Part shown: piece by piece, positions 1-64,000 of the stretch
How positions within the stretch are numbered: the first letter of the stretch is position 1
Layout: each line of letters begins with the position of its first letter
Origin: Pseudomonadota bacterium
Lineage (GTDB): Bacteria; Pseudomonadota; Gammaproteobacteria; Acidiferrobacterales; UBA6901
NCBI GenBank assembly: GCA_021819085.1
Contig: JAKASJ010000008.1
Location: 1-64,000, forward strand
DNA length: 64,000 bases
Reading direction: 5' to 3'
The notes under the pieces: generated by a model
The model's input: only the letters and a program-made list of their open reading frames with translations
Told to the model about the DNA's origin: nothing
Database searches by the model: none
Made by a program: the position numbers and the translations under genes

Positions 1-43
1 CCGTCAGACCCAGAAGCATTTGATAGAGTTCGGTATCGCGCAT
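1..43 (-). CDS. ISL3-family transposase, N-terminal fragment cut by window edge
   Basis: Reading the minus strand from the ATG at 43-41 gives MRDTELYQMLLGLT before the window ends. From memory, this is the usual N-terminus of ISL3 (IS204/IS1001/IS1096/IS1165) transposases, which are about 400-430 residues long and carry an N-terminal zinc finger and a DDE catalytic domain. Only 14 residues are visible, so whether the gene is intact cannot be judged. It lies inside the IS end at 1-136. Confidence 0.65.
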   Translation of the reverse strand, partial: MRDTELYQMLLGLT

Positions 44-136
44 CGATCACGGTTCCTGCAGGAAGAAACGCGATACTCACCCGCAGGACGGGGATTAGGC
101 AAGATCACCCCGACCCACATGAAACCCGGAAGAGCC
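1..136 (-). mobile_element. ISL3-family insertion sequence, transposase end (partial)
   Basis: Bases 111-136 read on the minus strand begin GGCTCTTCCGGG followed by TTTCATGTGGGT. This looks like the terminal inverted repeat of ISL3-family elements that carry a transposase starting MRDTELY. The transposase start lies 68 bases inside the end, in the expected orientation. The bases just outside (137-144, TATTTAAA) are a candidate 8-bp target duplication, the size ISL3 elements make. The rest of the element and the second repeat lie outside the window, so the duplication cannot be confirmed. Confidence 0.7.
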
Positions 137-367
137 TATTTAAAGACCCCTTTGCAAATGCCAAGAAGATTGCGGGTCTTTACAGCGTTGGGCGAAACCG
201 CGGCAAGAACCCGCGGTTGCCCAATCAGGATGAAGAACTACCGGAAACGCGTGCTATCGCGGTTGAAAGGAGCGGGCATGATCCGCCCCGGTCGGATACG
301 CGGTATGGCCTCGTTTTTGGTGAAAGCATGCATACAATTTAATTGTCGTAGCGCCCGGCTCAGCTTG

Positions 368-1450
<1,083 letters not shown>

Positions 1451-1693
1451 TCAGCATCAGGAGAACACTAACATGGGCCAGTCGCGAAGGCACGGAGCAT
1501 GCCTTCCCCCTGGGTGCGGAAAGACTCGGTATGCCGCCGTCCGGCGCTTCTCGTCGCGATTAGGTTCGGGAGTGTCGTAAACGAGCCCGGGCCGATTTCT
1601 GCCGCGATGCCCAATCCCGAGGCGGACGGTGGCCCAGACGGGAAAGCCATGTCGTGCCTGCTGCAGCGAAAGGCGGTTCCGCTCCGCGGGCGA

Positions 1694-2506
1694 TCAGAAG
1701 CCTGCCTGCAGACCGACGCCGACGCCGTAATCCGGGCTTCCGTTACTGAGTCCCTTGTCGAAAAATACCTGAAAGCCGGTTCCCGGAGCGGTGTAATAGT
1801 TCCACGCTACGAGCAGATCCGCGGCTCCGGGGAACCCCGGTTCGATCGATTGGTGCCCGGAAAACATTCCCGTGACATAGTTACTTTGGTCAACCCGGTA
1901 CATTATGCCGCCATCGTAGGTAGCCGCATTGCTCAGATCAAGGCCAGCGGGTGAGCCGACGAAGCGGTAGCCGAAATCCACGAACGGAATCAGATTGTGG
2001 TCAGCTGTCCATTCGAGCCCGATGCCAGGCTCATAATCATTCTTGCCGGTTCCTAGGCCTTCGCTATATGAAGCGGTGCCGAACTTTATCTTGAAATAAG
2101 GGCTGATGTCGGGGACGCCGCCGGTCCCGCGAAACCGATAGCTTGCCTTGGCCCACACATCGCCGATGCCGCTGTTGCGACTTACCCCGCCACCGCTCGT
2201 GCTCCTGCCGCTACCGGCCATACCTATAATGCGGTTGCCGATTAACATGCCTTCTGATGCCAGCGTGCCCGCGGGGCCCTCCACCGACAGGTACGGCACG
2301 GTGAGTTTTAGATCAAGGTTGCCGTTCTCGAAATTGGCCCAAACCGGCACATAGTAGATCTTGGTGGTCGTACCGGTACCGTAATCGCCCTGGTAATACG
2401 ACGGCGTGACTCCAAGAGTCAAAGAAGATGCAGAGCCGTCAGCCTGAACGGACCCGGCGGTGACGGCTCCCGCCATGGCCGCAGTCATGAGATATCCGAA
2501 ACGCAT
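1694..2506 (-). CDS. outer-membrane beta-barrel protein (SphA/phenol-degradation transporter-like)
   Basis: The 270-residue protein begins with a signal peptide (residues 1-22, cleavage expected after SVQA). It continues as alternating hydrophobic/polar strands rich in Gly, Tyr and Asn and ends in a terminal Phe (GLQAGF), the outer-membrane insertion signal. The pattern and length match the family annotated as transporter or MetA-pathway-of-phenol-degradation protein; members are predicted barrels of unknown substrate. A GGAGGG ribosome site precedes the ATG. The gene is monocistronic, so context does not suggest a substrate. Confidence 0.7.
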   Translation of the reverse strand: MRFGYLMTAAMAGAVTAGSVQADGSASSLTLGVTPSYYQGDYGTGTTTKIYYVPVWANFENGNLDLKLTVPYLSVEGPAGTLASEGMLIGNRIIGMAGSGRSTSGGGVSRNSGIGDVWAKASYRFRGTGGVPDISPYFKIKFGTASYSEGLGTGKNDYEPGIGLEWTADHNLIPFVDFGYRFVGSPAGLDLSNAATYDGGIMYRVDQSNYVTGMFSGHQSIEPGFPGAADLLVAWNYYTAPGTGFQVFFDKGLSNGSPDYGVGVGLQAGF

Positions 2507-2863
2507 CGAGCCCTCCCTGCGGTCCGTGGCCGGCTTTGATTAAGTCTTTTCCCTCAGGCGCAGCGTTGCGAAGGATTCAGAGCGTACTCGCCGCATTTTC
2601 TTGGTGCAATACGTAGATTCCACAGCAGGTGGCCAGCGCGGGCGCAGAATCCGGGAGTGTTCGGTCAACCGGATTTGTTGCCTCACCAGGCCTATCAGTC
2701 CCAGGCGTGATCTGGCGACTCCGTAAAAGATTACAAAGATAACGCTGCTCAGAGGGCATTGCGGCGAAACCGGTGCGTGCCGGGGCCCAGCGTAGCCTGG
2801 TGCCCTGCCTGGAAGTTGCTCCCGAAAGCTCTGAGACACGACAGGACCATACGTCCAAAACAA
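2507..2863. other. intergenic, no gene recognised
   Basis: These 357 bases lie upstream of the outer-membrane protein gene and downstream of the CPBP protease gene. Open frames here have no recognisable protein motif and no ribosome site. The promoter of the outer-membrane protein should lie near 2510-2600, but I cannot point to clear -35 and -10 boxes. Confidence 0.4.
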
Positions 2864-3625
2864 TCAGCGACCACTGACAATCAGTGCCGCCTGGATGAGG
2901 GTCACGAGATTCACGAAAGCGTGCATGGCGATCGGTGTGTAAATCGATTCCGTGCGCACGCGTGCTATACCGAGAAAAAGTCCGAATACGAATATCTCGG
3001 TGATTTCGGCGCCGCTGTACTGTCCGTGACTAATGGCCCAGGCAAGCGCTGTCAGTACGACCGACACAACGGGCCCCAGCTTCGAGTACCGCAGTCCCTG
3101 CAGCAGGAATCCGCGAAAAAATAGCTCCTCGAATGCCGGCGCTGCAATCACCATGGCGAACCAAAGCAGCGGAGCAAAGGTCGCGGAACGGTATATGGAA
3201 AGCGTAAAGTCCGGACCCCGCGGGTGCCTGAGCAGTGGTTCGACCAGGTCGGATACAAATATCAATCCTGCCGTGACCGTCAGCCATGCCAGCAGTGTGC
3301 GCACCCGGACGCGACGCATGCCCAGATAATCCGATGGACCGTCGCCTTTGCGCAGGCGTGCCACCCACCACGTCAGCGCCGAGCAGACGCCGGCACTGGC
3401 GATTGTTATGAGTGCGAAAGCCAGGCCATTGTCGCTGAAACTGACCGCGACCGAACGCAGGGGTATGTGCGAGCCACGGACGCCCTCGTACATGACGTAA
3501 GCGAACACGATCCCAAACTGGACCAGCACGAACACTGCTGCAATCACGACCCCAAAGGCCAGTGTCGTCCACGGGCCCCAGATATCGGGTCGGTGGTGCG
3601 GTGTTGGCCGCAGCCAATTCTTCAT
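2864..3625 (-). CDS. CPBP-family intramembrane metalloprotease
   Basis: The 253-residue protein has about seven hydrophobic segments and the CPBP (Abi/CaaX protease-like) signatures: the EE-x3-R motif (E166, E167, R171 in FEELFFRGFL), a conserved His at 200 in AWAISHGQ, and H235/N239 in PIAMHAFVN. These residues form the glutamate/histidine catalytic centre of this inner-membrane protease family. Substrates in bacteria are mostly unknown. The gene starts 40 bases after the end of a second membrane metalloprotease gene on the same strand, so the two probably form an operon. Confidence 0.85.
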   Translation of the reverse strand: MKNWLRPTPHHRPDIWGPWTTLAFGVVIAAVFVLVQFGIVFAYVMYEGVRGSHIPLRSVAVSFSDNGLAFALITIASAGVCSALTWWVARLRKGDGPSDYLGMRRVRVRTLLAWLTVTAGLIFVSDLVEPLLRHPRGPDFTLSIYRSATFAPLLWFAMVIAAPAFEELFFRGFLLQGLRYSKLGPVVSVVLTALAWAISHGQYSGAEITEIFVFGLFLGIARVRTESIYTPIAMHAFVNLVTLIQAALIVSGR

Positions 3626-3664
3626 GTCGGCACGCAGGAAAGGGTGTCTCGGCTAATGCACCGG

Positions 3665-4189
3665 TTACCGGAACTGGATCCAGGCCAAGCCCGCCAGGGC
3701 AATGGCACTGATCAGCATCCAGCGCGATATTGCCACGATCCGCAGGTCCTGTCGCGAAGGAATCGATGCGTACGCGATACAGGCGACAAGATAGGCCCAG
3801 CCAGCTTCACTAGCATGCGGCTCCGGCGCGACGTCAATGCTCCAGGTCATCAGCGCCAGCGCGATCGGCAGCAATGCCAGCGGCGCCAGGCCGATGAAGA
3901 CCCCGTTGTACCAGCGCAGGTTCGTGCATTCAACGCTTCCCAAAACCACCTGGGCGCCGCTGCGTCTTGGCCATAACCTGAGACCCTTGGGGCGGCCGCC
4001 GAACAGAACACCTGCGGCCCAGTGCGACAGCTCGTGAAAGAGTGTTCCTGGAAACACAACCACGGAAAACAGCGTGATCCGCAAACGCAGCAAACTGAAG
4101 AGTGCGAGATAGCCGACTACCGCACCGAGATACACGACTCCGGCACGCGAATACAGTGCGTTCCACGTGGTTCGGAGAGGTGCAATCAT
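3665..4189 (-). CDS. M50B-like membrane zinc metalloprotease
   Basis: The product is 174 residues from the ATG at 4189; a longer reading from 4246 adds a Cys-rich stretch that does not look like family sequence. It contains the zinc motif HELSH at residues 52-56, inside a hydrophobic segment (FPGTLFHELSHWAAG), followed by three or four more membrane spans. This matches M50B-like peptidases, which are shorter than classical RseP and lack a PDZ domain. It precedes and likely shares a transcript with the CPBP protease. The substrate is unknown. Confidence 0.75.
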   Translation of the reverse strand: MIAPLRTTWNALYSRAGVVYLGAVVGYLALFSLLRLRITLFSVVVFPGTLFHELSHWAAGVLFGGRPKGLRLWPRRSGAQVVLGSVECTNLRWYNGVFIGLAPLALLPIALALMTWSIDVAPEPHASEAGWAYLVACIAYASIPSRQDLRIVAISRWMLISAIALAGLAWIQFR

Positions 4190-4700
4190 GAAAGACGCAT
4201 GCTGCGCGGGCTGCCTGCAACGAATCGAGTTGCAGCATTTTCGCACGAAACACCATGTGGCAGCGACCCCTGTGGCTGGTGGACCATAGGGGGGTGGTCA
4301 GAAATGCAGTCGCGGGCAGTTCCCGGGCAACTGTTCGTGTTTGCACGTCTCGGCCGACGCAAGGTATCCGCATCAATTTCGCCTTCTATGTCTGGCAAAG
4401 CCGCAACACGCCGCGCCCGGGGATTTGCGCGACAGTCTGTCAGTCGGCGGCGCTTGCGGTGCGGTGATTAGCCGGTGTCCCGGGCGCAAAGGCATGGTTG
4501 CACGCAAAGGTCCCCGCCCGGCAGGGGCGCGCAACGAACAATTGATAAACGGGTGGCGCAGGAATTCAGGCTGCTCCCGTCCGCTGTTGAGCGGTGCAGG
4601 CCCCGTGCGCCGAATACTGCATCGGCTTGCAGCGACCGGGATGTGGGCGCAGTCCGCTGCCTGGATGCTCGGGCGATGCCGCTGCGTCTGCGCCAACCCG
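4190..4700. other. intergenic, no gene recognised
   Basis: This 510-base gap lies upstream of the M50-like gene and downstream of the first dsrC-like gene. Overlapping open frames on both strands are Arg/Ala-rich, typical of chance frames in GC-rich DNA, and show no family motif. No terminator with a clear U-tract is visible. Confidence 0.4.
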
Positions 4701-5042
4701 TCAAACGTCCAGCATCAGCTTCCGCGGTTTGGTCATGCCGGCGATTTTGCAGGCTTGCTGGCCATAGCCGTAGGGAAAAAGCTGGTACAGATACTTACGG
4801 GTCGCTTTGTCTTTGCCCATCTTCTCTCCCATGGCTTTCAGCAGTACCCGCGCCTCGGGTACCGAGTGATGCACTTCATAATACTCCCGTACGAAATTCA
4901 CTACTTCCCACCGCTGGTGTGTCATCTCCAGCGATTCGTCGCGGGCAATGTGTTCTGCGATTGCCCGGTCCCATAAGGCGGGGTCGAGCAGAAAACCTTC
5001 CTCATCGGTTTCCAGCACCTTTCCGTTAACCTCTATCCCCAT
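4701..5042 (-). CDS. DsrC/TusE-family protein lacking the C-terminal cysteine
   Basis: The 113-residue protein has the DsrC/TusE fold signature: EVNGKVLETDEEGFL at the start, a helical HQRWEVVNFVREYY segment, and the C-terminal arm YLYQLFPYGYGQQACKIAGM. DsrC carries sulfur on two C-terminal cysteines eleven residues apart; TusE keeps only the last one. Here the upstream one (CysB, in QQACKIAG) is present, but the terminal CysA position is Leu in KPRKLMLDV. The protein therefore cannot form the DsrC intramolecular disulfide or act like TusE, and may be a regulatory or alternative sulfur-relay paralogue. The ATG at 5042 follows AGGAG at a good distance. A second CysB-only paralogue is at 9009-9338. 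Confidence 0.85.
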   Translation of the reverse strand: MGIEVNGKVLETDEEGFLLDPALWDRAIAEHIARDESLEMTHQRWEVVNFVREYYEVHHSVPEARVLLKAMGEKMGKDKATRKYLYQLFPYGYGQQACKIAGMTKPRKLMLDV

Positions 5043-5289
5043 TACCCAGGTCTCCTGATCATGACGCGGATAGGCAATGCACCGGCCCGAAGGATCCATA
5101 TTGCTTTCCGGTATCGTCTCATTCGAAAAACCCTCCCAGTGCGGGAGAGGTTATCAGAAGCCAGTATATGGGCGGATTGCCGTTTGTTCACTACCCAAAA
5201 GGGATATGCCCTTCATGCGATTGGATCTATCGTGGCTGGATACATTGTCGGGGCGCGGATGAGCGAGACGATCCACCCCCTGACACACG

Positions 5290-5886
5290 TCAGTTTCCGC
5301 CTGTCTCATGCAGACGACGGATCTCGTCGGCGGCCTCCGACAGATGCTCGAAGCGGTGGCTGCCTCCGGGATAGACAATAACCCGGGCACACTCTGAATA
5401 GAAATCGCGAGCAATTCGGTAGTCGAGAAGTTCATCACCCTCGTCCAACAGGACGAGGGTCGGCACTCCGGGGTCGCAGTGGTCCTGTCGGAGGGATCCG
5501 AACGCCTGTACGTCCGCCGCGTTCAGCGTATATTCTTCGCCGGTCGCCGGATTGCGGTTGTAGCCAATGCAGTTCAGCAAATCGGTTTCCGGAGTCATAG
5601 CCGGATTGATCAGGACCATCGCAGCGCCAAGCGGGCGGGCAAGGTAGCGCGCGTAATGACCGCCGAGCGAACTGCCAACCAGGACCAAACGGGAATCGTG
5701 CAGGCGGCGGCTGTCCTCAATATAGTCGCGCAGAAAATGCACCGCCTCCGCCGCACGATGTGCGGGGTAGGTAGGAGCCAGCACCGGAATTGGGTCGAGC
5801 AACTTGCGCAAAGCCTCTGCCTTGGCCGAAGTCCCGCCGCTGTTGAAACCATGGAGATAAATAAACGTCGTTTTCGTCCTGTGCAA
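5290..5886 (-). CDS. YqiA/YcfP-type alpha/beta-fold esterase
   Basis: The 198-residue protein begins TFIYLHGFNSGG (oxyanion region), has the nucleophile elbow GSSLGG (Ser73), a DEGDELLDY acid loop and the catalytic His in PGGSHRFEH. This is the layout of the small YqiA/YcfP esterases, cytoplasmic hydrolases acting on short acyl esters with unclear physiological substrates. Homology starts within a few residues of the TTG at 5886, so that codon is the likely start; no better ATG exists before the first motif. Confidence 0.85.
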   Translation of the reverse strand: MHRTKTTFIYLHGFNSGGTSAKAEALRKLLDPIPVLAPTYPAHRAAEAVHFLRDYIEDSRRLHDSRLVLVGSSLGGHYARYLARPLGAAMVLINPAMTPETDLLNCIGYNRNPATGEEYTLNAADVQAFGSLRQDHCDPGVPTLVLLDEGDELLDYRIARDFYSECARVIVYPGGSHRFEHLSEAADEIRRLHETGGN

Positions 5887-6219
5887 TTCGCACCATCCCG
5901 GATTAAAACAGCGCCCGGACGCGACGTTTGCAAAGCCGTTCCGGGCGGCCGTCTTTCGCGTCTGGCGCCAGCTGGAATGTACCCCGGGCCCGCAAGCCGG
6001 GCAATCATCATGCCAGCATCGGCATGGCGATTAGAACAAATGAGCTGCTTTCATCGGATTTTGCGGCACGTCGCCCGGGCCGCTCTGGCGCCGTGTGCCC
6101 GCTCGTCCGGGGTTTCAAAACGAACGTCGCCGTTACCCGGTCCCGGAGCTTACCCCTGTGGCACAGCACCTATAATCAATGAACCCTCATTTGGATACCC
6201 GACTCCGGGATACGCAGCC
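5887..6219. other. intergenic with candidate -10 box
   Basis: This 333-base gap separates two divergent genes. A TATAAT at 6171-6176 lies 44 bases before the plus-strand WYL-like gene and is a plausible -10 element; the matching -35 is weak (TTACCC near 6150). No gene is recognised. Confidence 0.4.
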
Positions 6220-6684
6220 ATGGCTCAGGATATTCTGAAACGGCTCAGGCAGTCCATCAAGGAAAGACGCTGCACACTTATGCGCTATGATGGCCAGCAG
6301 CACATTCGTGTCGTAGAGCCGCATGTGATCTACACTGACAAGGACGGCACCGTACTGGTCGGCTGCTTCCAGACCCGGGGCCCCGGAAATGCGGGCACGC
6401 GCACCGCTACATGGCAGCTGCTGCGGCTGAGCGGGATCGAATCCGTGTTTCTGCTCGACATCGAGTTCAAGATTCGCATCGACCAGGGGTTCAATCCGGA
6501 AAGTCCCGATTTCCAGCACGGCCTGATTGCGATCGTTGAGACTGCAGGTGCATCCTCGCGCATCATCCGTGGCAACAGACCCTCCACTATGCTCTGGAGT
6601 CAGGCACGCGGCTGGCTGTGGGGTGTGGGCTCGGTCATCGACCGGGTGTTGTCCGATCGGGGCTGGGATCCGCATGACCACTGA
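6220..6684 (+). CDS. WYL-like domain protein, no DNA-binding domain
   Basis: The 154-residue protein starts MAQDILKRLRQSIKE and continues with RCTLMRYDGQQHIRVVEPHV, which resembles the first strands of WYL-type ligand-binding domains (short helix, hydrophobic-Tyr strand, then R-x-V-x-P). No helix-turn-helix is present, unlike classic WYL regulators. The C-terminal third is Trp/Arg-rich and unlike the domain. Function is unknown; nucleotide sensing is only a family-level guess. The gene is flanked by the decayed nar locus. Confidence 0.5.
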   Translation: MAQDILKRLRQSIKERRCTLMRYDGQQHIRVVEPHVIYTDKDGTVLVGCFQTRGPGNAGTRTATWQLLRLSGIESVFLLDIEFKIRIDQGFNPESPDFQHGLIAIVETAGASSRIIRGNRPSTMLWSQARGWLWGVGSVIDRVLSDRGWDPHDH

Positions 6685-6723
6685 GGCTGCGGCTCACGGC
6701 TCTCTGCGCTCCTGATCCACGGT

Positions 6724-7200
6724 TCATACGGCAGCCTCGACACGCGAGCGCAGCCTGAGCTTCTTGAGCATGTGCTTGATGTGCACCTTCACCGTCCCTT
6801 CGCTGATGGCCAGTTCGCGCGCAATGAGCTTACTGCTCTTGCCCTGTGCAATGCGTGTCAGAATTGCCTGCTCGCGCTCTGTCAGAGAGACGCGTTCGGA
6901 CGCCGCTGTGCGGATATCGGTGCGCAAGGCATGGGCCAGCATGGCGATCAGCCGGTCGCTGAGGACCACGTGTCCTTGGGCAGCATCTTCATATTTTCCA
7001 GGAGGTCCTCTGGTTCCATGTCCTTGAGCAGATAACCTTCGGCGCCAGCACAGAGTGCGCTCACAACGTCTTCCTCGCTGTCGGATACCGTTAACACGAT
7101 GACCCGGGAATCGAGATCGGCAGCCTTGATCTTCTTCAGCGTCTCGATGCCGTTCATATCTTTCATGTCGAGGTCAAGCAGAACAATGTCCGGGTACAGA
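6724..7200 (-). pseudogene. narL: narL-like response regulator, 5'-truncated and frameshifted
   Basis: Two minus-strand frames together encode the last two-thirds of a NarL-type regulator. The first holds the phospho-acceptor part of the receiver ([19 protein letters not shown]), the conserved Thr/Lys region and [18 protein letters not shown]. After a one-base shift near 6985 the second frame continues with [12 protein letters not shown] and a LuxR/FixJ helix-turn-helix (LTEREQAILTRIAQGKSSKLIA). The N-terminal acidic pocket is missing because homology stops at about 7200, where narH homology begins on the other strand. NarL normally responds to nitrate/nitrite with a NarX sensor; none is present here. 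Confidence 0.85.
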
Positions 7201-8106
7201 AGCAGATGTACTCCGAGTTCGAAAACACCTTCCATATGTATCTGCCGCGTCTGTGCAACCACTGCCTCAATCCGGCCTGCGTTGCTGCCTGTCCGTCGGG
7301 GTCCATCTACAAGCGTGAGGAGGACGGTATCGCGTTTGTCGACCAGAACAGGTGTCGTGGCTGGCGCATGTGCGTCAGCACCTGTCCCTACAAGAAGGTG
7401 TGCTACCACTGGCAGTCCGGCAAGGCCGAGAAATGCATCATGTGTTATCCGCGCATCGAGTCAGGAATGCCGACGCTGTGTGCCGAAGCGTGCGTGGGGC
7501 GTATCCGCTACATGGGCGTTATCCTTTATGACGCCGACCGGATCCTGGAGATGGCGGGCCAGGACAGGGACTGCGATCTGTACCGGTCCCGGCTTTCGCC
7601 GTTTCTCGATCCATCCCGGTCCGAGGTGGTCGAGCAGGCGCGCGCCGACGGAGTGCCGGATTCGTGGATCAGCGCAGCCAGAAACTCCCCGTATACAAGA
7701 TGGCGATCGACTGGAAGATCGCCTTCCCGATCCGCCCGGAATTCCGCACCCTGCCGATGGTCTGGTACGTTCCGCCGCTATCGCCGGCGCAGCCACAGAT
7801 CGATCAGGGCCGGCTACCGGCTGAGGTAGACGGTGCCATACCCAAGGCCGAAGCCCTGCGCCTGCCAGTGCGCTATCTCGCCAACCTGCTGACAGCGGGC
7901 GACGAGGTGCCGGTCGTCAGTGCACTCATCCGTCTGATTGCCATGTGCAGCTACCAGCGTTCGGTGCATGTGGACAGCAAGGCGGACAGGCGCGTGCTCG
8001 ACCCCGCGCCGGGCTGAGCGAGAACCAGGCGCAGGATATGAGACCGCTTTTCGGCTATCTGTTTCGTGCGTACCAAGTTGTGCGCAGAAAGAGCGTGATC
8101 GCGAGA
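7196..8106 (+). pseudogene. narH: narH (nitrate reductase beta subunit), 5'-truncated with two frameshifts
   Basis: Homology to NarH, the Fe-S electron-transfer subunit of respiratory nitrate reductase, runs from [18 protein letters not shown] near 7207 to the C-terminus. The iron-sulfur motifs survive: [29 protein letters not shown] and CIMCYPRIE. The frame shifts near 7690 (before VYKMAIDWKIA) and again near 8000 (before GLSENQAQDM), and the frame then ends early near 8106. About the first 165 residues are gone, as are narG, narJ and narI. The gene meets the truncated narL back to back at about 7200, so a deletion between them is the simplest explanation. Confidence 0.9.
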
Positions 8107-8294
8107 TGAATCGCGAGGTTCGCCGGGTCACAGCAACGGGCAATCCAGCCTGAGCCAAGGCGGTCGATGGGTCGATTCCGGCTGATTGTCTTCGGAGCAG
8201 GCTGAATTGACGCAGGCTGTGCATGTCCCATTCCTGAATCAGTGGTGCGCCGGAAGGTCGCCGGCCCGCAACAGCGGCGGACATCCTGCCGCAA

Positions 8295-8795
8295 TCAGTG
8301 CCGGTGACGAGTGCCGGCAGGTTGTCTCGAGGGCGATGCCGAGGTGGTGTGGCCATGCGGGGGTGCAACGACCAACAGCTGCGCAAGTTGCTGGTCCGTT
8401 TGAAGCAGGTCGGCCAGAGTAGTGCGGTCAAGCGTGCGAAAGAATGCCTCGCGCGCCTCGGCCAACACCCCGCGCAGCAAGCAGGCCGGCACGATCGGAC
8501 AGCGATTGTGCACGGGGTCGAAACATTCGACCAGAGCGGTGTCGGCTTCGGTGGTTCGCACCACCGCGCCCAGGTTGATGATCTCGGGTGCAAGTCGCAG
8601 GCGCACGCCTCCTCCTTTGCCCCGTACGGTCTCGAGATAGCCGCGCCGGCCGAGGGCGTGGACCACTTTCATCAGGTGGTTCCTGGAGATGCCGTAGACG
8701 TCGGCGATCTCGCTGATCGTAGCCAGACCTTCACGATGTACCCCAAGGTACAGCAGGACGCGCAGGCTGTAGTCGGAAAAGACGGTAAGGCGCAT
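8295..8795 (-). CDS. nsrR: Rrf2-family NO-responsive repressor NsrR
   Basis: The 166-residue protein opens with MRLTVFSDYSLRVLLYLG and a winged helix-turn-helix (ISEIADVYGISRNHLMKVV), the Rrf2 pattern. Three cysteines in C-x7-C-x5-C spacing (ECFDPVHNRCPIVPAC) match the Fe-S cluster ligands of NsrR rather than IscR. NsrR represses NO-detoxification and related genes until NO destroys its cluster. The extra C-terminal tail (from about residue 140) is Thr/His-rich and not conserved. It is divergent from a dsrC-like gene, with an NsrR-type palindrome at 8873-8895 between them. Confidence 0.9.
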   Translation of the reverse strand: MRLTVFSDYSLRVLLYLGVHREGLATISEIADVYGISRNHLMKVVHALGRRGYLETVRGKGGGVRLRLAPEIINLGAVVRTTEADTALVECFDPVHNRCPIVPACLLRGVLAEAREAFFRTLDRTTLADLLQTDQQLAQLLVVAPPHGHTTSASPSRQPAGTRHRH

Positions 8796-8841
8796 AGGCG
8801 TAATGAGATTTCAGAGATATTTTAAAGAGGCATTGGAGATA

Positions 8842-8854
8842 TTGATTATGATCC
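8842..8854 (+). promoter_or_regulatory. weak FNR-like half-conserved box
   Basis: The sequence TTGATTATGATCC matches eight of ten fixed positions of the FNR consensus (TTGAT-N4-ATCAA). Its centre is about 46 bases before a start point predicted from the TATAAT at 8883, slightly too far for a standard class II site, so this call is tentative. Confidence 0.25.
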
Positions 8855-8872
8855 TACCCACATGCTATATCA

Positions 8873-8895
8873 AAGATGTACATATAATATATCTT
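8873..8895 (+). promoter_or_regulatory. NsrR operator overlapping a -10 box
   Basis: A 23-bp imperfect palindrome in 11-1-11 form: left arm AAGATGTACAT (8873-8883), centre A, right arm TAATATATCTT (8885-8895). Each arm matches the known NsrR half-site (AAGATGYATTT) at nine of eleven positions. It covers TATAAT at 8883-8888, the best -10 element for the plus-strand dsrC-like gene, so bound NsrR would block that promoter. The nsrR gene itself starts 78 bases away on the other strand and may also be controlled. Confidence 0.7.
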
Positions 8896-9008
8896 TAATT
8901 TGTGTGTTGCGGCGAACCGCGAAAGTGCGCCTTGGGCCCGCCCCGGCGTGCCGTGGCAACGATCGCGGGGTGATGATCAGGCAATTTCTTCGAGGAGATA
9001 CGACCGCT

Positions 9009-9338
9009 ATGCAGGCGCAGACGATCAGGCTTGTCACCGACAATGAAGGTTTTCTCGTCGACCCCGATGACTGGAGTGATACCGTCGCCGAGGAACTGGC
9101 CAGGAGGGAAAACATCAACCTCGGATCGGAGCACTGGGAAGTCCTCAATTTCATGCGCGATTATTTCATGCAGCATCGCATCGCTGCGGATGCGCGCTTT
9201 GTGATCAAGTTTCTCAACGAAAAATACGGCAGCGGCTCAGGCCGCGACAGGCTTTACAAGCTGTTCCCGTACGGCTACATGCAGCAGGCATGCAAAGTGG
9301 CCGGCATGCGCCGGCCGCGGGCGTGGAGCACCGGCTAG
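9009..9338 (+). CDS. DsrC/TusE-family protein lacking the C-terminal cysteine (second copy)
   Basis: The 109-residue protein has the family features: TDNEGFLVDPDDW, GSEHWEVLNFMRDYF, and a C-terminal arm RLYKLFPYGYMQQACKVAGM. As in the copy at 4701-5042, CysB (in QQACKVAG) is kept while the terminal CysA position is Trp (PRAWSTG). The two copies have diverged over most of their length, so both seem to be retained as working genes. The ATG at 9009 is chosen because GAGGAG lies 11 bases upstream; an in-frame ATG at 8974 lacks a ribosome site. The promoter appears to be under NsrR control. Confidence 0.85.
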   Translation: MQAQTIRLVTDNEGFLVDPDDWSDTVAEELARRENINLGSEHWEVLNFMRDYFMQHRIAADARFVIKFLNEKYGSGSGRDRLYKLFPYGYMQQACKVAGMRRPRAWSTG

Positions 9339-9868
9339 GGGCCGTATACCTCTTTTTTTCCGCAGCGCTCCCGCCGGGCATTTTGCATGGCCGGTCGCCA
9401 TTTCGCGGAAACGCCCCGGCAGAGGGCTGCGGGGTCAAGTGCCCCGATGGTGCGGGGAATGCGCGGCCCCTTGGCTGCCACAAGGGGGGGCGCAAGGCCG
9501 CCCGGTTCCTGTGTGTTTGCCCGCCCGGTCCGGCAGCATGCGGCGGGAGGGCGGGGAAAGGTGCTCTGCGGCAAGACCGCCCCCTGTCTCAGGTGGTGCG
9601 CGTCACGGGTGGAATTGCGGAGCGCGCCGGCGTGCCCTGCCCCGGGGAGGGCAACCCCGCCGGAAGCGGTTACGGGTATCCGCCGGTGTCGGTACGGATA
9701 CACCCAATGCCAACGTACCTGCAGGCTGCTTGCGTACAAAGTCGGGGGAAATCGCGATGCTGGAGTGCGCCGATTCTCGGACGCTGTGCCAAGCAAGAAG
9801 CATCCGGCCGACGTCTTTCATTGACTTATGTCAAGGCTGGCACCTACCGTTTGCCTTTAGATTTCGGT
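9339..9868. other. GC-rich intergenic with hairpins and FNR-type promoter
   Basis: The 530 bases hold no recognisable gene. A run of eight T at about 9350-9359 after a GC-rich stretch may end the dsrC-like transcript. Several strong hairpins follow, for example CCCCTTG (9467-9473) pairing with CAAGGGG (9481-9487), and runs of G and C are unusually frequent. I compared the region by eye with cobalamin and molybdenum-cofactor riboswitch, RNase P, SRP and tmRNA hallmarks and found none. The last 50 bases carry the FNR-type box and -10 element of the downstream operon. Confidence 0.4.
9821..9834 (+). promoter_or_regulatory. FNR/DNR-type operator and class II promoter
   Basis: TTGACTTATGTCAA is a perfect TTGAC-N4-GTCAA palindrome, the site type of FNR/ANR/DNR regulators. 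A -10-like TAGATT at 9858-9863 lies where a class II activated promoter needs it (box centre at -41.5 puts the start point at about 9869). An Anr/Fnr gene is present at 18059. The operon served is radical SAM, yhcC, ubiU, ubiV and lplA-DUF116. Confidence 0.75.
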
Positions 9869-10501
9869 ATGAGCAATCAGCTTTCATCTTGCCTCGAAGC
9901 ACCGGGGGGCGTGGTTTCGTACGTCCTCCACGGCAACTGCTACCTTAACATCACCAACCGCTGTACGTTGCGGTGCAGCTTTTGTCCCAAATTCAACGGT
10001 ACCTGGGATGTTCAGGGCTGCGCTATGCGCCTGCGCCGTGAACCGACGGCCGACGAGATACTCGATGCAGCAGGGGACCCGCGCAGGTACAGCGAAATCG
10101 TCTTCTGCGGGCTCGGGGAGCCGACTTTGCGCCTTTACACGTCCCTGGAAATTGCATCGCGCCTGCGGGCGCGGGGCGCACGTGTCCGCATCAATACCGA
10201 TGGCCTTGCGAACCTGGTCTATGGCAGGGATGTTACTCCGGATCTGGAAGACAATGTCGATGCGTTGTCGATATCGCTCAATGCCCAGAACGAGATCCTG
10301 TACAACCGCTATTGCCGGCCGAAACTCGCCGACGCCTATCGCTCCTTGCTTGATTTTGCACGGCGCGCCTGCGACTTCGTGCCGGAAGTTACGCTCACGG
10401 CGATTGACGGCCTGCCGGGTGTTGATATTGATGCCTGCGCCAGCATTGCAGCGGGCATCGGTGCAAAGTTCCGCCGCCGCGTTCTCGATGAGGTCGGCTA
10501 G
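9869..10501 (+). CDS. radical SAM protein, TatD-linked family
   Basis: The 210-residue protein has the radical SAM cluster motif C-x3-C-x2-C (C32, C36, C39 in TNRCTLRCSFCPK), a GLGEPTLR SAM-binding loop and a NTDG motif, and lacks extra cluster domains. It resembles the short TatD-associated radical SAM family, whose reaction is not known. It is the first gene of a likely anaerobic operon. The start is uncertain: the ATG at 9869 coincides with the predicted transcription start, and family similarity begins only at VVSYVLHGN, so the GTG at 9911 may be the true start. The stop is 10 bases before the next ATG. Confidence 0.8.
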   Translation: MSNQLSSCLEAPGGVVSYVLHGNCYLNITNRCTLRCSFCPKFNGTWDVQGCAMRLRREPTADEILDAAGDPRRYSEIVFCGLGEPTLRLYTSLEIASRLRARGARVRINTDGLANLVYGRDVTPDLEDNVDALSISLNAQNEILYNRYCRPKLADAYRSLLDFARRACDFVPEVTLTAIDGLPGVDIDACASIAAGIGAKFRRRVLDEVG

Positions 10502-10511
10502 TGTCGACCTA

Positions 10512-11468
10512 ATGGCGCTGTCGGATTACATCACAACCTTTGGGCAGGCCATGATGCGCCGCTATGGCGAGCGCGTGCACAAAATCGCGCTCGACGCGGG
10601 CTTTACCTGCCCCAATCGCGACGACAGCAAGGGTCGAGGCGGGTGCACGTTCTGCAACAATGTTTCCTTCAGTCCCAACGGTCGCCAGCCGTCGCCGATC
10701 GCCCAGCAGGTCGCGGCCGGCCGTGCCGTCGTCGCGCGCAGGACGGGGGCGCGATATGTCCTTGCCTATTTTCAGGCTTATACCAACACCTATGCCGACA
10801 TTGGCCGGCTGCGGGCACTTTATGATGAGGCGCTGGCACAACCCGGGGTGATCGGGATGTCTGTCGGGACGCGGCCGGACTGCGTTCCGCATGAGGTGCT
10901 TGATCTGTTGCAGGGCTACCGCGATGCCGGTTTGGAGGTGTGGCTCGAGCTGGGGCTGCAGTCGAGCTTCGATGCGACTCTGCGGCGCGTAAATCGGGGT
11001 CACGGCTTTTCCGAGTACCGTGCGGCCGTTCTTGCGGCGCGTTCGCGCGGCATGCCGGTCTGCACCCATCTGATCCTCGGTCTGCCGGGCGAGAGTGCCG
11101 CCCACGGCCACACGACGCTTGCTCGCGTTCTTGATTTGGGCGTGGACGGACTGAAACTGCATCCGTTGCATGTGGTGAAAGGCACGCAGCTTGCCAATGA
11201 ATGGCGCCGCGGCGAGTACCGTCCGCTTTCCGAGGAAGAATACATAGAGCTCGCCGCCGACCTGATCGAGATGACGCCGGCCGAAGTGATCTATCACCGC
11301 GTCACAGGCACGGCTGCGTCGGGCATCTTGCTTGCGCCGTCCTGGTGCGGGCACAAATGGCGGGTACTGAACGGGATCGAGGCGACACTGCGTCGCCGCG
11401 GTACCTCGCAGGGCAGTGCGCTCCGCTGCGCTGCTCGCGGGCTGCTCGCCGGAGGATTGGCAAATTGA
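10512..11468 (+). CDS. yhcC: YhcC-type radical SAM protein
   Basis: The 318-residue protein matches the TIGR01212/YhcC family: DYITTFGQAMMRRYGERVHKI, then the spaced cluster ligands C33-x11-C45-x2-C48 (in CPNRDDSKGRGGCTFCNN), SVGTRPDC, and LELGLQSSFDATLRRVNRGH. These are typical of Elp3/MiaB-like TIM-barrel radical SAM enzymes. E. coli YhcC has no established reaction. The gene follows the first radical SAM gene by 10 bases and overlaps ubiU at TTGA, so it is translationally coupled. The C-terminal 30 residues are low in conservation. Confidence 0.9.
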   Translation: MALSDYITTFGQAMMRRYGERVHKIALDAGFTCPNRDDSKGRGGCTFCNNVSFSPNGRQPSPIAQQVAAGRAVVARRTGARYVLAYFQAYTNTYADIGRLRALYDEALAQPGVIGMSVGTRPDCVPHEVLDLLQGYRDAGLEVWLELGLQSSFDATLRRVNRGHGFSEYRAAVLAARSRGMPVCTHLILGLPGESAAHGHTTLARVLDLGVDGLKLHPLHVVKGTQLANEWRRGEYRPLSEEEYIELAADLIEMTPAEVIYHRVTGTAASGILLAPSWCGHKWRVLNGIEATLRRRGTSQGSALRCAARGLLAGGLAN

Positions 11469-12484
11469 ACCGCCGTCTTGAGCTAGTCTGTCCTGCCGGC
11501 AGTCTGCCAGCGCTGAGGGTGGCGGTCGATCACGGTGCCGACGCCGTGTACCTTGGTTTCCGCAATGCCACCAACGCGCGCAACTTCGCCGGCCTGAATT
11601 TCGACGATGGCGAGATGCGCCGCGGCATCCAATATGCGCACGAGCGCGGCGCGCGCGTGTTTCTTGCACTGAATACCTACGCGCGTGCTGGGCAGTGGAG
11701 CGATTGGACACGTGCGGCGGATCTCGCGGCGGATCTGGGCGTGGACGCGGTAATTCTCGCCGATCCGGGTCTGATGCGTTACTGCAGCGAGCGGCACCCG
11801 GAGTTGCGGCTTCATCTGTCGGTACAGGGGTCTGCCACCAACCCGGAGGCCATCGCATTTTATGCGCGCCAGTTCGGCGTGCAGCGTGTGGTCCTGCCTC
11901 GTGTCCTTTCGCTCAGCCAGGTTCGCTACGTGATCAGCAATGCGCCGGTGGAGGTCGAAGTTTTCGGGTTCGGAAGCCTGTGCGTGATGGTTGAGGGCCG
12001 CTGTGCCCTGTCGTCCTATGTTACCGGAGAGTCACCAAATACCTGCGGCGTATGCTCACCGGCGAAGGCCGTGCGCTGGGAGGAAACGGGAAGCAGTCGC
12101 CGGTCGCGATTGAACGGCGTGCTCATTGACGTGTATGCGCCCGGCGAAAGCGCCGGTTATCCGACGCTGTGCAAGGGCCGGTTCATCGTCCGCGGAGGCC
12201 CGGATGCATCACCGGCGTACGCCTTGGAAGAGCCAACCAGTTTGAACGTCCTCGCAATCCTTCCGGAACTCCTCCAGTCCGGCATCGCGGCCATCAAAGT
12301 CGAGGGGCGGCAGCGTAGCCCCGCCTACGTCGGTCAGGTCACACGTGTTCTGCGTGCCGCGCTGGACGCCTGCATGCGCGATCCATCGGGCTATGCGCCG
12401 CGCCCGGAATGGGTCGCTGAACTGGACCGGCTGGCCGAGGGGCGGCAGCACACGCTCGGCGCCATTGATCGTGCGTGGCAATAG
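11465..12484 (+). CDS. ubiU: O2-independent ubiquinone hydroxylation subunit UbiU (peptidase U32 family)
   Basis: The 339-residue product aligns almost end to end with E. coli UbiU (YhbU): LELVCPAGSLPALRVAVDHGADAVYLG, GFGSLCVMVEGRCALSSYVTGESPNTC, and SLN...IKVEGRQRSPAYV. Cysteines in VEGRC, NTCGVC and TLCKGR correspond to its [4Fe-4S] ligands. With UbiV it hydroxylates the ubiquinone ring under anoxia, using prephenate as oxygen donor. The start is a TTG at 11465 overlapping the yhcC stop, with a GGAGG site 10 bases upstream. Next to ubiV and in the same window as ubiT. Confidence 0.95.
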   Translation: MNRRLELVCPAGSLPALRVAVDHGADAVYLGFRNATNARNFAGLNFDDGEMRRGIQYAHERGARVFLALNTYARAGQWSDWTRAADLAADLGVDAVILADPGLMRYCSERHPELRLHLSVQGSATNPEAIAFYARQFGVQRVVLPRVLSLSQVRYVISNAPVEVEVFGFGSLCVMVEGRCALSSYVTGESPNTCGVCSPAKAVRWEETGSSRRSRLNGVLIDVYAPGESAGYPTLCKGRFIVRGGPDASPAYALEEPTSLNVLAILPELLQSGIAAIKVEGRQRSPAYVGQVTRVLRAALDACMRDPSGYAPRPEWVAELDRLAEGRQHTLGAIDRAWQ

Positions 12485-12536
12485 CGGCCCCATGACAGCA
12501 CCGTCCCGATCCGACTCAACCCCTGGCACTGTGGCC

Positions 12537-13436
12537 ATGAAGCTGTCTCTTGGGCCTATCCAGTACTTCTGGGACCGAGACACGGTAATGCAGTTCTATG
12601 GACGTGTTGCCGAGTCTTCGGTGGACATCGTTTATCTGGGAGAGACGGTTTGCGCCAAGCGCCGTGCTCTGAATGCCGCAGATTGGCTGGATATCGCAGC
12701 CCGTCTTGCCGCCGCGGGCAAGGAGGTGGTGCTGTCGACGCTGGTTCTGGTCGAAGCGGCTTCCGAACTGAGCCGCATGCGGCGCATTGTGGACAACGGA
12801 CTCTACCGGGTCGAGGCCAACGACATGGCGGCGGTGAACATGCTTTGCAGCGGCAAGCGTTTCATTGCCGGTCCGCACATCAATATCTATAACGGCGAAA
12901 CGCTGCGGCTGTTTGCCGACCTGGGGGCTTTCCGTTGGGTACCTCCTCTCGAGCTCGGTCGCGAAGCCGTGGCGGCATTGCAAGCAGTGCGCCCGGACGG
13001 CATGGAGACCGAGGTCTTTGCCTTCGGCCGCCTGCCGCTCGCCTTTTCGGCGCGCTGCTTTACGGCGCGTGCCCATGGTCTGCCGAAGGATAGCTGCGAG
13101 TTCCGCTGCGCCGACTATCCGGATGGAATGGAGCTGGAAACCCGCGACGGGCAGCAGTTCCTCGCCCTGAACGGCATACAGGTTCAGTCTGGCTACACGG
13201 CCAATCTCGTGTGCGAACTCCCGACACTGCAGGCGCTCAAAGTCGACGTGTTGCGCCTTTCACCGCAGTCACGTGGCATGGAAACGGTCATCGACTGGTT
13301 CCGGCGCGCCATCGACGGAAGCGTCGATCTGGATGAGGCCGCCCGAGCGCTCGGAGACGCGGTGTCCACCGGTCCGTGCAATGGCTTCTGGCATGGTGTT
13401 GCCGGAATGGACTGGCTGTCGGAATTCGTTCCGTGA
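12537..13436 (+). CDS. ubiV: O2-independent ubiquinone hydroxylation subunit UbiV
   Basis: The 299-residue protein aligns with E. coli UbiV (YhbV): MKLSLGPIQYFWDRDTV at the N-terminus, VDIVYLGETVCAKRRAL, ARCFTARAHGLPKDSCEFRC, and ALNGIQVQSGYTANL. Cysteines in ETVC, SARC, KDSC and EFRC are the expected cluster ligands. UbiU and UbiV form a heterodimer for anaerobic ring hydroxylation. The ATG at 12537 is chosen because it matches the family start; an in-frame ATG at 12492 would add 15 unconserved residues. The stop overlaps the GTG start of the lipoate ligase fusion (GTGA). Confidence 0.95.
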   Translation: MKLSLGPIQYFWDRDTVMQFYGRVAESSVDIVYLGETVCAKRRALNAADWLDIAARLAAAGKEVVLSTLVLVEAASELSRMRRIVDNGLYRVEANDMAAVNMLCSGKRFIAGPHINIYNGETLRLFADLGAFRWVPPLELGREAVAALQAVRPDGMETEVFAFGRLPLAFSARCFTARAHGLPKDSCEFRCADYPDGMELETRDGQQFLALNGIQVQSGYTANLVCELPTLQALKVDVLRLSPQSRGMETVIDWFRRAIDGSVDLDEAARALGDAVSTGPCNGFWHGVAGMDWLSEFVP

Positions 13437-14986
13437 CCTGCGCCGAGTGGACATGGCGGGACAGCGGGATCCTGTCCGGTCGCCGCAACTGCAGCCTAGA
13501 CGGTTGTATACATGCCGGTGCTGCAGGGGCCACACACCTGCGGTTTCACCGTTTCACACCCAGTGTGATCGTGGGCGCGCACGAGGATCCCGAGCGTGTC
13601 GCGCGAATTGAATACTGCACACAGCACGGAATCGACCTCGCCAGGCGATTGACGGGCGGCGGCGCGCTGTATCTGGACGATGACCAGCTGTGCTGGAGTC
13701 TGACGATGCCGTCGGCATGCGGGCGCGCCGCCGGTAAGACCCTGCAGGCGGCACTAGAGCGTCTTGTCCGGGCCGTGGCCGACGCCTTGTGCAGCCTGGG
13801 CGTCGCGGCGACGTTCAAGGCTTTCAACGATGTCGAGATCGACGGCCGCAAGATTGCTTGTGGGTTTCTGGCAGATGACGGACGACGCATGCTGTTTCAG
13901 GGAAGTCTGCTGCTGGACGTGGACGTAGAGACCATGCTCAAGGCGCTGCGGGTGCCGACCGAGAAGCTTTCTGCCCAGGGCATGCGCAGTGCCCGTGAGC
14001 GCTTTACCACTCTGCGCGAGCAGCTCGGAAGAATTCCGCCTCTGGAAGACATTGAGTACTGCATCGTACACGCCCTAGGGAAGGCGCTGGGTGGGCAGTT
14101 CCCACCGCCGATGTGTGCGTCGCCGGAAGGCGCAGACCTGCCGGCGTGCCCAGGGGTCGTGCCGCGGCCTGTGTCGAATGACACGTTTCGTGCGTTCCAT
14201 CGCACCGCCGGAGGAGTCCTGCACGCGGCGGTTGCATTGTACAGCGGCAGTGTGGTGGCCGGAGACGTGCATCTTTCGGGAAGCATCCAGCTGAGCCCGC
14301 CGGATCTGTTTGGTCGGGTCGAACTCGCCCTCGCTGGGCAGCGTATCGATCAGCTTGGAAGACTGCTGGACCACGCCTTGCAGGGGATGGACTGGGAAAT
14401 GGTTGGGGCGACCGCCGAAGATCTCCGCTACGTGCTGCAGCTGGCGGTGAATCATCGGCACGAGCAGGAGGACCTGGGGCTGGAGACCGCCGCGGCCAAC
14501 ATGCTCATGGTGCACAGTCCGGGACGTAACCTGGAGTTGGGCGACATCCTGTCGCAGGTTACTGTCATGCTGGTTCCCTACTGTGCCAAGCCGCTGTGGT
14601 GCAAATGGCGGAACCGTGACGGCTGCACCGAGTGCGGCCGTTGTGAGGTTGGCGAAGCCTACCGGCTGGCACGCGAGCGCGGCATGCAGGTGATCTCGAT
14701 CGGCAACTACGAACACCTGCGCCAGACGCTGGACCGCATGCGCGGCGAAGGCGCGGCGGCCTATGTAGGCATGTGCTGCGAAAATTTCTACCTGAAGCGG
14801 CGCGTGGCCTTCGACGAGGCCGGCATGCCGGCAGTCCTGATGGATATCAGCGGGTCGAACTGCTATGAGCTGCGCCAGGAGGATCTTGCCTATGCCGGTA
14901 GTTTTCAGGCGAAATCACAGCTGAATATCGAGCTGGTGCGCAAGCTGACGGCCCGCATACCCTTATCCAGGAGTGGCAAATGCTGA
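13433..14986 (+). CDS. lipoate-protein ligase A domain fused to DUF116
   Basis: The 517-residue protein has two parts. Residues 1-250 are a biotin/lipoate ligase fold with RRLTGGGALYLDDDQLCWS (71-89) and FNDVEIDGRKIACGF, where Lys140 is the expected lipoyl-AMP-binding lysine. Residues about 340-517 match DUF116, with a cysteine set C384, C390, C398, C401, C404, C448/C449 and C477 that could bind iron-sulfur clusters. A linker with HLSGSIQLSPP lies between. DUF116 is of unknown function and is known beside lipoate ligases in anaerobes. The GTG start at 13433 overlaps the ubiV stop, so it is translationally coupled. A role in anaerobic lipoylation or a lipoate-linked redox step is inferred only. 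Confidence 0.8.
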   Translation: MTCAEWTWRDSGILSGRRNCSLDGCIHAGAAGATHLRFHRFTPSVIVGAHEDPERVARIEYCTQHGIDLARRLTGGGALYLDDDQLCWSLTMPSACGRAAGKTLQAALERLVRAVADALCSLGVAATFKAFNDVEIDGRKIACGFLADDGRRMLFQGSLLLDVDVETMLKALRVPTEKLSAQGMRSARERFTTLREQLGRIPPLEDIEYCIVHALGKALGGQFPPPMCASPEGADLPACPGVVPRPVSNDTFRAFHRTAGGVLHAAVALYSGSVVAGDVHLSGSIQLSPPDLFGRVELALAGQRIDQLGRLLDHALQGMDWEMVGATAEDLRYVLQLAVNHRHEQEDLGLETAAANMLMVHSPGRNLELGDILSQVTVMLVPYCAKPLWCKWRNRDGCTECGRCEVGEAYRLARERGMQVISIGNYEHLRQTLDRMRGEGAAAYVGMCCENFYLKRRVAFDEAGMPAVLMDISGSNCYELRQEDLAYAGSFQAKSQLNIELVRKLTARIPLSRSGKC

Positions 14987-15066
14987 CCCGGTGGCTGGCC
15001 GGGAGCTTCGGCCCTGAACGGCATGTTTCGCCGGCAGCGGTTGCAACGTATCTCAAAATACTACGG

Positions 15067-15570
15067 CTATCTGGGTTTGCGCGAAGCCACGGTGCCGCTG
15101 GCCGCGAAATTGCGGATCAAGCCGGTCATTGCCAGACCGGCACGCGGACCGAGCATCGAGATCGCATGGGTTTGCCAGTCGAACTCGAGTGCGTCCAGAA
15201 GATTCTTGATGTACAAAGCGGTTTCCGTATCCCCTTCCAGGCTCAGGCGGCGGGCGAAGAACAGCGTGTCGGGGTCTTCGGTACGGGTGGCGAGCTTCCA
15301 GTAGTCCGCAAGCGATCCACGTATACGCACATCGCAGGCGGAACCCTTCTTCGTACAGGCGTGGATCTGGGATCCGGCCACGCGGAGTCTCAGCGTGCAG
15401 GGAGCGTCGGAGATCTCGATGTCAATGCGCTTTCCCTCCAGTTCAGGCAGTCGCCGTTCGATCGTTTGACCACGCAGCAGCCGGTTGAGGGCGTGCGCGA
15501 CGACCTGTGCATGCACAGCTTCGGGAATCAGACGCAGGCCAAACAGAATAGGTTGGACGGGCAGACGCAT
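15067..15570 (-). CDS. ubiT: anaerobic ubiquinone accessory factor UbiT (SCP2 domain)
   Basis: The 167-residue protein from the ATG at 15570 reads MRLPVQPILFGLRLIPEAV and then an SCP2 lipid-binding domain (LPELEGKRIDIEISDAPC, DVRIRGSLADYWKLATRTEDPDTLFFARRL, GDTETALYIKNLLD). This matches E. coli UbiT (YhbT, 174 residues), which binds ubiquinone precursors for UbiU-UbiV. It is convergent with the ubiU-ubiV operon and has its own FNR-type promoter. The upstream in-frame extension to 15741 lacks family sequence. Confidence 0.92.
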   Translation of the reverse strand: MRLPVQPILFGLRLIPEAVHAQVVAHALNRLLRGQTIERRLPELEGKRIDIEISDAPCTLRLRVAGSQIHACTKKGSACDVRIRGSLADYWKLATRTEDPDTLFFARRLSLEGDTETALYIKNLLDALEFDWQTHAISMLGPRAGLAMTGLIRNFAASGTVASRKPR

Positions 15571-16317
15571 AAATGGGTCCCTGGTACGGTTGCAGTACGG
15601 ACGGTCATCGATGATACCCCGAGGGAGGCGGCCGTACGATTGATCCGCGTCAACAAATCCCCGGGCTGCCACCGTGGGCCAACGACGCGAACCGAGAGAT
15701 CCGGGATACGGGACCCCGCGTCTGGCCAGGGCGCCCGACACTGCCCAGACAGTCTCAGGTTTGGCGCTTTCCGTGTGGTCTGTACCGGCCTTTCATAGCT
15801 ACCGGGCCCTGCAGCCGGAAATCGGCCGGAGCGGGCCATTTCTGGCATCACTCCCGAGGATCGGCACAGCCGGGCTGTGCGAGGAAGGGGAAGGCTACGG
15901 GCAGCCTTGGTCGCCGTCCGCTACTGGACGGGCCTGTAGGCCAGGCACAAGAACCACGGTAAGCCATAACAATTCATTGGATTCAAATAATTATCGTGGT
16001 TCCACGGCATCTCAAGACCAGGAAGCCGGGGGATGTTTCTGGATCCGGGACGGGATCTGTCCTGGCTGGAGCGTACCAGAAAAGATGGCGCCGTACCTGC
16101 GGACTGAGGTACCCTTATGTGCTTTCAGGCAGCCTCCTTTCACGCGAGGTGCCGGCTGCGGATTGAACGGCGGGCACGGCGGCTGTGTGCGGCAGGGCGG
16201 TGCGGCCGGAAGTTCGTCATTCGGGGAGGTGGGATGTCGCCGGAGACTGGTTCTGGCATGCAGAACCGACCGCCACGGCTTACCAGCGATGTCGGTTCCC
16301 CGGTTGCCCATTGATTT
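15571..16317. other. intergenic between ubiT and hemN
   Basis: The 747 bases hold the ubiT promoter near 15605-15653. Around 15951-16008 an inverted pair GAACCACG/CGTGGTTC brackets an AT-rich core that may be the hemN promoter region, but no perfect FNR box is seen before hemN. Chance frames elsewhere show no motifs. Confidence 0.4.
15640..15653 (-). promoter_or_regulatory. FNR-type operator and class II promoter of ubiT
   Basis: TTGATCCGCGTCAA (plus-strand reading) fits TTGAT-N4-RTCAA with nine of ten fixed positions. On the minus strand its centre is 41.5 bases before position 15605, and a TATCAT -10 element sits at 15616-15611, exactly where class II activation needs it. The predicted leader to the ubiT ATG is about 35 bases. 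Confidence 0.75.
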
Positions 16318-17706
16318 ATGAACCATTCTCTCAAATTCGAACCAGAACTGCTGCGCCGCTACGACAAGGCCGGACCGCGCTACACGTCGTACCCGACGGC
16401 GGTCCAGTTTCATCAAGGTTTCGGCGAGCAGGAGTACCGCGCCTGGGCTGCGCGTAGCAATGACGGCAATCGCGCGCCGCCGCTTTCGCTTTATGTCCAC
16501 CTGCCATTCTGTGACACCGTGTGCTACTACTGCGCGTGCAACAAAGTGGTTACCAAGGATCACTCGCGTGCGGCGCCTTATCTGCAGAGACTGTTCCGCG
16601 AGATCGCATTTCAGGGAGCTTTGTTTGATCGTTCCCGGCGGGTAGACCAGCTGCACTGGGGCGGGGGCACGCCGACATTCATATCGCCTGCCGAAATGCG
16701 TGCGCTCATGACATCGCTGGGCGAGCATTTCAGCCTTCGCAGTGATGACGGCGGGGAATATTCCATCGAGATCGACCCGCGCACCGCCGGCGAGCCGACG
16801 ATCCGGATGCTGCGCGAGCTTGGCTTTAATCGCATCAGTCTTGGAGTGCAGGACTTCGACCCGGTGGTGCAGAAGGCGGTTAACCGCGTGCAGTCTGAGC
16901 AGGAGACGGTGGCTGTCCTCGATGCTGCCCGGCAGCACGGATTTCGATCGGTCAACATCGACTTGATATACGGACTTCCCCATCAAAGCAGAGAGAGTTT
17001 TGCGCGCACGCTCGATCGCGTCATCGCCGCTGGCCCGGAACGCTTGTCGGTGTTCAACTACGCGCACCTTCCGGAACTGTTCAAGCCGCAACGGCGTATT
17101 AAAGCCGAGGATCTGCCGAGCGCGGCGGAGAAACTCGATATCCTGCAGCTTACCATTGAAAAGCTCGGGACGGCGGGCTACGTGTACATTGGCATGGATC
17201 ATTTCGCGCGCCCGGACGACGAACTTGCCATAGCCCAGCGCAACGGCACTCTTTATCGAAATTTCCAAGGCTATTCCACCCATGCCGATTGTGACCTCGT
17301 GGGTCTGGGAGTCAGCGCGATCGGAAAGATTGGCGGAAGCTACAGCCAGAATGTGCGTACGCTGGATGAATATCATTCCGCAATCGATGCAGACCGGCTC
17401 CCCGTGATGCGTGGCATAGAGCTGAGCAATGATGATGTGCTGCGGCGTGAGGTCATTACCAGACTTATCTGTCACTTCGAACTCGACGTGGATACGATCA
17501 GCGAGCGGTTTGCGATCCGCTTCTCGGATTACTTCGCCCAGGAACTGGCGGAACTCCAGTCCATGCAGAACGACGGTCTGTTGGCGGTTGATCCGCATTC
17601 GATCCGCGTCCTGCCCTCCGGCAAGCTGCTTATCAGGAACATCTGCATGGTCTTCGACCGCTACCTGCGCGCCCGGAAGGAGCAACGCTTTTCCAAAGTG
17701 ATCTGA
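16318..17706 (+). CDS. hemN: oxygen-independent coproporphyrinogen III dehydrogenase
   Basis: The 462-residue protein aligns throughout with E. coli HemN: RRYDKAGPRYTSYPTA, the radical SAM cluster ligands C65, C69 and C72 plus C74 (in FCDTVCYYCACNK), QLHWGGGTPTF, SVFNYAHLPELFKPQRRIK, and the C-terminal GKLLIRNICMVFDRYL. It decarboxylates coproporphyrinogen III to protoporphyrinogen IX without O2 in the cytoplasm, using two SAM. The full length and catalytic motifs separate it from HemW, which lacks the RNICMVFD region. The next gene downstream encodes an Fnr-type regulator. Confidence 0.97.
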   Translation: MNHSLKFEPELLRRYDKAGPRYTSYPTAVQFHQGFGEQEYRAWAARSNDGNRAPPLSLYVHLPFCDTVCYYCACNKVVTKDHSRAAPYLQRLFREIAFQGALFDRSRRVDQLHWGGGTPTFISPAEMRALMTSLGEHFSLRSDDGGEYSIEIDPRTAGEPTIRMLRELGFNRISLGVQDFDPVVQKAVNRVQSEQETVAVLDAARQHGFRSVNIDLIYGLPHQSRESFARTLDRVIAAGPERLSVFNYAHLPELFKPQRRIKAEDLPSAAEKLDILQLTIEKLGTAGYVYIGMDHFARPDDELAIAQRNGTLYRNFQGYSTHADCDLVGLGVSAIGKIGGSYSQNVRTLDEYHSAIDADRLPVMRGIELSNDDVLRREVITRLICHFELDVDTISERFAIRFSDYFAQELAELQSMQNDGLLAVDPHSIRVLPSGKLLIRNICMVFDRYLRARKEQRFSKVI

Positions 17707-18058
17707 GCTTTCGAGCGTCTGTTGGACAGGCTTAGGTCCCTCACCTGTGTGATTCCTGTTGCTGGCCGATCAGACACCACATTGATATGTGGCGCTCGCT
17801 CGGTTCAATGTCCAGCGTCCGCTATAGACATCAGTCGATCGATGGCCTGCAATGTGCGCCCCTTGCGGCAGGGCAGGCCCAGCCCGGATATCGATTGGCA
17901 CCAGAGTCAAACCGCTATATAGTCGGCTGACGCGTATGCACGGAACGGTTTGTCCGGCGTCCGGGTTGCACGCGGTCATCACGAGCCTAAATTACGATAA
18001 ATTGTAAGGCTATTTCCTGCAGGGCTGAAAATCCGTTCTTACAGGAGGTTTGCGGATC
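17707..18058. other. intergenic upstream of the Anr/Fnr gene
   Basis: These 352 bases contain no recognisable gene. The last 70 are AT-richer and probably hold the promoter of the regulator; no FNR box is seen, so autoregulation is not supported. Confidence 0.4.
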
Positions 18059-18805
18059 GTGTCTGACGCACTCATCAGCGACAAGAGAGGCGCTGCCGTG
18101 ATCAGCATCGCCAGCATCAAGGCAGCCTGCAAGGATTGCTCGCTTCGGGATCTGTGTCTGCCGCTGGGTCTAGATGATGCCGACATGTTGGCGCTCGACC
18201 GGATTGTCAAGCGGCGACGTACCGTACGCAAGGGCGAACACCTGTTTCGCATGGGAGAGCCGCTGCAGATGCTCTACGCCATACGTTCGGGTGCGATGAA
18301 GACCTCGGAGCTGCTCGGGGACGGGCGCATCCAGATTACTGGTTTCCAGCTGCCCGGCGAGATACTCGGCGTCGACGCGATCGATGGGGACCGCCATCGC
18401 TGCAATGCCGAGGCGCTCGAGATTTCGGAAGTTTGCGAGATTCCCTGGGGCAAGCTCGAGGAACTCGCACAGCACATCAGCGGGTTGCAGCATCAGCTTC
18501 TGCGCCTGATGAGCGGCGAGATTGGGCGCGAAGGCCAGCTGCTGCTCATGATCGGCAAGATGAGTGCTGACGAGCGCCTGCTTGCGTGTCTGCTCAATTT
18601 CTCTCAGCGCCAAATGCGGCTCGGTATGTCACCTACCGACATCAAGCTCCACATGTCCCGTCAGGATATGGGCGATTACCTGGGGCTTGCCCTGGAGACC
18701 GTAAGTCGTCTGTTTTCCCGATTCCAGGAGGAGGGACTGCTTACCGTCCGCGGCAAGTACGTACACCTGACCAGCCTAGACGCGATCCACCGTCGCCTGA
18801 CTTAA
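18059..18805 (+). CDS. fnr: Crp/Fnr-family oxygen sensor (Anr/Fnr)
   Basis: The 248-residue regulator carries the four cluster ligands of Fnr: C24, C27, C33 (AACKDCSLRDLC) and C126 (SEVCEIPW), at the same spacing as E. coli C20, C23, C29 and C122. A cNMP-type beta roll follows, then a helix-turn-helix with recognition helix LALETVSRLFSRF, whose E-x2-SR residues read TTGAT/ATCAA boxes. The [4Fe-4S] form dimerises and activates transcription under anoxia. The GTG at 18059 is chosen because AGGAGG lies 10 bases upstream. It likely acts on the boxes at 9821, 15640 and 30392. Confidence 0.95.
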   Translation: MSDALISDKRGAAVISIASIKAACKDCSLRDLCLPLGLDDADMLALDRIVKRRRTVRKGEHLFRMGEPLQMLYAIRSGAMKTSELLGDGRIQITGFQLPGEILGVDAIDGDRHRCNAEALEISEVCEIPWGKLEELAQHISGLQHQLLRLMSGEIGREGQLLLMIGKMSADERLLACLLNFSQRQMRLGMSPTDIKLHMSRQDMGDYLGLALETVSRLFSRFQEEGLLTVRGKYVHLTSLDAIHRRLT

Positions 18806-18869
18806 GTCGGTCGGCTGGCGGCACGATGGTCTCCGCGAATTGAGTATGAGACTTCGCTCTAGGCAGTAA

Positions 18870-18902
18870 TTGTCAACCCGGACAGACAATGAGGGTTGAC
18901 AA
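18870..18902 (+). promoter_or_regulatory. BirA operator overlapping the bioB promoter
   Basis: TTGTCAACC (18870-18878) and its exact reverse complement GGTTGACAA (18894-18902) are separated by 15 bases. This matches the proteobacterial BirA site (TTGTAAACC, 14-16 bases, GGTTTACAA) with one symmetric change per arm. The right arm contains TTGACA (18896-18901), a perfect -35 box with TAGTTT (18919-18924) as -10 at 17-base spacing, so biotin-loaded BirA should block bioB transcription. Confidence 0.85.
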
Positions 18903-18956
18903 TAACGGTCGCTTCGCCTAGTTTCGCCAGCTCGTCCAAGCCGTGAGCGACTACCC

Positions 18957-19937
18957 ATGTCCGCGATGACTGTCGACCAAGTCAATGTATTGTTTGGTCT
19001 GCCATTCAATGACTTGCTGCATCGTGCCCATGTCGTGCATCGGCAGAACTTCGACCCCAATGCGGTCCAGGTGAGCACGCTGTTGTCCATCAAAACAGGG
19101 GGCTGCTCGGAAGATTGCGGCTATTGTTCCCAGGCCGCACGCTACCACACAGGAGTCGAGAGCCAGCCTCTCATGTCGGTCGAAGAGGTTTCCGACGCGG
19201 CACGTGCCGCGAAGGCGAACGGAGCGACCCGTTTTTGCATGGGGGCCGCGTGGCGAGGTCCGAAACAGCGAGACCTTGAGCCGGTGTTGGACATGATCCG
19301 CGCAGTGCGTTCCCTGGGGCTTGAGACCTGTGTCACTCTGGGCATGTTGCATGACGATCAGGCGCGGCAATTGGCCGAAGCCGGGCTGGACTACTATAAC
19401 CATAATATCGATACCGCCCCGGATTTCTACGCGGAGGTGATCCATACGCATCGTTGGCAGGATCGGATCGATACCCTGAACCTCGTGCGCCAGGCCGGTA
19501 TCAAGGTCTGCAGTGGCGGAATTGTCGGAATGGGAGAGGCGCGTATTGACCGTGCCGGCCTGATTGCCCAGCTCGCAGCGCTGGATCCGCAACCGGAAAG
19601 CGTGCCGATCAATCTGCTGGTGCGTATTCCCGGCACCCCGCTCGGCGATACGCCGGCGCTGGACCCTATTGAATTCGTGCGTACGATCGCGGTTACACGG
19701 CTGGTGCTCGAACGCAGTTTCATCCGTCTATCCGCTGGCCGCCGCGAGATGCCGGAGGAATTGCAGGCGCTGTGCTTCTTTGCCGGTGCCAATTCGATTT
19801 TCTACGGCGAGCGCTTGCTTACCACGCCCAACCCGCAAACCGATCGGGACCTCGCTCTGTTCGAGAAGCTCGGCCTCCGTCCCATGTCGCCTGGCGCAGC
19901 GGTGGCGGAAGAGGGTCTAGATAAGACCGGCAGCTGA
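18957..19937 (+). CDS. bioB: biotin synthase
   Basis: The 326-residue radical SAM enzyme inserts sulfur into dethiobiotin. It shows C50, C54 and C57 ([12 protein letters not shown]) for the [4Fe-4S] cluster, [33 protein letters not shown] and the C-terminal [12 protein letters not shown]. Cysteines and the Arg in SFIRLSAGR match the ligands of the sacrificial [2Fe-2S] cluster. The gene stands alone behind a BirA-type operator and converges with arnD. The ATG at 18957 is preceded by a weak ribosome site; a second ATG at 18966 is possible. Confidence 0.97.
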
Positions 19938-19953
19938 TCTCCGGTCCGACACC

Positions 19954-20862
19954 TCAGGCACAGCGCTGCACGGCCAACGTGCCGGTGCGGCCTTCAACCT
20001 GGCCCTGTGCGAGATCGCATACCGGAACGGCCGGAAGCGTGTGCAGTAGCTCATCGGCGATATCGCACAGCCTGCGCAGACGCGCAGGCAAAGCCAGCGT
20101 ACGCACCAGCAGCTCGCGAAATAGGGGCAGTTTGCTCATGCCCTCAATCTCGGCATGCGCGGTTAGCACATGCAGTCCGCCAGTGCGCAGACGCGACAGG
20201 TATAATTCCAGGATCTGCGATTCCTCATACCCCGGGCGGCCGAGCAGCTCGTCCAGGGTCGGAAGCGTTGTCGGAATCTGCAGCGTCCTGAATACCCGAT
20301 TTCCGACGCGCGGCATGAATGGATGGGTACCGCGCGCGTCGCTCGCATAACGTAGTCCGGCATCATCATAGGCCGCCAGACTGTAGGCGTTCGCCTGCCA
20401 GCCCGCGGCCCCGGCGGTGGCCGCGGGTTCGCCGAAAATCCGCAGAAACTCGTGCTGTGCCCTGCCGAATTCCTCGGCCACCTCTGTCGCCCGCATCCGT
20501 CCAAGCCCGTCCTGCCAACGTATGTGATCGTAACAGTGGATGCCGACCTCATGTCCCTGGGCTCGCACCGCACGCATGACCGTGTCGTTGCGACGTCCGA
20601 TATGAGGTCCCGGCAGAAGAACGCCGTTGAGTAGCGTACGGATACCGTACATTGCAACGACGTTGGTGCGTGCGACTTTCGTGAAAAATCCGGGACGGAA
20701 CACACGCTTGATTGCCCGACCGGTATTGTCTGGTCCGAGCGAAAACAAAAAAGTGGCCGGCACTCCGACCTCCCGGAACAGCGCAAGAAGATTCGGTACG
20801 CCGATGCGCGTACCCCGGTCGGTGTCGACATCGACCTTTATGGCAAGTGTGATTCCGGGCAT
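19954..20862 (-). CDS. arnD: 4-deoxy-4-formamido-L-arabinose-phosphoundecaprenol deformylase
   Basis: The 302-residue protein is a NodB-type polysaccharide deacetylase with ITLAIKVDVDT at the start (metal-binding Asp), GHEVGIHCYDHIRWQ (H-x3-H region), GWQANAYSLAAYDDAGLRYASD and the C-terminal HAEIEGM. These match ArnD, which removes the formyl group from undecaprenyl-phosphate-Ara4FN at the inner membrane. It is the last gene of the arn operon, starting 11 bases after arnA dehydrogenase ends. The tail after about residue 275 is not conserved. Confidence 0.93.
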   Translation of the reverse strand: MPGITLAIKVDVDTDRGTRIGVPNLLALFREVGVPATFLFSLGPDNTGRAIKRVFRPGFFTKVARTNVVAMYGIRTLLNGVLLPGPHIGRRNDTVMRAVRAQGHEVGIHCYDHIRWQDGLGRMRATEVAEEFGRAQHEFLRIFGEPAATAGAAGWQANAYSLAAYDDAGLRYASDARGTHPFMPRVGNRVFRTLQIPTTLPTLDELLGRPGYEESQILELYLSRLRTGGLHVLTAHAEIEGMSKLPLFRELLVRTLALPARLRRLCDIADELLHTLPAVPVCDLAQGQVEGRTGTLAVQRCA

Positions 20863-20873
20863 GACCAGCGCCG

Positions 20874-21914
20874 TCAGCTCTCCAGCTCCTGCGTCGGCCT
20901 GCCCAGGTGATAGTCCAGCGTCTTGTGCAGTGCGGTCTTCAGGTCCGTGGTCGGACTCCAGCCAAGAAATTTCTGGGCGTTCTTGATCGAGGGTACGCGC
21001 GTCAGAATGTCCTGGTATCCCTTGCCGTAGTACTCACCAGAGCTTGTGGCTACGAGCTTTACGTTCTCGGCGAGCCCCGCGTATTTCGGGTAGGTCTTGA
21101 CGAGCGCCACCAGGGTTTCAGCCAGCTGTCGAATCGACATGTCGTTCTTCGGGTTACCGATGTTGAAAATGCGGCCGTCGGCGCATCCGTCCTTGTTCTC
21201 GATGATGCGCAGCAGTGCATCGACGCCATCGTCTATGTAGGTGAAGCTGCGCCGCTGCTCACCGCCATCGACAAGACGGATATCCTTGCCGCGCAAGATG
21301 TTTCCGATGAACTGGGTCAGCACGCGCGAACTGCCCTCCTTAGGCTCAAAAATATTGTCGAGCTTCGGTCCTATCCAGTTGAACGGCCGAAACAGCGTGA
21401 ACCGCAGCCCCTCTTTGGCACCATAGGCGAAGATCACGCGATCCATGAGCTGTTTCGAACACGAATAGATCCAGCGCTGTTTGTGTATCGGCCCAAGTAC
21501 GAGGTTGGTGTTTTCCTCGTCAAACTCGGCGTCCGGGCTCATGCCATAGACTTCCGACGTCGATGGAAAGAGCACGCGTTTGCCGTAACGGACGCACATG
21601 CGCACGATATGCAGGTTGGCCTCGAAATCCAGTTCGAACACCCGCAACGGATCGGTCACGTAGGTAGCAGGGGTGGCGATGGCGACCAGCGGCAGCACCA
21701 CGTCGCATTTCTTCACGTGATACTCGATCCATTCACGGTTGATGGTGATGTCGCCCTCCACGAAATGGAAGCGCTTGTCGCCCAGGCAGTCTCCAAGCTT
21801 GTCGGCACTCATGTCCATTCCGTAGACCTCCCAATCCTTGCGCTCGAGGATGTGCTGGGTCAGGCTGTTGCCGATGAAACCGTTGACGCCAAAAATAAGG
21901 ACCTTAAGACTCAT
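20874..21914 (-). CDS. arnA: UDP-glucuronate decarboxylase (ArnA C-terminal domain as a separate gene)
   Basis: The 346-residue SDR enzyme corresponds to the C-terminal half of E. coli ArnA, which oxidatively decarboxylates UDP-glucuronic acid to UDP-Ara4O. It has [14 protein letters not shown] for [22 protein letters not shown], the YSCSK Tyr-x3-Lys catalytic pair, FRPFNWIGP and [10 protein letters not shown]. In E. coli it is fused to the formyltransferase; here it starts with its own ATG 21 bases after the formyltransferase stop. Its length and lack of truncation suggest a working stand-alone enzyme. Confidence 0.93.
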
Positions 21915-21935
21915 GTCATGTCTCCGTTGAAGATA

Positions 21936-22889
21936 TCAAATCGCTGTGTCCGGGTGCGGCGATGCGTGCGCCGTACCTAACTGCAACCCCTGGCGCAGGC
22001 CATGCGTACCGGCCGACGCCGCTTGCTCCTCGCCGTCCTGCCATTGCAGCGTGACGATCTCTAGACTCCCTTTGCCGGTACCCACCGTCAGCGGCTGTAC
22101 CGACAGTACCCTGCCCGGCGTGGCGCGCTCATCCGCACGCGGAAGCGCCCACCATATGAATAGCCGGCGCTCACCCAGATCTGTAAATGCACCCGGGTAG
22201 GGATGCGTCACGGCTCGAACCAGATTGAATATGCGCTGTGCCGGCAGTGTCCAGTCGATGCGGCCGTCCTCTGGCTTGCGCCCCCCGAAATAGCTGGCGA
22301 TCGCCTCATCCTGGGCGCGGTGCGGCGCGTTTCCGGCCTCGATCGCATCGATCTGTCGTTCAAGTACGCGTCGTGCGGCTGCGGTCACCCGGGCGAAGAC
22401 CTGCTGCGCAGAGTCGAGCGATCCGATCGGTACCTCCTCCTGATCGACAATATCGCCCGCGTCCGGCCGCTTTACCATCATATGCAGAGTTGCCCCGGTG
22501 CGGGTCTCGCCGTTCAGCACGGCCCAGTTCACCGGTACCCGCCCGCGGTAGCGTGGGAGCAGCGAGCCGTGCATATTGAATGCGCCCAGCGGAGGAATAT
22601 CGAGGATTTCCTGGCAGATCAGATTGCGGTAATAGAATGAAAACAGTATCTGCGGCCGCAGTGCGCGGATATGCTCGATCCAGACCGCAGTGTTGATCGA
22701 GTCCGGAGTATGTACCGGAATGGCATGCTCGCGTGCAAGTGTGGCAACCGATTTGAACCATATCTTTTCTGCAGGATCGTCATTGTGGGTAAACACCGCA
22801 ACGATGCGTGATCCGCGCCCGATCAGCGCCTGCAGACACTCGTAACCCACATCGTGGTAGGCGAAGACTACTATTGACGGTCTAGTCAA
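21936..22889 (-). CDS. arnA: UDP-Ara4N formyltransferase (ArnA N-terminal domain as a separate gene)
   Basis: The 317-residue protein corresponds to the ArnA N-terminal half, which formylates UDP-Ara4N using 10-formyl-THF. It shows FNMHGSLLPRYRGRVPVNW with the catalytic Asn and His, KRPDAGDIVDQEE with the catalytic Asp, and the C-terminal OB-like region (VTHPYPGAFTDL). Two residues of the next enzyme's operon context confirm the role: arnC upstream (8-base overlap) and the decarboxylase downstream. The last 30 residues (QAASAGTHGLRQ and on) are unconserved. Confidence 0.92.
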   Translation of the reverse strand: MTRPSIVVFAYHDVGYECLQALIGRGSRIVAVFTHNDDPAEKIWFKSVATLAREHAIPVHTPDSINTAVWIEHIRALRPQILFSFYYRNLICQEILDIPPLGAFNMHGSLLPRYRGRVPVNWAVLNGETRTGATLHMMVKRPDAGDIVDQEEVPIGSLDSAQQVFARVTAAARRVLERQIDAIEAGNAPHRAQDEAIASYFGGRKPEDGRIDWTLPAQRIFNLVRAVTHPYPGAFTDLGERRLFIWWALPRADERATPGRVLSVQPLTVGTGKGSLEIVTLQWQDGEEQAASAGTHGLRQGLQLGTAHASPHPDTAI

Positions 22890-23877
22890 CGCCGCGGGCC
22901 CCGTGGGTGAGTGCTTCGCCGCGGTCGGCGGTTGCAGGTTCTGCGTCCGGCTGCAGGATTCTTTTTATCACAAAGCGCGGCCGGCGGCGCACTTCCTGAT
23001 ATATGCGGCCCACGTATTCTCCTATGATTCCCAGGCCCATGATACCGACGCCCACCAGAAAATAGAGTATGGCGAACAGAGTGAATACGCCCTGCACTTC
23101 GGGTCCGATCACGATACGGCGGATGAATAGGTATATGACGAACAGGGTGCTCAGAATGGAAACGAATATCCCGAACATGGTGAACATCTGCAGTGGAACC
23201 ACCGAAAATCCGGTCATCAGGTCGAAGTTGAGGCGGATCAGGTCATACAGACGGTATTTGGATTTTCCGGCAGCGCGTGCATGATGTTCAACCTGGATCT
23301 CCGTCGGGTTGGCCGCGAAGCTGTAGGCCAGTGCCGGTATGAACGTCGATGTCTCGTTGCTCGCGTTGATGTTGTCCACGACCTCGCGCCGATATGCACG
23401 CAGCATGCAGCCCTGATCGCGCATGCGAATATGCGTGATGCGTGCACGCAGAGAATTTATGAGCTTCGACGCAATACGGCGAAAAAGCGTGTCGCGGCGA
23501 TCCGTGCGATAGCCGCCCACCACATCGTGACCAGCCTCGATTTCGGCCAGCAACTTCGGGATTTCCTCGGGCGGATTCTGCAGGTCCGCATCCATGGTCA
23601 CGATCACCTCTCCACGTACGTGCTCAAAGGCGGCCATGATTGCCATGTGCTGCCCGAAGTTGCCGTTGAAGTCGATGATGCAAACCTGTTGCGGGCGCCG
23701 GCGATGGAACTGCTCAAGCAGTGCCGCCGAGCGGTCTCGGCTGCCATCGTTGGTAAACACCAGCTCGTACGGCTTGCCGGCTGCATCCAGTACGCTAGTG
23801 AGGCGCAAAAAAAGGGTCTCGAGATTGGCTTCCTCGTTGTAGACAGGGATGACGACACTGAGGTAGGGACGTGTCAT
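22882..23877 (-). CDS. arnC: undecaprenyl-phosphate Ara4FN transferase
   Basis: The 331-residue GT2 glycosyltransferase shows SVVIPVYNEEANLETLF, MDADLQNPPEEI (the D-x-D metal motif), MRDQGCMLRAYRR, and two C-terminal membrane helices (about residues 235-260 and 270-295). It transfers Ara4FN from UDP to undecaprenyl phosphate on the cytoplasmic face. It follows arnB by 3 bases and overlaps the formyltransferase gene. The C-terminal 25 residues are variable. Confidence 0.95.
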   Translation of the reverse strand: MTRPYLSVVIPVYNEEANLETLFLRLTSVLDAAGKPYELVFTNDGSRDRSAALLEQFHRRRPQQVCIIDFNGNFGQHMAIMAAFEHVRGEVIVTMDADLQNPPEEIPKLLAEIEAGHDVVGGYRTDRRDTLFRRIASKLINSLRARITHIRMRDQGCMLRAYRREVVDNINASNETSTFIPALAYSFAANPTEIQVEHHARAAGKSKYRLYDLIRLNFDLMTGFSVVPLQMFTMFGIFVSILSTLFVIYLFIRRIVIGPEVQGVFTLFAILYFLVGVGIMGLGIIGEYVGRIYQEVRRRPRFVIKRILQPDAEPATADRGEALTHGARGVD

Positions 23878-23880
23878 GAC

Positions 23881-25038
23881 TCAGTCCCGCTGGAACAGAT
23901 CGGCCATGGCCATGATCACGCGTTCCTGATCGGCATCGCTCATTGCCGGAAACAGCGGCAGGCTTACGATGCGATCGGATATGCTTTCGGCATTCGGAAA
24001 ATCGCCGCGCCTGAAACCGAAATGATCGCGATAATAGGGATAGAGATGCACCGCCCGGTAGTGCAGGCCGGTGCCGATATTCCGTTCCTTCATCCCCTGC
24101 ATGAATGCGTCGCGGTCCATGTTGGCGGCCTGCGGATTGATGAGCGGCGTGAACAGGTGCCACGCGTGGCGATGCGGGTAGGCTGGCGTTCCCGGCAGGG
24201 TCCACTGTGGCCAGTCTGCGAGCAGCGTCTGGTAGCGCCGGGCGATCTCGGTACGGCGGCGGATGAACCCATCAAGTGCCGGGAGCTGATGCAGGCCGAG
24301 CGCTGCCTGCATGTCCATCATGTTGTATTTGAACCCGGGCGTGACTATCTCGTAGTGCTGGTTCCCTGTTTTGCCGAAGCGGTTCCACGCTTCCCGGTCC
24401 ATGCCGTGAAAGCGCAGCAGCGCGATGCTGTCGGCGAGCTTCGCATCGCGCGTCGCGACTGCGCCGCCCTCGCCGGTCGTTATGTTCTTGTTAGGATGGA
24501 AGCTGAATACCTGCGTGTCGCCGAAGCTTCCGATACGCCGGCCCCGGTACTCCGTGCCGATCGCATGGGCAGCATCCTCGATCACGCGCAGACCGTGTTT
24601 TTCGGCCAGTGCGTACAGCGGGTCCATGTCGACCGGCAATCCGGCGAAATGCACGGGAATGATGGCGCGGGTGCGGGTGGTAATGGCGCTGGCAAGCCGG
24701 TTTACGTCCATGTTGTAGGTGGCAGGCTCGACATCGACGAGCACCGGCCTTCCGCCGGCAAGCACGATGGTGTTCAAGGTCGCGGCGAAAGTCATGGGCG
24801 TCGTGATTACTTCATCGCCGGGCTCGAGCGACAGCGCCGCCAGCGCCAGATGAAGCCCGGCGGTCGCCGATGAAAGCGCCAGAACCCGAGGCGCCCCGAC
24901 ATAGACGGCGAGCGCCTCCTCGAACTTCTTTACGCGCGGTCCAGTGGTGATCCAGCCCGACTGCAAGCAGGCAACGACCTCTTCGATCGCTTCGCGGCTG
25001 ATTGTCGGGCGGGAAAAGGGAAGAAATTCGTCGGTCAT
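23881..25038 (-). CDS. arnB: UDP-Ara4O aminotransferase
   Basis: The 385-residue PLP enzyme of the DegT/DnrJ/EryC1 family shows SSATAGLHLAL, VIEDAAHAIGTEY, the Schiff-base Lys in FSFHPNKNITTGEGG, and the ARNB-specific HLFTPLI and GTGLHYRAVHLYPYY. It aminates UDP-Ara4O with glutamate to UDP-Ara4N. It lies between arnE and arnC with gaps of 12 and 3 bases, clearly in one transcript. Confidence 0.96.
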   Translation of the reverse strand: MTDEFLPFSRPTISREAIEEVVACLQSGWITTGPRVKKFEEALAVYVGAPRVLALSSATAGLHLALAALSLEPGDEVITTPMTFAATLNTIVLAGGRPVLVDVEPATYNMDVNRLASAITTRTRAIIPVHFAGLPVDMDPLYALAEKHGLRVIEDAAHAIGTEYRGRRIGSFGDTQVFSFHPNKNITTGEGGAVATRDAKLADSIALLRFHGMDREAWNRFGKTGNQHYEIVTPGFKYNMMDMQAALGLHQLPALDGFIRRRTEIARRYQTLLADWPQWTLPGTPAYPHRHAWHLFTPLINPQAANMDRDAFMQGMKERNIGTGLHYRAVHLYPYYRDHFGFRRGDFPNAESISDRIVSLPLFPAMSDADQERVIMAMADLFQRD

Positions 25039-25050
25039 GGAGGCAACGCC

Positions 25051-25416
25051 TTAGCTGCGGGTGATGAGGTATACGCCGCCCACGATGACCACGATCCCGG
25101 CAATGCGCGTGAGCGAGAGGCTTTCGTCGAACAGGTAATAGGCCGCGACGGCATTGACGATGTATCCGATGCTGAGCATCGGATAGGCAAAGCTGACCTG
25201 CACGCGCGACAGCACGAGTATCCACACCATGACGCTGACAACATAGCTGAAGAGGCCAGCCAGGATGAACGGGCTGACTGCCACCTGCATGCCTATCGGT
25301 ATCACGTTCGTCCAGGCAAAGGCGAAGTGTCCGATGCGGCGCATTCCTTCCTTCAGCAGCAGCTGGGCGGCAGCGTTGAGCAGCACGCCCAGCAGGATCA
25401 GCGGAAGATAGGTCAT
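25051..25416 (-). CDS. arnE: ArnE/ArnF-like flippase subunit (small multidrug-resistance fold)
   Basis: The 121-residue protein has four membrane helices and the EamA/SMR pattern (LLNAAAQLLLKEGMR near the start, VSFAYPMLSIGYIVNAVAAYYLF, GIVVIVGGVYLI at the end). In E. coli ArnE and ArnF together are thought to flip undecaprenyl-phosphate-Ara4N. Only one such gene is visible here, so it may work as a homodimer or its partner may lie elsewhere. It overlaps the arnT stop by four bases (ATGA). Confidence 0.85.
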   Translation of the reverse strand: MTYLPLILLGVLLNAAAQLLLKEGMRRIGHFAFAWTNVIPIGMQVAVSPFILAGLFSYVVSVMVWILVLSRVQVSFAYPMLSIGYIVNAVAAYYLFDESLSLTRIAGIVVIVGGVYLITRS

Positions 25417-27179
25417 TTTCGGGTCTCAGTATTGGTCAGCAGGACATTGTCACCGCTTCTGGCCAGCAGATAGAATTTTCCCCGCCCGCTGGCGCGAAGC
25501 TGGGCGTAGAGCCCGCGGGTGGTAAGCATATAGATGGTTCTGGGACTTTGCCAGCGTCGCCAGAAAGTGCGGTCGCCGATGATCCAGGCGCTGTCGTTTT
25601 CCAGAGTCGTTCCATACGCGAGCTCGCCTTTGAAGCCGACGATGGTCACGGTACGCCCGATGTAGGCGGGCAGATCCTGGTAGTAAGCGTGGTAATTCAT
25701 GACCTCGGTATGCGGTCCCAGAAGCGGCTTGAGGTCCAGCGCGAGCGACTTGACGGAATTCTTGCTGTCCATCAGAGGCAAACCGCTTGCCAAAATGCTC
25801 AGGAAAATGGCACCCATGACCGCGGTGACCACCAGCGAGTGCAAAGGCCGGCGGCGGTAAACCAGAATGAGCGCAGCGACGCTTCCGGTCATCAACGTCG
25901 CTGCCATCGCGTACAGGTAGCGGCTGAGCATGGCGGTATATACCCCGATCTTTGGGTTGGCAGCGGTAAGTCGGGGAGCGGCGATCAGCAATGCCGCGAG
26001 CGCCACGCTTGCCGCGAGCAGTGTCCACAGGCCCACGCGCATACCCGGCACCTCGGTCCCGTGCCAGGCGGGTGCCAGATAGCGCCCGATCAGGATCGCC
26101 AGCGGTGGAAATATCGGAAGGATGTAGGGGATGAGCTTGGAGTCCGAAAGCGAGAAAAAGGCCAGGATCAGTATTACCCACAGCACCAGATACAGCCCGT
26201 CGCGTTCCTGCTCGCGCTCGGCCCACGACGCCGGAAGGCTGCGTCGCAATGCCTGGAACAGAAACACCGTCCAGGGATACAGTCCGGCCAGGGTTATTGG
26301 TATGAAGAACCATACCGGCTCATAGCGGTGGGCGACCGTAGTGAGGTAGCGTTCGAAATGCTGACGGATGAAGTAATAGTGCAGGAAAGTCGGATTGGCG
26401 CGCGCGACGAGAATATGCCAGGGTGCCGCGATGGCGAGCAGCAGCACGAGTCCGCTCGGCAGATAGATCGAACGCAGCAGCCGCCAGTCGTTGCGGATCA
26501 GAATCCAGGCACCGATCACCATGCCTGGAAACACGATGCCTATCAAACCCTTGGCCAGCACCGAAAGTGCAGCAAAGGCATAAAAGGTCCACATGAGCCA
26601 GCGTCGTCGGGCACCCATGGGTTCCCTGGTGCCGAGCAGAAAGGCAAGCATCGATATGCTGAGCAGCGCCGTGATCGGCATGTCGATGGTGATGATGCGC
26701 GCGAGTGCGTAATAGAGGACGTTGGTTGCCAGCACTATTGCGGCAACGAGGCCGGCCGGGCGGCCGTACAGACGTCGGCCGGCGAGGTATACAGCGATGC
26801 AACCGAGCAGCCCGAGCAGAGCTGGCCACAGGCGCATGCTCCATTCATTGAGTCCGAAAAGCCTGATCGATGCGCTCTCCAGCCAGTAGAAGAGGGCCGG
26901 TTTCTCAAGGTAGATAACGCCGTCCAGGCGCGGTGTCACATAGTTTCCGGTGGCAACCATCTCCCGGGGGATCTCGACGTAGCGACCTTCATCCGGTTCC
27001 CAGAAAGCGCGGCTGCCCAGCATGAAGCTGAACAGCAGGCCGATGACGAAGCTCAGGATCAGGACATCCCTGATCCAGGGCGCGCGCTTGTCGGCATCTT
27101 CGGTATGCACGGAGTTTGCGGGGCGGTGGCCCGGGGAAGCCGGAGCTGCCCGTTTGCCATAGGGTGATGGTTGGAGCAA
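25413..27179 (-). CDS. arnT: lipid A Ara4N transferase (ArnT-type, GT83)
   Basis: The 588-residue inner-membrane protein has about 12 hydrophobic segments and the GT83 motif FWEPDEGRYVEIPREM in its first periplasmic loop, followed by DGVIYLEKPALFYWL. It moves L-Ara4N from undecaprenyl phosphate to lipid A phosphates, reducing surface negative charge and giving polymyxin and metal/acid tolerance. It heads the arn genes; 5 bases separate it from a metallophosphoesterase gene. The TTG at 27179 is used here; the GTG at 27110 would remove a 23-residue non-conserved leader and is a fair alternative. Confidence 0.9.
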   Translation of the reverse strand: MLQPSPYGKRAAPASPGHRPANSVHTEDADKRAPWIRDVLILSFVIGLLFSFMLGSRAFWEPDEGRYVEIPREMVATGNYVTPRLDGVIYLEKPALFYWLESASIRLFGLNEWSMRLWPALLGLLGCIAVYLAGRRLYGRPAGLVAAIVLATNVLYYALARIITIDMPITALLSISMLAFLLGTREPMGARRRWLMWTFYAFAALSVLAKGLIGIVFPGMVIGAWILIRNDWRLLRSIYLPSGLVLLLAIAAPWHILVARANPTFLHYYFIRQHFERYLTTVAHRYEPVWFFIPITLAGLYPWTVFLFQALRRSLPASWAEREQERDGLYLVLWVILILAFFSLSDSKLIPYILPIFPPLAILIGRYLAPAWHGTEVPGMRVGLWTLLAASVALAALLIAAPRLTAANPKIGVYTAMLSRYLYAMAATLMTGSVAALILVYRRRPLHSLVVTAVMGAIFLSILASGLPLMDSKNSVKSLALDLKPLLGPHTEVMNYHAYYQDLPAYIGRTVTIVGFKGELAYGTTLENDSAWIIGDRTFWRRWQSPRTIYMLTTRGLYAQLRASGRGKFYLLARSGDNVLLTNTETRK

Positions 27180-27184
27180 GGCGA

Positions 27185-27739
27185 TTACGTACCGGAAGCC
27201 GCCTTGGGGACACTGGTGACTGCCTTGTCGTCGGGCACTTTGCGGATGATGAATTCCATGGTTGCAAGGTCGCCGAGAACATAAGTTGCCGGAGCTCCGA
27301 CGCCGCCGACCGTGCCGGGATTGATCCAGGTGGTTTCGGTGCCGGAGACGGTTCTGACGCGCTCCACATGTGCGCGGTGCTCGTGACCGCTGCAGACGAG
27401 GTCATAGTCTCCGGCTACGGCCAGCGCACGGGCATAATGAGGAAAATGCACCAGAAAGATGCGGCGGCCGTGCAGAGTGATACTCGCGTCCTGACCATAA
27501 TAATGAATCCGGCTGTCCGGGTCGTGCGCAAGGCGGCTCATGTGGTATGTGTCACCCGCATTGTTGCCGTGGATGACGTGTGTGGGTAGACCAAAAGGCA
27601 TGATGGCGTGCAGGGTACTTGGGGCAACGACATCGCCGCAGTGCAGGACGGCCTCGGCCCCGTGCAGTCTTGCGTCCCGGACTGCTGCAGCCAGGCGTTG
27701 GCGGTTATCATGGCTGTCCGAGACAATGCAGATCTTCAT
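27185..27739 (-). CDS. YfcE/MJ0936-type metallophosphoesterase
   Basis: The 184-residue protein shows the full metallophosphoesterase set: VSDSHDN, LHCGDVV, HVIHGNNAGD, VHFPHYA and SGHEHRAHVE, which bind two metal ions. The family hydrolyses phosphodiesters with broad specificity; its physiological substrate is unknown. The ATG at 27739 begins MKICIVSDSH at the family start. It precedes arnT by 5 bases, so it may share a transcript with the arn operon, though no functional link is known. Confidence 0.88.
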   Translation of the reverse strand: MKICIVSDSHDNRQRLAAAVRDARLHGAEAVLHCGDVVAPSTLHAIMPFGLPTHVIHGNNAGDTYHMSRLAHDPDSRIHYYGQDASITLHGRRIFLVHFPHYARALAVAGDYDLVCSGHEHRAHVERVRTVSGTETTWINPGTVGGVGAPATYVLGDLATMEFIIRKVPDDKAVTSVPKAASGT

Positions 27740-28165
27740 AAGTTTTCCACAGGCAGGCCTGCGACAACAGTCGCAGGAGAAACGCCAGGCCTGCTCAGCA
27801 AGCCTGATTTGCAACGGCAGCGGGTACCCGGTTCACATTCCCGATTCGTCAATTCGGTGCCCCATTCGTCGCAGCGACGGTGCTGCCAGAGGCTGCGGCC
27901 CAGGCACGCAAAGCGTGTTTTGCTTGTTGCCGAGTTATCCCGTGCGGCTTGGTCTGGGGCAATCGCGGCATGTGCTTCACCCGCTGTGTGGCAGGCGATC
28001 AGGGATGCCAGCAAATACGCCGGCCGCACGCGGCAGGCGCCGACATCCCCCGAACTTTGTCGGAAGTCGCGTTGGAGCTGTTTGATGCAGGGGGCGTGGT
28101 ATGCAGTGGCCACGGTTCACATTGAGCTTCCGACCCCAGTCGGGACTGTTTGCTGGCAGTATTGT
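27740..28165. other. intergenic, no convincing gene
   Basis: About 430 bases separate the metallophosphoesterase gene from the hppA terminator. A minus-strand frame at 27736-28113 overlaps the metallophosphoesterase start by ATGA and encodes a Cys-rich stretch, but its third-position GC is lower than in real genes nearby and no motif is visible. The promoter of the metallophosphoesterase-arn unit should lie here; I could not place it. Confidence 0.35.
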
Positions 28166-28203
28166 ACCTGAAAAAGGCAGGGGCCGGCGATTTGCCGGCC
28201 CCT
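28166..28203 (-). terminator. intrinsic terminator after hppA
   Basis: GGGGCCGGC (28180-28188) pairs with GCCGGCCCC (28194-28202) around a five-base loop. Read on the minus strand, the nine-pair stem is followed by GCCTTTTTC, a U-tract, which fits termination of hppA transcription about 60 bases after its stop. Confidence 0.85.
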
Positions 28204-28263
28204 GATCCGAAACATCAGAAGTCCCCGCCCGCCCAGTTTCCCGAAGTGGGCGAAAAGCGGCCG

Positions 28264-30282
28264 CTACAGTATTGCCACGATAAGCAGCGCCACGATGTTG
28301 ATGATCTTGATCAGCGGGTTGACCGCAGGTCCGGCGGTGTCCTTGTAGGGGTCGCCCACCGTGTCGCCGGTCACCGCAGCCTTGTGGGCGTCGGAGCCCT
28401 TGCCGCCGAAATGGCCCGATTCGATGTATTTCTTGGCATTGTCCCAGGCGCCACCGCCAGTGGTCATGGAGATCGCGACAAACAGTCCAGTCACGATCGA
28501 CCCCATCAGCACTCCGCCCAAGGCCTGCGGTCCGAGCCCAAGGCCCACGACGACCGGTACCAGAACCGGCAACAGCGACGGAATGATCATCTCCTTGATC
28601 GCGGCATGGGTGAGCATGTCGACGGCTTTCGAGTAGTCGGGCTTGGCTGTGCCTTCCATGATTCCCTTGATCTCCTTGAACTGGCGGCGCACCTCGACTA
28701 CGACGGAACCTGCCGCACGGCCGACCGCCTCCATCGCCATGGCGGCGAACAGGAAGGGCACGAGCCCGCCAATGAAAAGTCCTATGATCACCATGTGGTT
28801 GGAGAGGTCGAATGCCAGCACCTTGCCGCGGGCGGCGAGGGCGTGCGTGTAGTCGGCAAACAACACCAGCGCGGCAAGGCCAGCTGAGCCGATTGCGTAG
28901 CCCTTGGTCACCGCCTTGGTCGTGTTACCAACGGCGTCCAGAGGGTCGGTGATATTGCGGATCTCGGCCGGCAAATTGGCCATCTCCGCGATGCCGCCAG
29001 CGTTGTCCGTGATCGGACCGTATGCGTCGAGTGCCACGATGATGCCGGCCATCGACAGCATAGCGGTGGCGGCAATGGCGATGCCATAAAGGCCCGCAAG
29101 CGCATAGGCGCCCCAGATTCCGGCGCAGATCACCAGTACCGGGGCGGCGGTCGCCTTCATCGATACCGCGAGTCCGGCAATGACGTTGGTGCCGTGGCCG
29201 GTGGTGGAGGCCTGGGCGATGTAGCGCACCGGACCGTACTCCGTGGCGGTATAGTACTCGGTGATTACCACCAGTGCGGCAGTCACCGCCAGTCCAATCA
29301 GCGCGCTGTAGTAGATAGAATGCCACGCATAGGCGCCATTGCCGGCCATCAGCTTCTCGGTCACGAAATAAAACGAGATCGCCGAAAGCACGCCGGCCAC
29401 GATAAGACCGCGGTACAGCGCGTTCATGATCTTCCCGCCATCGCGGGCTTTTACGAAGAACGTGCCGACGATGGATGCCAGGATGGACACCCCGCCCAGA
29501 ACCAGCGGAAACAGCACGGCGTTATTGAACCCCTTGATCACGAGGCTTCCGAGCAGCATGCTCGCGACGATCGTTATTGCGTAGGTTTCGAAAAGATCCG
29601 CCGCCATGCCGGCGCAGTCACCCACGTTGTCACCGACATTGTCGGCGATGACCGCCGGATTGCGTGGGTCGTCCTCCGGAATGCCTGCCTCGACCTTGCC
29701 GACCAGGTCCGCACCGACATCCGCGCCTTTGGTGAAAATGCCGCCGCCCAGTCGGGCAAAGATCGAAATCAGCGATGCGCCGAAGGCCAGTCCGACCAGG
29801 GGTGAAAGGTTGACGCTCTCGCCCGCGGGCGTGAGGTAGCGCAGTACCGTGTAGTAACCGGTGACGCCCAGCAGTCCCAGCCCGACGACCAGCATACCGG
29901 TGATGGCGCCGCCCCGGAACGCTACTTTGAGTGCCGCGTTTAGCCCATCCTTGGCAGCCTCGGCGGTGCGGACGTTCGACCGTACCGAGATGTTCATTCC
30001 CAGGATTCCCGCGAGGCCGGAGCACACTGCGCCGATGGCGAACCCGATTGCAGTCATCTTGTTGAGGGCAAAGAAGATGATGGCGAACAGGATGATGCCT
30101 ACGACCGCGATGGTGGTGTATTGGCGCTTGAGGTAGGCGGAGGCGCCCTGCTGAATGGCCGCCGCGATCTCTCGCATGCGTTCGTTGCCGGCGGATTTTT
30201 TCATGATCCACGAGATGGAAATGATCCCATAGAGCAATGCCGCGGCCGCGCATGCGAACGCGAAGATCAGACTTACAGACAT
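28264..30282 (-). CDS. hppA: K+-independent proton-pumping inorganic pyrophosphatase
   Basis: The 672-residue protein has about 16 membrane spans. It pumps protons across the inner membrane using PPi hydrolysis. Diagnostic motifs are [34 protein letters not shown] and [15 protein letters not shown] Lys in [16 protein letters not shown] marks the K+-insensitive class, where K+-dependent pumps have Ala. It may also run in reverse to make PPi. It is the last gene of a PPi-related run that includes pfp, and has an FNR-type box 110 bases upstream and its own terminator. Confidence 0.97.
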
Positions 30283-30391
30283 ATTGTTCCTCCCAGTTGA
30301 ATGGACCTCAATAACCGCTTACCGAGGATTGCAGCAAGGTACTGTTGGTCAACAAAAGTCCTAAAAATGCCATGTACGGGCCGCCACGACA

Positions 30392-30405
30392 TTGATCCCG
30401 GTCAA
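30392..30405 (-). promoter_or_regulatory. FNR-type operator upstream of hppA
   Basis: TTGATCCCGGTCAA fits TTGAT-N4-RTCAA at nine of ten fixed positions and is the same class as the ubiT and radical SAM operon boxes. Its centre predicts a start point near 30357 on the minus strand, 75 bases before the hppA ATG. The -10 region there (around 30368-30363) is AT-rich but not a close match. It lies between the 73-aa gene and hppA, so it would give hppA its own low-oxygen promoter. Confidence 0.6.
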
Positions 30406-30422
30406 TGGAGACAACCATACCA

Positions 30423-30644
30423 TCATGAATTCTTGTCCTTGACAGCAAGCCCACCCTCAAAACGCGTGCCGGGCACGAAGCCGAAGACCTGGTCTAGGCG
30501 CACTTCGCGGATCAAGCGATCCACGGCTTCCTGGCCATGTTCGCGACTGACCTCAGACAGGATCAGTTTGGCCGAGTTGCCGTTGTAAAACCCGCCGAAA
30601 TCGGCCTGAATCTGCAGGAGCTCTCTTGCCTTATCAAGTGTCAT
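30423..30644 (-). CDS. conserved small protein between pfp and hppA
   Basis: The 73-residue product starts MTLDKARELLQIQADFGG and continues FYNGNSAKLILSEVSREHGQEAVDRLIREVRLDQVFGF. It looks like a compact helical, charged cytoplasmic protein. I recall similar unnamed proteins near pfp/hppA in other proteobacteria but cannot name a family. The gene sits 105 bases after pfp on the same strand. A longer frame to 30692 has no added conserved sequence. Function unknown; a role in PPi metabolism is suggested by position only. Confidence 0.7.
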   Translation of the reverse strand: MTLDKARELLQIQADFGGFYNGNSAKLILSEVSREHGQEAVDRLIREVRLDQVFGFVPGTRFEGGLAVKDKNS

Positions 30645-30749
30645 GCGGTCCCCGCCCCCGCGGGTTGTCTTTGCGGTGCGCCTGCAGCGCACGACCGGCA
30701 GCAGTCCGGGGCATTACGCCCTCGTGTCCGGCGTGCTCTGTAGTCGTAC

Positions 30750-32021
30750 TCATATCTTGAATTCGCCCTCGAGTCGCTTCTTCACCGGCACATTCTTCAT
30801 GCGCACATATTGCGGCATGCCGTCCTTGTAGGGCGGATAATCTTCTCCCTTTATGAGCGGCTCGAGATAAGTGCGACACTTGGCCGTGATTCCGAATCCG
30901 TCTGGCGCGATGTAATCGGCCGGCATCATCTTTTCGACATTCGCGACCTTGCTCAATGGCGCCACGCCGACGGCCCACTTATAGGGCTTGTTCGACTTGC
31001 GCACGATCGTCGGCATCACCGAGTTGTTGCCGCGTATGGCGAGTTCGACCGCAGCCTTGCCCATGGCATAAGCTTGGTCCACGTCGTTCTTGGAGGCGAT
31101 GTGCCGTGCCGCGCGTTGCAGGTAATCGGCCACGCCCCAGTGGTACTTGAGTCCCAGACCATCCTTGACGATAGAGGCCACTACCGGCGCGACGCCACCA
31201 AGTTGCGCATGGCCGAAAGCGTCACGCAGGCCCTGGTCGGCGAGGAACTTGCCGTCGGCACTCTTGACGCCTTCCGATACCACCACGGTGCAATAGCCGA
31301 ATCGCTTGACGTTAGCGTCCACCTTGGCGAGAAACTTGTCCCTGTCGAAAGTCACTTCGGGAAACAGGATCACTATCGGGATCTCGGTATCGCGGGTCGA
31401 TGCGAGCCCTCCGGCGGCCGCGATCCAACCGGCGTGCCGGCCCATTACCTCCAGAATGAAAACTTTAGTCGATGTCTTGGCCATCGAGGCAACATCGAAA
31501 CTCGCCTCGCGCGTCGATACTGCGATGTATTTGGCGACCGAGCCGAAACCAGGACAGTTGTCGGTGATCGGCAGATCGTTGTCCACCGTCTTTGGAACGT
31601 GTACCGCAACGATCGGGTAGCCCATCGTCTCGGAAAGCTGCGAAATCTTCAGGCAGGTGTCAGCTGAATCGCCGCCCCCGTTGTAGAAGAAGTAGCCGAT
31701 ATTGTGTGCTTTGAAGACCTCTATGAGGCGCTCGTACTCGCGCCGGTTCTGTTCCAGGCTCTTGAGTTTGTAGCGACAGGAGCCGAAAGCACCCGACGGA
31801 GTATGCCGCAGCGCTCGGATTGCCGTGGTCGACTCTTTGCTGGTGTCGATCAGGTCTTCTGTCAATGCGCCGATGATGCCGTTGCGCCCGGCGTAGACCT
31901 TGCCGATCTTATTGCGGTGCTTGCGGGCCGTCTCGATGACGCCGCAGGCCGAAGCGTTGATGACGGCGGTTACGCCGCCCGACTGGGCGTAAAAGGCATT
32001 TTTTGGCGAATTTTTTGCCAT
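30750..32021 (-). CDS. pfp: PPi-dependent 6-phosphofructokinase
   Basis: The 423-residue enzyme interconverts fructose 6-phosphate and fructose 1,6-bisphosphate with pyrophosphate. Visible motifs: FYAQSGGVTAVINAS, NGGGDSADTC (Asp after the glycines marks PPi use), VPKTVDNDLPITDNCPGFGSVAKY with the catalytic TVDND, and LEVMGRHAGWIAAAGGLA. The ATG at 32021 has GGGGGAG upstream; the frame extends to 32114 without conservation. It replaces ATP-PFK and yields or consumes PPi reversibly, pairing naturally with the nearby proton-pumping pyrophosphatase. Confidence 0.96.
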   Translation of the reverse strand: MAKNSPKNAFYAQSGGVTAVINASACGVIETARKHRNKIGKVYAGRNGIIGALTEDLIDTSKESTTAIRALRHTPSGAFGSCRYKLKSLEQNRREYERLIEVFKAHNIGYFFYNGGGDSADTCLKISQLSETMGYPIVAVHVPKTVDNDLPITDNCPGFGSVAKYIAVSTREASFDVASMAKTSTKVFILEVMGRHAGWIAAAGGLASTRDTEIPIVILFPEVTFDRDKFLAKVDANVKRFGYCTVVVSEGVKSADGKFLADQGLRDAFGHAQLGGVAPVVASIVKDGLGLKYHWGVADYLQRAARHIASKNDVDQAYAMGKAAVELAIRGNNSVMPTIVRKSNKPYKWAVGVAPLSKVANVEKMMPADYIAPDGFGITAKCRTYLEPLIKGEDYPPYKDGMPQYVRMKNVPVKKRLEGEFKI

Positions 32022-32061
32022 GTTGTATCGCTCCCCCGTTTCATGAATTTCAGTTTGCCGG

Positions 32062-32430
32062 CTAGCTGGCGCCTGAATGACCTGTTTCGGATCCGAGCGC
32101 CCTGTCGCGCTCATGATCCGACTGAACCTGCAGAAGAATTGTCACGCATTCGGCGAGATCGTCGTAGACCTCGCGACCCGTGCCGAACTGGTCACGGATG
32201 CTGTAAAAGAACTGGCTGCGATAATGCCCTTCAGCAACCTTGCAGATGACAAAATTGGCGCCCCGCTCCGTCCAGAACACCGTCGGGCAGGTCGTGAGCA
32301 CCGAAACGGCCGGATCGAGCCTCAGGTCGCTGTCCGCCAGCTGAAGCTCGATGGCCTTGCCGTAGCGCTGGTTCACGGCCGAGCGAATTATCCATAGCTC
32401 GGTGTCGCTGAAATCCGGTATCTGGTTCAT
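32062..32430 (-). CDS. conserved hypothetical protein upstream of pfp
   Basis: The 122-residue protein starts MNQIPDFSDTELWIIRSAV and includes NQRYGKAIELQLADSDLRL and GANFVICKVAEGHYRSQFFY. I do not recognise a named domain. It is soluble, without signal peptide, and its stop is 40 bases before the pfp start on the same strand, so the two are likely co-transcribed. Codon use matches its neighbours. It is divergent from adk. Confidence 0.7.
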   Translation of the reverse strand: MNQIPDFSDTELWIIRSAVNQRYGKAIELQLADSDLRLDPAVSVLTTCPTVFWTERGANFVICKVAEGHYRSQFFYSIRDQFGTGREVYDDLAECVTILLQVQSDHERDRALGSETGHSGAS

Positions 32431-32688
32431 GGTTGTCTGGGTCTGTTTCCCCGTGTTTACCGGGCCGCTGGATTGGTGGCCGACTCGGGTGGCAACGCGG
32501 GGGCTAGATTAACCGAAATTCAAAAGGGGATCACCGCAAAGATTGTATCCATGGATAGGTGGTATTTATGGCACCAAAAGCATTGACGACAGCAAAACCA
32601 GAAGGTAGTTTACCGAAGCACTGGACCCCGAGTGGGGGAGGATCATAAAGGTGGGTTCGCATCCAAGAACCTAAAGCGAGAAAAAGCC

Positions 32689-33576
32689 ATGCGAATTGTG
32701 CTACTGGGAGCGCCGGGTTCCGGCAAGGGAACGCAAGCTAAGTTATTGGTTGAAAAGTATAAAATCCCGCAGTTTTCCACAGGCGACCTTTTGCGGGCAG
32801 CCGTGGCGGCAGGTACCGAACTCGGAAAAAAGGCCAAAGCGGCCATGGATGCCGGCCAGTTGGTGGCTGACGACGTGGTTCTGGGGATGATCCAGGAAAG
32901 GTTGGCCACACCCGATGCCAAGGGCGGATTCATTCTTGACGGGTTTCCGCGGAATATCCCGCAGGCGCAGGCGCTGGACGCGATGCTGGCGCGGGTGGGT
33001 CAGCCGCTGCAGCTTGCGCTGTTGGTGGATGTAGATATCGAGGTTCTGATGAAGCGCCTGACGGGCCGCAGAACCTGCGGTACGTGCGGGGCAATCTACA
33101 ACGTCTATTACACGCCTTCCAAGGTTCCCGGGAAGTGCGACAAATGCGGGGGCACGCTGCAGCACCGTTCGGACGACAATGAGACGACTGTCCGCAACCG
33201 TCTCAAGGTGTATGAGGAGCAAACGGCACCGCTGGTGTCCTATTACAAGGCCCAGGGCAAGTTGCGCACAGCCCGGGGTGTCGGAAGCATCAGCGACATC
33301 TTCAAGGCTATCAGCGATATCATCGAAGCGCAGATGCGTCCCTTGGCAGCGGTGGGTGTCGGAATGAGCGCAGCAAAGCCGGCTGCTCCGGCGAAGGCGT
33401 CATCAGCCAAGACCGTGGCCGCGGCCGCCAAGGCCGCGCCCAAGAAGGCTGTCAAGAAGGCTGTCAAGGCCAAGAAGGCCGCACCCAAGAAGGCTGTCAA
33501 GAAGGCTGTCAAGGCCAAGAAGGCCGCACCCAAGAAGGCTGTCAAGAAGGCTGTCAAGGCCAAGAAGAAAAAGTAA
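32689..33576 (+). CDS. adk: adenylate kinase with zinc LID and lysine-rich repeat tail
   Basis: Residues 1-218 are a normal adenylate kinase: GAPGSGKGTQA P-loop, FSTGDLLRA, GFILDGFPRN, and a LID with two C-x2-C pairs (CGTCG, CDKCG) that bind zinc, as in Gram-positive type enzymes. It converts ATP + AMP to 2 ADP. From about residue 225 comes an Ala/Lys/Pro extension with three 15-residue repeats (AAPKKAVKKAVKAKK), resembling histone H1/AlgP-type tails. The total is 295 residues, against 215-220 usual. The ATG at 32689 starts the family sequence. A terminator follows the gene. Confidence 0.95.
   Translation: MRIVLLGAPGSGKGTQAKLLVEKYKIPQFSTGDLLRAAVAAGTELGKKAKAAMDAGQLVADDVVLGMIQERLATPDAKGGFILDGFPRNIPQAQALDAMLARVGQPLQLALLVDVDIEVLMKRLTGRRTCGTCGAIYNVYYTPSKVPGKCDKCGGTLQHRSDDNETTVRNRLKVYEEQTAPLVSYYKAQGKLRTARGVGSISDIFKAISDIIEAQMRPLAAVGVGMSAAKPAAPAKASSAKTVAAAAKAAPKKAVKKAVKAKKAAPKKAVKKAVKAKKAAPKKAVKKAVKAKKKK
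33433..33567 (+). repeat. three in-frame 45-bp tandem repeats in adk
   Basis: Units at 33433-33477, 33478-33522 and 33523-33567 differ by a single base (GCG versus GCA in the second codon) and encode AAPKKAVKKAVKAKK each. Within each unit the AAGAAGGCTGTC block is itself doubled. Near-identity at DNA level points to recent slippage, so copy number may vary between strains. Confidence 0.95.
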
Positions 33577-34698
<1,122 letters not shown>

Positions 34699-34968
34699 GC
34701 AACACGCCCCGGGTTCTGCTATTTGAGGGTGTGTCGATAAGTCCGACGTGTTCCGGTTGTTAACTTCAAAGGACATCATCAGGGCGCCACACAGAACCGC
34801 CGTCTGCGAACGATTCCGACGTCGTCGTGCATACCGATTATCTGTACCAAATCGGTTTCATCTGGTGGACCATCCAGGGGGAATCGAGAAGCCCCGGGGC
34901 ATCCACGCGCTGTTGATTGAGGCGGTCCAGGCATACCTGCCGGGACTACTAAAGACCTATTTCCCGGT
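34699..34968. other. intergenic, no gene recognised
   Basis: The 270 bases after hemB show only short unsupported frames. GAGGGTGTGTCGATAAGTC near 34726 resembles termini of some IS families, but no partner repeat or transposase is visible, so I do not call an element. Confidence 0.3.
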
Positions 34969-35440
34969 TCAGTTACCCGCATACCACGCGTATCCCTGGT
35001 CTTCCCGATAGCCGCCGTGGCCGCCTCTGAAGCGCCGATAGTCATCGACCACCTGAATGTGCATCAGGTATTTAGGCATATGGTCGCCGGGCTGGCGTTC
35101 GACACGCAGTCGCAAAGGTGCACCGTTTGCAACCGGCAACGGATGACCCTTGAGTCGATAGGCGAGAATTGTCTGTGGATGCCTTGCCATGGAAAGATCC
35201 GGACTTTCGTAGTAGAAGTTGCTGCTGCCCATCGGATCGGCGCAGAAAAACATGACATAGCGCGCTCCCGGTGCAAGTCCTGCCAGACCCAGCACATGAT
35301 GCGACGGCACGCCGGTCCACTCGCCGATACAGCTCCAGCCTTCTACGCAATCGTGGTGTGTGATCTGAGTCCGTGTGGAACGCGCGCGTTGCCCGCATGT
35401 GTCGGTGGACAAGGACTCGCGTCCGGGCTATCGCGCCAGG
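34969..35440 (-). pseudogene. molybdopterin-dependent sulfite-oxidase-like oxidoreductase, C-terminal remnant
   Basis: A minus-strand frame reads RTQITHHDCVEGWSCIGEW with the molybdenum-ligating Cys (HDCVEGWS), GARYVMFFCADPM, YYESPDLSMARHPQTILAY, PVANGAPLRLRVERQ, YLMHIQVVDDY and the family C-terminus GYAWYAG. This is the last half of a SuoX/YedY-family enzyme. Upstream the frame is stopped near 35445 and no N-terminal domain or signal peptide can be joined. Several conserved residues are changed, consistent with decay. The parent enzyme would oxidise or reduce small sulfur/oxygen substrates in the periplasm. Confidence 0.75.
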
Positions 35441-36050
35441 TGTCTCGCCGAGGGTTTTGCCTTGAGACAGAACCGGAGGAACTGTGACGTTCCCCGGTTT
35501 ACCGCCGGGCTTCATGCCGTCGCCGGGCGCAGGCATTACGGGGTTGTGCTGCGATGCCCCATCATCATCAGATGCTCCATGGGTTGCTGCATCGTGTTCT
35601 TCGTCCGCGCAGCTTGCGCGGGTGACGACCCGCGCACCAACGCGTGGTCGGCAGAAACGGGGCCGTACGAATATCTGCAAAGCGCATTGCCAGCTTCATT
35701 GGTTGACGGAAGTAGCGGATCGGTCAGTTGATTCGCGCCCCCTGCGATTGGCTCCTGTCTTTAGTTGTCAATTTGGGCAGAGCCCAGTTCGCACGTCAAC
35801 AGAATGAACTGATGCATTAAGCATATGGCCAACACCATATTGCTGTTTCAATTCGGCGATGCAGAAAAACTCCCTCGTTAATGATAACCGGAATGATTTG
35901 CAGATGGGCATGACGATTAGTGGATGCAGAGTGGTGATGAGCAGCCGGTTATGGCAAACGGCCGAATCGTTACGATGCTAGTTCCGTTTCCCGGTATCCG
36001 GGGTGTTGGGACCGTATCGTCCGCGGCGATCTGATTCCGATATACTAACA
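35441..36050. other. intergenic, probable decay of an upstream oxidoreductase gene
   Basis: Short frames here (for example minus strand 35441-35680) carry no convincing N-terminal oxidoreductase sequence. Part of the lost 5' end of the pseudogene may lie at 35441-35500. Bases 35780-35960 are AT-richer and likely hold the promoter for the sixA-like operon. Confidence 0.35.
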
Positions 36051-36548
36051 ATGATGAGGCTCATTCTGATTCGCCATGCACCGGCTGAAGAGCGCACAGG
36101 CACGAGGCGCGATTGCGAGCGGCGGCTCACCGTGCAAGGGCGCCGGCGCATGCACATGGCAGCAAGGGGACTGAAGGCTCTGGTACCGGATGTGAGCCTT
36201 GTCGCTGCAAGTCCGATGGTGCGGGCGCGTCAGACCGCGGAAATCGTGGCGCGTCAGTATGACGCGGCTGAAGTGATTAGCTTGCCGGCACTATCCCCGG
36301 GGAGCAACCCGCGTGCAATGCTGGCCTGGCTCAAGCAGCAGTCACCCGCTGCAACCGTGGTTGCGGTTGGGCACGAGCCCGATCTGGGAGTCATGGCGAG
36401 CCGGCTCCTTGCAAAACGCGGGAAGTCGTTCCTTTTATTCAAGAAGGGTGCTGCCTGCCTGATTGAGGTGGCTGGGGAGCCGGTGACCGGAGCCGGCAGG
36501 CTCGTCTGGCTGCTGACGCCGGCCGTGTTGCGCCAGATCGGGAGTTGA
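36051..36548 (+). CDS. sixA: SixA-type phosphohistidine phosphatase
   Basis: The 165-residue protein is a minimal histidine phosphatase: MMRLILIRHAPAEE (RHA replaces the common RHG), ASPMVRARQTAEI, and VVAVGHEPDLGVMASRLL with the second catalytic His. Length fits SixA, which removes phosphate from phosphohistidine on signalling proteins such as ArcB or PTS components. Two adjacent ATG codons (36051, 36054) are possible starts. It is followed after 3 bases by a CHAD gene and then ppx, so a polyphosphate-related role is likely here. Confidence 0.88.
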   Translation: MMRLILIRHAPAEERTGTRRDCERRLTVQGRRRMHMAARGLKALVPDVSLVAASPMVRARQTAEIVARQYDAAEVISLPALSPGSNPRAMLAWLKQQSPAATVVAVGHEPDLGVMASRLLAKRGKSFLLFKKGAACLIEVAGEPVTGAGRLVWLLTPAVLRQIGS

Positions 36549-36551
36549 GGC

Positions 36552-37493
36552 ATGCGTCCGGCCAATATCGATCTGCCCGCTGATGAGGTCGCACGCGAGC
36601 TTGTGCGCGGTTACCTGGATGCGGCGGCTACGGCGCGCGCGCAGATCGCTAACGGCGGACATCCCGAGGCTCTCCACGACCTGCGAGTGGCGTTGCGGCG
36701 CTTGCGTGTCAACTTAAGTGCCTATGCACCCTATGTTGCCGATACCATTCCGGACAGGTTCAGAAAACGCGTGCGCGATTTGGCGCGTGTCACCAACGTT
36801 GCGCGGGACGCCGAGGTTCAGATCGCTTGGGTGGATTCCCTCGGACACAAGGTCGGGGTCGTGGGGCGGCCAGGACGACGCTGGTTGCGGGCGCACCTGG
36901 CGGCACAGCGCAAAAACGCCTATCACACGATCCGCAGCGAAGCGCTTCCGGAGTTCGACCGGCTTTCCCGAAGACTGCGGCACGCTCTGGAGTCCAGGGC
37001 GGCTGCGCCTTCCAAGAAGTATGCGCGGCGCCGCATAAGATTTGCGCAGGCGGCAGGGCGGTGTCTGCGAGAGAATACCGCCAGGCTGTCTGCGGATCTG
37101 GGCCGAATCGGTTCGGTCGAAGACGAGGCCGAGGTGCACGCGGCGCGCATCGCCGCCAAGCGTCTGCGTTACCTCGTCGAGCCGCTGGTGACAGGGAAGA
37201 AGGCGGCCACCGTGCTCAAGCCATTGAAGACGCTTCAGGACCGTCTCGGGACTTTGCATGATCGGCACATGTTGGCACGGAATCTGGATCGGGCAATGAA
37301 GAGCGGCGCACCCGGCGACGTGCTTCCAAGCCTGTGTATGCTTGCGCTACGGAACCGGATCGAAGCCGATAGTTTGTATAAAGACATCGCCCGCAGCTAT
37401 CTCGCCGGACGCGCACCGGTGCTATTGCGACCGCTGCGGGATTTGGCCCGGAAGCTCACTGCGCGCAGCGTGCATTCGCCATCGCGCGCATGA
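36552..37493 (+). CDS. CHAD-domain protein
   Basis: The 313-residue helical protein contains the conserved His-rich CHAD pattern: ALHDLRVALRRLRVNL near residue 40-55, DLARVTNVARDAEV, VHAARIAAKRLRYLVEP around 195-211, and LQDRLGTLHDRHML. CHAD domains bind polyphosphate through these His and Arg/Lys residues and locate to polyphosphate granules. The protein is strongly basic. It sits between sixA and ppx, with ppk1 nearby, which supports a granule role. Confidence 0.92.
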   Translation: MRPANIDLPADEVARELVRGYLDAAATARAQIANGGHPEALHDLRVALRRLRVNLSAYAPYVADTIPDRFRKRVRDLARVTNVARDAEVQIAWVDSLGHKVGVVGRPGRRWLRAHLAAQRKNAYHTIRSEALPEFDRLSRRLRHALESRAAAPSKKYARRRIRFAQAAGRCLRENTARLSADLGRIGSVEDEAEVHAARIAAKRLRYLVEPLVTGKKAATVLKPLKTLQDRLGTLHDRHMLARNLDRAMKSGAPGDVLPSLCMLALRNRIEADSLYKDIARSYLAGRAPVLLRPLRDLARKLTARSVHSPSRA

Positions 37494-37557
37494 GGATGCA
37501 CGCGATGGCGCAATGCGCGGTCCGGCCCCTGGCCGTATATGCATCCGGAGGAATTGA

Positions 37558-39105
37558 ATGAAGCTGCGAAACCCATCTCCCATCCGCCATGATTATGTGC
37601 GCCCATCGCGCCATGGTCGGCGCCGGTCGCCGGATACGGTCGCAGCGCTGGATCTTGGTTCCAACAGTTTTCATATGATTGTGGCGCAGGTGGAGGACGG
37701 GCGTCTGCACGTGCTCGACAGGCTGCAGGAAATGGTCCGGCTAGCCGGCGGTCTCGATGCGCGCGATCGCCTCATGCCTGCCGCCCGTGCCCGGGCGCTT
37801 GCCTGTCTGGCCCGCTTTGGCCAGCGCCTGCGCGGCTTTCCGCGTGGCAGCGTGCGGGCGGTCGGAACCAACACGTTGCGGCGTATGCACAACGCGGGGG
37901 ATTTTCTGGCCGCCGCAGGGCGCGTGCTGGGTCATCCGATTGAAATTGTCGCCGGGCGCGAGGAAGCACGTCTGATCTACCAGGGCATGGCCCATGGCTG
38001 GCCGGACGACGGGCGTCCCAGGCTCGTCGTCGACATCGGGGGTGGCAGCACCGAGATCATCATCGGCCAGGGGTTAGACGCGATTACCATGGAGAGTCTG
38101 TATATCGGGTGCGTCAGCCTGAGCGAGTCCTATTTCAGGGGAGGCGTGCTTAGCGAGAAAGCCATGAACCGTGCGGAAACCGCCGCGCGCCAGGAACTGA
38201 GTCCGGTACAGGCCCAGTTCCGCCACGGTTGGGACACGGCAATCGGCACCTCCGGGACAATACGCGCCCTGCGTGCAGTACTCCGTGCGCAGGGCTGGAC
38301 AGACGGCACGATCACGCCTGCCGCGCTCGGCCGCCTGCGCGGCGCGCTGATCGCGGCGCGGCGCATCGAGCGTCTCAGGCTCCCGGGATTGAGCGCGGAC
38401 CGTGCATCGGTGTTCCCCGGAGGAGTCGCTATTCTGCTTGCCGTGTGCAAAACGCTCGGCATCAGGCGCATGCAGGTTGCCGATGGCGCTTTGCGTGAAG
38501 GCCTGCTTTACGATCTCGTCGGCCGTCTGCGACATGAGGATGTTCGCGAGCACACGGTGGCGATGCTTGCCCGCCGGTTCCATGCCGACGGCGCTCAGGC
38601 TGAGCGCGTAATGCATACTGCGAAACTCGGATTCAAACAGGTAGCGCGCGACTGGGGACTGACTGAAGAGGACGAGTGTCTTCTGACCTGGGCAGCACAA
38701 CTGCATGAGATCGGACTGGTCGTTGCGCACAGTCAGTACCACAAGCATGGTGCGTATCTTGTGGAAAAATCCGACCTTCCGGGATTTTCCTGGCAGAAAC
38801 AGCAGCAACTTGCGGCCATAATCCGCGGCCACCGGCGAAAATTCCCGACGGATGTATTCGAGGCATTGCCGTCGCCGCAGCGTTCTGCGGCCCGTAATCT
38901 GTGCGCCCTGCTGCGGCTGGCCGTCGTCCTGCACCGCTCGCGCAGCGGAAGCACACCTCGCGGCCTGCGTCTGCGGGCGGGAAAGCGTTTGTTGCAAGTA
39001 AAGTTTGCACGCGGCTGGCTGCGCCTTCACCCGCTGACCCAGGCGGATCTGAAGCAGGAAGCACTGTGGCTCAAGGCGGCCGGCATGAGGCTGGAGTTCA
39101 GCTAG
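37558..39105 (+). CDS. ppx: exopolyphosphatase (Ppx/GppA family)
   Basis: The 515-residue protein has the ASKHA-type phosphate motifs ALDLGSNSFHMIVAQ (about 31-45) and VVDIGGGSTEIIIG (about 158-171), the TNTLRRMHNA region, and a C-terminal HD-like domain (WAAQLHEIGLVVAHSQYHKHGAYL). It removes terminal phosphates from polyphosphate and may also act on pppGpp. The length matches E. coli Ppx. A GGAGG site precedes the ATG. The gene is 64 bases after the CHAD gene and converges with ppk1. Confidence 0.95.
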   Translation: MKLRNPSPIRHDYVRPSRHGRRRSPDTVAALDLGSNSFHMIVAQVEDGRLHVLDRLQEMVRLAGGLDARDRLMPAARARALACLARFGQRLRGFPRGSVRAVGTNTLRRMHNAGDFLAAAGRVLGHPIEIVAGREEARLIYQGMAHGWPDDGRPRLVVDIGGGSTEIIIGQGLDAITMESLYIGCVSLSESYFRGGVLSEKAMNRAETAARQELSPVQAQFRHGWDTAIGTSGTIRALRAVLRAQGWTDGTITPAALGRLRGALIAARRIERLRLPGLSADRASVFPGGVAILLAVCKTLGIRRMQVADGALREGLLYDLVGRLRHEDVREHTVAMLARRFHADGAQAERVMHTAKLGFKQVARDWGLTEEDECLLTWAAQLHEIGLVVAHSQYHKHGAYLVEKSDLPGFSWQKQQQLAAIIRGHRRKFPTDVFEALPSPQRSAARNLCALLRLAVVLHRSRSGSTPRGLRLRAGKRLLQVKFARGWLRLHPLTQADLKQEALWLKAAGMRLEFS

Positions 39106-39126
39106 GCTGGCGCTGCCCTTCTACGT

Positions 39127-41268
39127 CTAGCGTGTTTCGGACAGCTCCTGTACGAGTTTCGCCTGAGCCGACCAAGGCTCGGTGCCGTCGGGACTCAGAC
39201 GGTGATAGCTGCCGTCGGCGTCGAGGACCCAGGCGTGGGTATTGTCGCGCAGGTAATAGTTGAGCGATTCGCGCACCACGCGCTCGTGCAGTTTGCGGTT
39301 TTCCACCGGGAAGGCGACTTCGACGCGCCTGAAAAAATTGCGGTCCATCCAGTCTGCGCTTGCGCAGAAAACCTCTCCGCTGCCCGGTACGATTTCTGCA
39401 TCCGGCATTCTGCCAACACCGGTGGGGCCCCGCCCCCCATTGAGGAACCAATATACCCGGGTGTGTTCCAGAAACCGACCGATCACCGATCGGACGTGAA
39501 TGTTCTCAGAAACGCCCGCCAGGCCCGGACGCAGGCAGCAGATGCCGCGCACAATCAGATCGATACGCACTCCGGCGGAAGACGCATCGTACAGGGCCTG
39601 GATGATCTGAGGTTCCGTGAGCGCATTCAATTTGGCGACGATGCGCGCCGGGCGGCCCTGACGAGCATGTTCAGTTTCGCGCTCGATGCGGCGCATCAGC
39701 TCCATATGCAGTGTAAACGGGGACTGCAGAAGCTTGGCAAGCTTTGGCACGCGCCCGAGGCTGGTCAGTTGCCGGAACAGCTTGTTCACGTCTTCGCCGA
39801 TGGCGTCAGCGCAGGTGAATAGGCCGAAATCGGTATACAGGCGAGCGGTGCGGTCGTGGTAATTGCCTGTTCCGAGATGAACGTAATGGCGTAGGCGACC
39901 GCGTTCGCGCCGCACGACCAGAATCATCTTGGCATGGGTCTTATAGCCAACAACGCCGTAAACGACGTGCGCGCCAGCTTCCTGGAGCACGGTGGCGAGA
40001 CCGATATTCGCCTCCTCGTCAAAGCGCGCACGCAGCTCAATTACCACAGTGACTTCCTTGCCGGCGCGCGCGGCGTTCACCAGCGCATCAACCAGCGCAG
40101 ATTCCGGCCCGGTTCGATAGAGCGTCTGCTTTATGGCAAGCACCCTGGGGTCGGCCGCCGCCTGGCGCACGAAATCGATAACCGGCGCGAATGAGTCGAA
40201 GGGATGGTGGAGCAGGATATCGTCCTGCCGGATGGCGTCGAACAGGCTTTTGGCGCGCATCAGGCGGCGCGGCAGACGGGGGGTGAAGGACGGGTACTTG
40301 AGGTCCGGGCGATCGACCATATCGGTGACAGCCATCAGCCGATTGAGGTTCACCGGGCCGTTCACCTGGTACAGGTCCTGCGGTTCCAGCTCGAACTGAC
40401 GCAGCAGATAGCCGGCCATATCGGAAGGGCAGTTATCGGCGATTTCAAGCCGTACCGAGTCGCCATAGCGGCGCGCGGCCAGTTCGCCTTCGAGGGCGCG
40501 CAGCAGATCCTGCGCTTCTTCCTCGTCTACAAACAGCTCGGAATTGCGCGTGACGCGGAACTGGTAACACCCGGTGACGTCCATCCCCGGAAACAGGTCG
40601 CCGACATGGGCATGGATAATGGAGGTGAGAAAGATAAATGTATCCGGCCCGTTAGAGCACTCTTTCGGCAGTCTGATCACACGCGGAAGTGCGCGCGGAG
40701 CCTGCACGATGGCGATGCCACCGCGTCTGCCGAAGGCATCATTCCCCTGCAGGGTTACCAGGAAATTCAGGCTCTTGTTCAGGATGCGCGGAAACGGGTG
40801 TGCTGGATCGAGCCCCATGGGCGTGAGCATCGGCAACAGCTCATTCTCGAAATGACGCTTTACCCATTCAGTAGCGGCAGGGCCCCATTCCGTGCGCCGC
40901 AAAAAGCTAATGTTTTCACGCTCGAGTGCGGGAATGAGTTCATCGTTTAGCACCCGATACTGCTCGTCCACCAGGCGGTGTGTTTCCGTGCTGATCTGCT
41001 GCAGCAACCCCTGGGGATTGCGGTTGTCCGGGCCGGCATCCATCGAGCCCGAGGCGACCTGCTCCTGCAGGCGTGCCTTGCGTATCTCGAAAAATTCGTC
41101 GAGGTTGGTGCTGGAAATGCACAAAAAGCGCAGTCGCTCGAGCAGGGGCGTGTTCGCGTCTCTGGCTTGTTCCAGGACCCTGCCGTTGAATGCCAACAGA
41201 CCCAGTTCCCGATTGAGCAGGAGGGCGGATTGCGGTGCCGGTTCAACGGCGGATTCGGCCACACTCAT
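39127..41268 (-). CDS. ppk1: polyphosphate kinase 1
   Basis: The 713-residue enzyme polymerises the gamma-phosphate of ATP into polyphosphate. Visible features: the N-terminal NRELGLLAFNGRVLEQA, FFEIRKARLQ, LLHHPFDSFAPVIDFV, DPRVLAIKQTLYRTG, and the autophosphorylated His in GYKTHAKMILVVRRE, followed by LGTGNYHDRTARLYTDFG and IVRGICCLRPG. The ATG at 41268 starts the family sequence; a longer frame to 41334 adds 22 unconserved residues. It ends 21 bases from ppx on the other strand, so synthesis and breakdown genes converge. Confidence 0.97.
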   Translation of the reverse strand: MSVAESAVEPAPQSALLLNRELGLLAFNGRVLEQARDANTPLLERLRFLCISSTNLDEFFEIRKARLQEQVASGSMDAGPDNRNPQGLLQQISTETHRLVDEQYRVLNDELIPALERENISFLRRTEWGPAATEWVKRHFENELLPMLTPMGLDPAHPFPRILNKSLNFLVTLQGNDAFGRRGGIAIVQAPRALPRVIRLPKECSNGPDTFIFLTSIIHAHVGDLFPGMDVTGCYQFRVTRNSELFVDEEEAQDLLRALEGELAARRYGDSVRLEIADNCPSDMAGYLLRQFELEPQDLYQVNGPVNLNRLMAVTDMVDRPDLKYPSFTPRLPRRLMRAKSLFDAIRQDDILLHHPFDSFAPVIDFVRQAAADPRVLAIKQTLYRTGPESALVDALVNAARAGKEVTVVIELRARFDEEANIGLATVLQEAGAHVVYGVVGYKTHAKMILVVRRERGRLRHYVHLGTGNYHDRTARLYTDFGLFTCADAIGEDVNKLFRQLTSLGRVPKLAKLLQSPFTLHMELMRRIERETEHARQGRPARIVAKLNALTEPQIIQALYDASSAGVRIDLIVRGICCLRPGLAGVSENIHVRSVIGRFLEHTRVYWFLNGGRGPTGVGRMPDAEIVPGSGEVFCASADWMDRNFFRRVEVAFPVENRKLHERVVRESLNYYLRDNTHAWVLDADGSYHRLSPDGTEPWSAQAKLVQELSETR

Positions 41269-41582
41269 TTGATACTGCCTATATGAAGCACACAAATACC
41301 CATTCCAAATTATACCCTGCCAATGTGACGGCAATATTTCAGTATTTTGGCAACTGCGGGCCTCGGGTGTAGGTACCAGAACGGGAGGAGACCTGGATGC
41401 GTCCGCTGCGATCTCCGGTAAGCATCAGTTGCAGCAATAATCTGAAGCGATATTTCATAAATAGCATACATGTCGTTATTTATACATAATATTCCGTCGG
41501 CCACACAGAGTTCTTTATCCAGAATACGTGCCCGTCATCATGAGAAAAGACGCGCCTGTCCGGTGTGAATCGGAGTAGAATT
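41269..41582. other. AT-rich divergent intergenic region
   Basis: About 310 bases upstream of ppk1 and of the DUF3562 gene. Bases 41440-41500 are the most AT-rich stretch in the area and probably hold promoters in both directions. No Pho-box repeat was found. A short transcript ending at the terminator 41583-41602 is possible. Confidence 0.4.
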
Positions 41583-41602
41583 CCGCCCAGGGCGGTTTTT
41601 TT
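41583..41602 (+). terminator. intrinsic terminator or attenuator before the DUF3562 gene
   Basis: CCGCC (41583-41587), a three-base loop and GGCGG (41591-41595) are followed directly by seven T. It ends 37 bases before the DUF3562 ATG, with no visible gene upstream on this strand. It may end a small RNA or attenuate the DUF3562 message. Confidence 0.7.
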
Positions 41603-41638
41603 GGGCTGGTACCAGGAACTAAATAATCAGGAGGCGCT

Positions 41639-41869
41639 ATGCCAGAAAAGCTCTACCGGAATGAGACGGAACGTGCCGTTCATCAGGACCTGATCCACGC
41701 GCTTTCCCTCGAAAGCGGTCTGCCTGAAGGTAAAGTGGAGGCCCTTTACGAATCGGAACTCGCGAAACTCAAGAAGGGTGCAAAGGTCATGGAGTACCTG
41801 CCGGTGCTCATACGGCGCCGCATCAGGGAGACACTCAGGAACGAAGGTCTGCCGATTCACAACTCCTGA
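41639..41869 (+). CDS. DUF3562-family small protein
   Basis: The 76-residue protein (MPEKLYRNETERAVHQDLI, then EGKVEALYESELAKLKKGAKV, and YLPVLIRRRIRETLR) matches DUF3562, a family of short acidic/basic helical proteins with no known role. The pattern hints at a small three-helix bundle. An AGGAGG site lies just upstream of the ATG. A terminator-like hairpin lies 37 bases before the start, and the gene converges with phoU. Confidence 0.8.
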   Translation: MPEKLYRNETERAVHQDLIHALSLESGLPEGKVEALYESELAKLKKGAKVMEYLPVLIRRRIRETLRNEGLPIHNS

Positions 41870-41893
41870 GTCGGCTGTGCCCGCCGGACCGCG

Positions 41894-42613
41894 CTAGCTA
41901 TTTTTTCCTCCGAGGACTTCCTTCTCGATCTGTTCGAGGCTGATGTGGCGCACGTCCTTGCCCTTGACCAGATAGATGACGTATTCGCAGATGTTGCTTG
42001 CATGGTCACCGATGCGTTCCAGTGCCCGCGCCGCCCAGATGACATTCAGCATGCGGGTTATGGTTCGAGGATCCTCCATCATGAAGGTGATCATCTGGCG
42101 CATGACGCCGTCGTAATCCTGATCAACTTTGATGTCTTCCTGGGCAGAGTGTACCGCCGCGGTGGCGTCCAGGCGTGCAAACGCGTTCAAGGCATCGCGC
42201 AGCATCTGTTGCACGCGGTTGCCGAGTGCCTGGATTTCCATGTAGTTGTTTTTCGGCCGCTCTTCCTGTGCCAGACGGACCGCCATGCGTGCGATTTTCT
42301 CGGCCTCGTCGCCGATACGTTCCAGATCCGTTATCGTCTTGATCACCGCCACGACCAGGCGCAGATCGCTGGCTGCCGGCTGGCGCTTGGCAATAATCTG
42401 GTTGCATTCCTCATCGATCGACACTTCCATGCCGTTCACTTTGGTGTCGTCCACGATCACCGCCTCGCCCAGGTTTACGTCCCCCTTCACCAGAGACTCG
42501 ATGGCGCGCTCGATCTGCCGTTCGACCAGACCACCCATCTGTAGCACGCGGGTGCGGATGTCCTCCAGTTCTGCGTTGAACTGGCGGGAAATGTGTGTAT
42601 GAATCGGTTCCAT
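41894..42613 (-). CDS. phoU: phosphate-specific transport regulator PhoU
   Basis: The 239-residue protein contains two PhoU repeats of three helices each, with DTKVNGMEVSIDEECNQIIAKRQPAASDLR and RIGDEAEKIARMAVRLAQ in the first and ERIGDHASNICEYVIYLV in the second. E/D-x3-D/N residues bind metal. PhoU links the Pst transporter to PhoR so that PhoB is kept off when phosphate is high. It is the last gene of pstSCAB-phoU, 17 bases after pstB. Confidence 0.96.
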   Translation of the reverse strand: MEPIHTHISRQFNAELEDIRTRVLQMGGLVERQIERAIESLVKGDVNLGEAVIVDDTKVNGMEVSIDEECNQIIAKRQPAASDLRLVVAVIKTITDLERIGDEAEKIARMAVRLAQEERPKNNYMEIQALGNRVQQMLRDALNAFARLDATAAVHSAQEDIKVDQDYDGVMRQMITFMMEDPRTITRMLNVIWAARALERIGDHASNICEYVIYLVKGKDVRHISLEQIEKEVLGGKNS

Positions 42614-42630
42614 GGCCTGCGCTCCTTGGA

Positions 42631-43404
42631 TCAGCCGTAGCGGCCGGTAATGTAGTCTTCGGTCTGTTTCTGGCTAGGGTTCGTGAAAATGGCGTTCGTG
42701 TCACCGAATTCCACCATTTCTCCGAGATACATGAATGCCGTGTAATCGGACACGCGGGCCGCCTGCTGCATGTTGTGTGTGACGATTACGATTGTGTAAT
42801 TCTGCCTCAATTCATAAATCAGTTCTTCAATCTTTAGCGTCGAGATCGGGTCGAGGGCTGAAGCCGGTTCGTCCAGCAGCAGTACCTCCGGTTTGACTGC
42901 AATCGCGCGGGCAATGCACAGCCGCTGCTGCTGGCCTCCGGAAAGACGCATGCCGCTCTGTCTGAGCTTGTCCTTGACCTCGTCCCACAGCGCCGCCTGC
43001 CGCAATGCCGCCTCGACCCGGTCGTCCATGGCTCCCTTGCCCATGTGTTCGTGCAAACGTACGCCGAAGGCAATGTTCTCGTATATCGTCATCGGGAAAG
43101 GCGTGGGCTTCTGGAAGACCATGCCGACCCTGGAGCGCAGGCGGTGGAGGTCCTGGCGGCGATCGAGAATGTTCTGTTTGTCGAGCAGTACTTCCCCGGT
43201 CGCCACCTGATTCGGATAGAGGGCGTACATGCGGTTGAAGACCCGCAGCAGCGTTGACTTGCCGCAGCCGGAGGGGCCGATAAAGGCCGTGACCTCGCGT
43301 GTGGCAATGTCCAGGTTGATGTCCTTCAGCGCATGAAACTTGCCGTAGTGGAAATTCAGATTGCGGACGCTGATTTTCGGTTCCGGCGAAGCTGTGCCGC
43401 TCAT
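42631..43404 (-). CDS. pstB: phosphate ABC transporter ATP-binding protein
   Basis: The 257-residue ATPase has Walker [26 protein letters not shown] as signature, Walker [14 protein letters not shown], and a conserved His in [15 protein letters not shown]. The start [17 protein letters not shown] is typical of PstB. It powers high-affinity phosphate import with PstA and PstC. Its ATG directly abuts the pstA stop codon, indicating coupled translation. Confidence 0.97.
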
Positions 43405-44244
43405 TTAATTGTTCCTTTGCCTGATGAGGAAACGGGAAAAAATGCTCAACCCGAGTACTGCAAGAGTGGCGACAAGCGCCCCGGCCCAGGCCAGGTGCTG
43501 CCATCCGCTGTAGGGACTCATGGCGAACTGGAAGATGGTGACTGGAACGTTGGCCATGGGCCTTGCGAGATTGGTGCTCCAGAACTGATCGTTAAGCGCC
43601 GTAAACAGCAGCGGCGCCGTTTCACCGCTGATGCGCGCTACCCCGAGCAGTACCCCGGTCAGGATTCCGGAGCGTGCCGCCCGGTAGGTGACTTGGAGCA
43701 CCACCCGCCAGTACGGTGATCCGAGGGCCATGGCCGCTTCGCGCATGGTAGACGGCACTAGGCGCAGCATTTCGTCGGTGGTGCGCACCACGACCGGCAG
43801 CAGCACGATGGCCAGCGCCAGCCCTCCGGCGAGACCGGAGAAATTTCCCATAGTTGTCACCACCACGGAATAGACGAACAGCCCGAGCACGATGGAGGGC
43901 GCGCTCAGGAGAATGTCGTTGAAAAAGCGCACGATCTCGCCGATGCGCTTGCGTCCGGCGAATTCAGCAAGGTAGGTGCCTGCCAGAACGCCGATGGGCG
44001 TGCCGACCACGATGCCGACGCCGATCATAATCAGGCTGCCCACGAACGCGTTTCTCAGCCCGCCGGGCGCGCCGGGCGGGGGCGTGTCCTGGGTAAAGAG
44101 ACGCAGGCCGAGGCTGTGATAGCCGTAGCGGGCGGTGGTATAGAGGATCCAGAAGAGCCAGAAAAGTCCCAGCAGGGTGGTGAGGACCGCCATGCCCAGG
44201 TTGAACACGTTGGTGACACGGCGTCTGAGGTAGCGCAGATCCAC
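43405..44244 (-). CDS. pstA: phosphate ABC transporter permease
   Basis: The 279-residue permease has six membrane helices and the EAA loop (MREAAMALGSPYWRVVLQVTYRAARSG, shortened here to the motif region MREAAMALG). A GTG at 44244, 11 bases after GGAG, is chosen as start; the frame continues upstream into pstC-antisense sequence with no homology. The last residues FLIRQRNN end just before pstB. It forms the channel with PstC. Confidence 0.93.
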   Translation of the reverse strand: MDLRYLRRRVTNVFNLGMAVLTTLLGLFWLFWILYTTARYGYHSLGLRLFTQDTPPPGAPGGLRNAFVGSLIMIGVGIVVGTPIGVLAGTYLAEFAGRKRIGEIVRFFNDILLSAPSIVLGLFVYSVVVTTMGNFSGLAGGLALAIVLLPVVVRTTDEMLRLVPSTMREAAMALGSPYWRVVLQVTYRAARSGILTGVLLGVARISGETAPLLFTALNDQFWSTNLARPMANVPVTIFQFAMSPYSGWQHLAWAGALVATLAVLGLSIFSRFLIRQRNN

Positions 44245-44258
44245 GATGCGGATGTCTC

Positions 44259-45212
44259 CTATGTGGTTTCGCCCTGGGCGCGCTCCAGCCGCATCAGGAG
44301 CAGCTTGGCCAGAACCAGGATGATGAAGGTAATGACAAACAGGATGAATCCCAGCGCAATCAGGGATGACTTGTACAAGGGCGAAAAGGCTTCGGTGAAC
44401 TCGTTGGCCAGTGCCGCAGCGATCGAATAGCCGGGATTCAGCAGCGAAGCGCTGACGCTGTGCGCATTGCCGATTACGAAGGTCACAGCCATCGTTTCTC
44501 CCAGAGCACGACCCAGTCCGAGGAATATGCCTCCGGAAACAGCGGTTCGCGTATAGGGCAGGACGACGTTGCGGACCACCTCCCATGTGGTTGCGCCGAC
44601 ACCGTAGGCGGACTCTTTCAGCAGCGGCGGTGTAAGCAGGAAAACCTCGCGCATAATGGCTGCGATGAAGGGAATTATCATGATGGCCAGAATGATTCCG
44701 GCTGTCAGCATGCCTATCCCGAACGGCGGTCCGCGGAACAGGGCGCCGATTCCCGGAATGGATCCAAGGTGGTCGTTGATCCACGGCTCGTAATTCGAGA
44801 ACCAGGGCGCGAACGCGAACAATCCCCACATTCCGAAAATGATGCTGGGAATGGCCGCAAGCAGTTCAATAGCAGCAGCGACCGGCTGGCGCAGCCAGCG
44901 TGGCGCGAGTTCGGTGATGAAAAGTGCGATGCCGAGGCTTACGGGTACCGCAATGACTACCGCAATCAGTGAACTGACAAGGGTTCCGTAGATCGGGATC
45001 AGCGCACCAAACTTATTGTTGGCCGGATCCCAGGCCTTGCTGATGAGGAAATGCCAGCCGAAGGTCTTGAAGGCGGCCCAGCCCTCATGCAGCAGGGCCA
45101 GGCAGATTGCCACCAGCAGCGTCAGGACCAGGTAGGCCAGAACGGCCGTCGTGCCCTTGAATAGCGGGTCCCACAGACGGGTCAACCTGGACGACATTGG
45201 CGGCTTCTCCAC
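44259..45212 (-). CDS. pstC: phosphate ABC transporter permease
   Basis: The 317-residue permease has six predicted membrane helices, the periplasmic loop ISKAWDPANNKFGALIPIYG that marks PstC, and an EAA-like loop (LLKESAYGVGATTWEVVRNV). A GTG start at 45212 is six bases after an AGGAG site; the ATG at 45197 is an alternative. It follows a stem-loop after pstS that may lower expression of the membrane genes relative to the binding protein. Confidence 0.95.
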   Translation of the reverse strand: MEKPPMSSRLTRLWDPLFKGTTAVLAYLVLTLLVAICLALLHEGWAAFKTFGWHFLISKAWDPANNKFGALIPIYGTLVSSLIAVVIAVPVSLGIALFITELAPRWLRQPVAAAIELLAAIPSIIFGMWGLFAFAPWFSNYEPWINDHLGSIPGIGALFRGPPFGIGMLTAGIILAIMIIPFIAAIMREVFLLTPPLLKESAYGVGATTWEVVRNVVLPYTRTAVSGGIFLGLGRALGETMAVTFVIGNAHSVSASLLNPGYSIAAALANEFTEAFSPLYKSSLIALGFILFVITFIILVLAKLLLMRLERAQGETT

Positions 45213-45289
45213 GGTATCTCCTGGGCACGGCCTGGTGAACGATAAAGATAGGGGGCAACTTATATCAAAGCGGACGAGGCAAGAAAAGA

Positions 45290-45312
45290 ACGGGGCCGAA
45301 ACGGCCCCGTTT
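45290..45312 (-). terminator. partial terminator between pstS and pstC
   Basis: ACGGGGCCG (45290-45298) and CGGCCCCGT (45302-45310) form a nine-pair stem with an AAA loop. On the minus strand it is followed by TTCTTTTC, a broken U-tract. Placed 40 bases after the pstS stop, it likely lets only part of the message continue into pstCAB-phoU. Confidence 0.75.
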
Positions 45313-45349
45313 CAATACAAATTGCAGCTGAAGCCCCAACCAGACCGGG

Positions 45350-46396
45350 CTAGATACCCAGATTCTTTTTCCAGTATGCCTTGATGGCATTTATCGTGGG
45401 CGGCGGCAGCGGTCCGAAGGCAATGGATCGTGCCATGCTTTGGCCGTGCTCGAAGCCCCAGCGGAAGAATTTGACCACCTTCTCGTTGGAGGACTTGGGT
45501 GCGTCGGTACGCAGGATCTGCCACGTGCAGCCCGAGATCGGCCAGGTGGTTGGACCGGGCTGATCCGTCAGGATCACATAGAAATCGTGGGCCTTGGTGA
45601 AGTCCACATGGGATGCGGCCGCCTGAAAGCCTGCGAGGCTGGGGCTGACAAGACGGTGTGCGCGGTTGTACATCCGGGCATAGGTCATGTGGTTTTCCAG
45701 TATGTAGGCGTACTCGACGTAGCCGATCGCACCCCGGATACGCTGCACATAGGCCGCGACACCCTGGTTGCCCTTGCCGCCGAGCCCTGTGGGCCAGGCG
45801 ACGACGGTATTGGCGCCGATCCGGTTTTTCCACTCAGGACTGACTTTCGACAGGTAGTTGGTGAACGTGAAAGTCGTGCCGGAGCCGTCGGAACGGTGGA
45901 CCACTGCGATATCCAGGTCGGGCAGTTTCAGGCCGGGGTTCAGGGCCTGGATTTGAGGATCATTCCACTTCGTGATCTCGTGAAGATAGATCTTTGCAAC
46001 GACCGGTCCGTCGAGCACGAGTGCACCCGGTTTGATTCCGGGAACATTCATCACCAGATCCTCGCCGGCGATGGCCGTCGGAAACTGTATGAGGTGGTGT
46101 TTACGCAAAAATTCGGGGGTCAGTGGCATGTCGCTCGCCCCAAATGCGACCGTGCCGGCCTCGATCTGCGCGATGCCTCCGCCCGAGCCGATGCCCTGGT
46201 AATTCACCCGCGTCCCCGTCTTCTGCTGATAGGCGGCGGCCCACTTTACGACCAGTGGGTACACCCAGGTGCTGCCCGCACCGGTAATTTCGTCCGCACG
46301 GGCAGTCGCAAGCCCCAGCGCCAAAGCTAAGGTGCCGGCGGCGACCGCAAGTCTGCCTGCAGACAAGTGGCCCTTCAGTGGTACAGTGTTCGACAT
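45350..46396 (-). CDS. pstS: periplasmic phosphate-binding protein
   Basis: The 348-residue protein has a signal peptide (residues 1-34, ending near ATARA) and then the PstS core: ITGAGSTWVYPLVVKWAAAYQQKTGTRVNYQ, GSGGGIAQIEAGTVAFGASDMPL, VVHRSDGSGTTFTFTNYLS with the Ser/Thr/Arg/Asp phosphate contacts, and GAIGYVEYAYILEN. It captures phosphate and delivers it to PstCAB. A Pho-box array lies upstream. It heads the operon. Confidence 0.97.
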   Translation of the reverse strand: MSNTVPLKGHLSAGRLAVAAGTLALALGLATARADEITGAGSTWVYPLVVKWAAAYQQKTGTRVNYQGIGSGGGIAQIEAGTVAFGASDMPLTPEFLRKHHLIQFPTAIAGEDLVMNVPGIKPGALVLDGPVVAKIYLHEITKWNDPQIQALNPGLKLPDLDIAVVHRSDGSGTTFTFTNYLSKVSPEWKNRIGANTVVAWPTGLGGKGNQGVAAYVQRIRGAIGYVEYAYILENHMTYARMYNRAHRLVSPSLAGFQAAASHVDFTKAHDFYVILTDQPGPTTWPISGCTWQILRTDAPKSSNEKVVKFFRWGFEHGQSMARSIAFGPLPPPTINAIKAYWKKNLGI

Positions 46397-46452
46397 GTTG
46401 CTCTCCAGGAATTTTGGATAGATTTGTAACGGGCCGTATCATCCGAGCGTTA

Positions 46453-46490
46453 CATGACAGTTTGATGAACAAATGTGACAGAAATGTGAA
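46453..46490 (-). promoter_or_regulatory. Pho-box array upstream of pstS
   Basis: On the minus strand four degenerate PhoB half-sites follow one another: TTCACAT, TGTCACA, TTCATCA and TGTCATG, spaced 10, 11 and 10 bases apart. That matches PhoB direct repeats (CTGTCAT with 4-base A/T-rich spacers). The last half-site ends 57 bases before the pstS ATG. PhoB and PhoR are encoded in the same window. Confidence 0.7.
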
Positions 46491-46619
46491 TTTTTCCCCC
46501 CTGTAGTTTCAATCGGTTAGCGCCATAACAGAAACCGGAGCAGACCCCGGGGGATGGAGATGGGCCGCTGAGCAGACGCGGGCAGTGGTTGTGTATCCGG
46601 CAGCGTGCGATATCTAGAC

Positions 46620-47069
46620 TCAGTCCGCATCCATGCGTTCCAGCATTTTCATGCCGCCAATCATTCCTTCGACGCGGCTCCGGATATCATCGCGCAGCAC
46701 GCGCCAGGCCTGCATGACGCCTGTTTCATTTTCGCCCCCCTGGCTGGGGTTGGCCAGCGGCCAGTGCCTTTTCTGCACGCCAGCAGGGAGCGCTGGACAC
46801 TGCTCATCCGCGCCACGGCAGACGGTGACGACCAAGTCTGCCCAGGCCAGCATCCCGGGCGCCAGACAGCGCGAGGGCTGGCGCGAGATGTCGATGCCGG
46901 CCTCGCCCATGACGGCGATGGCGCAAGAATTCGTGGCGTGGGGTCCGATTACTGTCGCGTGGGCCACGATCCGTCCGCCGCCGAGATGGTTCGCCCAGCC
47001 CGCGGCCATCTGCGACGGGCAGGAGTCGCCCGTGCCTATGAATAATACGTGTGCGCTGCGCTTGTACAT
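46620..47069 (-). CDS. ArsC/low-molecular-weight phosphatase homologue lacking catalytic residues
   Basis: The 149-residue protein has the LMW-PTP/ArsC fold pattern (HVLFIGTGDSCPSQMAAGWA, AVMGEAGIDISRQPS, WADLVVTVCRGADEQCP, HWPLANPSQ). Normal enzymes have C-T-G-N-S-x-R in the phosphate loop and an Asp before Pro near residue 105. Here the nucleophile Cys is Gly12, the loop Arg is Pro18 and the Asp is Asn. It therefore cannot be a working reductase or phosphatase by the known mechanism. It may bind phosphate or arsenate as a sensor, or be a gene in decay that is still open. It lies between the ATP-grasp-like gene and pstS. Confidence 0.8.
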   Translation of the reverse strand: MYKRSAHVLFIGTGDSCPSQMAAGWANHLGGGRIVAHATVIGPHATNSCAIAVMGEAGIDISRQPSRCLAPGMLAWADLVVTVCRGADEQCPALPAGVQKRHWPLANPSQGGENETGVMQAWRVLRDDIRSRVEGMIGGMKMLERMDAD

Positions 47070-47134
47070 CACTTCCTCAAAGCGGGCTTACGATCCCCTG
47101 TAGGCGCGTAAGCGGCCTGGTGTGCCCTGCGCGC

Positions 47135-48454
47135 TCAAGCCTGGGGTTCGCACGAAGGGTCGGGAAGGAAAACCGGCGCGAAGCCTCCGCCGGGGGTGCG
47201 GAAATTGGTCGTTTGGCCCCGGTACAGGCGTGCAGACAGGAGCTGCACGGAGCCGTCATAGACGTAGTTGCGCATATCAAGCTTCAGGCTGATTTCTTCG
47301 CCGCCGACGCGCAGCCGGCGTTCGCTCGGCGGTATGGTCTCTTGGGCCACGAATTGCCCGGCGATGATCTCGGACCAGGCGCGCTTGGTGAGTTTGTCGC
47401 CGCGATACGCCGCTTTGCCGCCATAGCCGGATACCGGCTTGAAGAACAGCCGGCGACGGTCCGTCCACAGGTCATCGCGGCGGTCCGGCTCGATGAGTGT
47501 CGTATGGGGGATGCCGGCGTGCAGGATTCGCTGCGTATCTTCGGTCACCCCCCAGGCAGCCAGGCGGTTCGCATCGATGAGCACGGACAGATTGCGCTTG
47601 TCCGCGTACAGTGCATGGGCGCGGGGATGGGGTGTCAGCACAACAGCGCCTTCGACGTAGGCGGTGCGCAACGGCTCATGTGCCGGCTGCTCCAGGGAAA
47701 AATCGGTCAGGCGGTTGTATACGAGGTCGATGCGCAGCTCCTGATGCCAAAGTGCGCCGCTGCGATAGGCAAGGTCCTTGGGGTCCGCGATGATGCATTT
47801 CAGTCCATGTCGGCTGAACATCTGCCTGAAAAGCACGAATTCGGGATATAGATACTGTTGCGGCGGATGGTCGTCGACGATGGCGACGACGGCCGGGTGA
47901 CTGTTGCCACGCTGCAGGCTCCACTCGGCGAGAAACATCTCGAAAAATGTCTGTTCGAGCGATTTCAGGTCTATGGGACCCGTAGCCAGCTGCCGGACCT
48001 GGTCACAGCATGCACGCTGCGCCCGCGCAAGCACCGTGTTGAGGAGCGCTCCGCCGGCATTGGTGTTTATCTCGATGAGTCGCGGCCCATCCGGGGCGAG
48101 ATGGAAATCGTATCCCAGGAATACCCCGCGTGGCCCGAGATCGAGCCGGGCGATGGCCGGGGCCCAGCCGAGGACGGTCTCGCGATAGCTGGGTAGGGCG
48201 ACAACGCTCTCCACCGCACGGATTATTGCCGCCATGCGTTCCACGTCCGGGCGTGATATGAATACGGCGGAAGCGCTGAACAGGTACGGCCGGGATTCGA
48301 TAATCGAGTGATAGAGATCGCGGTTCTCGGCATCCTGCTCGAGTTCGCGGCGCAATGCATCTGCATCGATGCTGATGCAATGGCAGTCGCGATTCAGAAT
48401 CCGCGCCAGTTCTTCGCTGTTGTCATCGGGCGACCCGGATCCGGTCGCGATCAT
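47135..48454 (-). CDS. ATP-grasp-like protein of unknown function
   Basis: The 439-residue protein shows ATP-grasp hallmarks: RLDLGPRGVFLGYDFHL, then RLIEINTNAGGAL, and later FFKPVSGYGGKAAYRGDKLT, whose Lys and Gly-rich loop resemble the ATP-binding lysine strand, plus SLKLDMRNYVYDG near the end. The order of the pieces suggests a circularly permuted ATP-grasp. Substrate and partner are unknown; such enzymes join carboxylates to amines or thiols. The ATG at 48454 or the GTG at 48469 could be the start. It lies 65 bases before the dead ArsC gene, within the pho/pst block. Confidence 0.65.
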   Translation of the reverse strand: MIATGSGSPDDNSEELARILNRDCHCISIDADALRRELEQDAENRDLYHSIIESRPYLFSASAVFISRPDVERMAAIIRAVESVVALPSYRETVLGWAPAIARLDLGPRGVFLGYDFHLAPDGPRLIEINTNAGGALLNTVLARAQRACCDQVRQLATGPIDLKSLEQTFFEMFLAEWSLQRGNSHPAVVAIVDDHPPQQYLYPEFVLFRQMFSRHGLKCIIADPKDLAYRSGALWHQELRIDLVYNRLTDFSLEQPAHEPLRTAYVEGAVVLTPHPRAHALYADKRNLSVLIDANRLAAWGVTEDTQRILHAGIPHTTLIEPDRRDDLWTDRRRLFFKPVSGYGGKAAYRGDKLTKRAWSEIIAGQFVAQETIPPSERRLRVGGEEISLKLDMRNYVYDGSVQLLSARLYRGQTTNFRTPGGGFAPVFLPDPSCEPQA

Positions 48455-48469
48455 GGAACGGAGGAACAC

Positions 48470-49038
48470 GGACCGTGTCGGGGTGTCATGGCAGCCGGCA
48501 GCAGGCGTGCTGGGTAGGAGTACCTCAGGCGGCGTACCCGCGCCAGCAAGCGAATCTGCGACCCATGCCTGATCCCTGGCGCGTCCGACCGGTCAATGAC
48601 GGCGTTCAGGTTTCGCGCGGTAGCCGTGCGCAGGATGCGCTGGCGGCAGGGGCTGCTTCCGTTCCGCAGGGCCCAAATCCGGGGACCATGCGCTGCCCCT
48701 TTCCGGGCGGAAGCCCGCCCAACTGCATCGATAAGCATTTGAAAAATATATGCGCAAACCTCTGCATGGTCAATCACCAGCGCACACCGACCCGGCAAAC
48801 CGGAAATTCAGGAGGGGTTCTCGAGCCAGAGCGGCTCGAAACAACGTCCAGGTACGTGTGACCCCCGCACACGAAACGGAGCTTCCCTGCCAGCGGCCGG
48901 CGTGTTCCAGTTTGTGGCCGCAATCGACGCGACCGACGCGTCCGCCCCGTGACACGGCCTCCTCAGGCTGCCATGGCATGGGACGGCAACGTTAACAACT
49001 GCTGTTGACGGAGACGTTTCCGGGAGATGACGCGGAAG
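48470..49038. other. intergenic between phoR and the ATP-grasp-like gene
   Basis: These 569 bases separate genes on the same strand. Frames here, including a plus-strand one at 48475-48861, carry no known motif. Bases 48735-48770 are AT-rich and could be a promoter for the ATP-grasp-like gene. No Pho box or terminator was recognised. Confidence 0.35.
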
Positions 49039-50352
49039 TTACACGGTATCGGTACGCGCGATGCGCTGTAGGCGCGATTGCGGAAACTGGCATGTAAACG
49101 TGCTGCCCCGCCCGAGTGTGCTTTCGATGAGCAGCTTTGCGTCGTGACGCAGCAGTACGTGCTTGACAATGGACAGCCCCAGTCCCGTGCCGCCCGTGGC
49201 GCGGGAACGCGCGCTGTCCACGCGGTAGAACCGCTCCGTCAGATGCGAAAGATGCTGCGGCGCGATCCCGTCGCCGGTGTCGGACACCGAGAATCTCGCC
49301 CCCTCGGGTGTGCCGGCCCACGTCATCCGGATGGACCGGCCTTCCGGAGTGTATCGGACTGCATTGTTGATCAGATTGGAGAAGGCGCTGCGCAGTTCGT
49401 CCTCGTTACCCAGCAGTCTCAGGTCCGGATCCGCCTCGAGCGTGATCTGGTGGCCGTGCTGACCGCTCAGCATCTCGGCCATCTCCTTCAGTCCGGACAG
49501 CATCACCGGAACATCGACGATAGATTGATGCAGGAGTGGTGGCTCTGTCTCGAGCCTGGAAAGTGTCAGCAGATCGTTCACTAGCCGCTGCATCCGCACC
49601 GCCTGTTCGTGCATCGTAACCAGATGCCGTCTGATCTCGTCGATCCGGGGGGTATCCATATCCTGCAGGGTCTCAAGGAATCCGGAGATGACGGTGAGGG
49701 GCGTTCGCAGTTCATGGGAAATATTGGCGACGAAATCGCGCCGCATTGCCTCCAGACGCTCGAGCCGAGTGATATCGCGTCCGATCAGCAGTTTCTGGCT
49801 GCTGCCGAAGGGGATGATCTGAAGCGACAGGGTCTTCTCCGGACGCTCCGGCGAAGGAACGGTGATGGCATCCGTAAAATCGCCCTTTTTCAGATAGTTC
49901 GTGAAATCAGGATCACGCAGCAGGTTGGTTACGCGCAGACCGTAATCGCGCGAAAATGCGACACCCAAAAGACGCTCGGCTGCAGGGTTGGCCCATTCAA
50001 TGGCATCGTTGAGCGTCAGCACCACCATCGCATCAGGGGTTGCGGCGCTGGTGCTTTGGAAGCGCGTGAGCGTCTGCGTGAGCTGGTCTTCGCGGCGTTC
50101 CGTCTCCTTCATTAGGGCGCGTATGCTGTCGAAAATGTCCCCCCACAGACCCGATGCCTCGGGAATGTCGTTGCGGCGACGGCTCTGCAGCCAGCGGTGC
50201 AGCAGGAAGAGATGTCGCAGGGTCAGCGCCAGGTAGGCGCCCAGGCCCAGGAGCACGGCCGCCATGGGGTGGCCAGCGATCAGTCCGAGCGTGAAAAAAG
50301 CGGCAAGAATACCGACCAACACCCAGATTTCGCTTACCCAGCTTTCGCGCAC
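49039..50352 (-). CDS. phoR: phosphate regulon sensor histidine kinase
   Basis: The 437-residue protein has two N-terminal membrane helices (about 10-50), a PAS domain (about 100-195, with DAMVVLTLNDAIEWANPAA), the HisKA box with H213 (FVANISHELRTPL) and a HATPase domain (LINNAVRYTPEG, DTGDGIAP, GGTGLGLSIVKH). It phosphorylates PhoB when phosphate is scarce, reading the Pst-PhoU state. A GTG start at 50352 follows the phoB stop by 5 bases. Confidence 0.96.
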   Translation of the reverse strand: MRESWVSEIWVLVGILAAFFTLGLIAGHPMAAVLLGLGAYLALTLRHLFLLHRWLQSRRRNDIPEASGLWGDIFDSIRALMKETERREDQLTQTLTRFQSTSAATPDAMVVLTLNDAIEWANPAAERLLGVAFSRDYGLRVTNLLRDPDFTNYLKKGDFTDAITVPSPERPEKTLSLQIIPFGSSQKLLIGRDITRLERLEAMRRDFVANISHELRTPLTVISGFLETLQDMDTPRIDEIRRHLVTMHEQAVRMQRLVNDLLTLSRLETEPPLLHQSIVDVPVMLSGLKEMAEMLSGQHGHQITLEADPDLRLLGNEDELRSAFSNLINNAVRYTPEGRSIRMTWAGTPEGARFSVSDTGDGIAPQHLSHLTERFYRVDSARSRATGGTGLGLSIVKHVLLRHDAKLLIESTLGRGSTFTCQFPQSRLQRIARTDTV

Positions 50353-50357
50353 CCGGG

Positions 50358-51047
50358 TCAGTCCTGGGCCGACATGCGATAGCCTGCGCCGCGCACAGTC
50401 TGGATAAGCGTATCGTGGCCGCTCGCCTCGAGCACTTTTCGCAGGCGGCGGATGTGGACATCCACCGTGCGTTCTTCGACATACACGTTGCCGCCCCAGA
50501 CGCTGTCGAGGATCCGCTCGCGGCTGTGCACGCGTTCTGGATGGGTCATGAAAAAATGCAGCAATCTGAACTCCATCGGGCCGAGCGCGAGCCTGGCACC
50601 GTTTGCCTGTACCCGGTGGGTCACGGGATCAAGCTGTAGTCCCCCGATCTCTACGGCGATATCGGCAGTCTGCGGCGCGCTGCGGCGCAGCAGCGCCCGG
50701 ATGCGCGCCAGCAGCTCGCGCGTGGAGAACGGTTTCGTCACGTAGTCGTCGGCGCCGGTTTCGAGCCCCTTGAGCTTGTCCTCCTCCTGGGTGCGTGCCG
50801 TCAGTATGATGATCGGAAGGTGGCGGGTGAGCCTGTCCTGGCGCAGGCGGCGGGCGTAGTCGACACCGCTGATCCCTGGCAGCATCCAGTCGAGCAGCAC
50901 CATGTCCGGCATGGCGGACAGGATCCTGGCCTGGGCCTGGGTTGCATCAGCCGCCTCTTGGCAGTCAAAGCCGGCGTTGTGCAGTGCGACGCAGATCATT
51001 TCGCGGATCGCTTGTTCGTCTTCTATTATCAGAATTTTTGCCGGCAT
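50358..51047 (-). CDS. phoB: phosphate regulon response regulator
   Basis: The 229-residue OmpR-type regulator has a receiver with D53 (MVLLDWMLPGISG), DDYVTKPF, and a C-terminal winged helix (LALGPMEFRLLHFFMTHPERV, VDVHIRRLRKVLE, TVRGAGYRM). It binds Pho boxes. The ATG at 51047 starts the family; a frame to 51284 adds unconserved sequence. A Pho-box-like pair upstream suggests autoregulation. Confidence 0.96.
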   Translation of the reverse strand: MPAKILIIEDEQAIREMICVALHNAGFDCQEAADATQAQARILSAMPDMVLLDWMLPGISGVDYARRLRQDRLTRHLPIIILTARTQEEDKLKGLETGADDYVTKPFSTRELLARIRALLRRSAPQTADIAVEIGGLQLDPVTHRVQANGARLALGPMEFRLLHFFMTHPERVHSRERILDSVWGGNVYVEERTVDVHIRRLRKVLEASGHDTLIQTVRGAGYRMSAQD

Positions 51048-51104
51048 GAGTCGACGGTGGGCTCCGCGAGTTCCAATGCTGCTCGTTTTTTGCGCGCATA
51101 TTTC

Positions 51105-51122
51105 ATACCATAAGTATGACAG
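51105..51122 (-). promoter_or_regulatory. candidate Pho box upstream of phoB
   Basis: On the minus strand CTGTCAT (51122-51116), a four-base spacer ACTT and ATGGTAT (51111-51105) form a Pho-box-like pair. The first half-site is perfect; the second is poor. It lies about 60 bases before the phoB ATG, compatible with positive autoregulation. Confidence 0.5.
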
Positions 51123-51326
51123 TTTGGTTACCGGGCGCGTATCCCCCAGCAAAACCGGTATAATTCCCCGGTCCCCGAGGCGGGAAGGGGGTGGTTCGGG
51201 TGGGATGCGATGGTCCGGCGCGGCAGGGGCGCCGGGCTGACTGGACTGGGTCCATGCGGTCGGCCCAGCGAAATCCGGCGCCATCTCCGTTCACTTCGCC
51301 AAGCACAAGGGCTTAACAGGCAAACC

Positions 51327-51710
51327 ATGCGCAAGAATGCGGTCAGACCAACCGATATCAAGCTGCACCAGAAATCGCGGGCACTGGAGATCAGCTTCGA
51401 CGATGGCAGTCACTTCAGGTATCCCTGCGAGTACCTGCGCGTCTATTCGCCTTCGGCGGAGGTTCGCGGCCATGGCCCCGGACAGGAAGTGCTGCAGCTG
51501 GGAAAGGAGAACGTCAACATTACCAATATCGAGCCCGTCGGCACCTACGCCGTATGCCTGTACTTCGACGACGGGCACAATACCGGGATCTATTCCTGGG
51601 ATTTGCTGCATAGCCTTGGAGTCAACCAGCAGCAGCTGTGGGACCAGTATCTCGAGCGTCTCGAGAAGGCTGGGCACAAGCGTAAGCCGCAACCCGCCGA
51701 TGGAGTATGA
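51327..51710 (+). CDS. DUF971-family protein
   Basis: The 127-residue protein matches DUF971 (gamma-butyrobetaine hydroxylase N-terminal-like): [71 protein letters not shown]. The fold is small and beta-rich; function is unknown, with proposed links to iron-sulfur or quinone pathways. It overlaps ubiE by 11 bases and heads the ubiE-ubiJ-ubiB run, an arrangement common in proteobacteria. A TATAAT at 51159-51164 may be its -10 box. Confidence 0.88.
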
Positions 51711-52485
51711 GGCCTTGAAACAGCATCCGGACCCCGGGTCCGACGACAATTTGACGCATTTCGGATTTCGCGAGGTACCGGCAGAGGAAAAGGCCGGCCT
51801 GGTGGGACGAGTGTTTGATTCGGTCGCCGGCAAGTACGACCTGATGAACGACGCAATGTCTTTTGGCGTTCATCGCCTGTGGAAACGGTTTGCAGTAGGC
51901 CAGAGCGGGGTGCGCACCGGCCAGCGCGTGCTCGACGTCGCGGGCGGCACCGGCGATCTGGCGGCCAAATTCGCCGGGCGGGTCGGGCCCAGCGGAAGCG
52001 TGGTCATTGCCGACATCAATGCCGCCATGCTGGATGTTGGACGCCGGCGGCTCGCCGACCGTGGCATTGCCGGAAACGTCGAATTCGTGCGGGCTGACGC
52101 CGAGCGGCTGCCGTTTCCGGACGACCAGTTCGACTGCATCACCATCGCCTTCGGCTTGCGCAATGTCACGCACAAGGAGGCGGCGCTGGCTTCGATGTTT
52201 CGCGTGCTGAAGCCGGGCGGTCGGTTGCTGGTGCTGGAGTTTTCACACCCGGTGTTGCCCGGTCTGGGTACCCTGTACGACGTATACTCATTCTCACTGC
52301 TGCCTCTGATGGGGCGGTTCATTGCCAACGATGAGGACAGCTACCGCTATCTGGTGGAATCGATACGCCGGCACCCGGATCAGGAGACTCTCAAGTCCAT
52401 GATGGAGGCAGCAGGTTTCGAGCGGGCGCACTATTTCAACCTGAGCGGAGGAATCGTTGCCCTGCACCGGGGGTACAAGCTCTGA
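51700..52485 (+). CDS. ubiE: ubiquinone/menaquinone C-methyltransferase
   Basis: The 261-residue SAM methyltransferase has [51 protein letters not shown] (SAM motif I), [20 protein letters not shown] and the C-terminal [16 protein letters not shown], all typical of UbiE. It C-methylates the benzoquinol ring. The ATG at 51700 overlaps the DUF971 end; a TTG at 51716 with a GGAG site nine bases upstream is an equally good start. Confidence 0.96.
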
Positions 52486-52512
52486 CGCCCGCCGGATTCA
52501 GGCCCGCTATCG

Positions 52513-53142
52513 ATGGCTGACGTGTTGCAGGCAGCAATCGGAGTGCTTGAGGAAGCGGCCAACCGGCTGTTGCGTCTCGATCCGGACAGCCTGCGCGAAC
52601 TGGGCGGGATTTCGGGACGTGTCATCCGTCTCGATCTGCGCGGCCTGGGCAGACCGCTTTATCTGTTTCCATCCGAGGCCGGGATATACATTCGCACCGA
52701 ACATGCCGGCGCTCCCGACGCGATCCTCAGCGCCCGCTTTGCCGGGCTTCTGAATCTGGCGCTCGGGCGCCAGAGCCGGGCGTTTCTGTCCGGCGAGCTC
52801 GAAATCAGCGGCGATATCGATCTCGGCCAGCGCTTCCAGAAGATCCTGCGGCAGTTTGACATCGACTGGGAGGAGGCTGCAGCGCGCTGGCTCGGAGACC
52901 CGCTGGCCCATCAGCTGGGCAATTTCATGCGTGCGGCGAGCTCGGGATTGCGCGCATCGGGCGAGGTGGTCATGCGTGATCTGGTCGAGTATCTGCAGTA
53001 TGAAAGGCGTGACCTGCCGCAGCGGCACGAAGTCGATGACTTTCTCCGCGCCGTCGACGTGCTGCGCGCCGATGTCGATCGCATGGAGCAGCGCATCGCG
53101 CGCCTGGCGCACGGCGCTGGTCCGGGACGCGGGGTCGGATGA
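52513..53142 (+). CDS. ubiJ: ubiquinone biosynthesis accessory factor UbiJ (SCP2 domain)
   Basis: The 209-residue protein has an SCP2 lipid-binding fold in its first half (RVIRLDLRGLGRPLYLFPSEAG, AILSARFAGLLNLALG, GELEISGDIDLGQRFQKIL) and a helical C-terminal half (YERRDLPQRHEVDDFLRAVD with a coiled coil). This is UbiJ, which holds quinone intermediates for the aerobic Ubi complex. The stop overlaps the ubiB start (ATGA). Confidence 0.93.
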   Translation: MADVLQAAIGVLEEAANRLLRLDPDSLRELGGISGRVIRLDLRGLGRPLYLFPSEAGIYIRTEHAGAPDAILSARFAGLLNLALGRQSRAFLSGELEISGDIDLGQRFQKILRQFDIDWEEAAARWLGDPLAHQLGNFMRAASSGLRASGEVVMRDLVEYLQYERRDLPQRHEVDDFLRAVDVLRADVDRMEQRIARLAHGAGPGRGVG

Positions 53143-54788
53143 GGCGCGCGGCACAAATTGGACGTCTGCTGCGGATTACGCAGGTCTTCGTGCGTCACGA
53201 CCTGGACGAATTTGTGCGGGCCCTGCACCTGTTCCGTCCCTACCGGCTGTTGCTGCGCCTGATGCCGTGGCGCTGGTTTCGCTCGAGTCCCGCACCGCGC
53301 GCCCGTCGCCTGCGCGAAGCGCTCGAAGAGCTTGGTCCGGTATTCGTAAAGTTCGGCCAGCTGCTGTCAACGCGCCCGGATCTGCTGCCTGAGGACATCG
53401 CTGAGGAACTCAGCCGGCTGCAGGATCGTGTCCCCCCGTTCCCCGGCGAGCAGGCGATCAAAGTGATAGAGCACGCGTACGGCGGAAAGCTCGATCATTG
53501 CCTGCGCGCGTTCGATCCGAGGCCGGCGGCCTCCGCGTCGGTGGCGCAGGTGCATTTCGCGGAACTTCCTGATGGGACTCCGGTGGCAGTCAAGGTGCTG
53601 CGCCCAGGCATAGGGTCGGTCATCGAACGCGATCTTGCGCTGCTCTACACTCTGGCCGGTCTGGCCCAGCGTTACTGGCCGGATGCCCGGCGCCTGCGCC
53701 CGATCGAAGTGGTGGACGAATACAGCAAGACGATTCACGCTGAACTGGACTTGATGCGCGAAGCCTCGAACGCGAGCCAGCTGCGTGCCAACTTTGCTGC
53801 GTCCGGGTTGCTGTACGTGCCCAGGGTTTACTGGGAGCTCACCCGCACCGATGTGATGGTGATGGAGCGCCTCAGCGGTATTCCCGTCAGCAACATCGAG
53901 GGTCTGAAGGAAGCGGGGGTCGATCTGCGTCGTCTGGCCCACAACGGCGTCGAGATCTTTTTCACCCAGGCGTTCCGCGACGGCTTCTTCCACGCCGACA
54001 TGCATCCCGGCAATATCATGGTGTCTACGTCCGGCCAGTACCTCGCCATGGATTTCGGCATCATGGGAACGCTGACCGACCGCGACAAGCGTTATCTTGC
54101 CGAGAACTTCCTGGGGTTCTTCCGGCGCGACTATCGGGCCATTGCCGAATCCCATGTGCGCGCGGGATGGGTGGCGAGCGATACCCGCATGGACGAGTTT
54201 GAGGCGGCCATTCGGGCCGTTTGTGAACCGATCTTTGCTCGTCCCCTAAAAGATATTTCCTTCGGGCGCTTGCTGCTGCGGCTGTTCCAGACTGCCCGGC
54301 GCTTCAACATGGAAGTGCAACCGCAGCTCGTACTGCTGCAGAAGACGCTTTTCAATATCGAGGGGCTGGGCCGGCGGCTTTATCCGGACCTGGATCTGTG
54401 GCAGACGGCAAAGCCTTTTCTGGAGCGCTGGATGCGCGACCAGGTCGGACCGCGCGCGTTTCTGCGCAATCTGGCGAGGGAGATGCCAAAATGGTCGAGT
54501 GTCCTACCGGAGCTTCCAGTGCTGTTCTACGACACGCTGCAGCGTAGTGCCAGTGCCTCACCCAGTGATGAACGTGGTATCGACTGGCTGCGCCAGGAAA
54601 TGGTGCGCAGCCAGCAGCGCATGGCGCTGGCGATGGGAGGCGGAGGGCTGATGCTGGGCGCCGCTGTTGTTTATCTGACCGGACAGCCGGCACTGTCTTG
54701 GCTGGGATTACCCGTCGCCGGATGGCTGCTGGGTCTCACGGGTGCGGGCCTGCTGCTGGCCGCTTTGGTGTTCCGACGCCCGGCGTGA
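53139..54788 (+). CDS. ubiB: ubiquinone biosynthesis ATPase/kinase-like protein UbiB
   Basis: The 549-residue protein has KFGQLLSTRPDLLP (the KxGQ motif), PRPAASASVAQVHFAELPDGTPVAVKVLRPG with the Ala-rich loop and lysine, VMVMERLSGIPVSNI, HADMHPGNIMV, MDFGIMG, and two C-terminal membrane helices (about 495-540). UbiB is an atypical kinase-like ATPase needed for coenzyme Q synthesis. It ends the ubiE-ubiJ-ubiB run. Confidence 0.96.
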   Translation: MRRAAQIGRLLRITQVFVRHDLDEFVRALHLFRPYRLLLRLMPWRWFRSSPAPRARRLREALEELGPVFVKFGQLLSTRPDLLPEDIAEELSRLQDRVPPFPGEQAIKVIEHAYGGKLDHCLRAFDPRPAASASVAQVHFAELPDGTPVAVKVLRPGIGSVIERDLALLYTLAGLAQRYWPDARRLRPIEVVDEYSKTIHAELDLMREASNASQLRANFAASGLLYVPRVYWELTRTDVMVMERLSGIPVSNIEGLKEAGVDLRRLAHNGVEIFFTQAFRDGFFHADMHPGNIMVSTSGQYLAMDFGIMGTLTDRDKRYLAENFLGFFRRDYRAIAESHVRAGWVASDTRMDEFEAAIRAVCEPIFARPLKDISFGRLLLRLFQTARRFNMEVQPQLVLLQKTLFNIEGLGRRLYPDLDLWQTAKPFLERWMRDQVGPRAFLRNLAREMPKWSSVLPELPVLFYDTLQRSASASPSDERGIDWLRQEMVRSQQRMALAMGGGGLMLGAAVVYLTGQPALSWLGLPVAGWLLGLTGAGLLLAALVFRRPA

Positions 54789-55253
54789 ATCCCCGCCGCA
54801 AGGTGTCTGATCCGGACATTCGGTTCCACGAACGATTTGCTGCATGCGTCGCACAAGAACCAATCCGGCAATGGCTGTACGGCTGCGGACGAATTCCGTG
54901 GCTCGATCAGATGTGCAATTGGGTCATTGCCGAACCGCCGATCACGGTGTTGTCGGCGCAGTTGTGACTGCCTAAGGGCTCCTGATCATCTGGATGGACG
55001 CCAACAGACTCGAGCTGGATGAGTTGCCGCGATCCGCGCGTGCCCGGACCTGCCAGCCCGCGGTGCCATCCGCGATCGCGACGCGAACGCCGCAACAAAC
55101 CTGAAGAGCATGGCCGTGAGTTCCACTGTGTCAGCCCGTGGAGAGGGAGGCTCCGGCCCTGGGCGCAAGCCCGGGGCAAAACCAGCCCCGGTGAAGCAGG
55201 AAGTCCGCTTCGGATCTATTTAGGCAGGTTCGAGCAGGCATGACGGAACGGCA
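54789..55253. other. intergenic with a GNRA-capped hairpin
   Basis: No gene is recognised in these 465 bases between convergent ubiB and yibQ. A strong hairpin lies at 55156-55177 (GCCCTGGGC and GCCCGGGGC with a GCAA tetraloop). It lacks a U-tract on either strand but may stop both transcripts or act as a repeat-type element. Confidence 0.4.
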
Positions 55254-56228
55254 TCAAGGCCATGCGATCGAGGGGTCGTCCTGCTCCGGTAGCTGTTCCG
55301 GCTGCGCCAGAATAGCGGGAGGGGGCTGTGCCCCGGGCAGTTGCCACGGGAGTGTTTCGCCTCGCTTGAGTGCAAGCAGTGTCGCGAGCGGCACCAGGCG
55401 GATCCGGTAGAAGCCCAGCCTCGGCAGCCATTGTCGCAGTACCTCCAGGGTCGCAGGGCGGGGATGACCGATGGCTACCGCGTGACCGCGTCTGCGGGCG
55501 ATGCGGATCAGCAGTGCGAACTGCCTTTCTACGGCGTCGACCGTCGGGATGTCGTCGAGGAACACGTTTCGCGACAGGTTCGGTATGCGATATGCGCCGG
55601 CCGTGCGGGCCGCCACGGTCTGGGCAATGGTCCGCGAATCGACGAAGAACAGACCGCCGTGCTCATGCAGTGCCTGCATGATCCACGCCATCGGCACCGG
55701 CCGCGAGGTCAAGAGACTTCCCATGTGGTTGTTGACACCCTCCAAGTAGGGGAGGCCGGAGAGGTCATTGTCGAGCGTAAGCGTGAGCAGGGTCCGAGAC
55801 ATCGCCGTGTCCAGGGCTCCGGGTCCCGGATCGAGCCCGCCTACCGGCTCCATCGGCAGGTGCAGCAGCACTTCTTTGCCGTGCCGGTGCGCCATCTCGT
55901 CAAGATCGACGGCATACGGCGTATGCGGCAAGATCGCGCAGGCGACGGGTCCGGGGAGACGCACGGCCTGTTCCCCTGCCGGGAGGCTGTTGCCCAGGTC
56001 GTCAATGATGATACTTATGTATGTCGGAGGGAAATGTGGGGTGTCGGCACCGTACGCACCGCTCACCCCGAGCAGCGCCACGGCAGTGAGCGTCGCCTGG
56101 ATCCAGGGCGCGATCCCGCGCCGCCGAATCACTGCTATCGGACGAAACCAAACTGCGGGCCGCAATGCGGCCCGCAAAAACGTTACCGGTTTGTCGTTAT
56201 CTTCCTGCGCGCCGGACTCGTTGGTCAC
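55254..56228 (-). CDS. yibQ: divergent polysaccharide deacetylase (YibQ-type)
   Basis: The 324-residue protein has an N-terminal hydrophobic segment (about 40-62) for export, then ISIIIDDLGNSLPAGE with two Asp of the deacetylase-like fold, HLPMEPVGG, VEGVNNHMGS-like residues (GVNNHMGSLLTS), FFVDSRTIAQTVA, and GHAVAIGHPRPATLEVL. It matches the YibQ family of periplasmic NodB-like proteins with altered metal residues. The GTG start at 56228 overlaps the ctpA stop (GTGA). It stands after gpmI-envC-ctpA as in many gammaproteobacteria. Confidence 0.92.
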   Translation of the reverse strand: MTNESGAQEDNDKPVTFLRAALRPAVWFRPIAVIRRRGIAPWIQATLTAVALLGVSGAYGADTPHFPPTYISIIIDDLGNSLPAGEQAVRLPGPVACAILPHTPYAVDLDEMAHRHGKEVLLHLPMEPVGGLDPGPGALDTAMSRTLLTLTLDNDLSGLPYLEGVNNHMGSLLTSRPVPMAWIMQALHEHGGLFFVDSRTIAQTVAARTAGAYRIPNLSRNVFLDDIPTVDAVERQFALLIRIARRRGHAVAIGHPRPATLEVLRQWLPRLGFYRIRLVPLATLLALKRGETLPWQLPGAQPPPAILAQPEQLPEQDDPSIAWP

Positions 56229-57619
56229 TCGCCCGCTTCATGCTGGAAGACCGCGATCCCTCTGAGCAAGTTGAGCGCTTCCCACAGCTGATAATCCGAC
56301 CCGACAGTGTCAGGTGGCACTGCGCTTGAAGCAGGCGCGTTTGCCGCGGCCGGCCCGGTGTTTTTCAGGTGACCCTCGAGATCGACTTCCTTCAGCGCGC
56401 TGTCGTTGGCCTTCTCGATCCTGGGGATCTTCATTTCATCGACAATTACGTCCGGCGTGATGCCGCGGTCCTGGATGGAACGGCCGCTCGGGGTATAGTA
56501 GCGCGCGGTCGTCAGCCTGAGGGCCGAGCCGTCGCTCAGCGGGATTATGGTCTGTACCGAGCCTTTTCCGAAAGTCTTGGTGCCCATGATGATGGCGCGC
56601 TTGTTGTCCTGCAGCGCTCCGGCGACGATTTCCGACGCAGAGGCCGAGCCGCCATTGACGAGCACCACCATCGGCGCTCCGTGCAGGACGTCGCCCCCGG
56701 GAGAGGCGGCGAACGTCATATTGGAGTCCGGCACGCGTCCCTTGGTGTAGACAATCAGACCTTTGTTGAGGAAGGTGTTGCTGACCGACACCGCAGCATT
56801 CAGCACGCCGCCGGGGTTGTTGCGCAGATCCAGAACCAGGCCTTTGAGGGCACCCTTGTTTTTGCGCTTCAGCATCTTGAGCGCTCTCATGAGGCTGCCC
56901 TCGGTGTTGGCCTGAAACTGCGCGATGCGGACGTAACCATAGCCCGGCTCGAGCAGGCGGGCCTTGACGCTCTCGATTTTGATGACCGCGCGCTTGAGCT
57001 TGAACGTCAGCGGCTTATTTACTCCCCGGCGCAGCACGGTGAGCGTGATCTCGCTGCCCGGCTTGCCGCGCATCATGTCGACCGCCTGATCCAGCGACAT
57101 GCCCTGGACGGCCTTCTGGTCGATCTTAATAATCAAATCGCCCGGCTTCAGTCCGGCATGTGCCGCCGGGGTATCATCTATCGGCGAAATCACCTTCACG
57201 ACCCCGTCTACCATCGTCACCTGCAGCCCGAGTCCGCCGAAATCTCCCTCGGTGCTGATGCGCATTTCCCTGAATGCTTGCCGGTCGAGAAAGGCCGAAT
57301 GAGGATCAAGCGAGGACACCATGCCCTGGATGGCATTGTCGATCAGTTTCCTGTCGCTCTCCGGTTCGACGTAGTCCGACTTGATGCGTGCGAAGACGTC
57401 CGTGAACGTGCGCAGCTGCTGTATGGGCAGCGGCTCGGTCGCCTGAGCCTCGGTTTGGGTCTGAGCGCTAGAAGCGTTGCGGTCCGCCTGCACCGCGCGT
57501 TCCAGCGTGATTCCCGCTCCTATGAACACACCCAAAAGCAGGATCAGTGCATAGCGCATGAAATGACCGCCCTGGGGGCGTCTGTGCGCCTTATCGGGGG
57601 AGCGGTGCGATAGATTCAT
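56225..57619 (-). CDS. ctpA: carboxy-terminal processing protease (S41A)
   Basis: The 464-residue protein has a membrane anchor or signal (about 21-45), a PDZ domain (GDFGGLGLQVTMVDGVVKV to IIKIDQKAVQGMSL), and the S41 catalytic core with Ser in NGGSASASEIVAGAL and Lys in KTFGKGSVQTI. It degrades or trims periplasmic proteins, often cell-wall hydrolases, close to the EnvC regulator encoded upstream. The ATG at 57619 has GGAG nine bases before it; the ATG at 57559 would start at the anchor. Confidence 0.95.
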   Translation of the reverse strand: MNLSHRSPDKAHRRPQGGHFMRYALILLLGVFIGAGITLERAVQADRNASSAQTQTEAQATEPLPIQQLRTFTDVFARIKSDYVEPESDRKLIDNAIQGMVSSLDPHSAFLDRQAFREMRISTEGDFGGLGLQVTMVDGVVKVISPIDDTPAAHAGLKPGDLIIKIDQKAVQGMSLDQAVDMMRGKPGSEITLTVLRRGVNKPLTFKLKRAVIKIESVKARLLEPGYGYVRIAQFQANTEGSLMRALKMLKRKNKGALKGLVLDLRNNPGGVLNAAVSVSNTFLNKGLIVYTKGRVPDSNMTFAASPGGDVLHGAPMVVLVNGGSASASEIVAGALQDNKRAIIMGTKTFGKGSVQTIIPLSDGSALRLTTARYYTPSGRSIQDRGITPDVIVDEMKIPRIEKANDSALKEVDLEGHLKNTGPAAANAPASSAVPPDTVGSDYQLWEALNLLRGIAVFQHEAGE

Positions 57620-57722
57620 TTAGGTTTCTCCGGATTACTGGGGTTGCGCTGCCGCCTGACTGCGCAGGCTGCGGCAAGGTTTGCTGCATGTGATCCTAAA
57701 CTGTCCGTAAAGATTTCAAAGT

Positions 57723-58886
57723 CTAGCGTATTTTGCACCACTTCAGCGGGTTTACGGGCTTTTCGTCGTGCAGGACTTCGAAATACAGCCCAGGTTGCGA
57801 AGCCCCGCCGGTATTGCCGACCGTTGCGATGACCTGCCCGGCCCTGACCCAGTCTCCGACCTGTTCGTACAGGCTCTGATTGTGAGCGTACAGGGACATG
57901 TAGCCGTCGCCGTGATCGATGATCATGAGCATGCCGAAGCCGCGCAGCCAGTCGGCATAGGCCACCCGGCCGTTGAACACCGAGACTACCTTGCTTCCCT
58001 GCGGGGCCGCCAGAAACACGCCCTGCCATTTGAGGGTGCCAAAGCCTTCGGGTTCACCGAACCGGTCCACAATTCTGCCCGCTACCGGCAGAGGAAGTCT
58101 ACCGCGAAAATCCGCGAACCGGCTATTGGGACCGGGCAGCGGAACCGGGGAAGTGCCCACCATGACGTTCTGAATTCCTTTGACCAGCCGACCCAGCCGT
58201 TGTTCATCGGCTTGCAGGCGCCCGATTTCCCGTGACTGGCTGATGACCTTCCGATTCAGCCGTACGAGCAGGGTCCGGCGGCGTGCTTCGGACTGCAGCA
58301 GCGCCTGACGTTTGGCCGCCTGGTCGGCGCGCAGTCGCACAAGCGCATGTTCGCGTTTCCTGATCCGGTTGGTGATGGCGGTCAGGCTCGCGAGTGCCTT
58401 GCGCGCCGCAGCAATATGGCCTGCGCGTGCCCTTTGCAGGTACCCGTAATAGGTGAGCACTCGGCTGACCGTCGCCGGATCCTGCTGGTTGAGGAGCAGC
58501 TTAAGGTACTCCTGACGTCCGAGGATATAGGCCGCGCGTGCCTCATCCTCGAGTTCGCGAAGCTGTCCGCTGATCCGGCGGCGCTCTTGCAGTTCCTGGG
58601 CGTGCAACTGCACCAGCCGCCCGTTCTGTCGCTGACGCTCGGCATCCAGTCGTCTGAGGCTGAGCAGGATCCTGCCGATCCGTTTTTCCGAGTCGCGCAG
58701 TGCGTTAATCTGGGAGTCGCGCTGGCCGCGCGTATGCTCGAGACTGCGCTGCAGTGCGTTGAGGCGGGTGCGCAACTGTGTGAGCCGCTGTGCTGCCGCC
58801 CCCCCCTCGGCGGCCGCAATGCTTCCCGTTGTGCACAATACCGCTGCCAGTCCGGCCGCGAGCAGCGCCAATCGGGCGCGGCCCAT
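57723..58886 (-). CDS. envC: murein hydrolase activator EnvC
   Basis: The 387-residue protein begins with a signal peptide (MGRARLALLAAGLAAVLCTTG, cleaved near AAA), followed by a long coiled coil (about 35-240, many Arg/Leu/Gln) and a C-terminal LytM/M23 domain (GVFLAAPQGSKVVSVFNGRVAYADW to GLYFEVLHD). The zinc ligands of M23 peptidases are missing, as expected for an activator of amidases rather than a hydrolase. The ATG at 58886 is chosen for the signal peptide; upstream in-frame sequence to 59012 overlaps gpmI and lacks conservation. Confidence 0.93.
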   Translation of the reverse strand: MGRARLALLAAGLAAVLCTTGSIAAAEGGAAAQRLTQLRTRLNALQRSLEHTRGQRDSQINALRDSEKRIGRILLSLRRLDAERQRQNGRLVQLHAQELQERRRISGQLRELEDEARAAYILGRQEYLKLLLNQQDPATVSRVLTYYGYLQRARAGHIAAARKALASLTAITNRIRKREHALVRLRADQAAKRQALLQSEARRRTLLVRLNRKVISQSREIGRLQADEQRLGRLVKGIQNVMVGTSPVPLPGPNSRFADFRGRLPLPVAGRIVDRFGEPEGFGTLKWQGVFLAAPQGSKVVSVFNGRVAYADWLRGFGMLMIIDHGDGYMSLYAHNQSLYEQVGDWVRAGQVIATVGNTGGASQPGLYFEVLHDEKPVNPLKWCKIR

Positions 58887-58995
58887 CCGCTGCGGTACCG
58901 CAGCGCTGCGGGGCGCGAGGGTGAGACGTGTATTGCCGGCGCGCCCGGCCGGAAAAGACCAGCGGGCGAAAAGACCCGCGTTGCGACGCCTGCTT

Positions 58996-60546
58996 TCAGG
59001 CTTCCAGTTCAACCAAAGAACGTCCGGTCATCTCCGTGGGAATGCGCAGGCCCATCAGGGACAGCATAGTCGGGGCTACATCCTCAAGCGATCCGCCGCC
59101 GGCAAGGCGTGCCGGGCGGCCGATATACAGCAGCGGCACTGGATTCGTGGTGTGGGCGGTATGGGGCTGGCCGGTCTCGGGATCGTACATCTGCTCGGCA
59201 TTGCCGTGGTCGGCGGTGATCAGCAGTTCACCGCCCGATTCGAGAACCACCGGTACCAGGCGCCCAAGACAGGTGTCGAGTGTCTCGATGGCTCGCACCG
59301 TGGCCGGAAAATCGCCGGTGTGGCCAACCATATCGGCATTGGCGAAATTGCAGACGATGACGTCATAGACTCCGCTTTTCACGGCCGCGACCACCTTGTC
59401 CGTGACTTCCAGTGCGCTCATCTGCGGCCTGAGGTTGTAGGTCGCCACTTCGGTGGGTGACGGCACAAGAATGCGGTCTTCGCCTTCGAATGGCGTCTCC
59501 ATGCCCCCGTTGAAAAAAAAGGTCACATGCGCATATTTTTCGGTCTCCGCAATCCGCAGCTGATGTTTGCCGAGACTGGCCAGATAGGCGCCCAGTACGT
59601 TGCGCAGCCGCTCGGGCGGAAATGCCACGGGAATGTGGAATTCGGACTGGTATTCGGTCAGGCTGACAAAACGGCCCAGCATCGGGCGTGCCGCGCGGCG
59701 AAAGCCGTCGAAATTGTCTTCGATGAACGGGCGCGTGATCTGGCGTGCGCGATCGGAGCGGAAATTCATGAACAGCACCACATCGCCGTCCTCAATGTGC
59801 ACCGGCTCGGTGCCCGGTGGCGCGATCACCGTGGCCTTCACGAATTCGTCGGTTTCGCCGCGCGCGTAGGCGGCTTCGAGAGCTTCGGCCGCGGAAGATG
59901 CGCGGAATTCAGCTTTTCCCTGTGTGATCAGGTCGTAGGCAGCCTGGATGCGCGGCCAGCGGTGATCGCGGTCCATGGCATAATAGCGCCCTATCATGGT
60001 AGCGATCTGTCCCTGCCCGAGGCTGCGAAATTTCTGCTCCATGGCGTCAATAGAGCTCCGTGCGCTTTGTGGCGGTGTGTCGCGGCCGTCCAGGAACGCG
60101 TGCAGGAACAACTTTTTCGCCCCGCGTCGAACCGCGAGTTCCGCCATCGCGTGGATGTGATCCTCGTGGCTGTGTACGCCGCCGGGAGACAGCAGGCCCA
60201 GGATGTGGACCGCCCGGTCGGTGTTGACCGCGAGATCAACCGCATCGGTAAAGGTCTTGTTGGTAAAGAACGAGCCCGAGCTGATGGCGCGATTGATGCG
60301 CGTGTATTCCTGGTAGACCACACGGCCGGCGCCCAGGTTGAGGTGTCCCACCTCCGAGTTTCCCATCTGGTTCGATGGCAGCCCCACCGCCGCTTCCGAA
60401 GCACGGATCTGGGTATGGGAATAGCCTGTCCAGAAATTATCCCAGTTCGGCTTGCGGGCGCTGGCAATGGCGTTGTATTCGGCATTTTCGCGGCAGCCCC
60501 AGCCATCCATGATAACCAGAACAAGCGGTTTGGGGGTCGACTGCAT
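58996..60546 (-). CDS. gpmI: 2,3-bisphosphoglycerate-independent phosphoglycerate mutase
   Basis: The 516-residue enzyme interconverts 3- and 2-phosphoglycerate. It shows [31 protein letters not shown] with the phospho-Ser64, the RSSIDAMEQ region, and [12 protein letters not shown] with manganese-binding His/Asp. It belongs to the alkaline-phosphatase superfamily. It heads the gpmI-envC-ctpA-yibQ run and is divergent from an ArsR-type regulator gene. Confidence 0.97.
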
Positions 60547-60599
60547 GCCTTTCGTTTAACCCGGATGATTCTGTGGTCTTTTAAAATTGGCTAATATTG

Positions 60600-60605
60600 T
60601 ATAAT
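60600..60605 (+). promoter_or_regulatory. -10 box of the ArsR-type regulator gene
   Basis: TATAAT in an AT-rich stretch (60580-60610) lies 112 bases before the regulator ATG. No convincing -35 is seen at 17-base spacing. The stretch is the only AT-rich one between gpmI and the regulator, so both promoters and any operator are expected here. Confidence 0.4.
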
Positions 60606-60716
60606 GTTTCCAGGACAATGACAGCCACAGGATGGATTCGTTCATCGAAAGTGCCGATCGGCTGGAGGGCTTGTGGGACACCAGCAGCAACTTCTATCCG
60701 AGACGAGGTTAAAGAC

Positions 60717-61049
60717 ATGAGTGTGACCGCCGAGCATGTGGGTCTGATCACCAACGAAGAGGACATCTACCGCGCTTCCCATTCGATGAAGGCCATGGCC
60801 CATCCGTTACGCCTGAAGATTCTTTGTATGCTGGGCGCCGTGGACGAAGTCAGCGTGCAGGAGATTGTGGAACATGTGGGGACGTCCCAGAGCAACATCT
60901 CCCAGCATCTGTCTATCCTGCGGGACAAGGGCATTCTGGCATCGCGCAAAGACGCCAACAAGGTATACTACCGGATTGCCGAACCCGGAATCATCAATCT
61001 CATCGGCGCGTTGCGCGCCGCGTTTTGCAGCAGATTCGACGAAGCGTAA
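60717..61049 (+). CDS. ArsR-family regulator with SqrR/BigR-like cysteine pair
   Basis: The 110-residue protein is an ArsR-type winged helix: MKAMAHPLRLKILCMLG, VSVQEIVEHVGTSQSNISQHLSILRDKGIL as DNA-binding helices, then VYYRIAEPGIINLIGALRAAFC. C37 (ILCMLG) and C104 (RAAFCSRF) sit at the positions of the two cysteines that form a tetrasulfide bridge in the persulfide sensors SqrR and BigR and in E. coli YgaV, with one residue more between them. Metal-site residues of ArsR or SmtB are absent. Rhodanese and glutaredoxin genes follow, supporting sulfur or redox sensing. Confidence 0.85.
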   Translation: MSVTAEHVGLITNEEDIYRASHSMKAMAHPLRLKILCMLGAVDEVSVQEIVEHVGTSQSNISQHLSILRDKGILASRKDANKVYYRIAEPGIINLIGALRAAFCSRFDEA

Positions 61050-61196
61050 TGCAATGGCCGGGTGCCGTGCACGGTGCTTCGAGGGCCCGAACGCGGCGAC
61101 GGTGTGCAGCATGTGCTGCCGCAGCCGCCATTTGACCTCCATGCCGGACCGCTTCTGACTTCAGACAACTACCGCAGCATCGCCGAGATCTCCTAA

Positions 61197-61607
61197 ATGC
61201 AGTTCGTAATTCACAATTGGTATCTGTTCGTGGCACTGGCGGTTGTCCTCGTCCTGCTGGTTGCTGCCCCACTGAACCAGGCACTCCATGGCGTCAAGTC
61301 GGTGCCCGTGGGTCAGGCAGTTCGCATGGTCAACCACGAGTCGGCGCTGATTGTCGACGTGCGCGAGCCCGATGAATTCAGGAGCGGGCACATCCCAAAC
61401 TCGATCAATATTCCGCTCAGTGCTCTGGGCGGGCGGCTGGGTGAGCTCGAGAAATTCAAGAGCCGCCCGCTCATCATCAGCTGCCGTACCAGCCAGCGCT
61501 CGGCCAAGGCCGCCATGGCGCTGCGCAAACATGATTTCCAGTCGGTGCACGTTCTGGCCGGCGGGATCCTCGCCTGGCAGGGTGAAAACCTGCCAACGCA
61601 GAAGTGA
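61197..61607 (+). CDS. yibN: membrane-anchored rhodanese (YibN-type)
   Basis: The 136-residue protein has one N-terminal membrane helix (about 8-28) and a rhodanese domain: ALIVDVREPDEFRSGHIPNSINIPL and the active-site loop IISCRTSQRSAKAA with C96, then VHVLAGGILAWQ. It accepts or moves persulfide sulfur on the cytoplasmic side. It is followed 7 bases later by grxC and, in the usual gammaproteobacterial order, secB and gpsA; the upstream gene is a candidate persulfide sensor. Confidence 0.93.
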   Translation: MQFVIHNWYLFVALAVVLVLLVAAPLNQALHGVKSVPVGQAVRMVNHESALIVDVREPDEFRSGHIPNSINIPLSALGGRLGELEKFKSRPLIISCRTSQRSAKAAMALRKHDFQSVHVLAGGILAWQGENLPTQK

Positions 61608-61614
61608 GGCGGAC

Positions 61615-61884
61615 ATGGGAAAGACAGCCAGAGTTCTGATGTACTGCACACGCATCTGTCCCTACTGTACGATGGCGGACCGCCTGCTTGAGCGCAAAGG
61701 CGTGAAAGCCGAGAAAATACACGTTGACGAATTGCCGGAGCAACGCGTGGAAATGGTGCGGATCACAGGCAGAACCACGGTGCCTCAGATCTTCATCGGC
61801 CAAACCCATGTCGGCGGCTACACGGATCTGGCGGAACTCGAACGCAACGGCAGGCTTGACGAACTGCTGGCACCGCAGCCCTGA
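61615..61884 (+). CDS. grxC: glutaredoxin 3
   Basis: The 89-residue dithiol glutaredoxin has VLMYCTRICPYCTMADRLL with the active site C15-P-Y-C18, the cis-Pro in TTVPQIFIG, and GGYTDLAELERNGRL. It reduces disulfides and glutathionylated proteins using glutathione. An extra Cys11 precedes the active site, as in E. coli Grx3 relatives. Position between yibN and secB is typical. Confidence 0.95.
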   Translation: MGKTARVLMYCTRICPYCTMADRLLERKGVKAEKIHVDELPEQRVEMVRITGRTTVPQIFIGQTHVGGYTDLAELERNGRLDELLAPQP

Positions 61885-62003
61885 AGCCGGCCGGTGCGGC
61901 TGTGCGCCAGCTGCTTTCCGTTGCCGCCCGCAACGTGGACAATAACGGTACATAACAGCGGGACGTTCCCGCACGTTTCCCATCCTACCAACAGGAACCG
62001 CCC

Positions 62004-62465
62004 ATGGCAGATTCGAATGGACCCCAGGGTCCGACCCTGAACGTGGAAAAGATCTACGTGAAGGATATCTCGTACGAGGCACCGAATGCCCCGAACGTCT
62101 TCCTGGAGCAGAACGTGCCGGAGGTGGGCATCCAGCTCCATATCGGACACAGTCCGCTTACGGCCGATGAGGGTCTCTACGAGGTGGTTCTCGGGGTGAC
62201 GGTGACGGCCAAGATCCAAGACAAGACCGTGTTCCTGGCGGAAGCGCAGCAGTGTGGTCTGTTCCGCATCACGGGAGTTTCCACCGGTGAACTGCCCATG
62301 GTGCTCGAGATCGGCTGCCCCAACATACTGCTGCCATTCGCGCGCGAGGTCATCAACGATCTGGTCGGCAAAGGGGGGTTTCCGCAGCTGCTCATCAACC
62401 CGGTGAATTTCGAGCTGCTGTATCAGCAGAAGCAGGCGGCCGGCAGCCAGCCGGCCAGCCACTGA
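62004..62465 (+). CDS. secB: protein-export chaperone SecB
   Basis: The 153-residue protein shows LNVEKIYVKDISYEAPNAPNVF, EVVLGVTVTAKIQDKTVFLAEAQQCGLFRI, and CPNILLPFAREVINDLVGKGGFPQLLINPVNF, all diagnostic of SecB. It keeps preproteins unfolded and passes them to SecA. It acts as a tetramer in the cytoplasm. The gene lies between grxC and gpsA. Confidence 0.97.
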   Translation: MADSNGPQGPTLNVEKIYVKDISYEAPNAPNVFLEQNVPEVGIQLHIGHSPLTADEGLYEVVLGVTVTAKIQDKTVFLAEAQQCGLFRITGVSTGELPMVLEIGCPNILLPFAREVINDLVGKGGFPQLLINPVNFELLYQQKQAAGSQPASH

Positions 62466-62510
62466 CGCACTCCGGCGCCGCTTGGCGCGCGGGAAGTGCC
62501 GAACCCACGC

Positions 62511-63527
62511 ATGGCGCAGCCGACGACCGATTCTGATATCGCCGTCCTGGGCGCAGGTTCCTGGGGCACCGCACTCGCCGTGGTGCTTGCGCGCAATGGT
62601 TACCGCAGCTTTCTGTGGGGCCGCGACCCCGCGCGCATGGCACGCATGGCGCATGAGCGCACCAATGCCCTGTATCTTCCTGGCGTACCTTTTCCTGATG
62701 GCCTGTACCTGCGCGAAGATCTGGCGGCGCTGGCGCAGGAATGCGGACGGTTTCTCGTCGCAGTGCCGAGCGAGGTCTTTCGCACGACACTCGAAGCCCT
62801 GGCCCCGCATGCCGCACCCACGGCTATCGTGGCCAGCGCTACCAAGGGTCTGGAGCCGGGGTCAGGCAGGTTGCTGAGTGACGTCTGCGTTGCTGCGCTC
62901 GGAGCGGGACGGGGCATCGGTGTGATATCGGGTCCGACGTTCGCACGCGAAGTGGCGCGCGGCCTGCCGGCTGCGATGACCGTGGCGGCCCGGGAACCAG
63001 CGACGGCCGAAGCCATCGCGGCCTGGCTGCGCAATGATCACCTGCGTGTGTATACGAGCCAGGACGTGGTGGGGGTGCAACTCGGCGGCGCCATCAAGAA
63101 CATCATGGCCATTGCCACCGGCATCAGCGATGGACTGGCTCTTGGTGCCAATGCCCGTGCCGCGTTGATCACCCGCGGGCTTGCTGAAATCCAGCGCCTC
63201 GGCCAGGCGCTGGGAGGGCGGCCGGAAACCTTCATGGGCCTGGCCGGCATGGGGGACCTCGTTCTTACCTGCACGGACGACCAGTCGCGCAACCGCCAGG
63301 TCGGGCTTGCGCTCGGACAGGGAGGGTCGCTGCGTACCACGCTTGCGCAGCTGGGGCAGGTGGCAGAGGGCGTCGGGACAGCGCGCGAGGTGCGCGCGCT
63401 CGCCCATCGTCTGGGTGTGGACATGCCGATTACCGAAGAGGTCTATCGTGTGCTGTACGAAGGTCTGCCCCCGCGGGATGCGGTGGCTGCGCTGCTTCGG
63501 CGTGAGCCGAAGCAGGAAAAATTGTGA
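62511..63527 (+). CDS. gpsA: NAD(P)-dependent glycerol-3-phosphate dehydrogenase
   Basis: The 338-residue enzyme reduces dihydroxyacetone phosphate for phospholipid synthesis. It has IAVLGAGSWGTALAVVLA for NAD(P), FLVAVPSEVFRTTL, ATKGLEPGSGRLLSD, ISGPTFAREVARGLPAA, and the catalytic Lys in GGAIKNIMAIATGISDGL. The ATG at 62511 is used; a GTG at 62496 is possible. Its position after secB and before a convergent trmL is common in gammaproteobacteria. Confidence 0.96.
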   Translation: MAQPTTDSDIAVLGAGSWGTALAVVLARNGYRSFLWGRDPARMARMAHERTNALYLPGVPFPDGLYLREDLAALAQECGRFLVAVPSEVFRTTLEALAPHAAPTAIVASATKGLEPGSGRLLSDVCVAALGAGRGIGVISGPTFAREVARGLPAAMTVAAREPATAEAIAAWLRNDHLRVYTSQDVVGVQLGGAIKNIMAIATGISDGLALGANARAALITRGLAEIQRLGQALGGRPETFMGLAGMGDLVLTCTDDQSRNRQVGLALGQGGSLRTTLAQLGQVAEGVGTAREVRALAHRLGVDMPITEEVYRVLYEGLPPRDAVAALLRREPKQEKL

Positions 63528-63906
63528 CCAGAAGCGTGCTTTTGGCCATAGCCGCATTTTTGCAAGTCGGGCCAAACTGTGTCAGCGCATGTTTCCGGTT
63601 AAGTCGTGGCTATTCTGATGATGTCGATACTGCCGTGCCTGCGAAGGAATCAGGCGATGCAGGACTTGGCCTCGCCGTCTGCAAACAGTGCGCCCTGCTC
63701 GATCCATGACGGCTTCGCAGACCTGGCGTTCGGTCTTTCGGACCCTTGCGGCGCATGGATGTGCCGTAACGCCACCCTTGAGACGCATCTTCAATCTTTG
63801 TCGGAAACAGACTCCTCACGCCGTCGTTGAGCCGATCTTCCGGCCGGGATAACCGGCCTGCGGTGGGAGTGCCGCGTCATCATCCTGTGTCTGCGCCGGC
63901 CAGCGT
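63528..63906. other. intergenic between convergent gpsA and trmL
   Basis: The 379 bases contain only unsupported short frames. No stem with a T-run is evident. Confidence 0.35.
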
Positions 63907-64000
63907 TCACCGAAAGTCCAGCTGCCGCCATGCCTCGTACACGGCAATCGCCACTGCATTGGACAGATTCAGGCTGCGAACCCCGGGCCGCATGGGCAGG
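63907..64000 (-). CDS. trmL: tRNA (cytidine/uridine-2'-O)-methyltransferase TrmL, 3' end
   Basis: The minus strand from the window edge reads [20 protein letters not shown] then [10 protein letters not shown] and stops (TGA at 63909-63907). [19 protein letters not shown] is the SAM-binding C-terminal knot of SPOUT enzymes of the TrmL type, which methylate the wobble base of certain tRNA-Leu. The start lies beyond the window. Linkage with secB-gpsA fits. Confidence 0.92.

Follow-up and report, generated by a model that had tools for sequence, protein, structure and literature searches.

The stretch of DNA that we analysed (64,000 nucleotides from a sulfur-oxidising bacterium; hereafter the window) carries, downstream of a perfect FNR box, five genes encoding, in order, a TatD-linked radical SAM protein, YhcC/MnmL, UbiU, UbiV and an LplA-LplB-DUF116 fusion protein, the last ending at position 14986 (Table 1). 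Successive genes are spaced by a 10 nt gap, a 4-nt overlap, a 52 nt gap and another 4-nt overlap, the tight packing that the first-pass annotation had described. Its other structural claim, that a perfect FNR site and a class II -10 region precede the first gene, also held, with the reservation that the -10 region agrees with TATAAT at only about 4/6 positions (a weak match, judged by eye). Box and -10 region (CGTTTGCCTTTAGATT) show no change across four relatives, and the sequence upstream of the box diverges; perfect TTGAY-N4-RTCAA sites number 3 in the window, where 0.16 would be expected. Box and packing together suggest that the five genes would be co-transcribed. As the class II spacing would let transcription begin at, or immediately beside, the radical SAM ATG at 9869, this message may be leaderless. 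An alternative GTG start at 9911 fits the HMM equally well; as the sole start it was rejected, since it is not kept in 2/4 relatives (L033 and L035). Downstream, ubiT starts at an ATG at about 15570, not at the longest-ORF start (15741), and because this gene lies 3' of the operon with a perfect FNR box of its own, the locus amounts to a complete ubiTUV set. The synteny of hemN with the operon is kept in L032, L034, L035 and L037, and NrdD, NrdG, HemN and UbiD are recurrent neighbours of related loci.

Table 1. Features of the locus, with positions in the window.
Feature	Position	Strand	Evidence
FNR box TTGACTTATGTCAA	9821..9834	+	perfect match, conserved in relatives L032-L035
Putative -10 region TTTAGATT	9856..9863	+	class II spacing; unchanged between the window and four relatives
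TatD-associated radical SAM protein, 210 aa	9869..10501	+	TIGR04038, 236.5 bits (cut-off 129.7); PF04055
YhcC/MnmL radical SAM protein	10512..11468	+	TIGR01212, 370.7 bits (cut-off 180); PF16199
ubiU (TTG start)	11465..12484	+	NF047963, 537.5 bits (cut-off 440)
ubiV	12537..13436	+	NF047965, 404 bits (cut-off 275)
LplA-LplB-DUF116 fusion, GTG start, 517 aa	13433..14986	+	PF21948, 118 bits; DUF116 (PF01976), 32.6 bits
ubiT, convergent with the operon	15067..15570	-	NF047962, 131.9 bits (cut-off 46.9)
FNR box of ubiT, TTGACGCGGATCAA on the minus strand	15640..15653	-	perfect match
hemN, O2-independent coproporphyrinogen III oxidase	16318..17706	+	TIGR00538, 626 bits; conserved neighbour
fnr regulator gene	18050..18805	+	NF008365, 250 bits; conserved neighbour by synteny

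An FNR box of at least 9/10 was found 5' of the first gene in 22 of 46 related loci, 18 of these boxes being perfect, while shuffled controls scored in the same way gave 1/46. In the Ectothiorhodospira loci, where no box precedes the first gene, a 9/10 box lies near the yhcC-ubiU gap, so that the operon may be split at this point; in the window, yhcC and ubiU overlap. FNR-boxed ubiTUV loci are already known in Pseudomonadota (PMC11707229, in which the terms "lipoate", "radical SAM" and "YhcC" do not occur), and FNR directly activates both yhbUV (= ubiUV) and the unlinked yhcC of E. coli (PMC3688515). The proposal that ubiUV and the extra genes form a single FNR-boxed operon was supported, with conservation extending far beyond the source genome, and no description of the extended five-gene operon was found in the open-access literature.

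The distribution of the genes was determined in a sample of 321 genomes of the class, 81 of which encode UbiU. In the neighbourhood check by which the first-pass annotation could have been refuted, the complete set of five neighbours turned up in just 2 of the 321 genomes, but 19 of 80 named fusion loci contain it, and adjacent pairs are common, with yhcC next to ubiU in 46/81 UbiU genomes (33 families; median gap 48 nt) and the fusion directly after ubiV in 9 of the 11 genomes that encode it (7 families).

UbiU and UbiV, as read from their translations, carry the C-X6-C-X16-C-X38-C and C-X12-C-X3-C motifs, respectively, which correspond to the 4Fe-4S cysteine motifs taken from PMC6747719. With UbiT they would make ubiquinone without O2 in the source genome, which also encodes two O2-dependent Ubi flavin hydroxylases. 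This part of the operon adds little to published work.

Both radical SAM proteins had been annotated as uncharacterised. This description still suits the TIGR04038 protein, for which a literature search returned nothing useful. It does not wholly suit YhcC, since the NCBIfam name of its family is now MnmL (tRNA modification). YhcC occurs in 57 of the 321 genomes, 56 of them UbiU-positive, and it and the MnmC oxidase are nearly mutually exclusive (2 genomes shared against about 12 expected; P = 4e-5, kinship being ignored); in the source genome itself no match to MnmC(o) reached E<=1e-20. YhcC is probably MnmL, whose radical SAM chemistry turns cmnm5U at the wobble base of tRNA into nm5U. It counts against this reading that neither MnmM nor an orphan MnmC methyltransferase was found in the source genome, so that no known enzyme could complete mnm5U there. 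The near confinement of yhcC to UbiUV genomes, usually next to ubiU in this class, links facts that were known separately, and suggests an oxygen-independent route to wobble-base modification in bacteria without MnmC.

The fifth protein, annotated in the first pass as a ligase fused to a cysteine-rich domain, is indeed an LplA-DUF116 protein, to which an LplB accessory domain has to be added (residues 247-332; match to PDB 3r07_C). Its AF2 model is of high confidence (pLDDT 92, pTM 0.90), and the LplA part matches PDB structures, the predicted fold aligning with LplA at E 7e-22. The family keeps the RR-TGGG motif, the predicted catalytic Lys140 is kept in 77/79 members, and each of the eight DUF116 cysteines in 77-79/79. 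From motifs and fold, the fusion is probably a lipoyl ligase, and an Fe-S cluster probably sits in its DUF116 domain. For DUF116, a fold search gave no PDB match below E 0.015, a sequence search found no relative with a solved structure, and no open-access paper was found that treats DUF116 and lipoate together. The fusion shares 33% identity with the source genome's own sLpl-like protein (contig C29) and falls outside the well-supported sLpl clade in a tree that has long branches.

Compilation of the co-occurrence data for the fusion revealed that (i) all 11 genomes that encode it are UbiU-positive, (ii) all 9 genomes with the fusion at ubiV, the source genome included, also possess the LipS1/LipT/sLpl/LipS2/LbpA lipoate-assembly cluster, (iii) the fusion stands at ubiV in 9/11 genomes with both UbiU and sLpl against 0/70 with UbiU and no sLpl (Fisher 2e-10, such values being overstated because the sampled genomes are related), and (iv) none of the 14 genomes with sLpl and no UbiU has the fusion. 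Two of the 11 genomes with both UbiU and sLpl lack it (G035 and G285), and in G122 and G237 it is located away from both the ubiUV and the lipoate clusters. No ubiUV genes were nearby in 27 of the 80 named fusion loci, and the partners found away from ubiUV followed no coherent theme (sarcosine-oxidase-like in L039, L044 and L047; MgtE-like and PmbA-like in L121). A candidate acceptor in the source genome is LbpA3, a GCV_H protein encoded on contig C3 beside a regulator of the Crp/Fnr family and a perfect box (L145:2334). As exclusive acceptor of the fusion LbpA3 was rejected, as of the 16 sulfur-cluster genomes that encode LbpA3 10 were without the fusion and 6 with it.

Overall, from the gene content, boxes, conservation, co-occurrence, motifs and fold computed here, we infer, with a probability of roughly 60%, that the operon brings oxygen-independent enzymes of different pathways under FNR control and does not encode one cofactor pathway. 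On anoxia, FNR would bind its box and switch on the five-gene message. UbiU-UbiV, joined by UbiT expressed from a separate FNR promoter, would hydroxylate ubiquinone precursors without O2, YhcC would act on the wobble base, and the TatD-associated radical SAM protein would be one more, uncharacterised anaerobic enzyme. The fusion would probably be an additional lipoate:protein ligase, produced in anoxia to serve anoxic sulfur oxidation and loading lipoate (or octanoate) onto an LbpA-type, GcvH-like carrier that takes part in this process, with the presumed DUF116 cluster tying its activity to anoxia or redox state. A bolder extension, which we offer tentatively as a possibility, is that the fusion represents a new class of lipoate ligase that depends on an Fe-S cluster and is made in anoxia only, with which sulfur oxidisers could run the LbpA pathway on nitrate or some other acceptor than O2; if this were true, the UbiUV operon would thereby tie the anaerobic supply of quinone to sulfur oxidation in anoxia. 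In the sampled genomes the fusion is at ubiUV only where the sulfur-oxidation lipoate cluster is present, which gives a concrete biochemical hypothesis for DUF116 (domain of unknown function).

Three other explanations were weighed. The fusion could be a general lipoate salvage ligase of anaerobic central metabolism (pyruvate/2-oxoglutarate dehydrogenase, GcvH), linked to sulfur oxidation only through overlap of lineages. Its complete LplA-LplB architecture, the GcvH and E2-like match in the source genome as other possible acceptors, and the fusion loci that have no lipoate cluster in their vicinity (L039, L044 and L103) would agree with such a role, which we nevertheless consider rather unlikely, given the 0/70 count above, the rejection of canonical lipoyl domains by sLpl-type ligases (PMC10332631), and the further LplA-B_cat proteins of the source genome. 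Less probable still is a former ligase turned redox or sulfur sensor or carrier, its LplA fold binding lipoate and its DUF116 cysteines sensing: conservation is highest in DUF116 (mean column identity of 58% in alignment A3 against 47% for the full-length alignment A2), two members have lost the catalytic lysine, and a second ligase of Thioalkalivibrio, encoded outside the sulfur cluster and not established as a member of the fusion family, is inactive on LbpA1/2 (PMC6067878), but lysine and RR-TGGG motifs persist in nearly all members, and in a Chloroherpetonaceae relative (L111) a DUF116-fused form, following lipT-lipS1-lipS2, is the only ligase seen in that lipoate operon. Finally, that the radical SAM protein, YhcC and the fusion all assist UbiUV hydroxylation, for example with electrons or a lipoylated partner, is the most improbable, for despite the tight packing and conserved order YhcC is missing from 25, the radical SAM protein from 46 and the fusion from 70 of the 81 UbiU genomes, the fusion tracks lipoate clusters, and E. 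coli makes anaerobic ubiquinone with ubiTUV (PMC6747719) and gave no TIGR04038 or DUF116 match. The "wider anaerobic cofactor module" of the first-pass annotation, taken as a single pathway, is thus not supported: for every extra gene there are many UbiUV genomes that lack it, tRNA modification is the role indicated for YhcC, and the fusion follows sulfur-oxidation lipoate assembly rather than ubiquinone.

The set of oxygen-independent enzymes that we favour resembles known systems in its parts. Like FNR-regulated ubiTUV (PMC11707229; E. coli, PMC6747719), the locus has ubiU followed by ubiV, ubiT nearby, and FNR boxes 5' of the first gene and of ubiT; it differs in the two radical SAM genes before ubiU, the ligase-DUF116 gene after ubiV, and the downstream, convergent ubiT with its own box. 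The first protein matches TIGR04038 over its full length and above the cut-off, whereas the tatD gene of this TatD-associated family is missing from the operon. YhcC scores twice the curated cut-off of MnmL/YtqA (TIGR01212); here, in contrast, its gene is FNR-boxed and beside ubiUV, in a genome where no MnmM methyltransferase was found. With sLpl(AB), which accompanies LipS1/S2 (PMC10332631; PMC6067878), the fusion shares LplA and LplB domains, the catalytic lysine and the same genomes, but it has a C-terminal cysteine-rich DUF116 domain and resides in the ubiUV operon, separate from the sHdr cluster with lipS1/S2-lbpA.

The five genes of the operon follow a perfect FNR box, as the first-pass annotation had described, and perfect boxes number 3 in the 64 kb vs 0.16 expected. 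The tight packing was likewise borne out, the 52 nt between ubiU and ubiV being the widest gap, and spacing this close leaves scant room for internal promoters. Both the box and the -10 region, the latter a weak match, are without changes across four relatives; given class II spacing, transcription is predicted to start on or adjoining the ATG of the first gene, so that the radical SAM message may be leaderless. A perfect FNR box of its own also precedes ubiT, about 70 nt 5' of the start codon preferred here. The third perfect FNR-type box suggests, from its placement, that PPi energy conservation may be under oxygen control. The DsrC/TusE-family protein encoded beside the operon keeps a cysteine in QQACKVAGM, but its C-terminus reads RPRAWSTG and lacks the cysteine that DsrC typically has there.

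Features of the window and of a second locus (L145, contig 3) of the same genome
Feature	Position	Strand	Remark
DsrC/TusE-family gene	9009-9338		directly 5' of operon
Perfect FNR box	9821-9834		operon box
Gene 1, TIGR04038 radical SAM	ATG 9869		family match
Gene 2, YhcC/MnmL (TIGR01212)			family match
Genes 3 and 4, UbiU and UbiV			family matches
Gene 5, ligase with DUF116 (fusion)	13433-14986	+	family matches
LplA match in fusion	residues 8-231		profile positions
LplB match in fusion	residues 247-332		profile positions; separate protein in Thermoplasma
DUF116 match in fusion	residues 374-479
ubiT	ATG 15570		preferred start; convergent, downstream of operon
Membrane H+-pyrophosphatase gene	28264-30282	minus
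Perfect FNR-type box, third	30392-30405		about 110 nt 5' of pyrophosphatase gene
LbpA-like GcvH homologue, third	L145:1438-1884		outside sHdr cluster
Perfect FNR-type box	L145:2334		locus of third LbpA-like gene

Gene order was compared among 321 sampled genomes of the class, 81 of which have UbiU. YhcC occurs in 57 (56 of them UbiU-positive), TIGR04038 in 53 (35 UbiU-positive, 15 adjacent) and the full-length fusion in 11, all UbiU-positive. The neighbourhood check upheld the pairing of yhcC with ubiU, which adjoin in 46 genomes from 33 families (median gap 48 nt), and of the fusion with ubiV (adjacent in 9 of 11), but not the full five-gene set, which is mutually close only in the window's genome and G207 (2/321). 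At least 9 of 10 box positions were matched 5' of the first gene at 22 of the 46 operon loci, vs 1 of 46 in shuffles, and 18 of the 46 loci scored have a perfect box there. A full scan of named genomes, queried with the fusion alignment, gave the best 80 of 155 loci; among these 80, ubiUV lie near the fusion in 53 and all five genes are present in 19, these including Ectothiorhodospira species, Acidiferrobacter-like MAGs and the window's close relatives, while the order yhcC-ubiU-ubiV-fusion-ubiT, in several cases with nrdD/nrdG, is frequent in betaproteobacterial MAGs. In Ectothiorhodospira, the good FNR box is located near the yhcC-ubiU gap rather than before the first gene.

Oxygen-independent chemistry, and not a single product, is what unites the operon with HemN, NrdDG, UbiD and Fnr encoded around it. 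We therefore favour an FNR-switched, multi-pathway operon over a one-pathway reading of the wider anaerobic cofactor module that the first-pass annotation suggested. ubiTUV with an FNR box is already known; for the linkage of yhcC or of the ligase-DUF116 gene, we found no description in the main text of open-access papers. TIGR01212 is labelled by NCBIfam as 'tRNA modification radical SAM protein MnmL/YtqA'; a review gives MnmC/MnmL for nm5s2U formation (PMC12548931), and a 2023 paper described as open which protein is the MnmC(o)-like enzyme of organisms lacking mnmC (PMC9976899). YhcC and the MnmC oxidase co-occur in 2 sampled genomes vs about 12 expected, kinship being ignored, and both are present in E. 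coli, where yhcC and yhbUV are each a directly FNR-activated entry (PMC3688515).

Among the hypotheses, that of a lipoate role for the fusion is at once the most informative and the least secure. The AlphaFold2 model (pLDDT 92, pTM 0.90) retrieved LplA structures with Foldseek, the catalytic Lys140 is retained in 77 of 79 fusions, and conservation of the eight cysteines of DUF116 ranges from 77 to 79 of 79. The DUF116 domain in isolation also gave a good structural model, for which no confident match was found in the PDB. A contig binned in a Micrarchaeota MAG (L080) carries ubiV and a fusion nearly identical to those of the proteobacterial locus L082, and is for this reason a probable binning contamination.

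On contig 29 of the window's genome the sHdr cluster is complete and includes two LbpA genes, lipS2, sLpl, lipT and lipS1, the gene names resting on recognition together with PMC10332631. sLpl-like matches were found in 25 genomes, with lip genes alongside in all 25 and mostly with sHdr genes too; within the stretch read, the lip/lbpA part stands alone in G311, G267, G191, G035, G285, G178 and G045. The fusion (i) lies at ubiV in 9 of the 11 genomes with UbiU and sLpl, (ii) lies there in none of the 70 with UbiU and without sLpl, 2 divergent copies occurring elsewhere, and (iii) occurs in none of the 14 with sLpl and without UbiU (Fisher 2e-10 for i against ii, relatedness ignored; counts cover the 321 sampled genomes). 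In Hyphomicrobium denitrificans, ubiXDTUV and denitrification are also affected by sulfur-responsive repressors (PMC12423496), an independent hint of a link to sulfur oxidation.

The third LbpA-like gene of the window's genome adjoins a Crp/Fnr-family regulator and membrane proteins resembling NnrS and MoeA; its orthologues occur in 16 class genomes, all 16 with an sLpl-type ligase. Several sHdr clusters (L113, L114, L115, L132, L136, L140 and L141) have, in the same stretch and a few kb from lipS1, one more sLpl-like gene, which is distantly related (25-32% identity). On two archaeal MAG contigs (L102, L109), an sLpl-like ligase-DUF116 fusion adjoins a glutamine amidotransferase gene.

In a Chloroherpetonaceae relative (L111), the DUF116-fused ligase lies immediately 3' of lipT-lipS1-lipS2. 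Our tree, in which long branches make the details unsure, places sLpl in one clade with archaeal and Chloroherpetonaceae DUF116 fusions inside it, whereas the proteobacterial fusions fall outside the sLpl clade.
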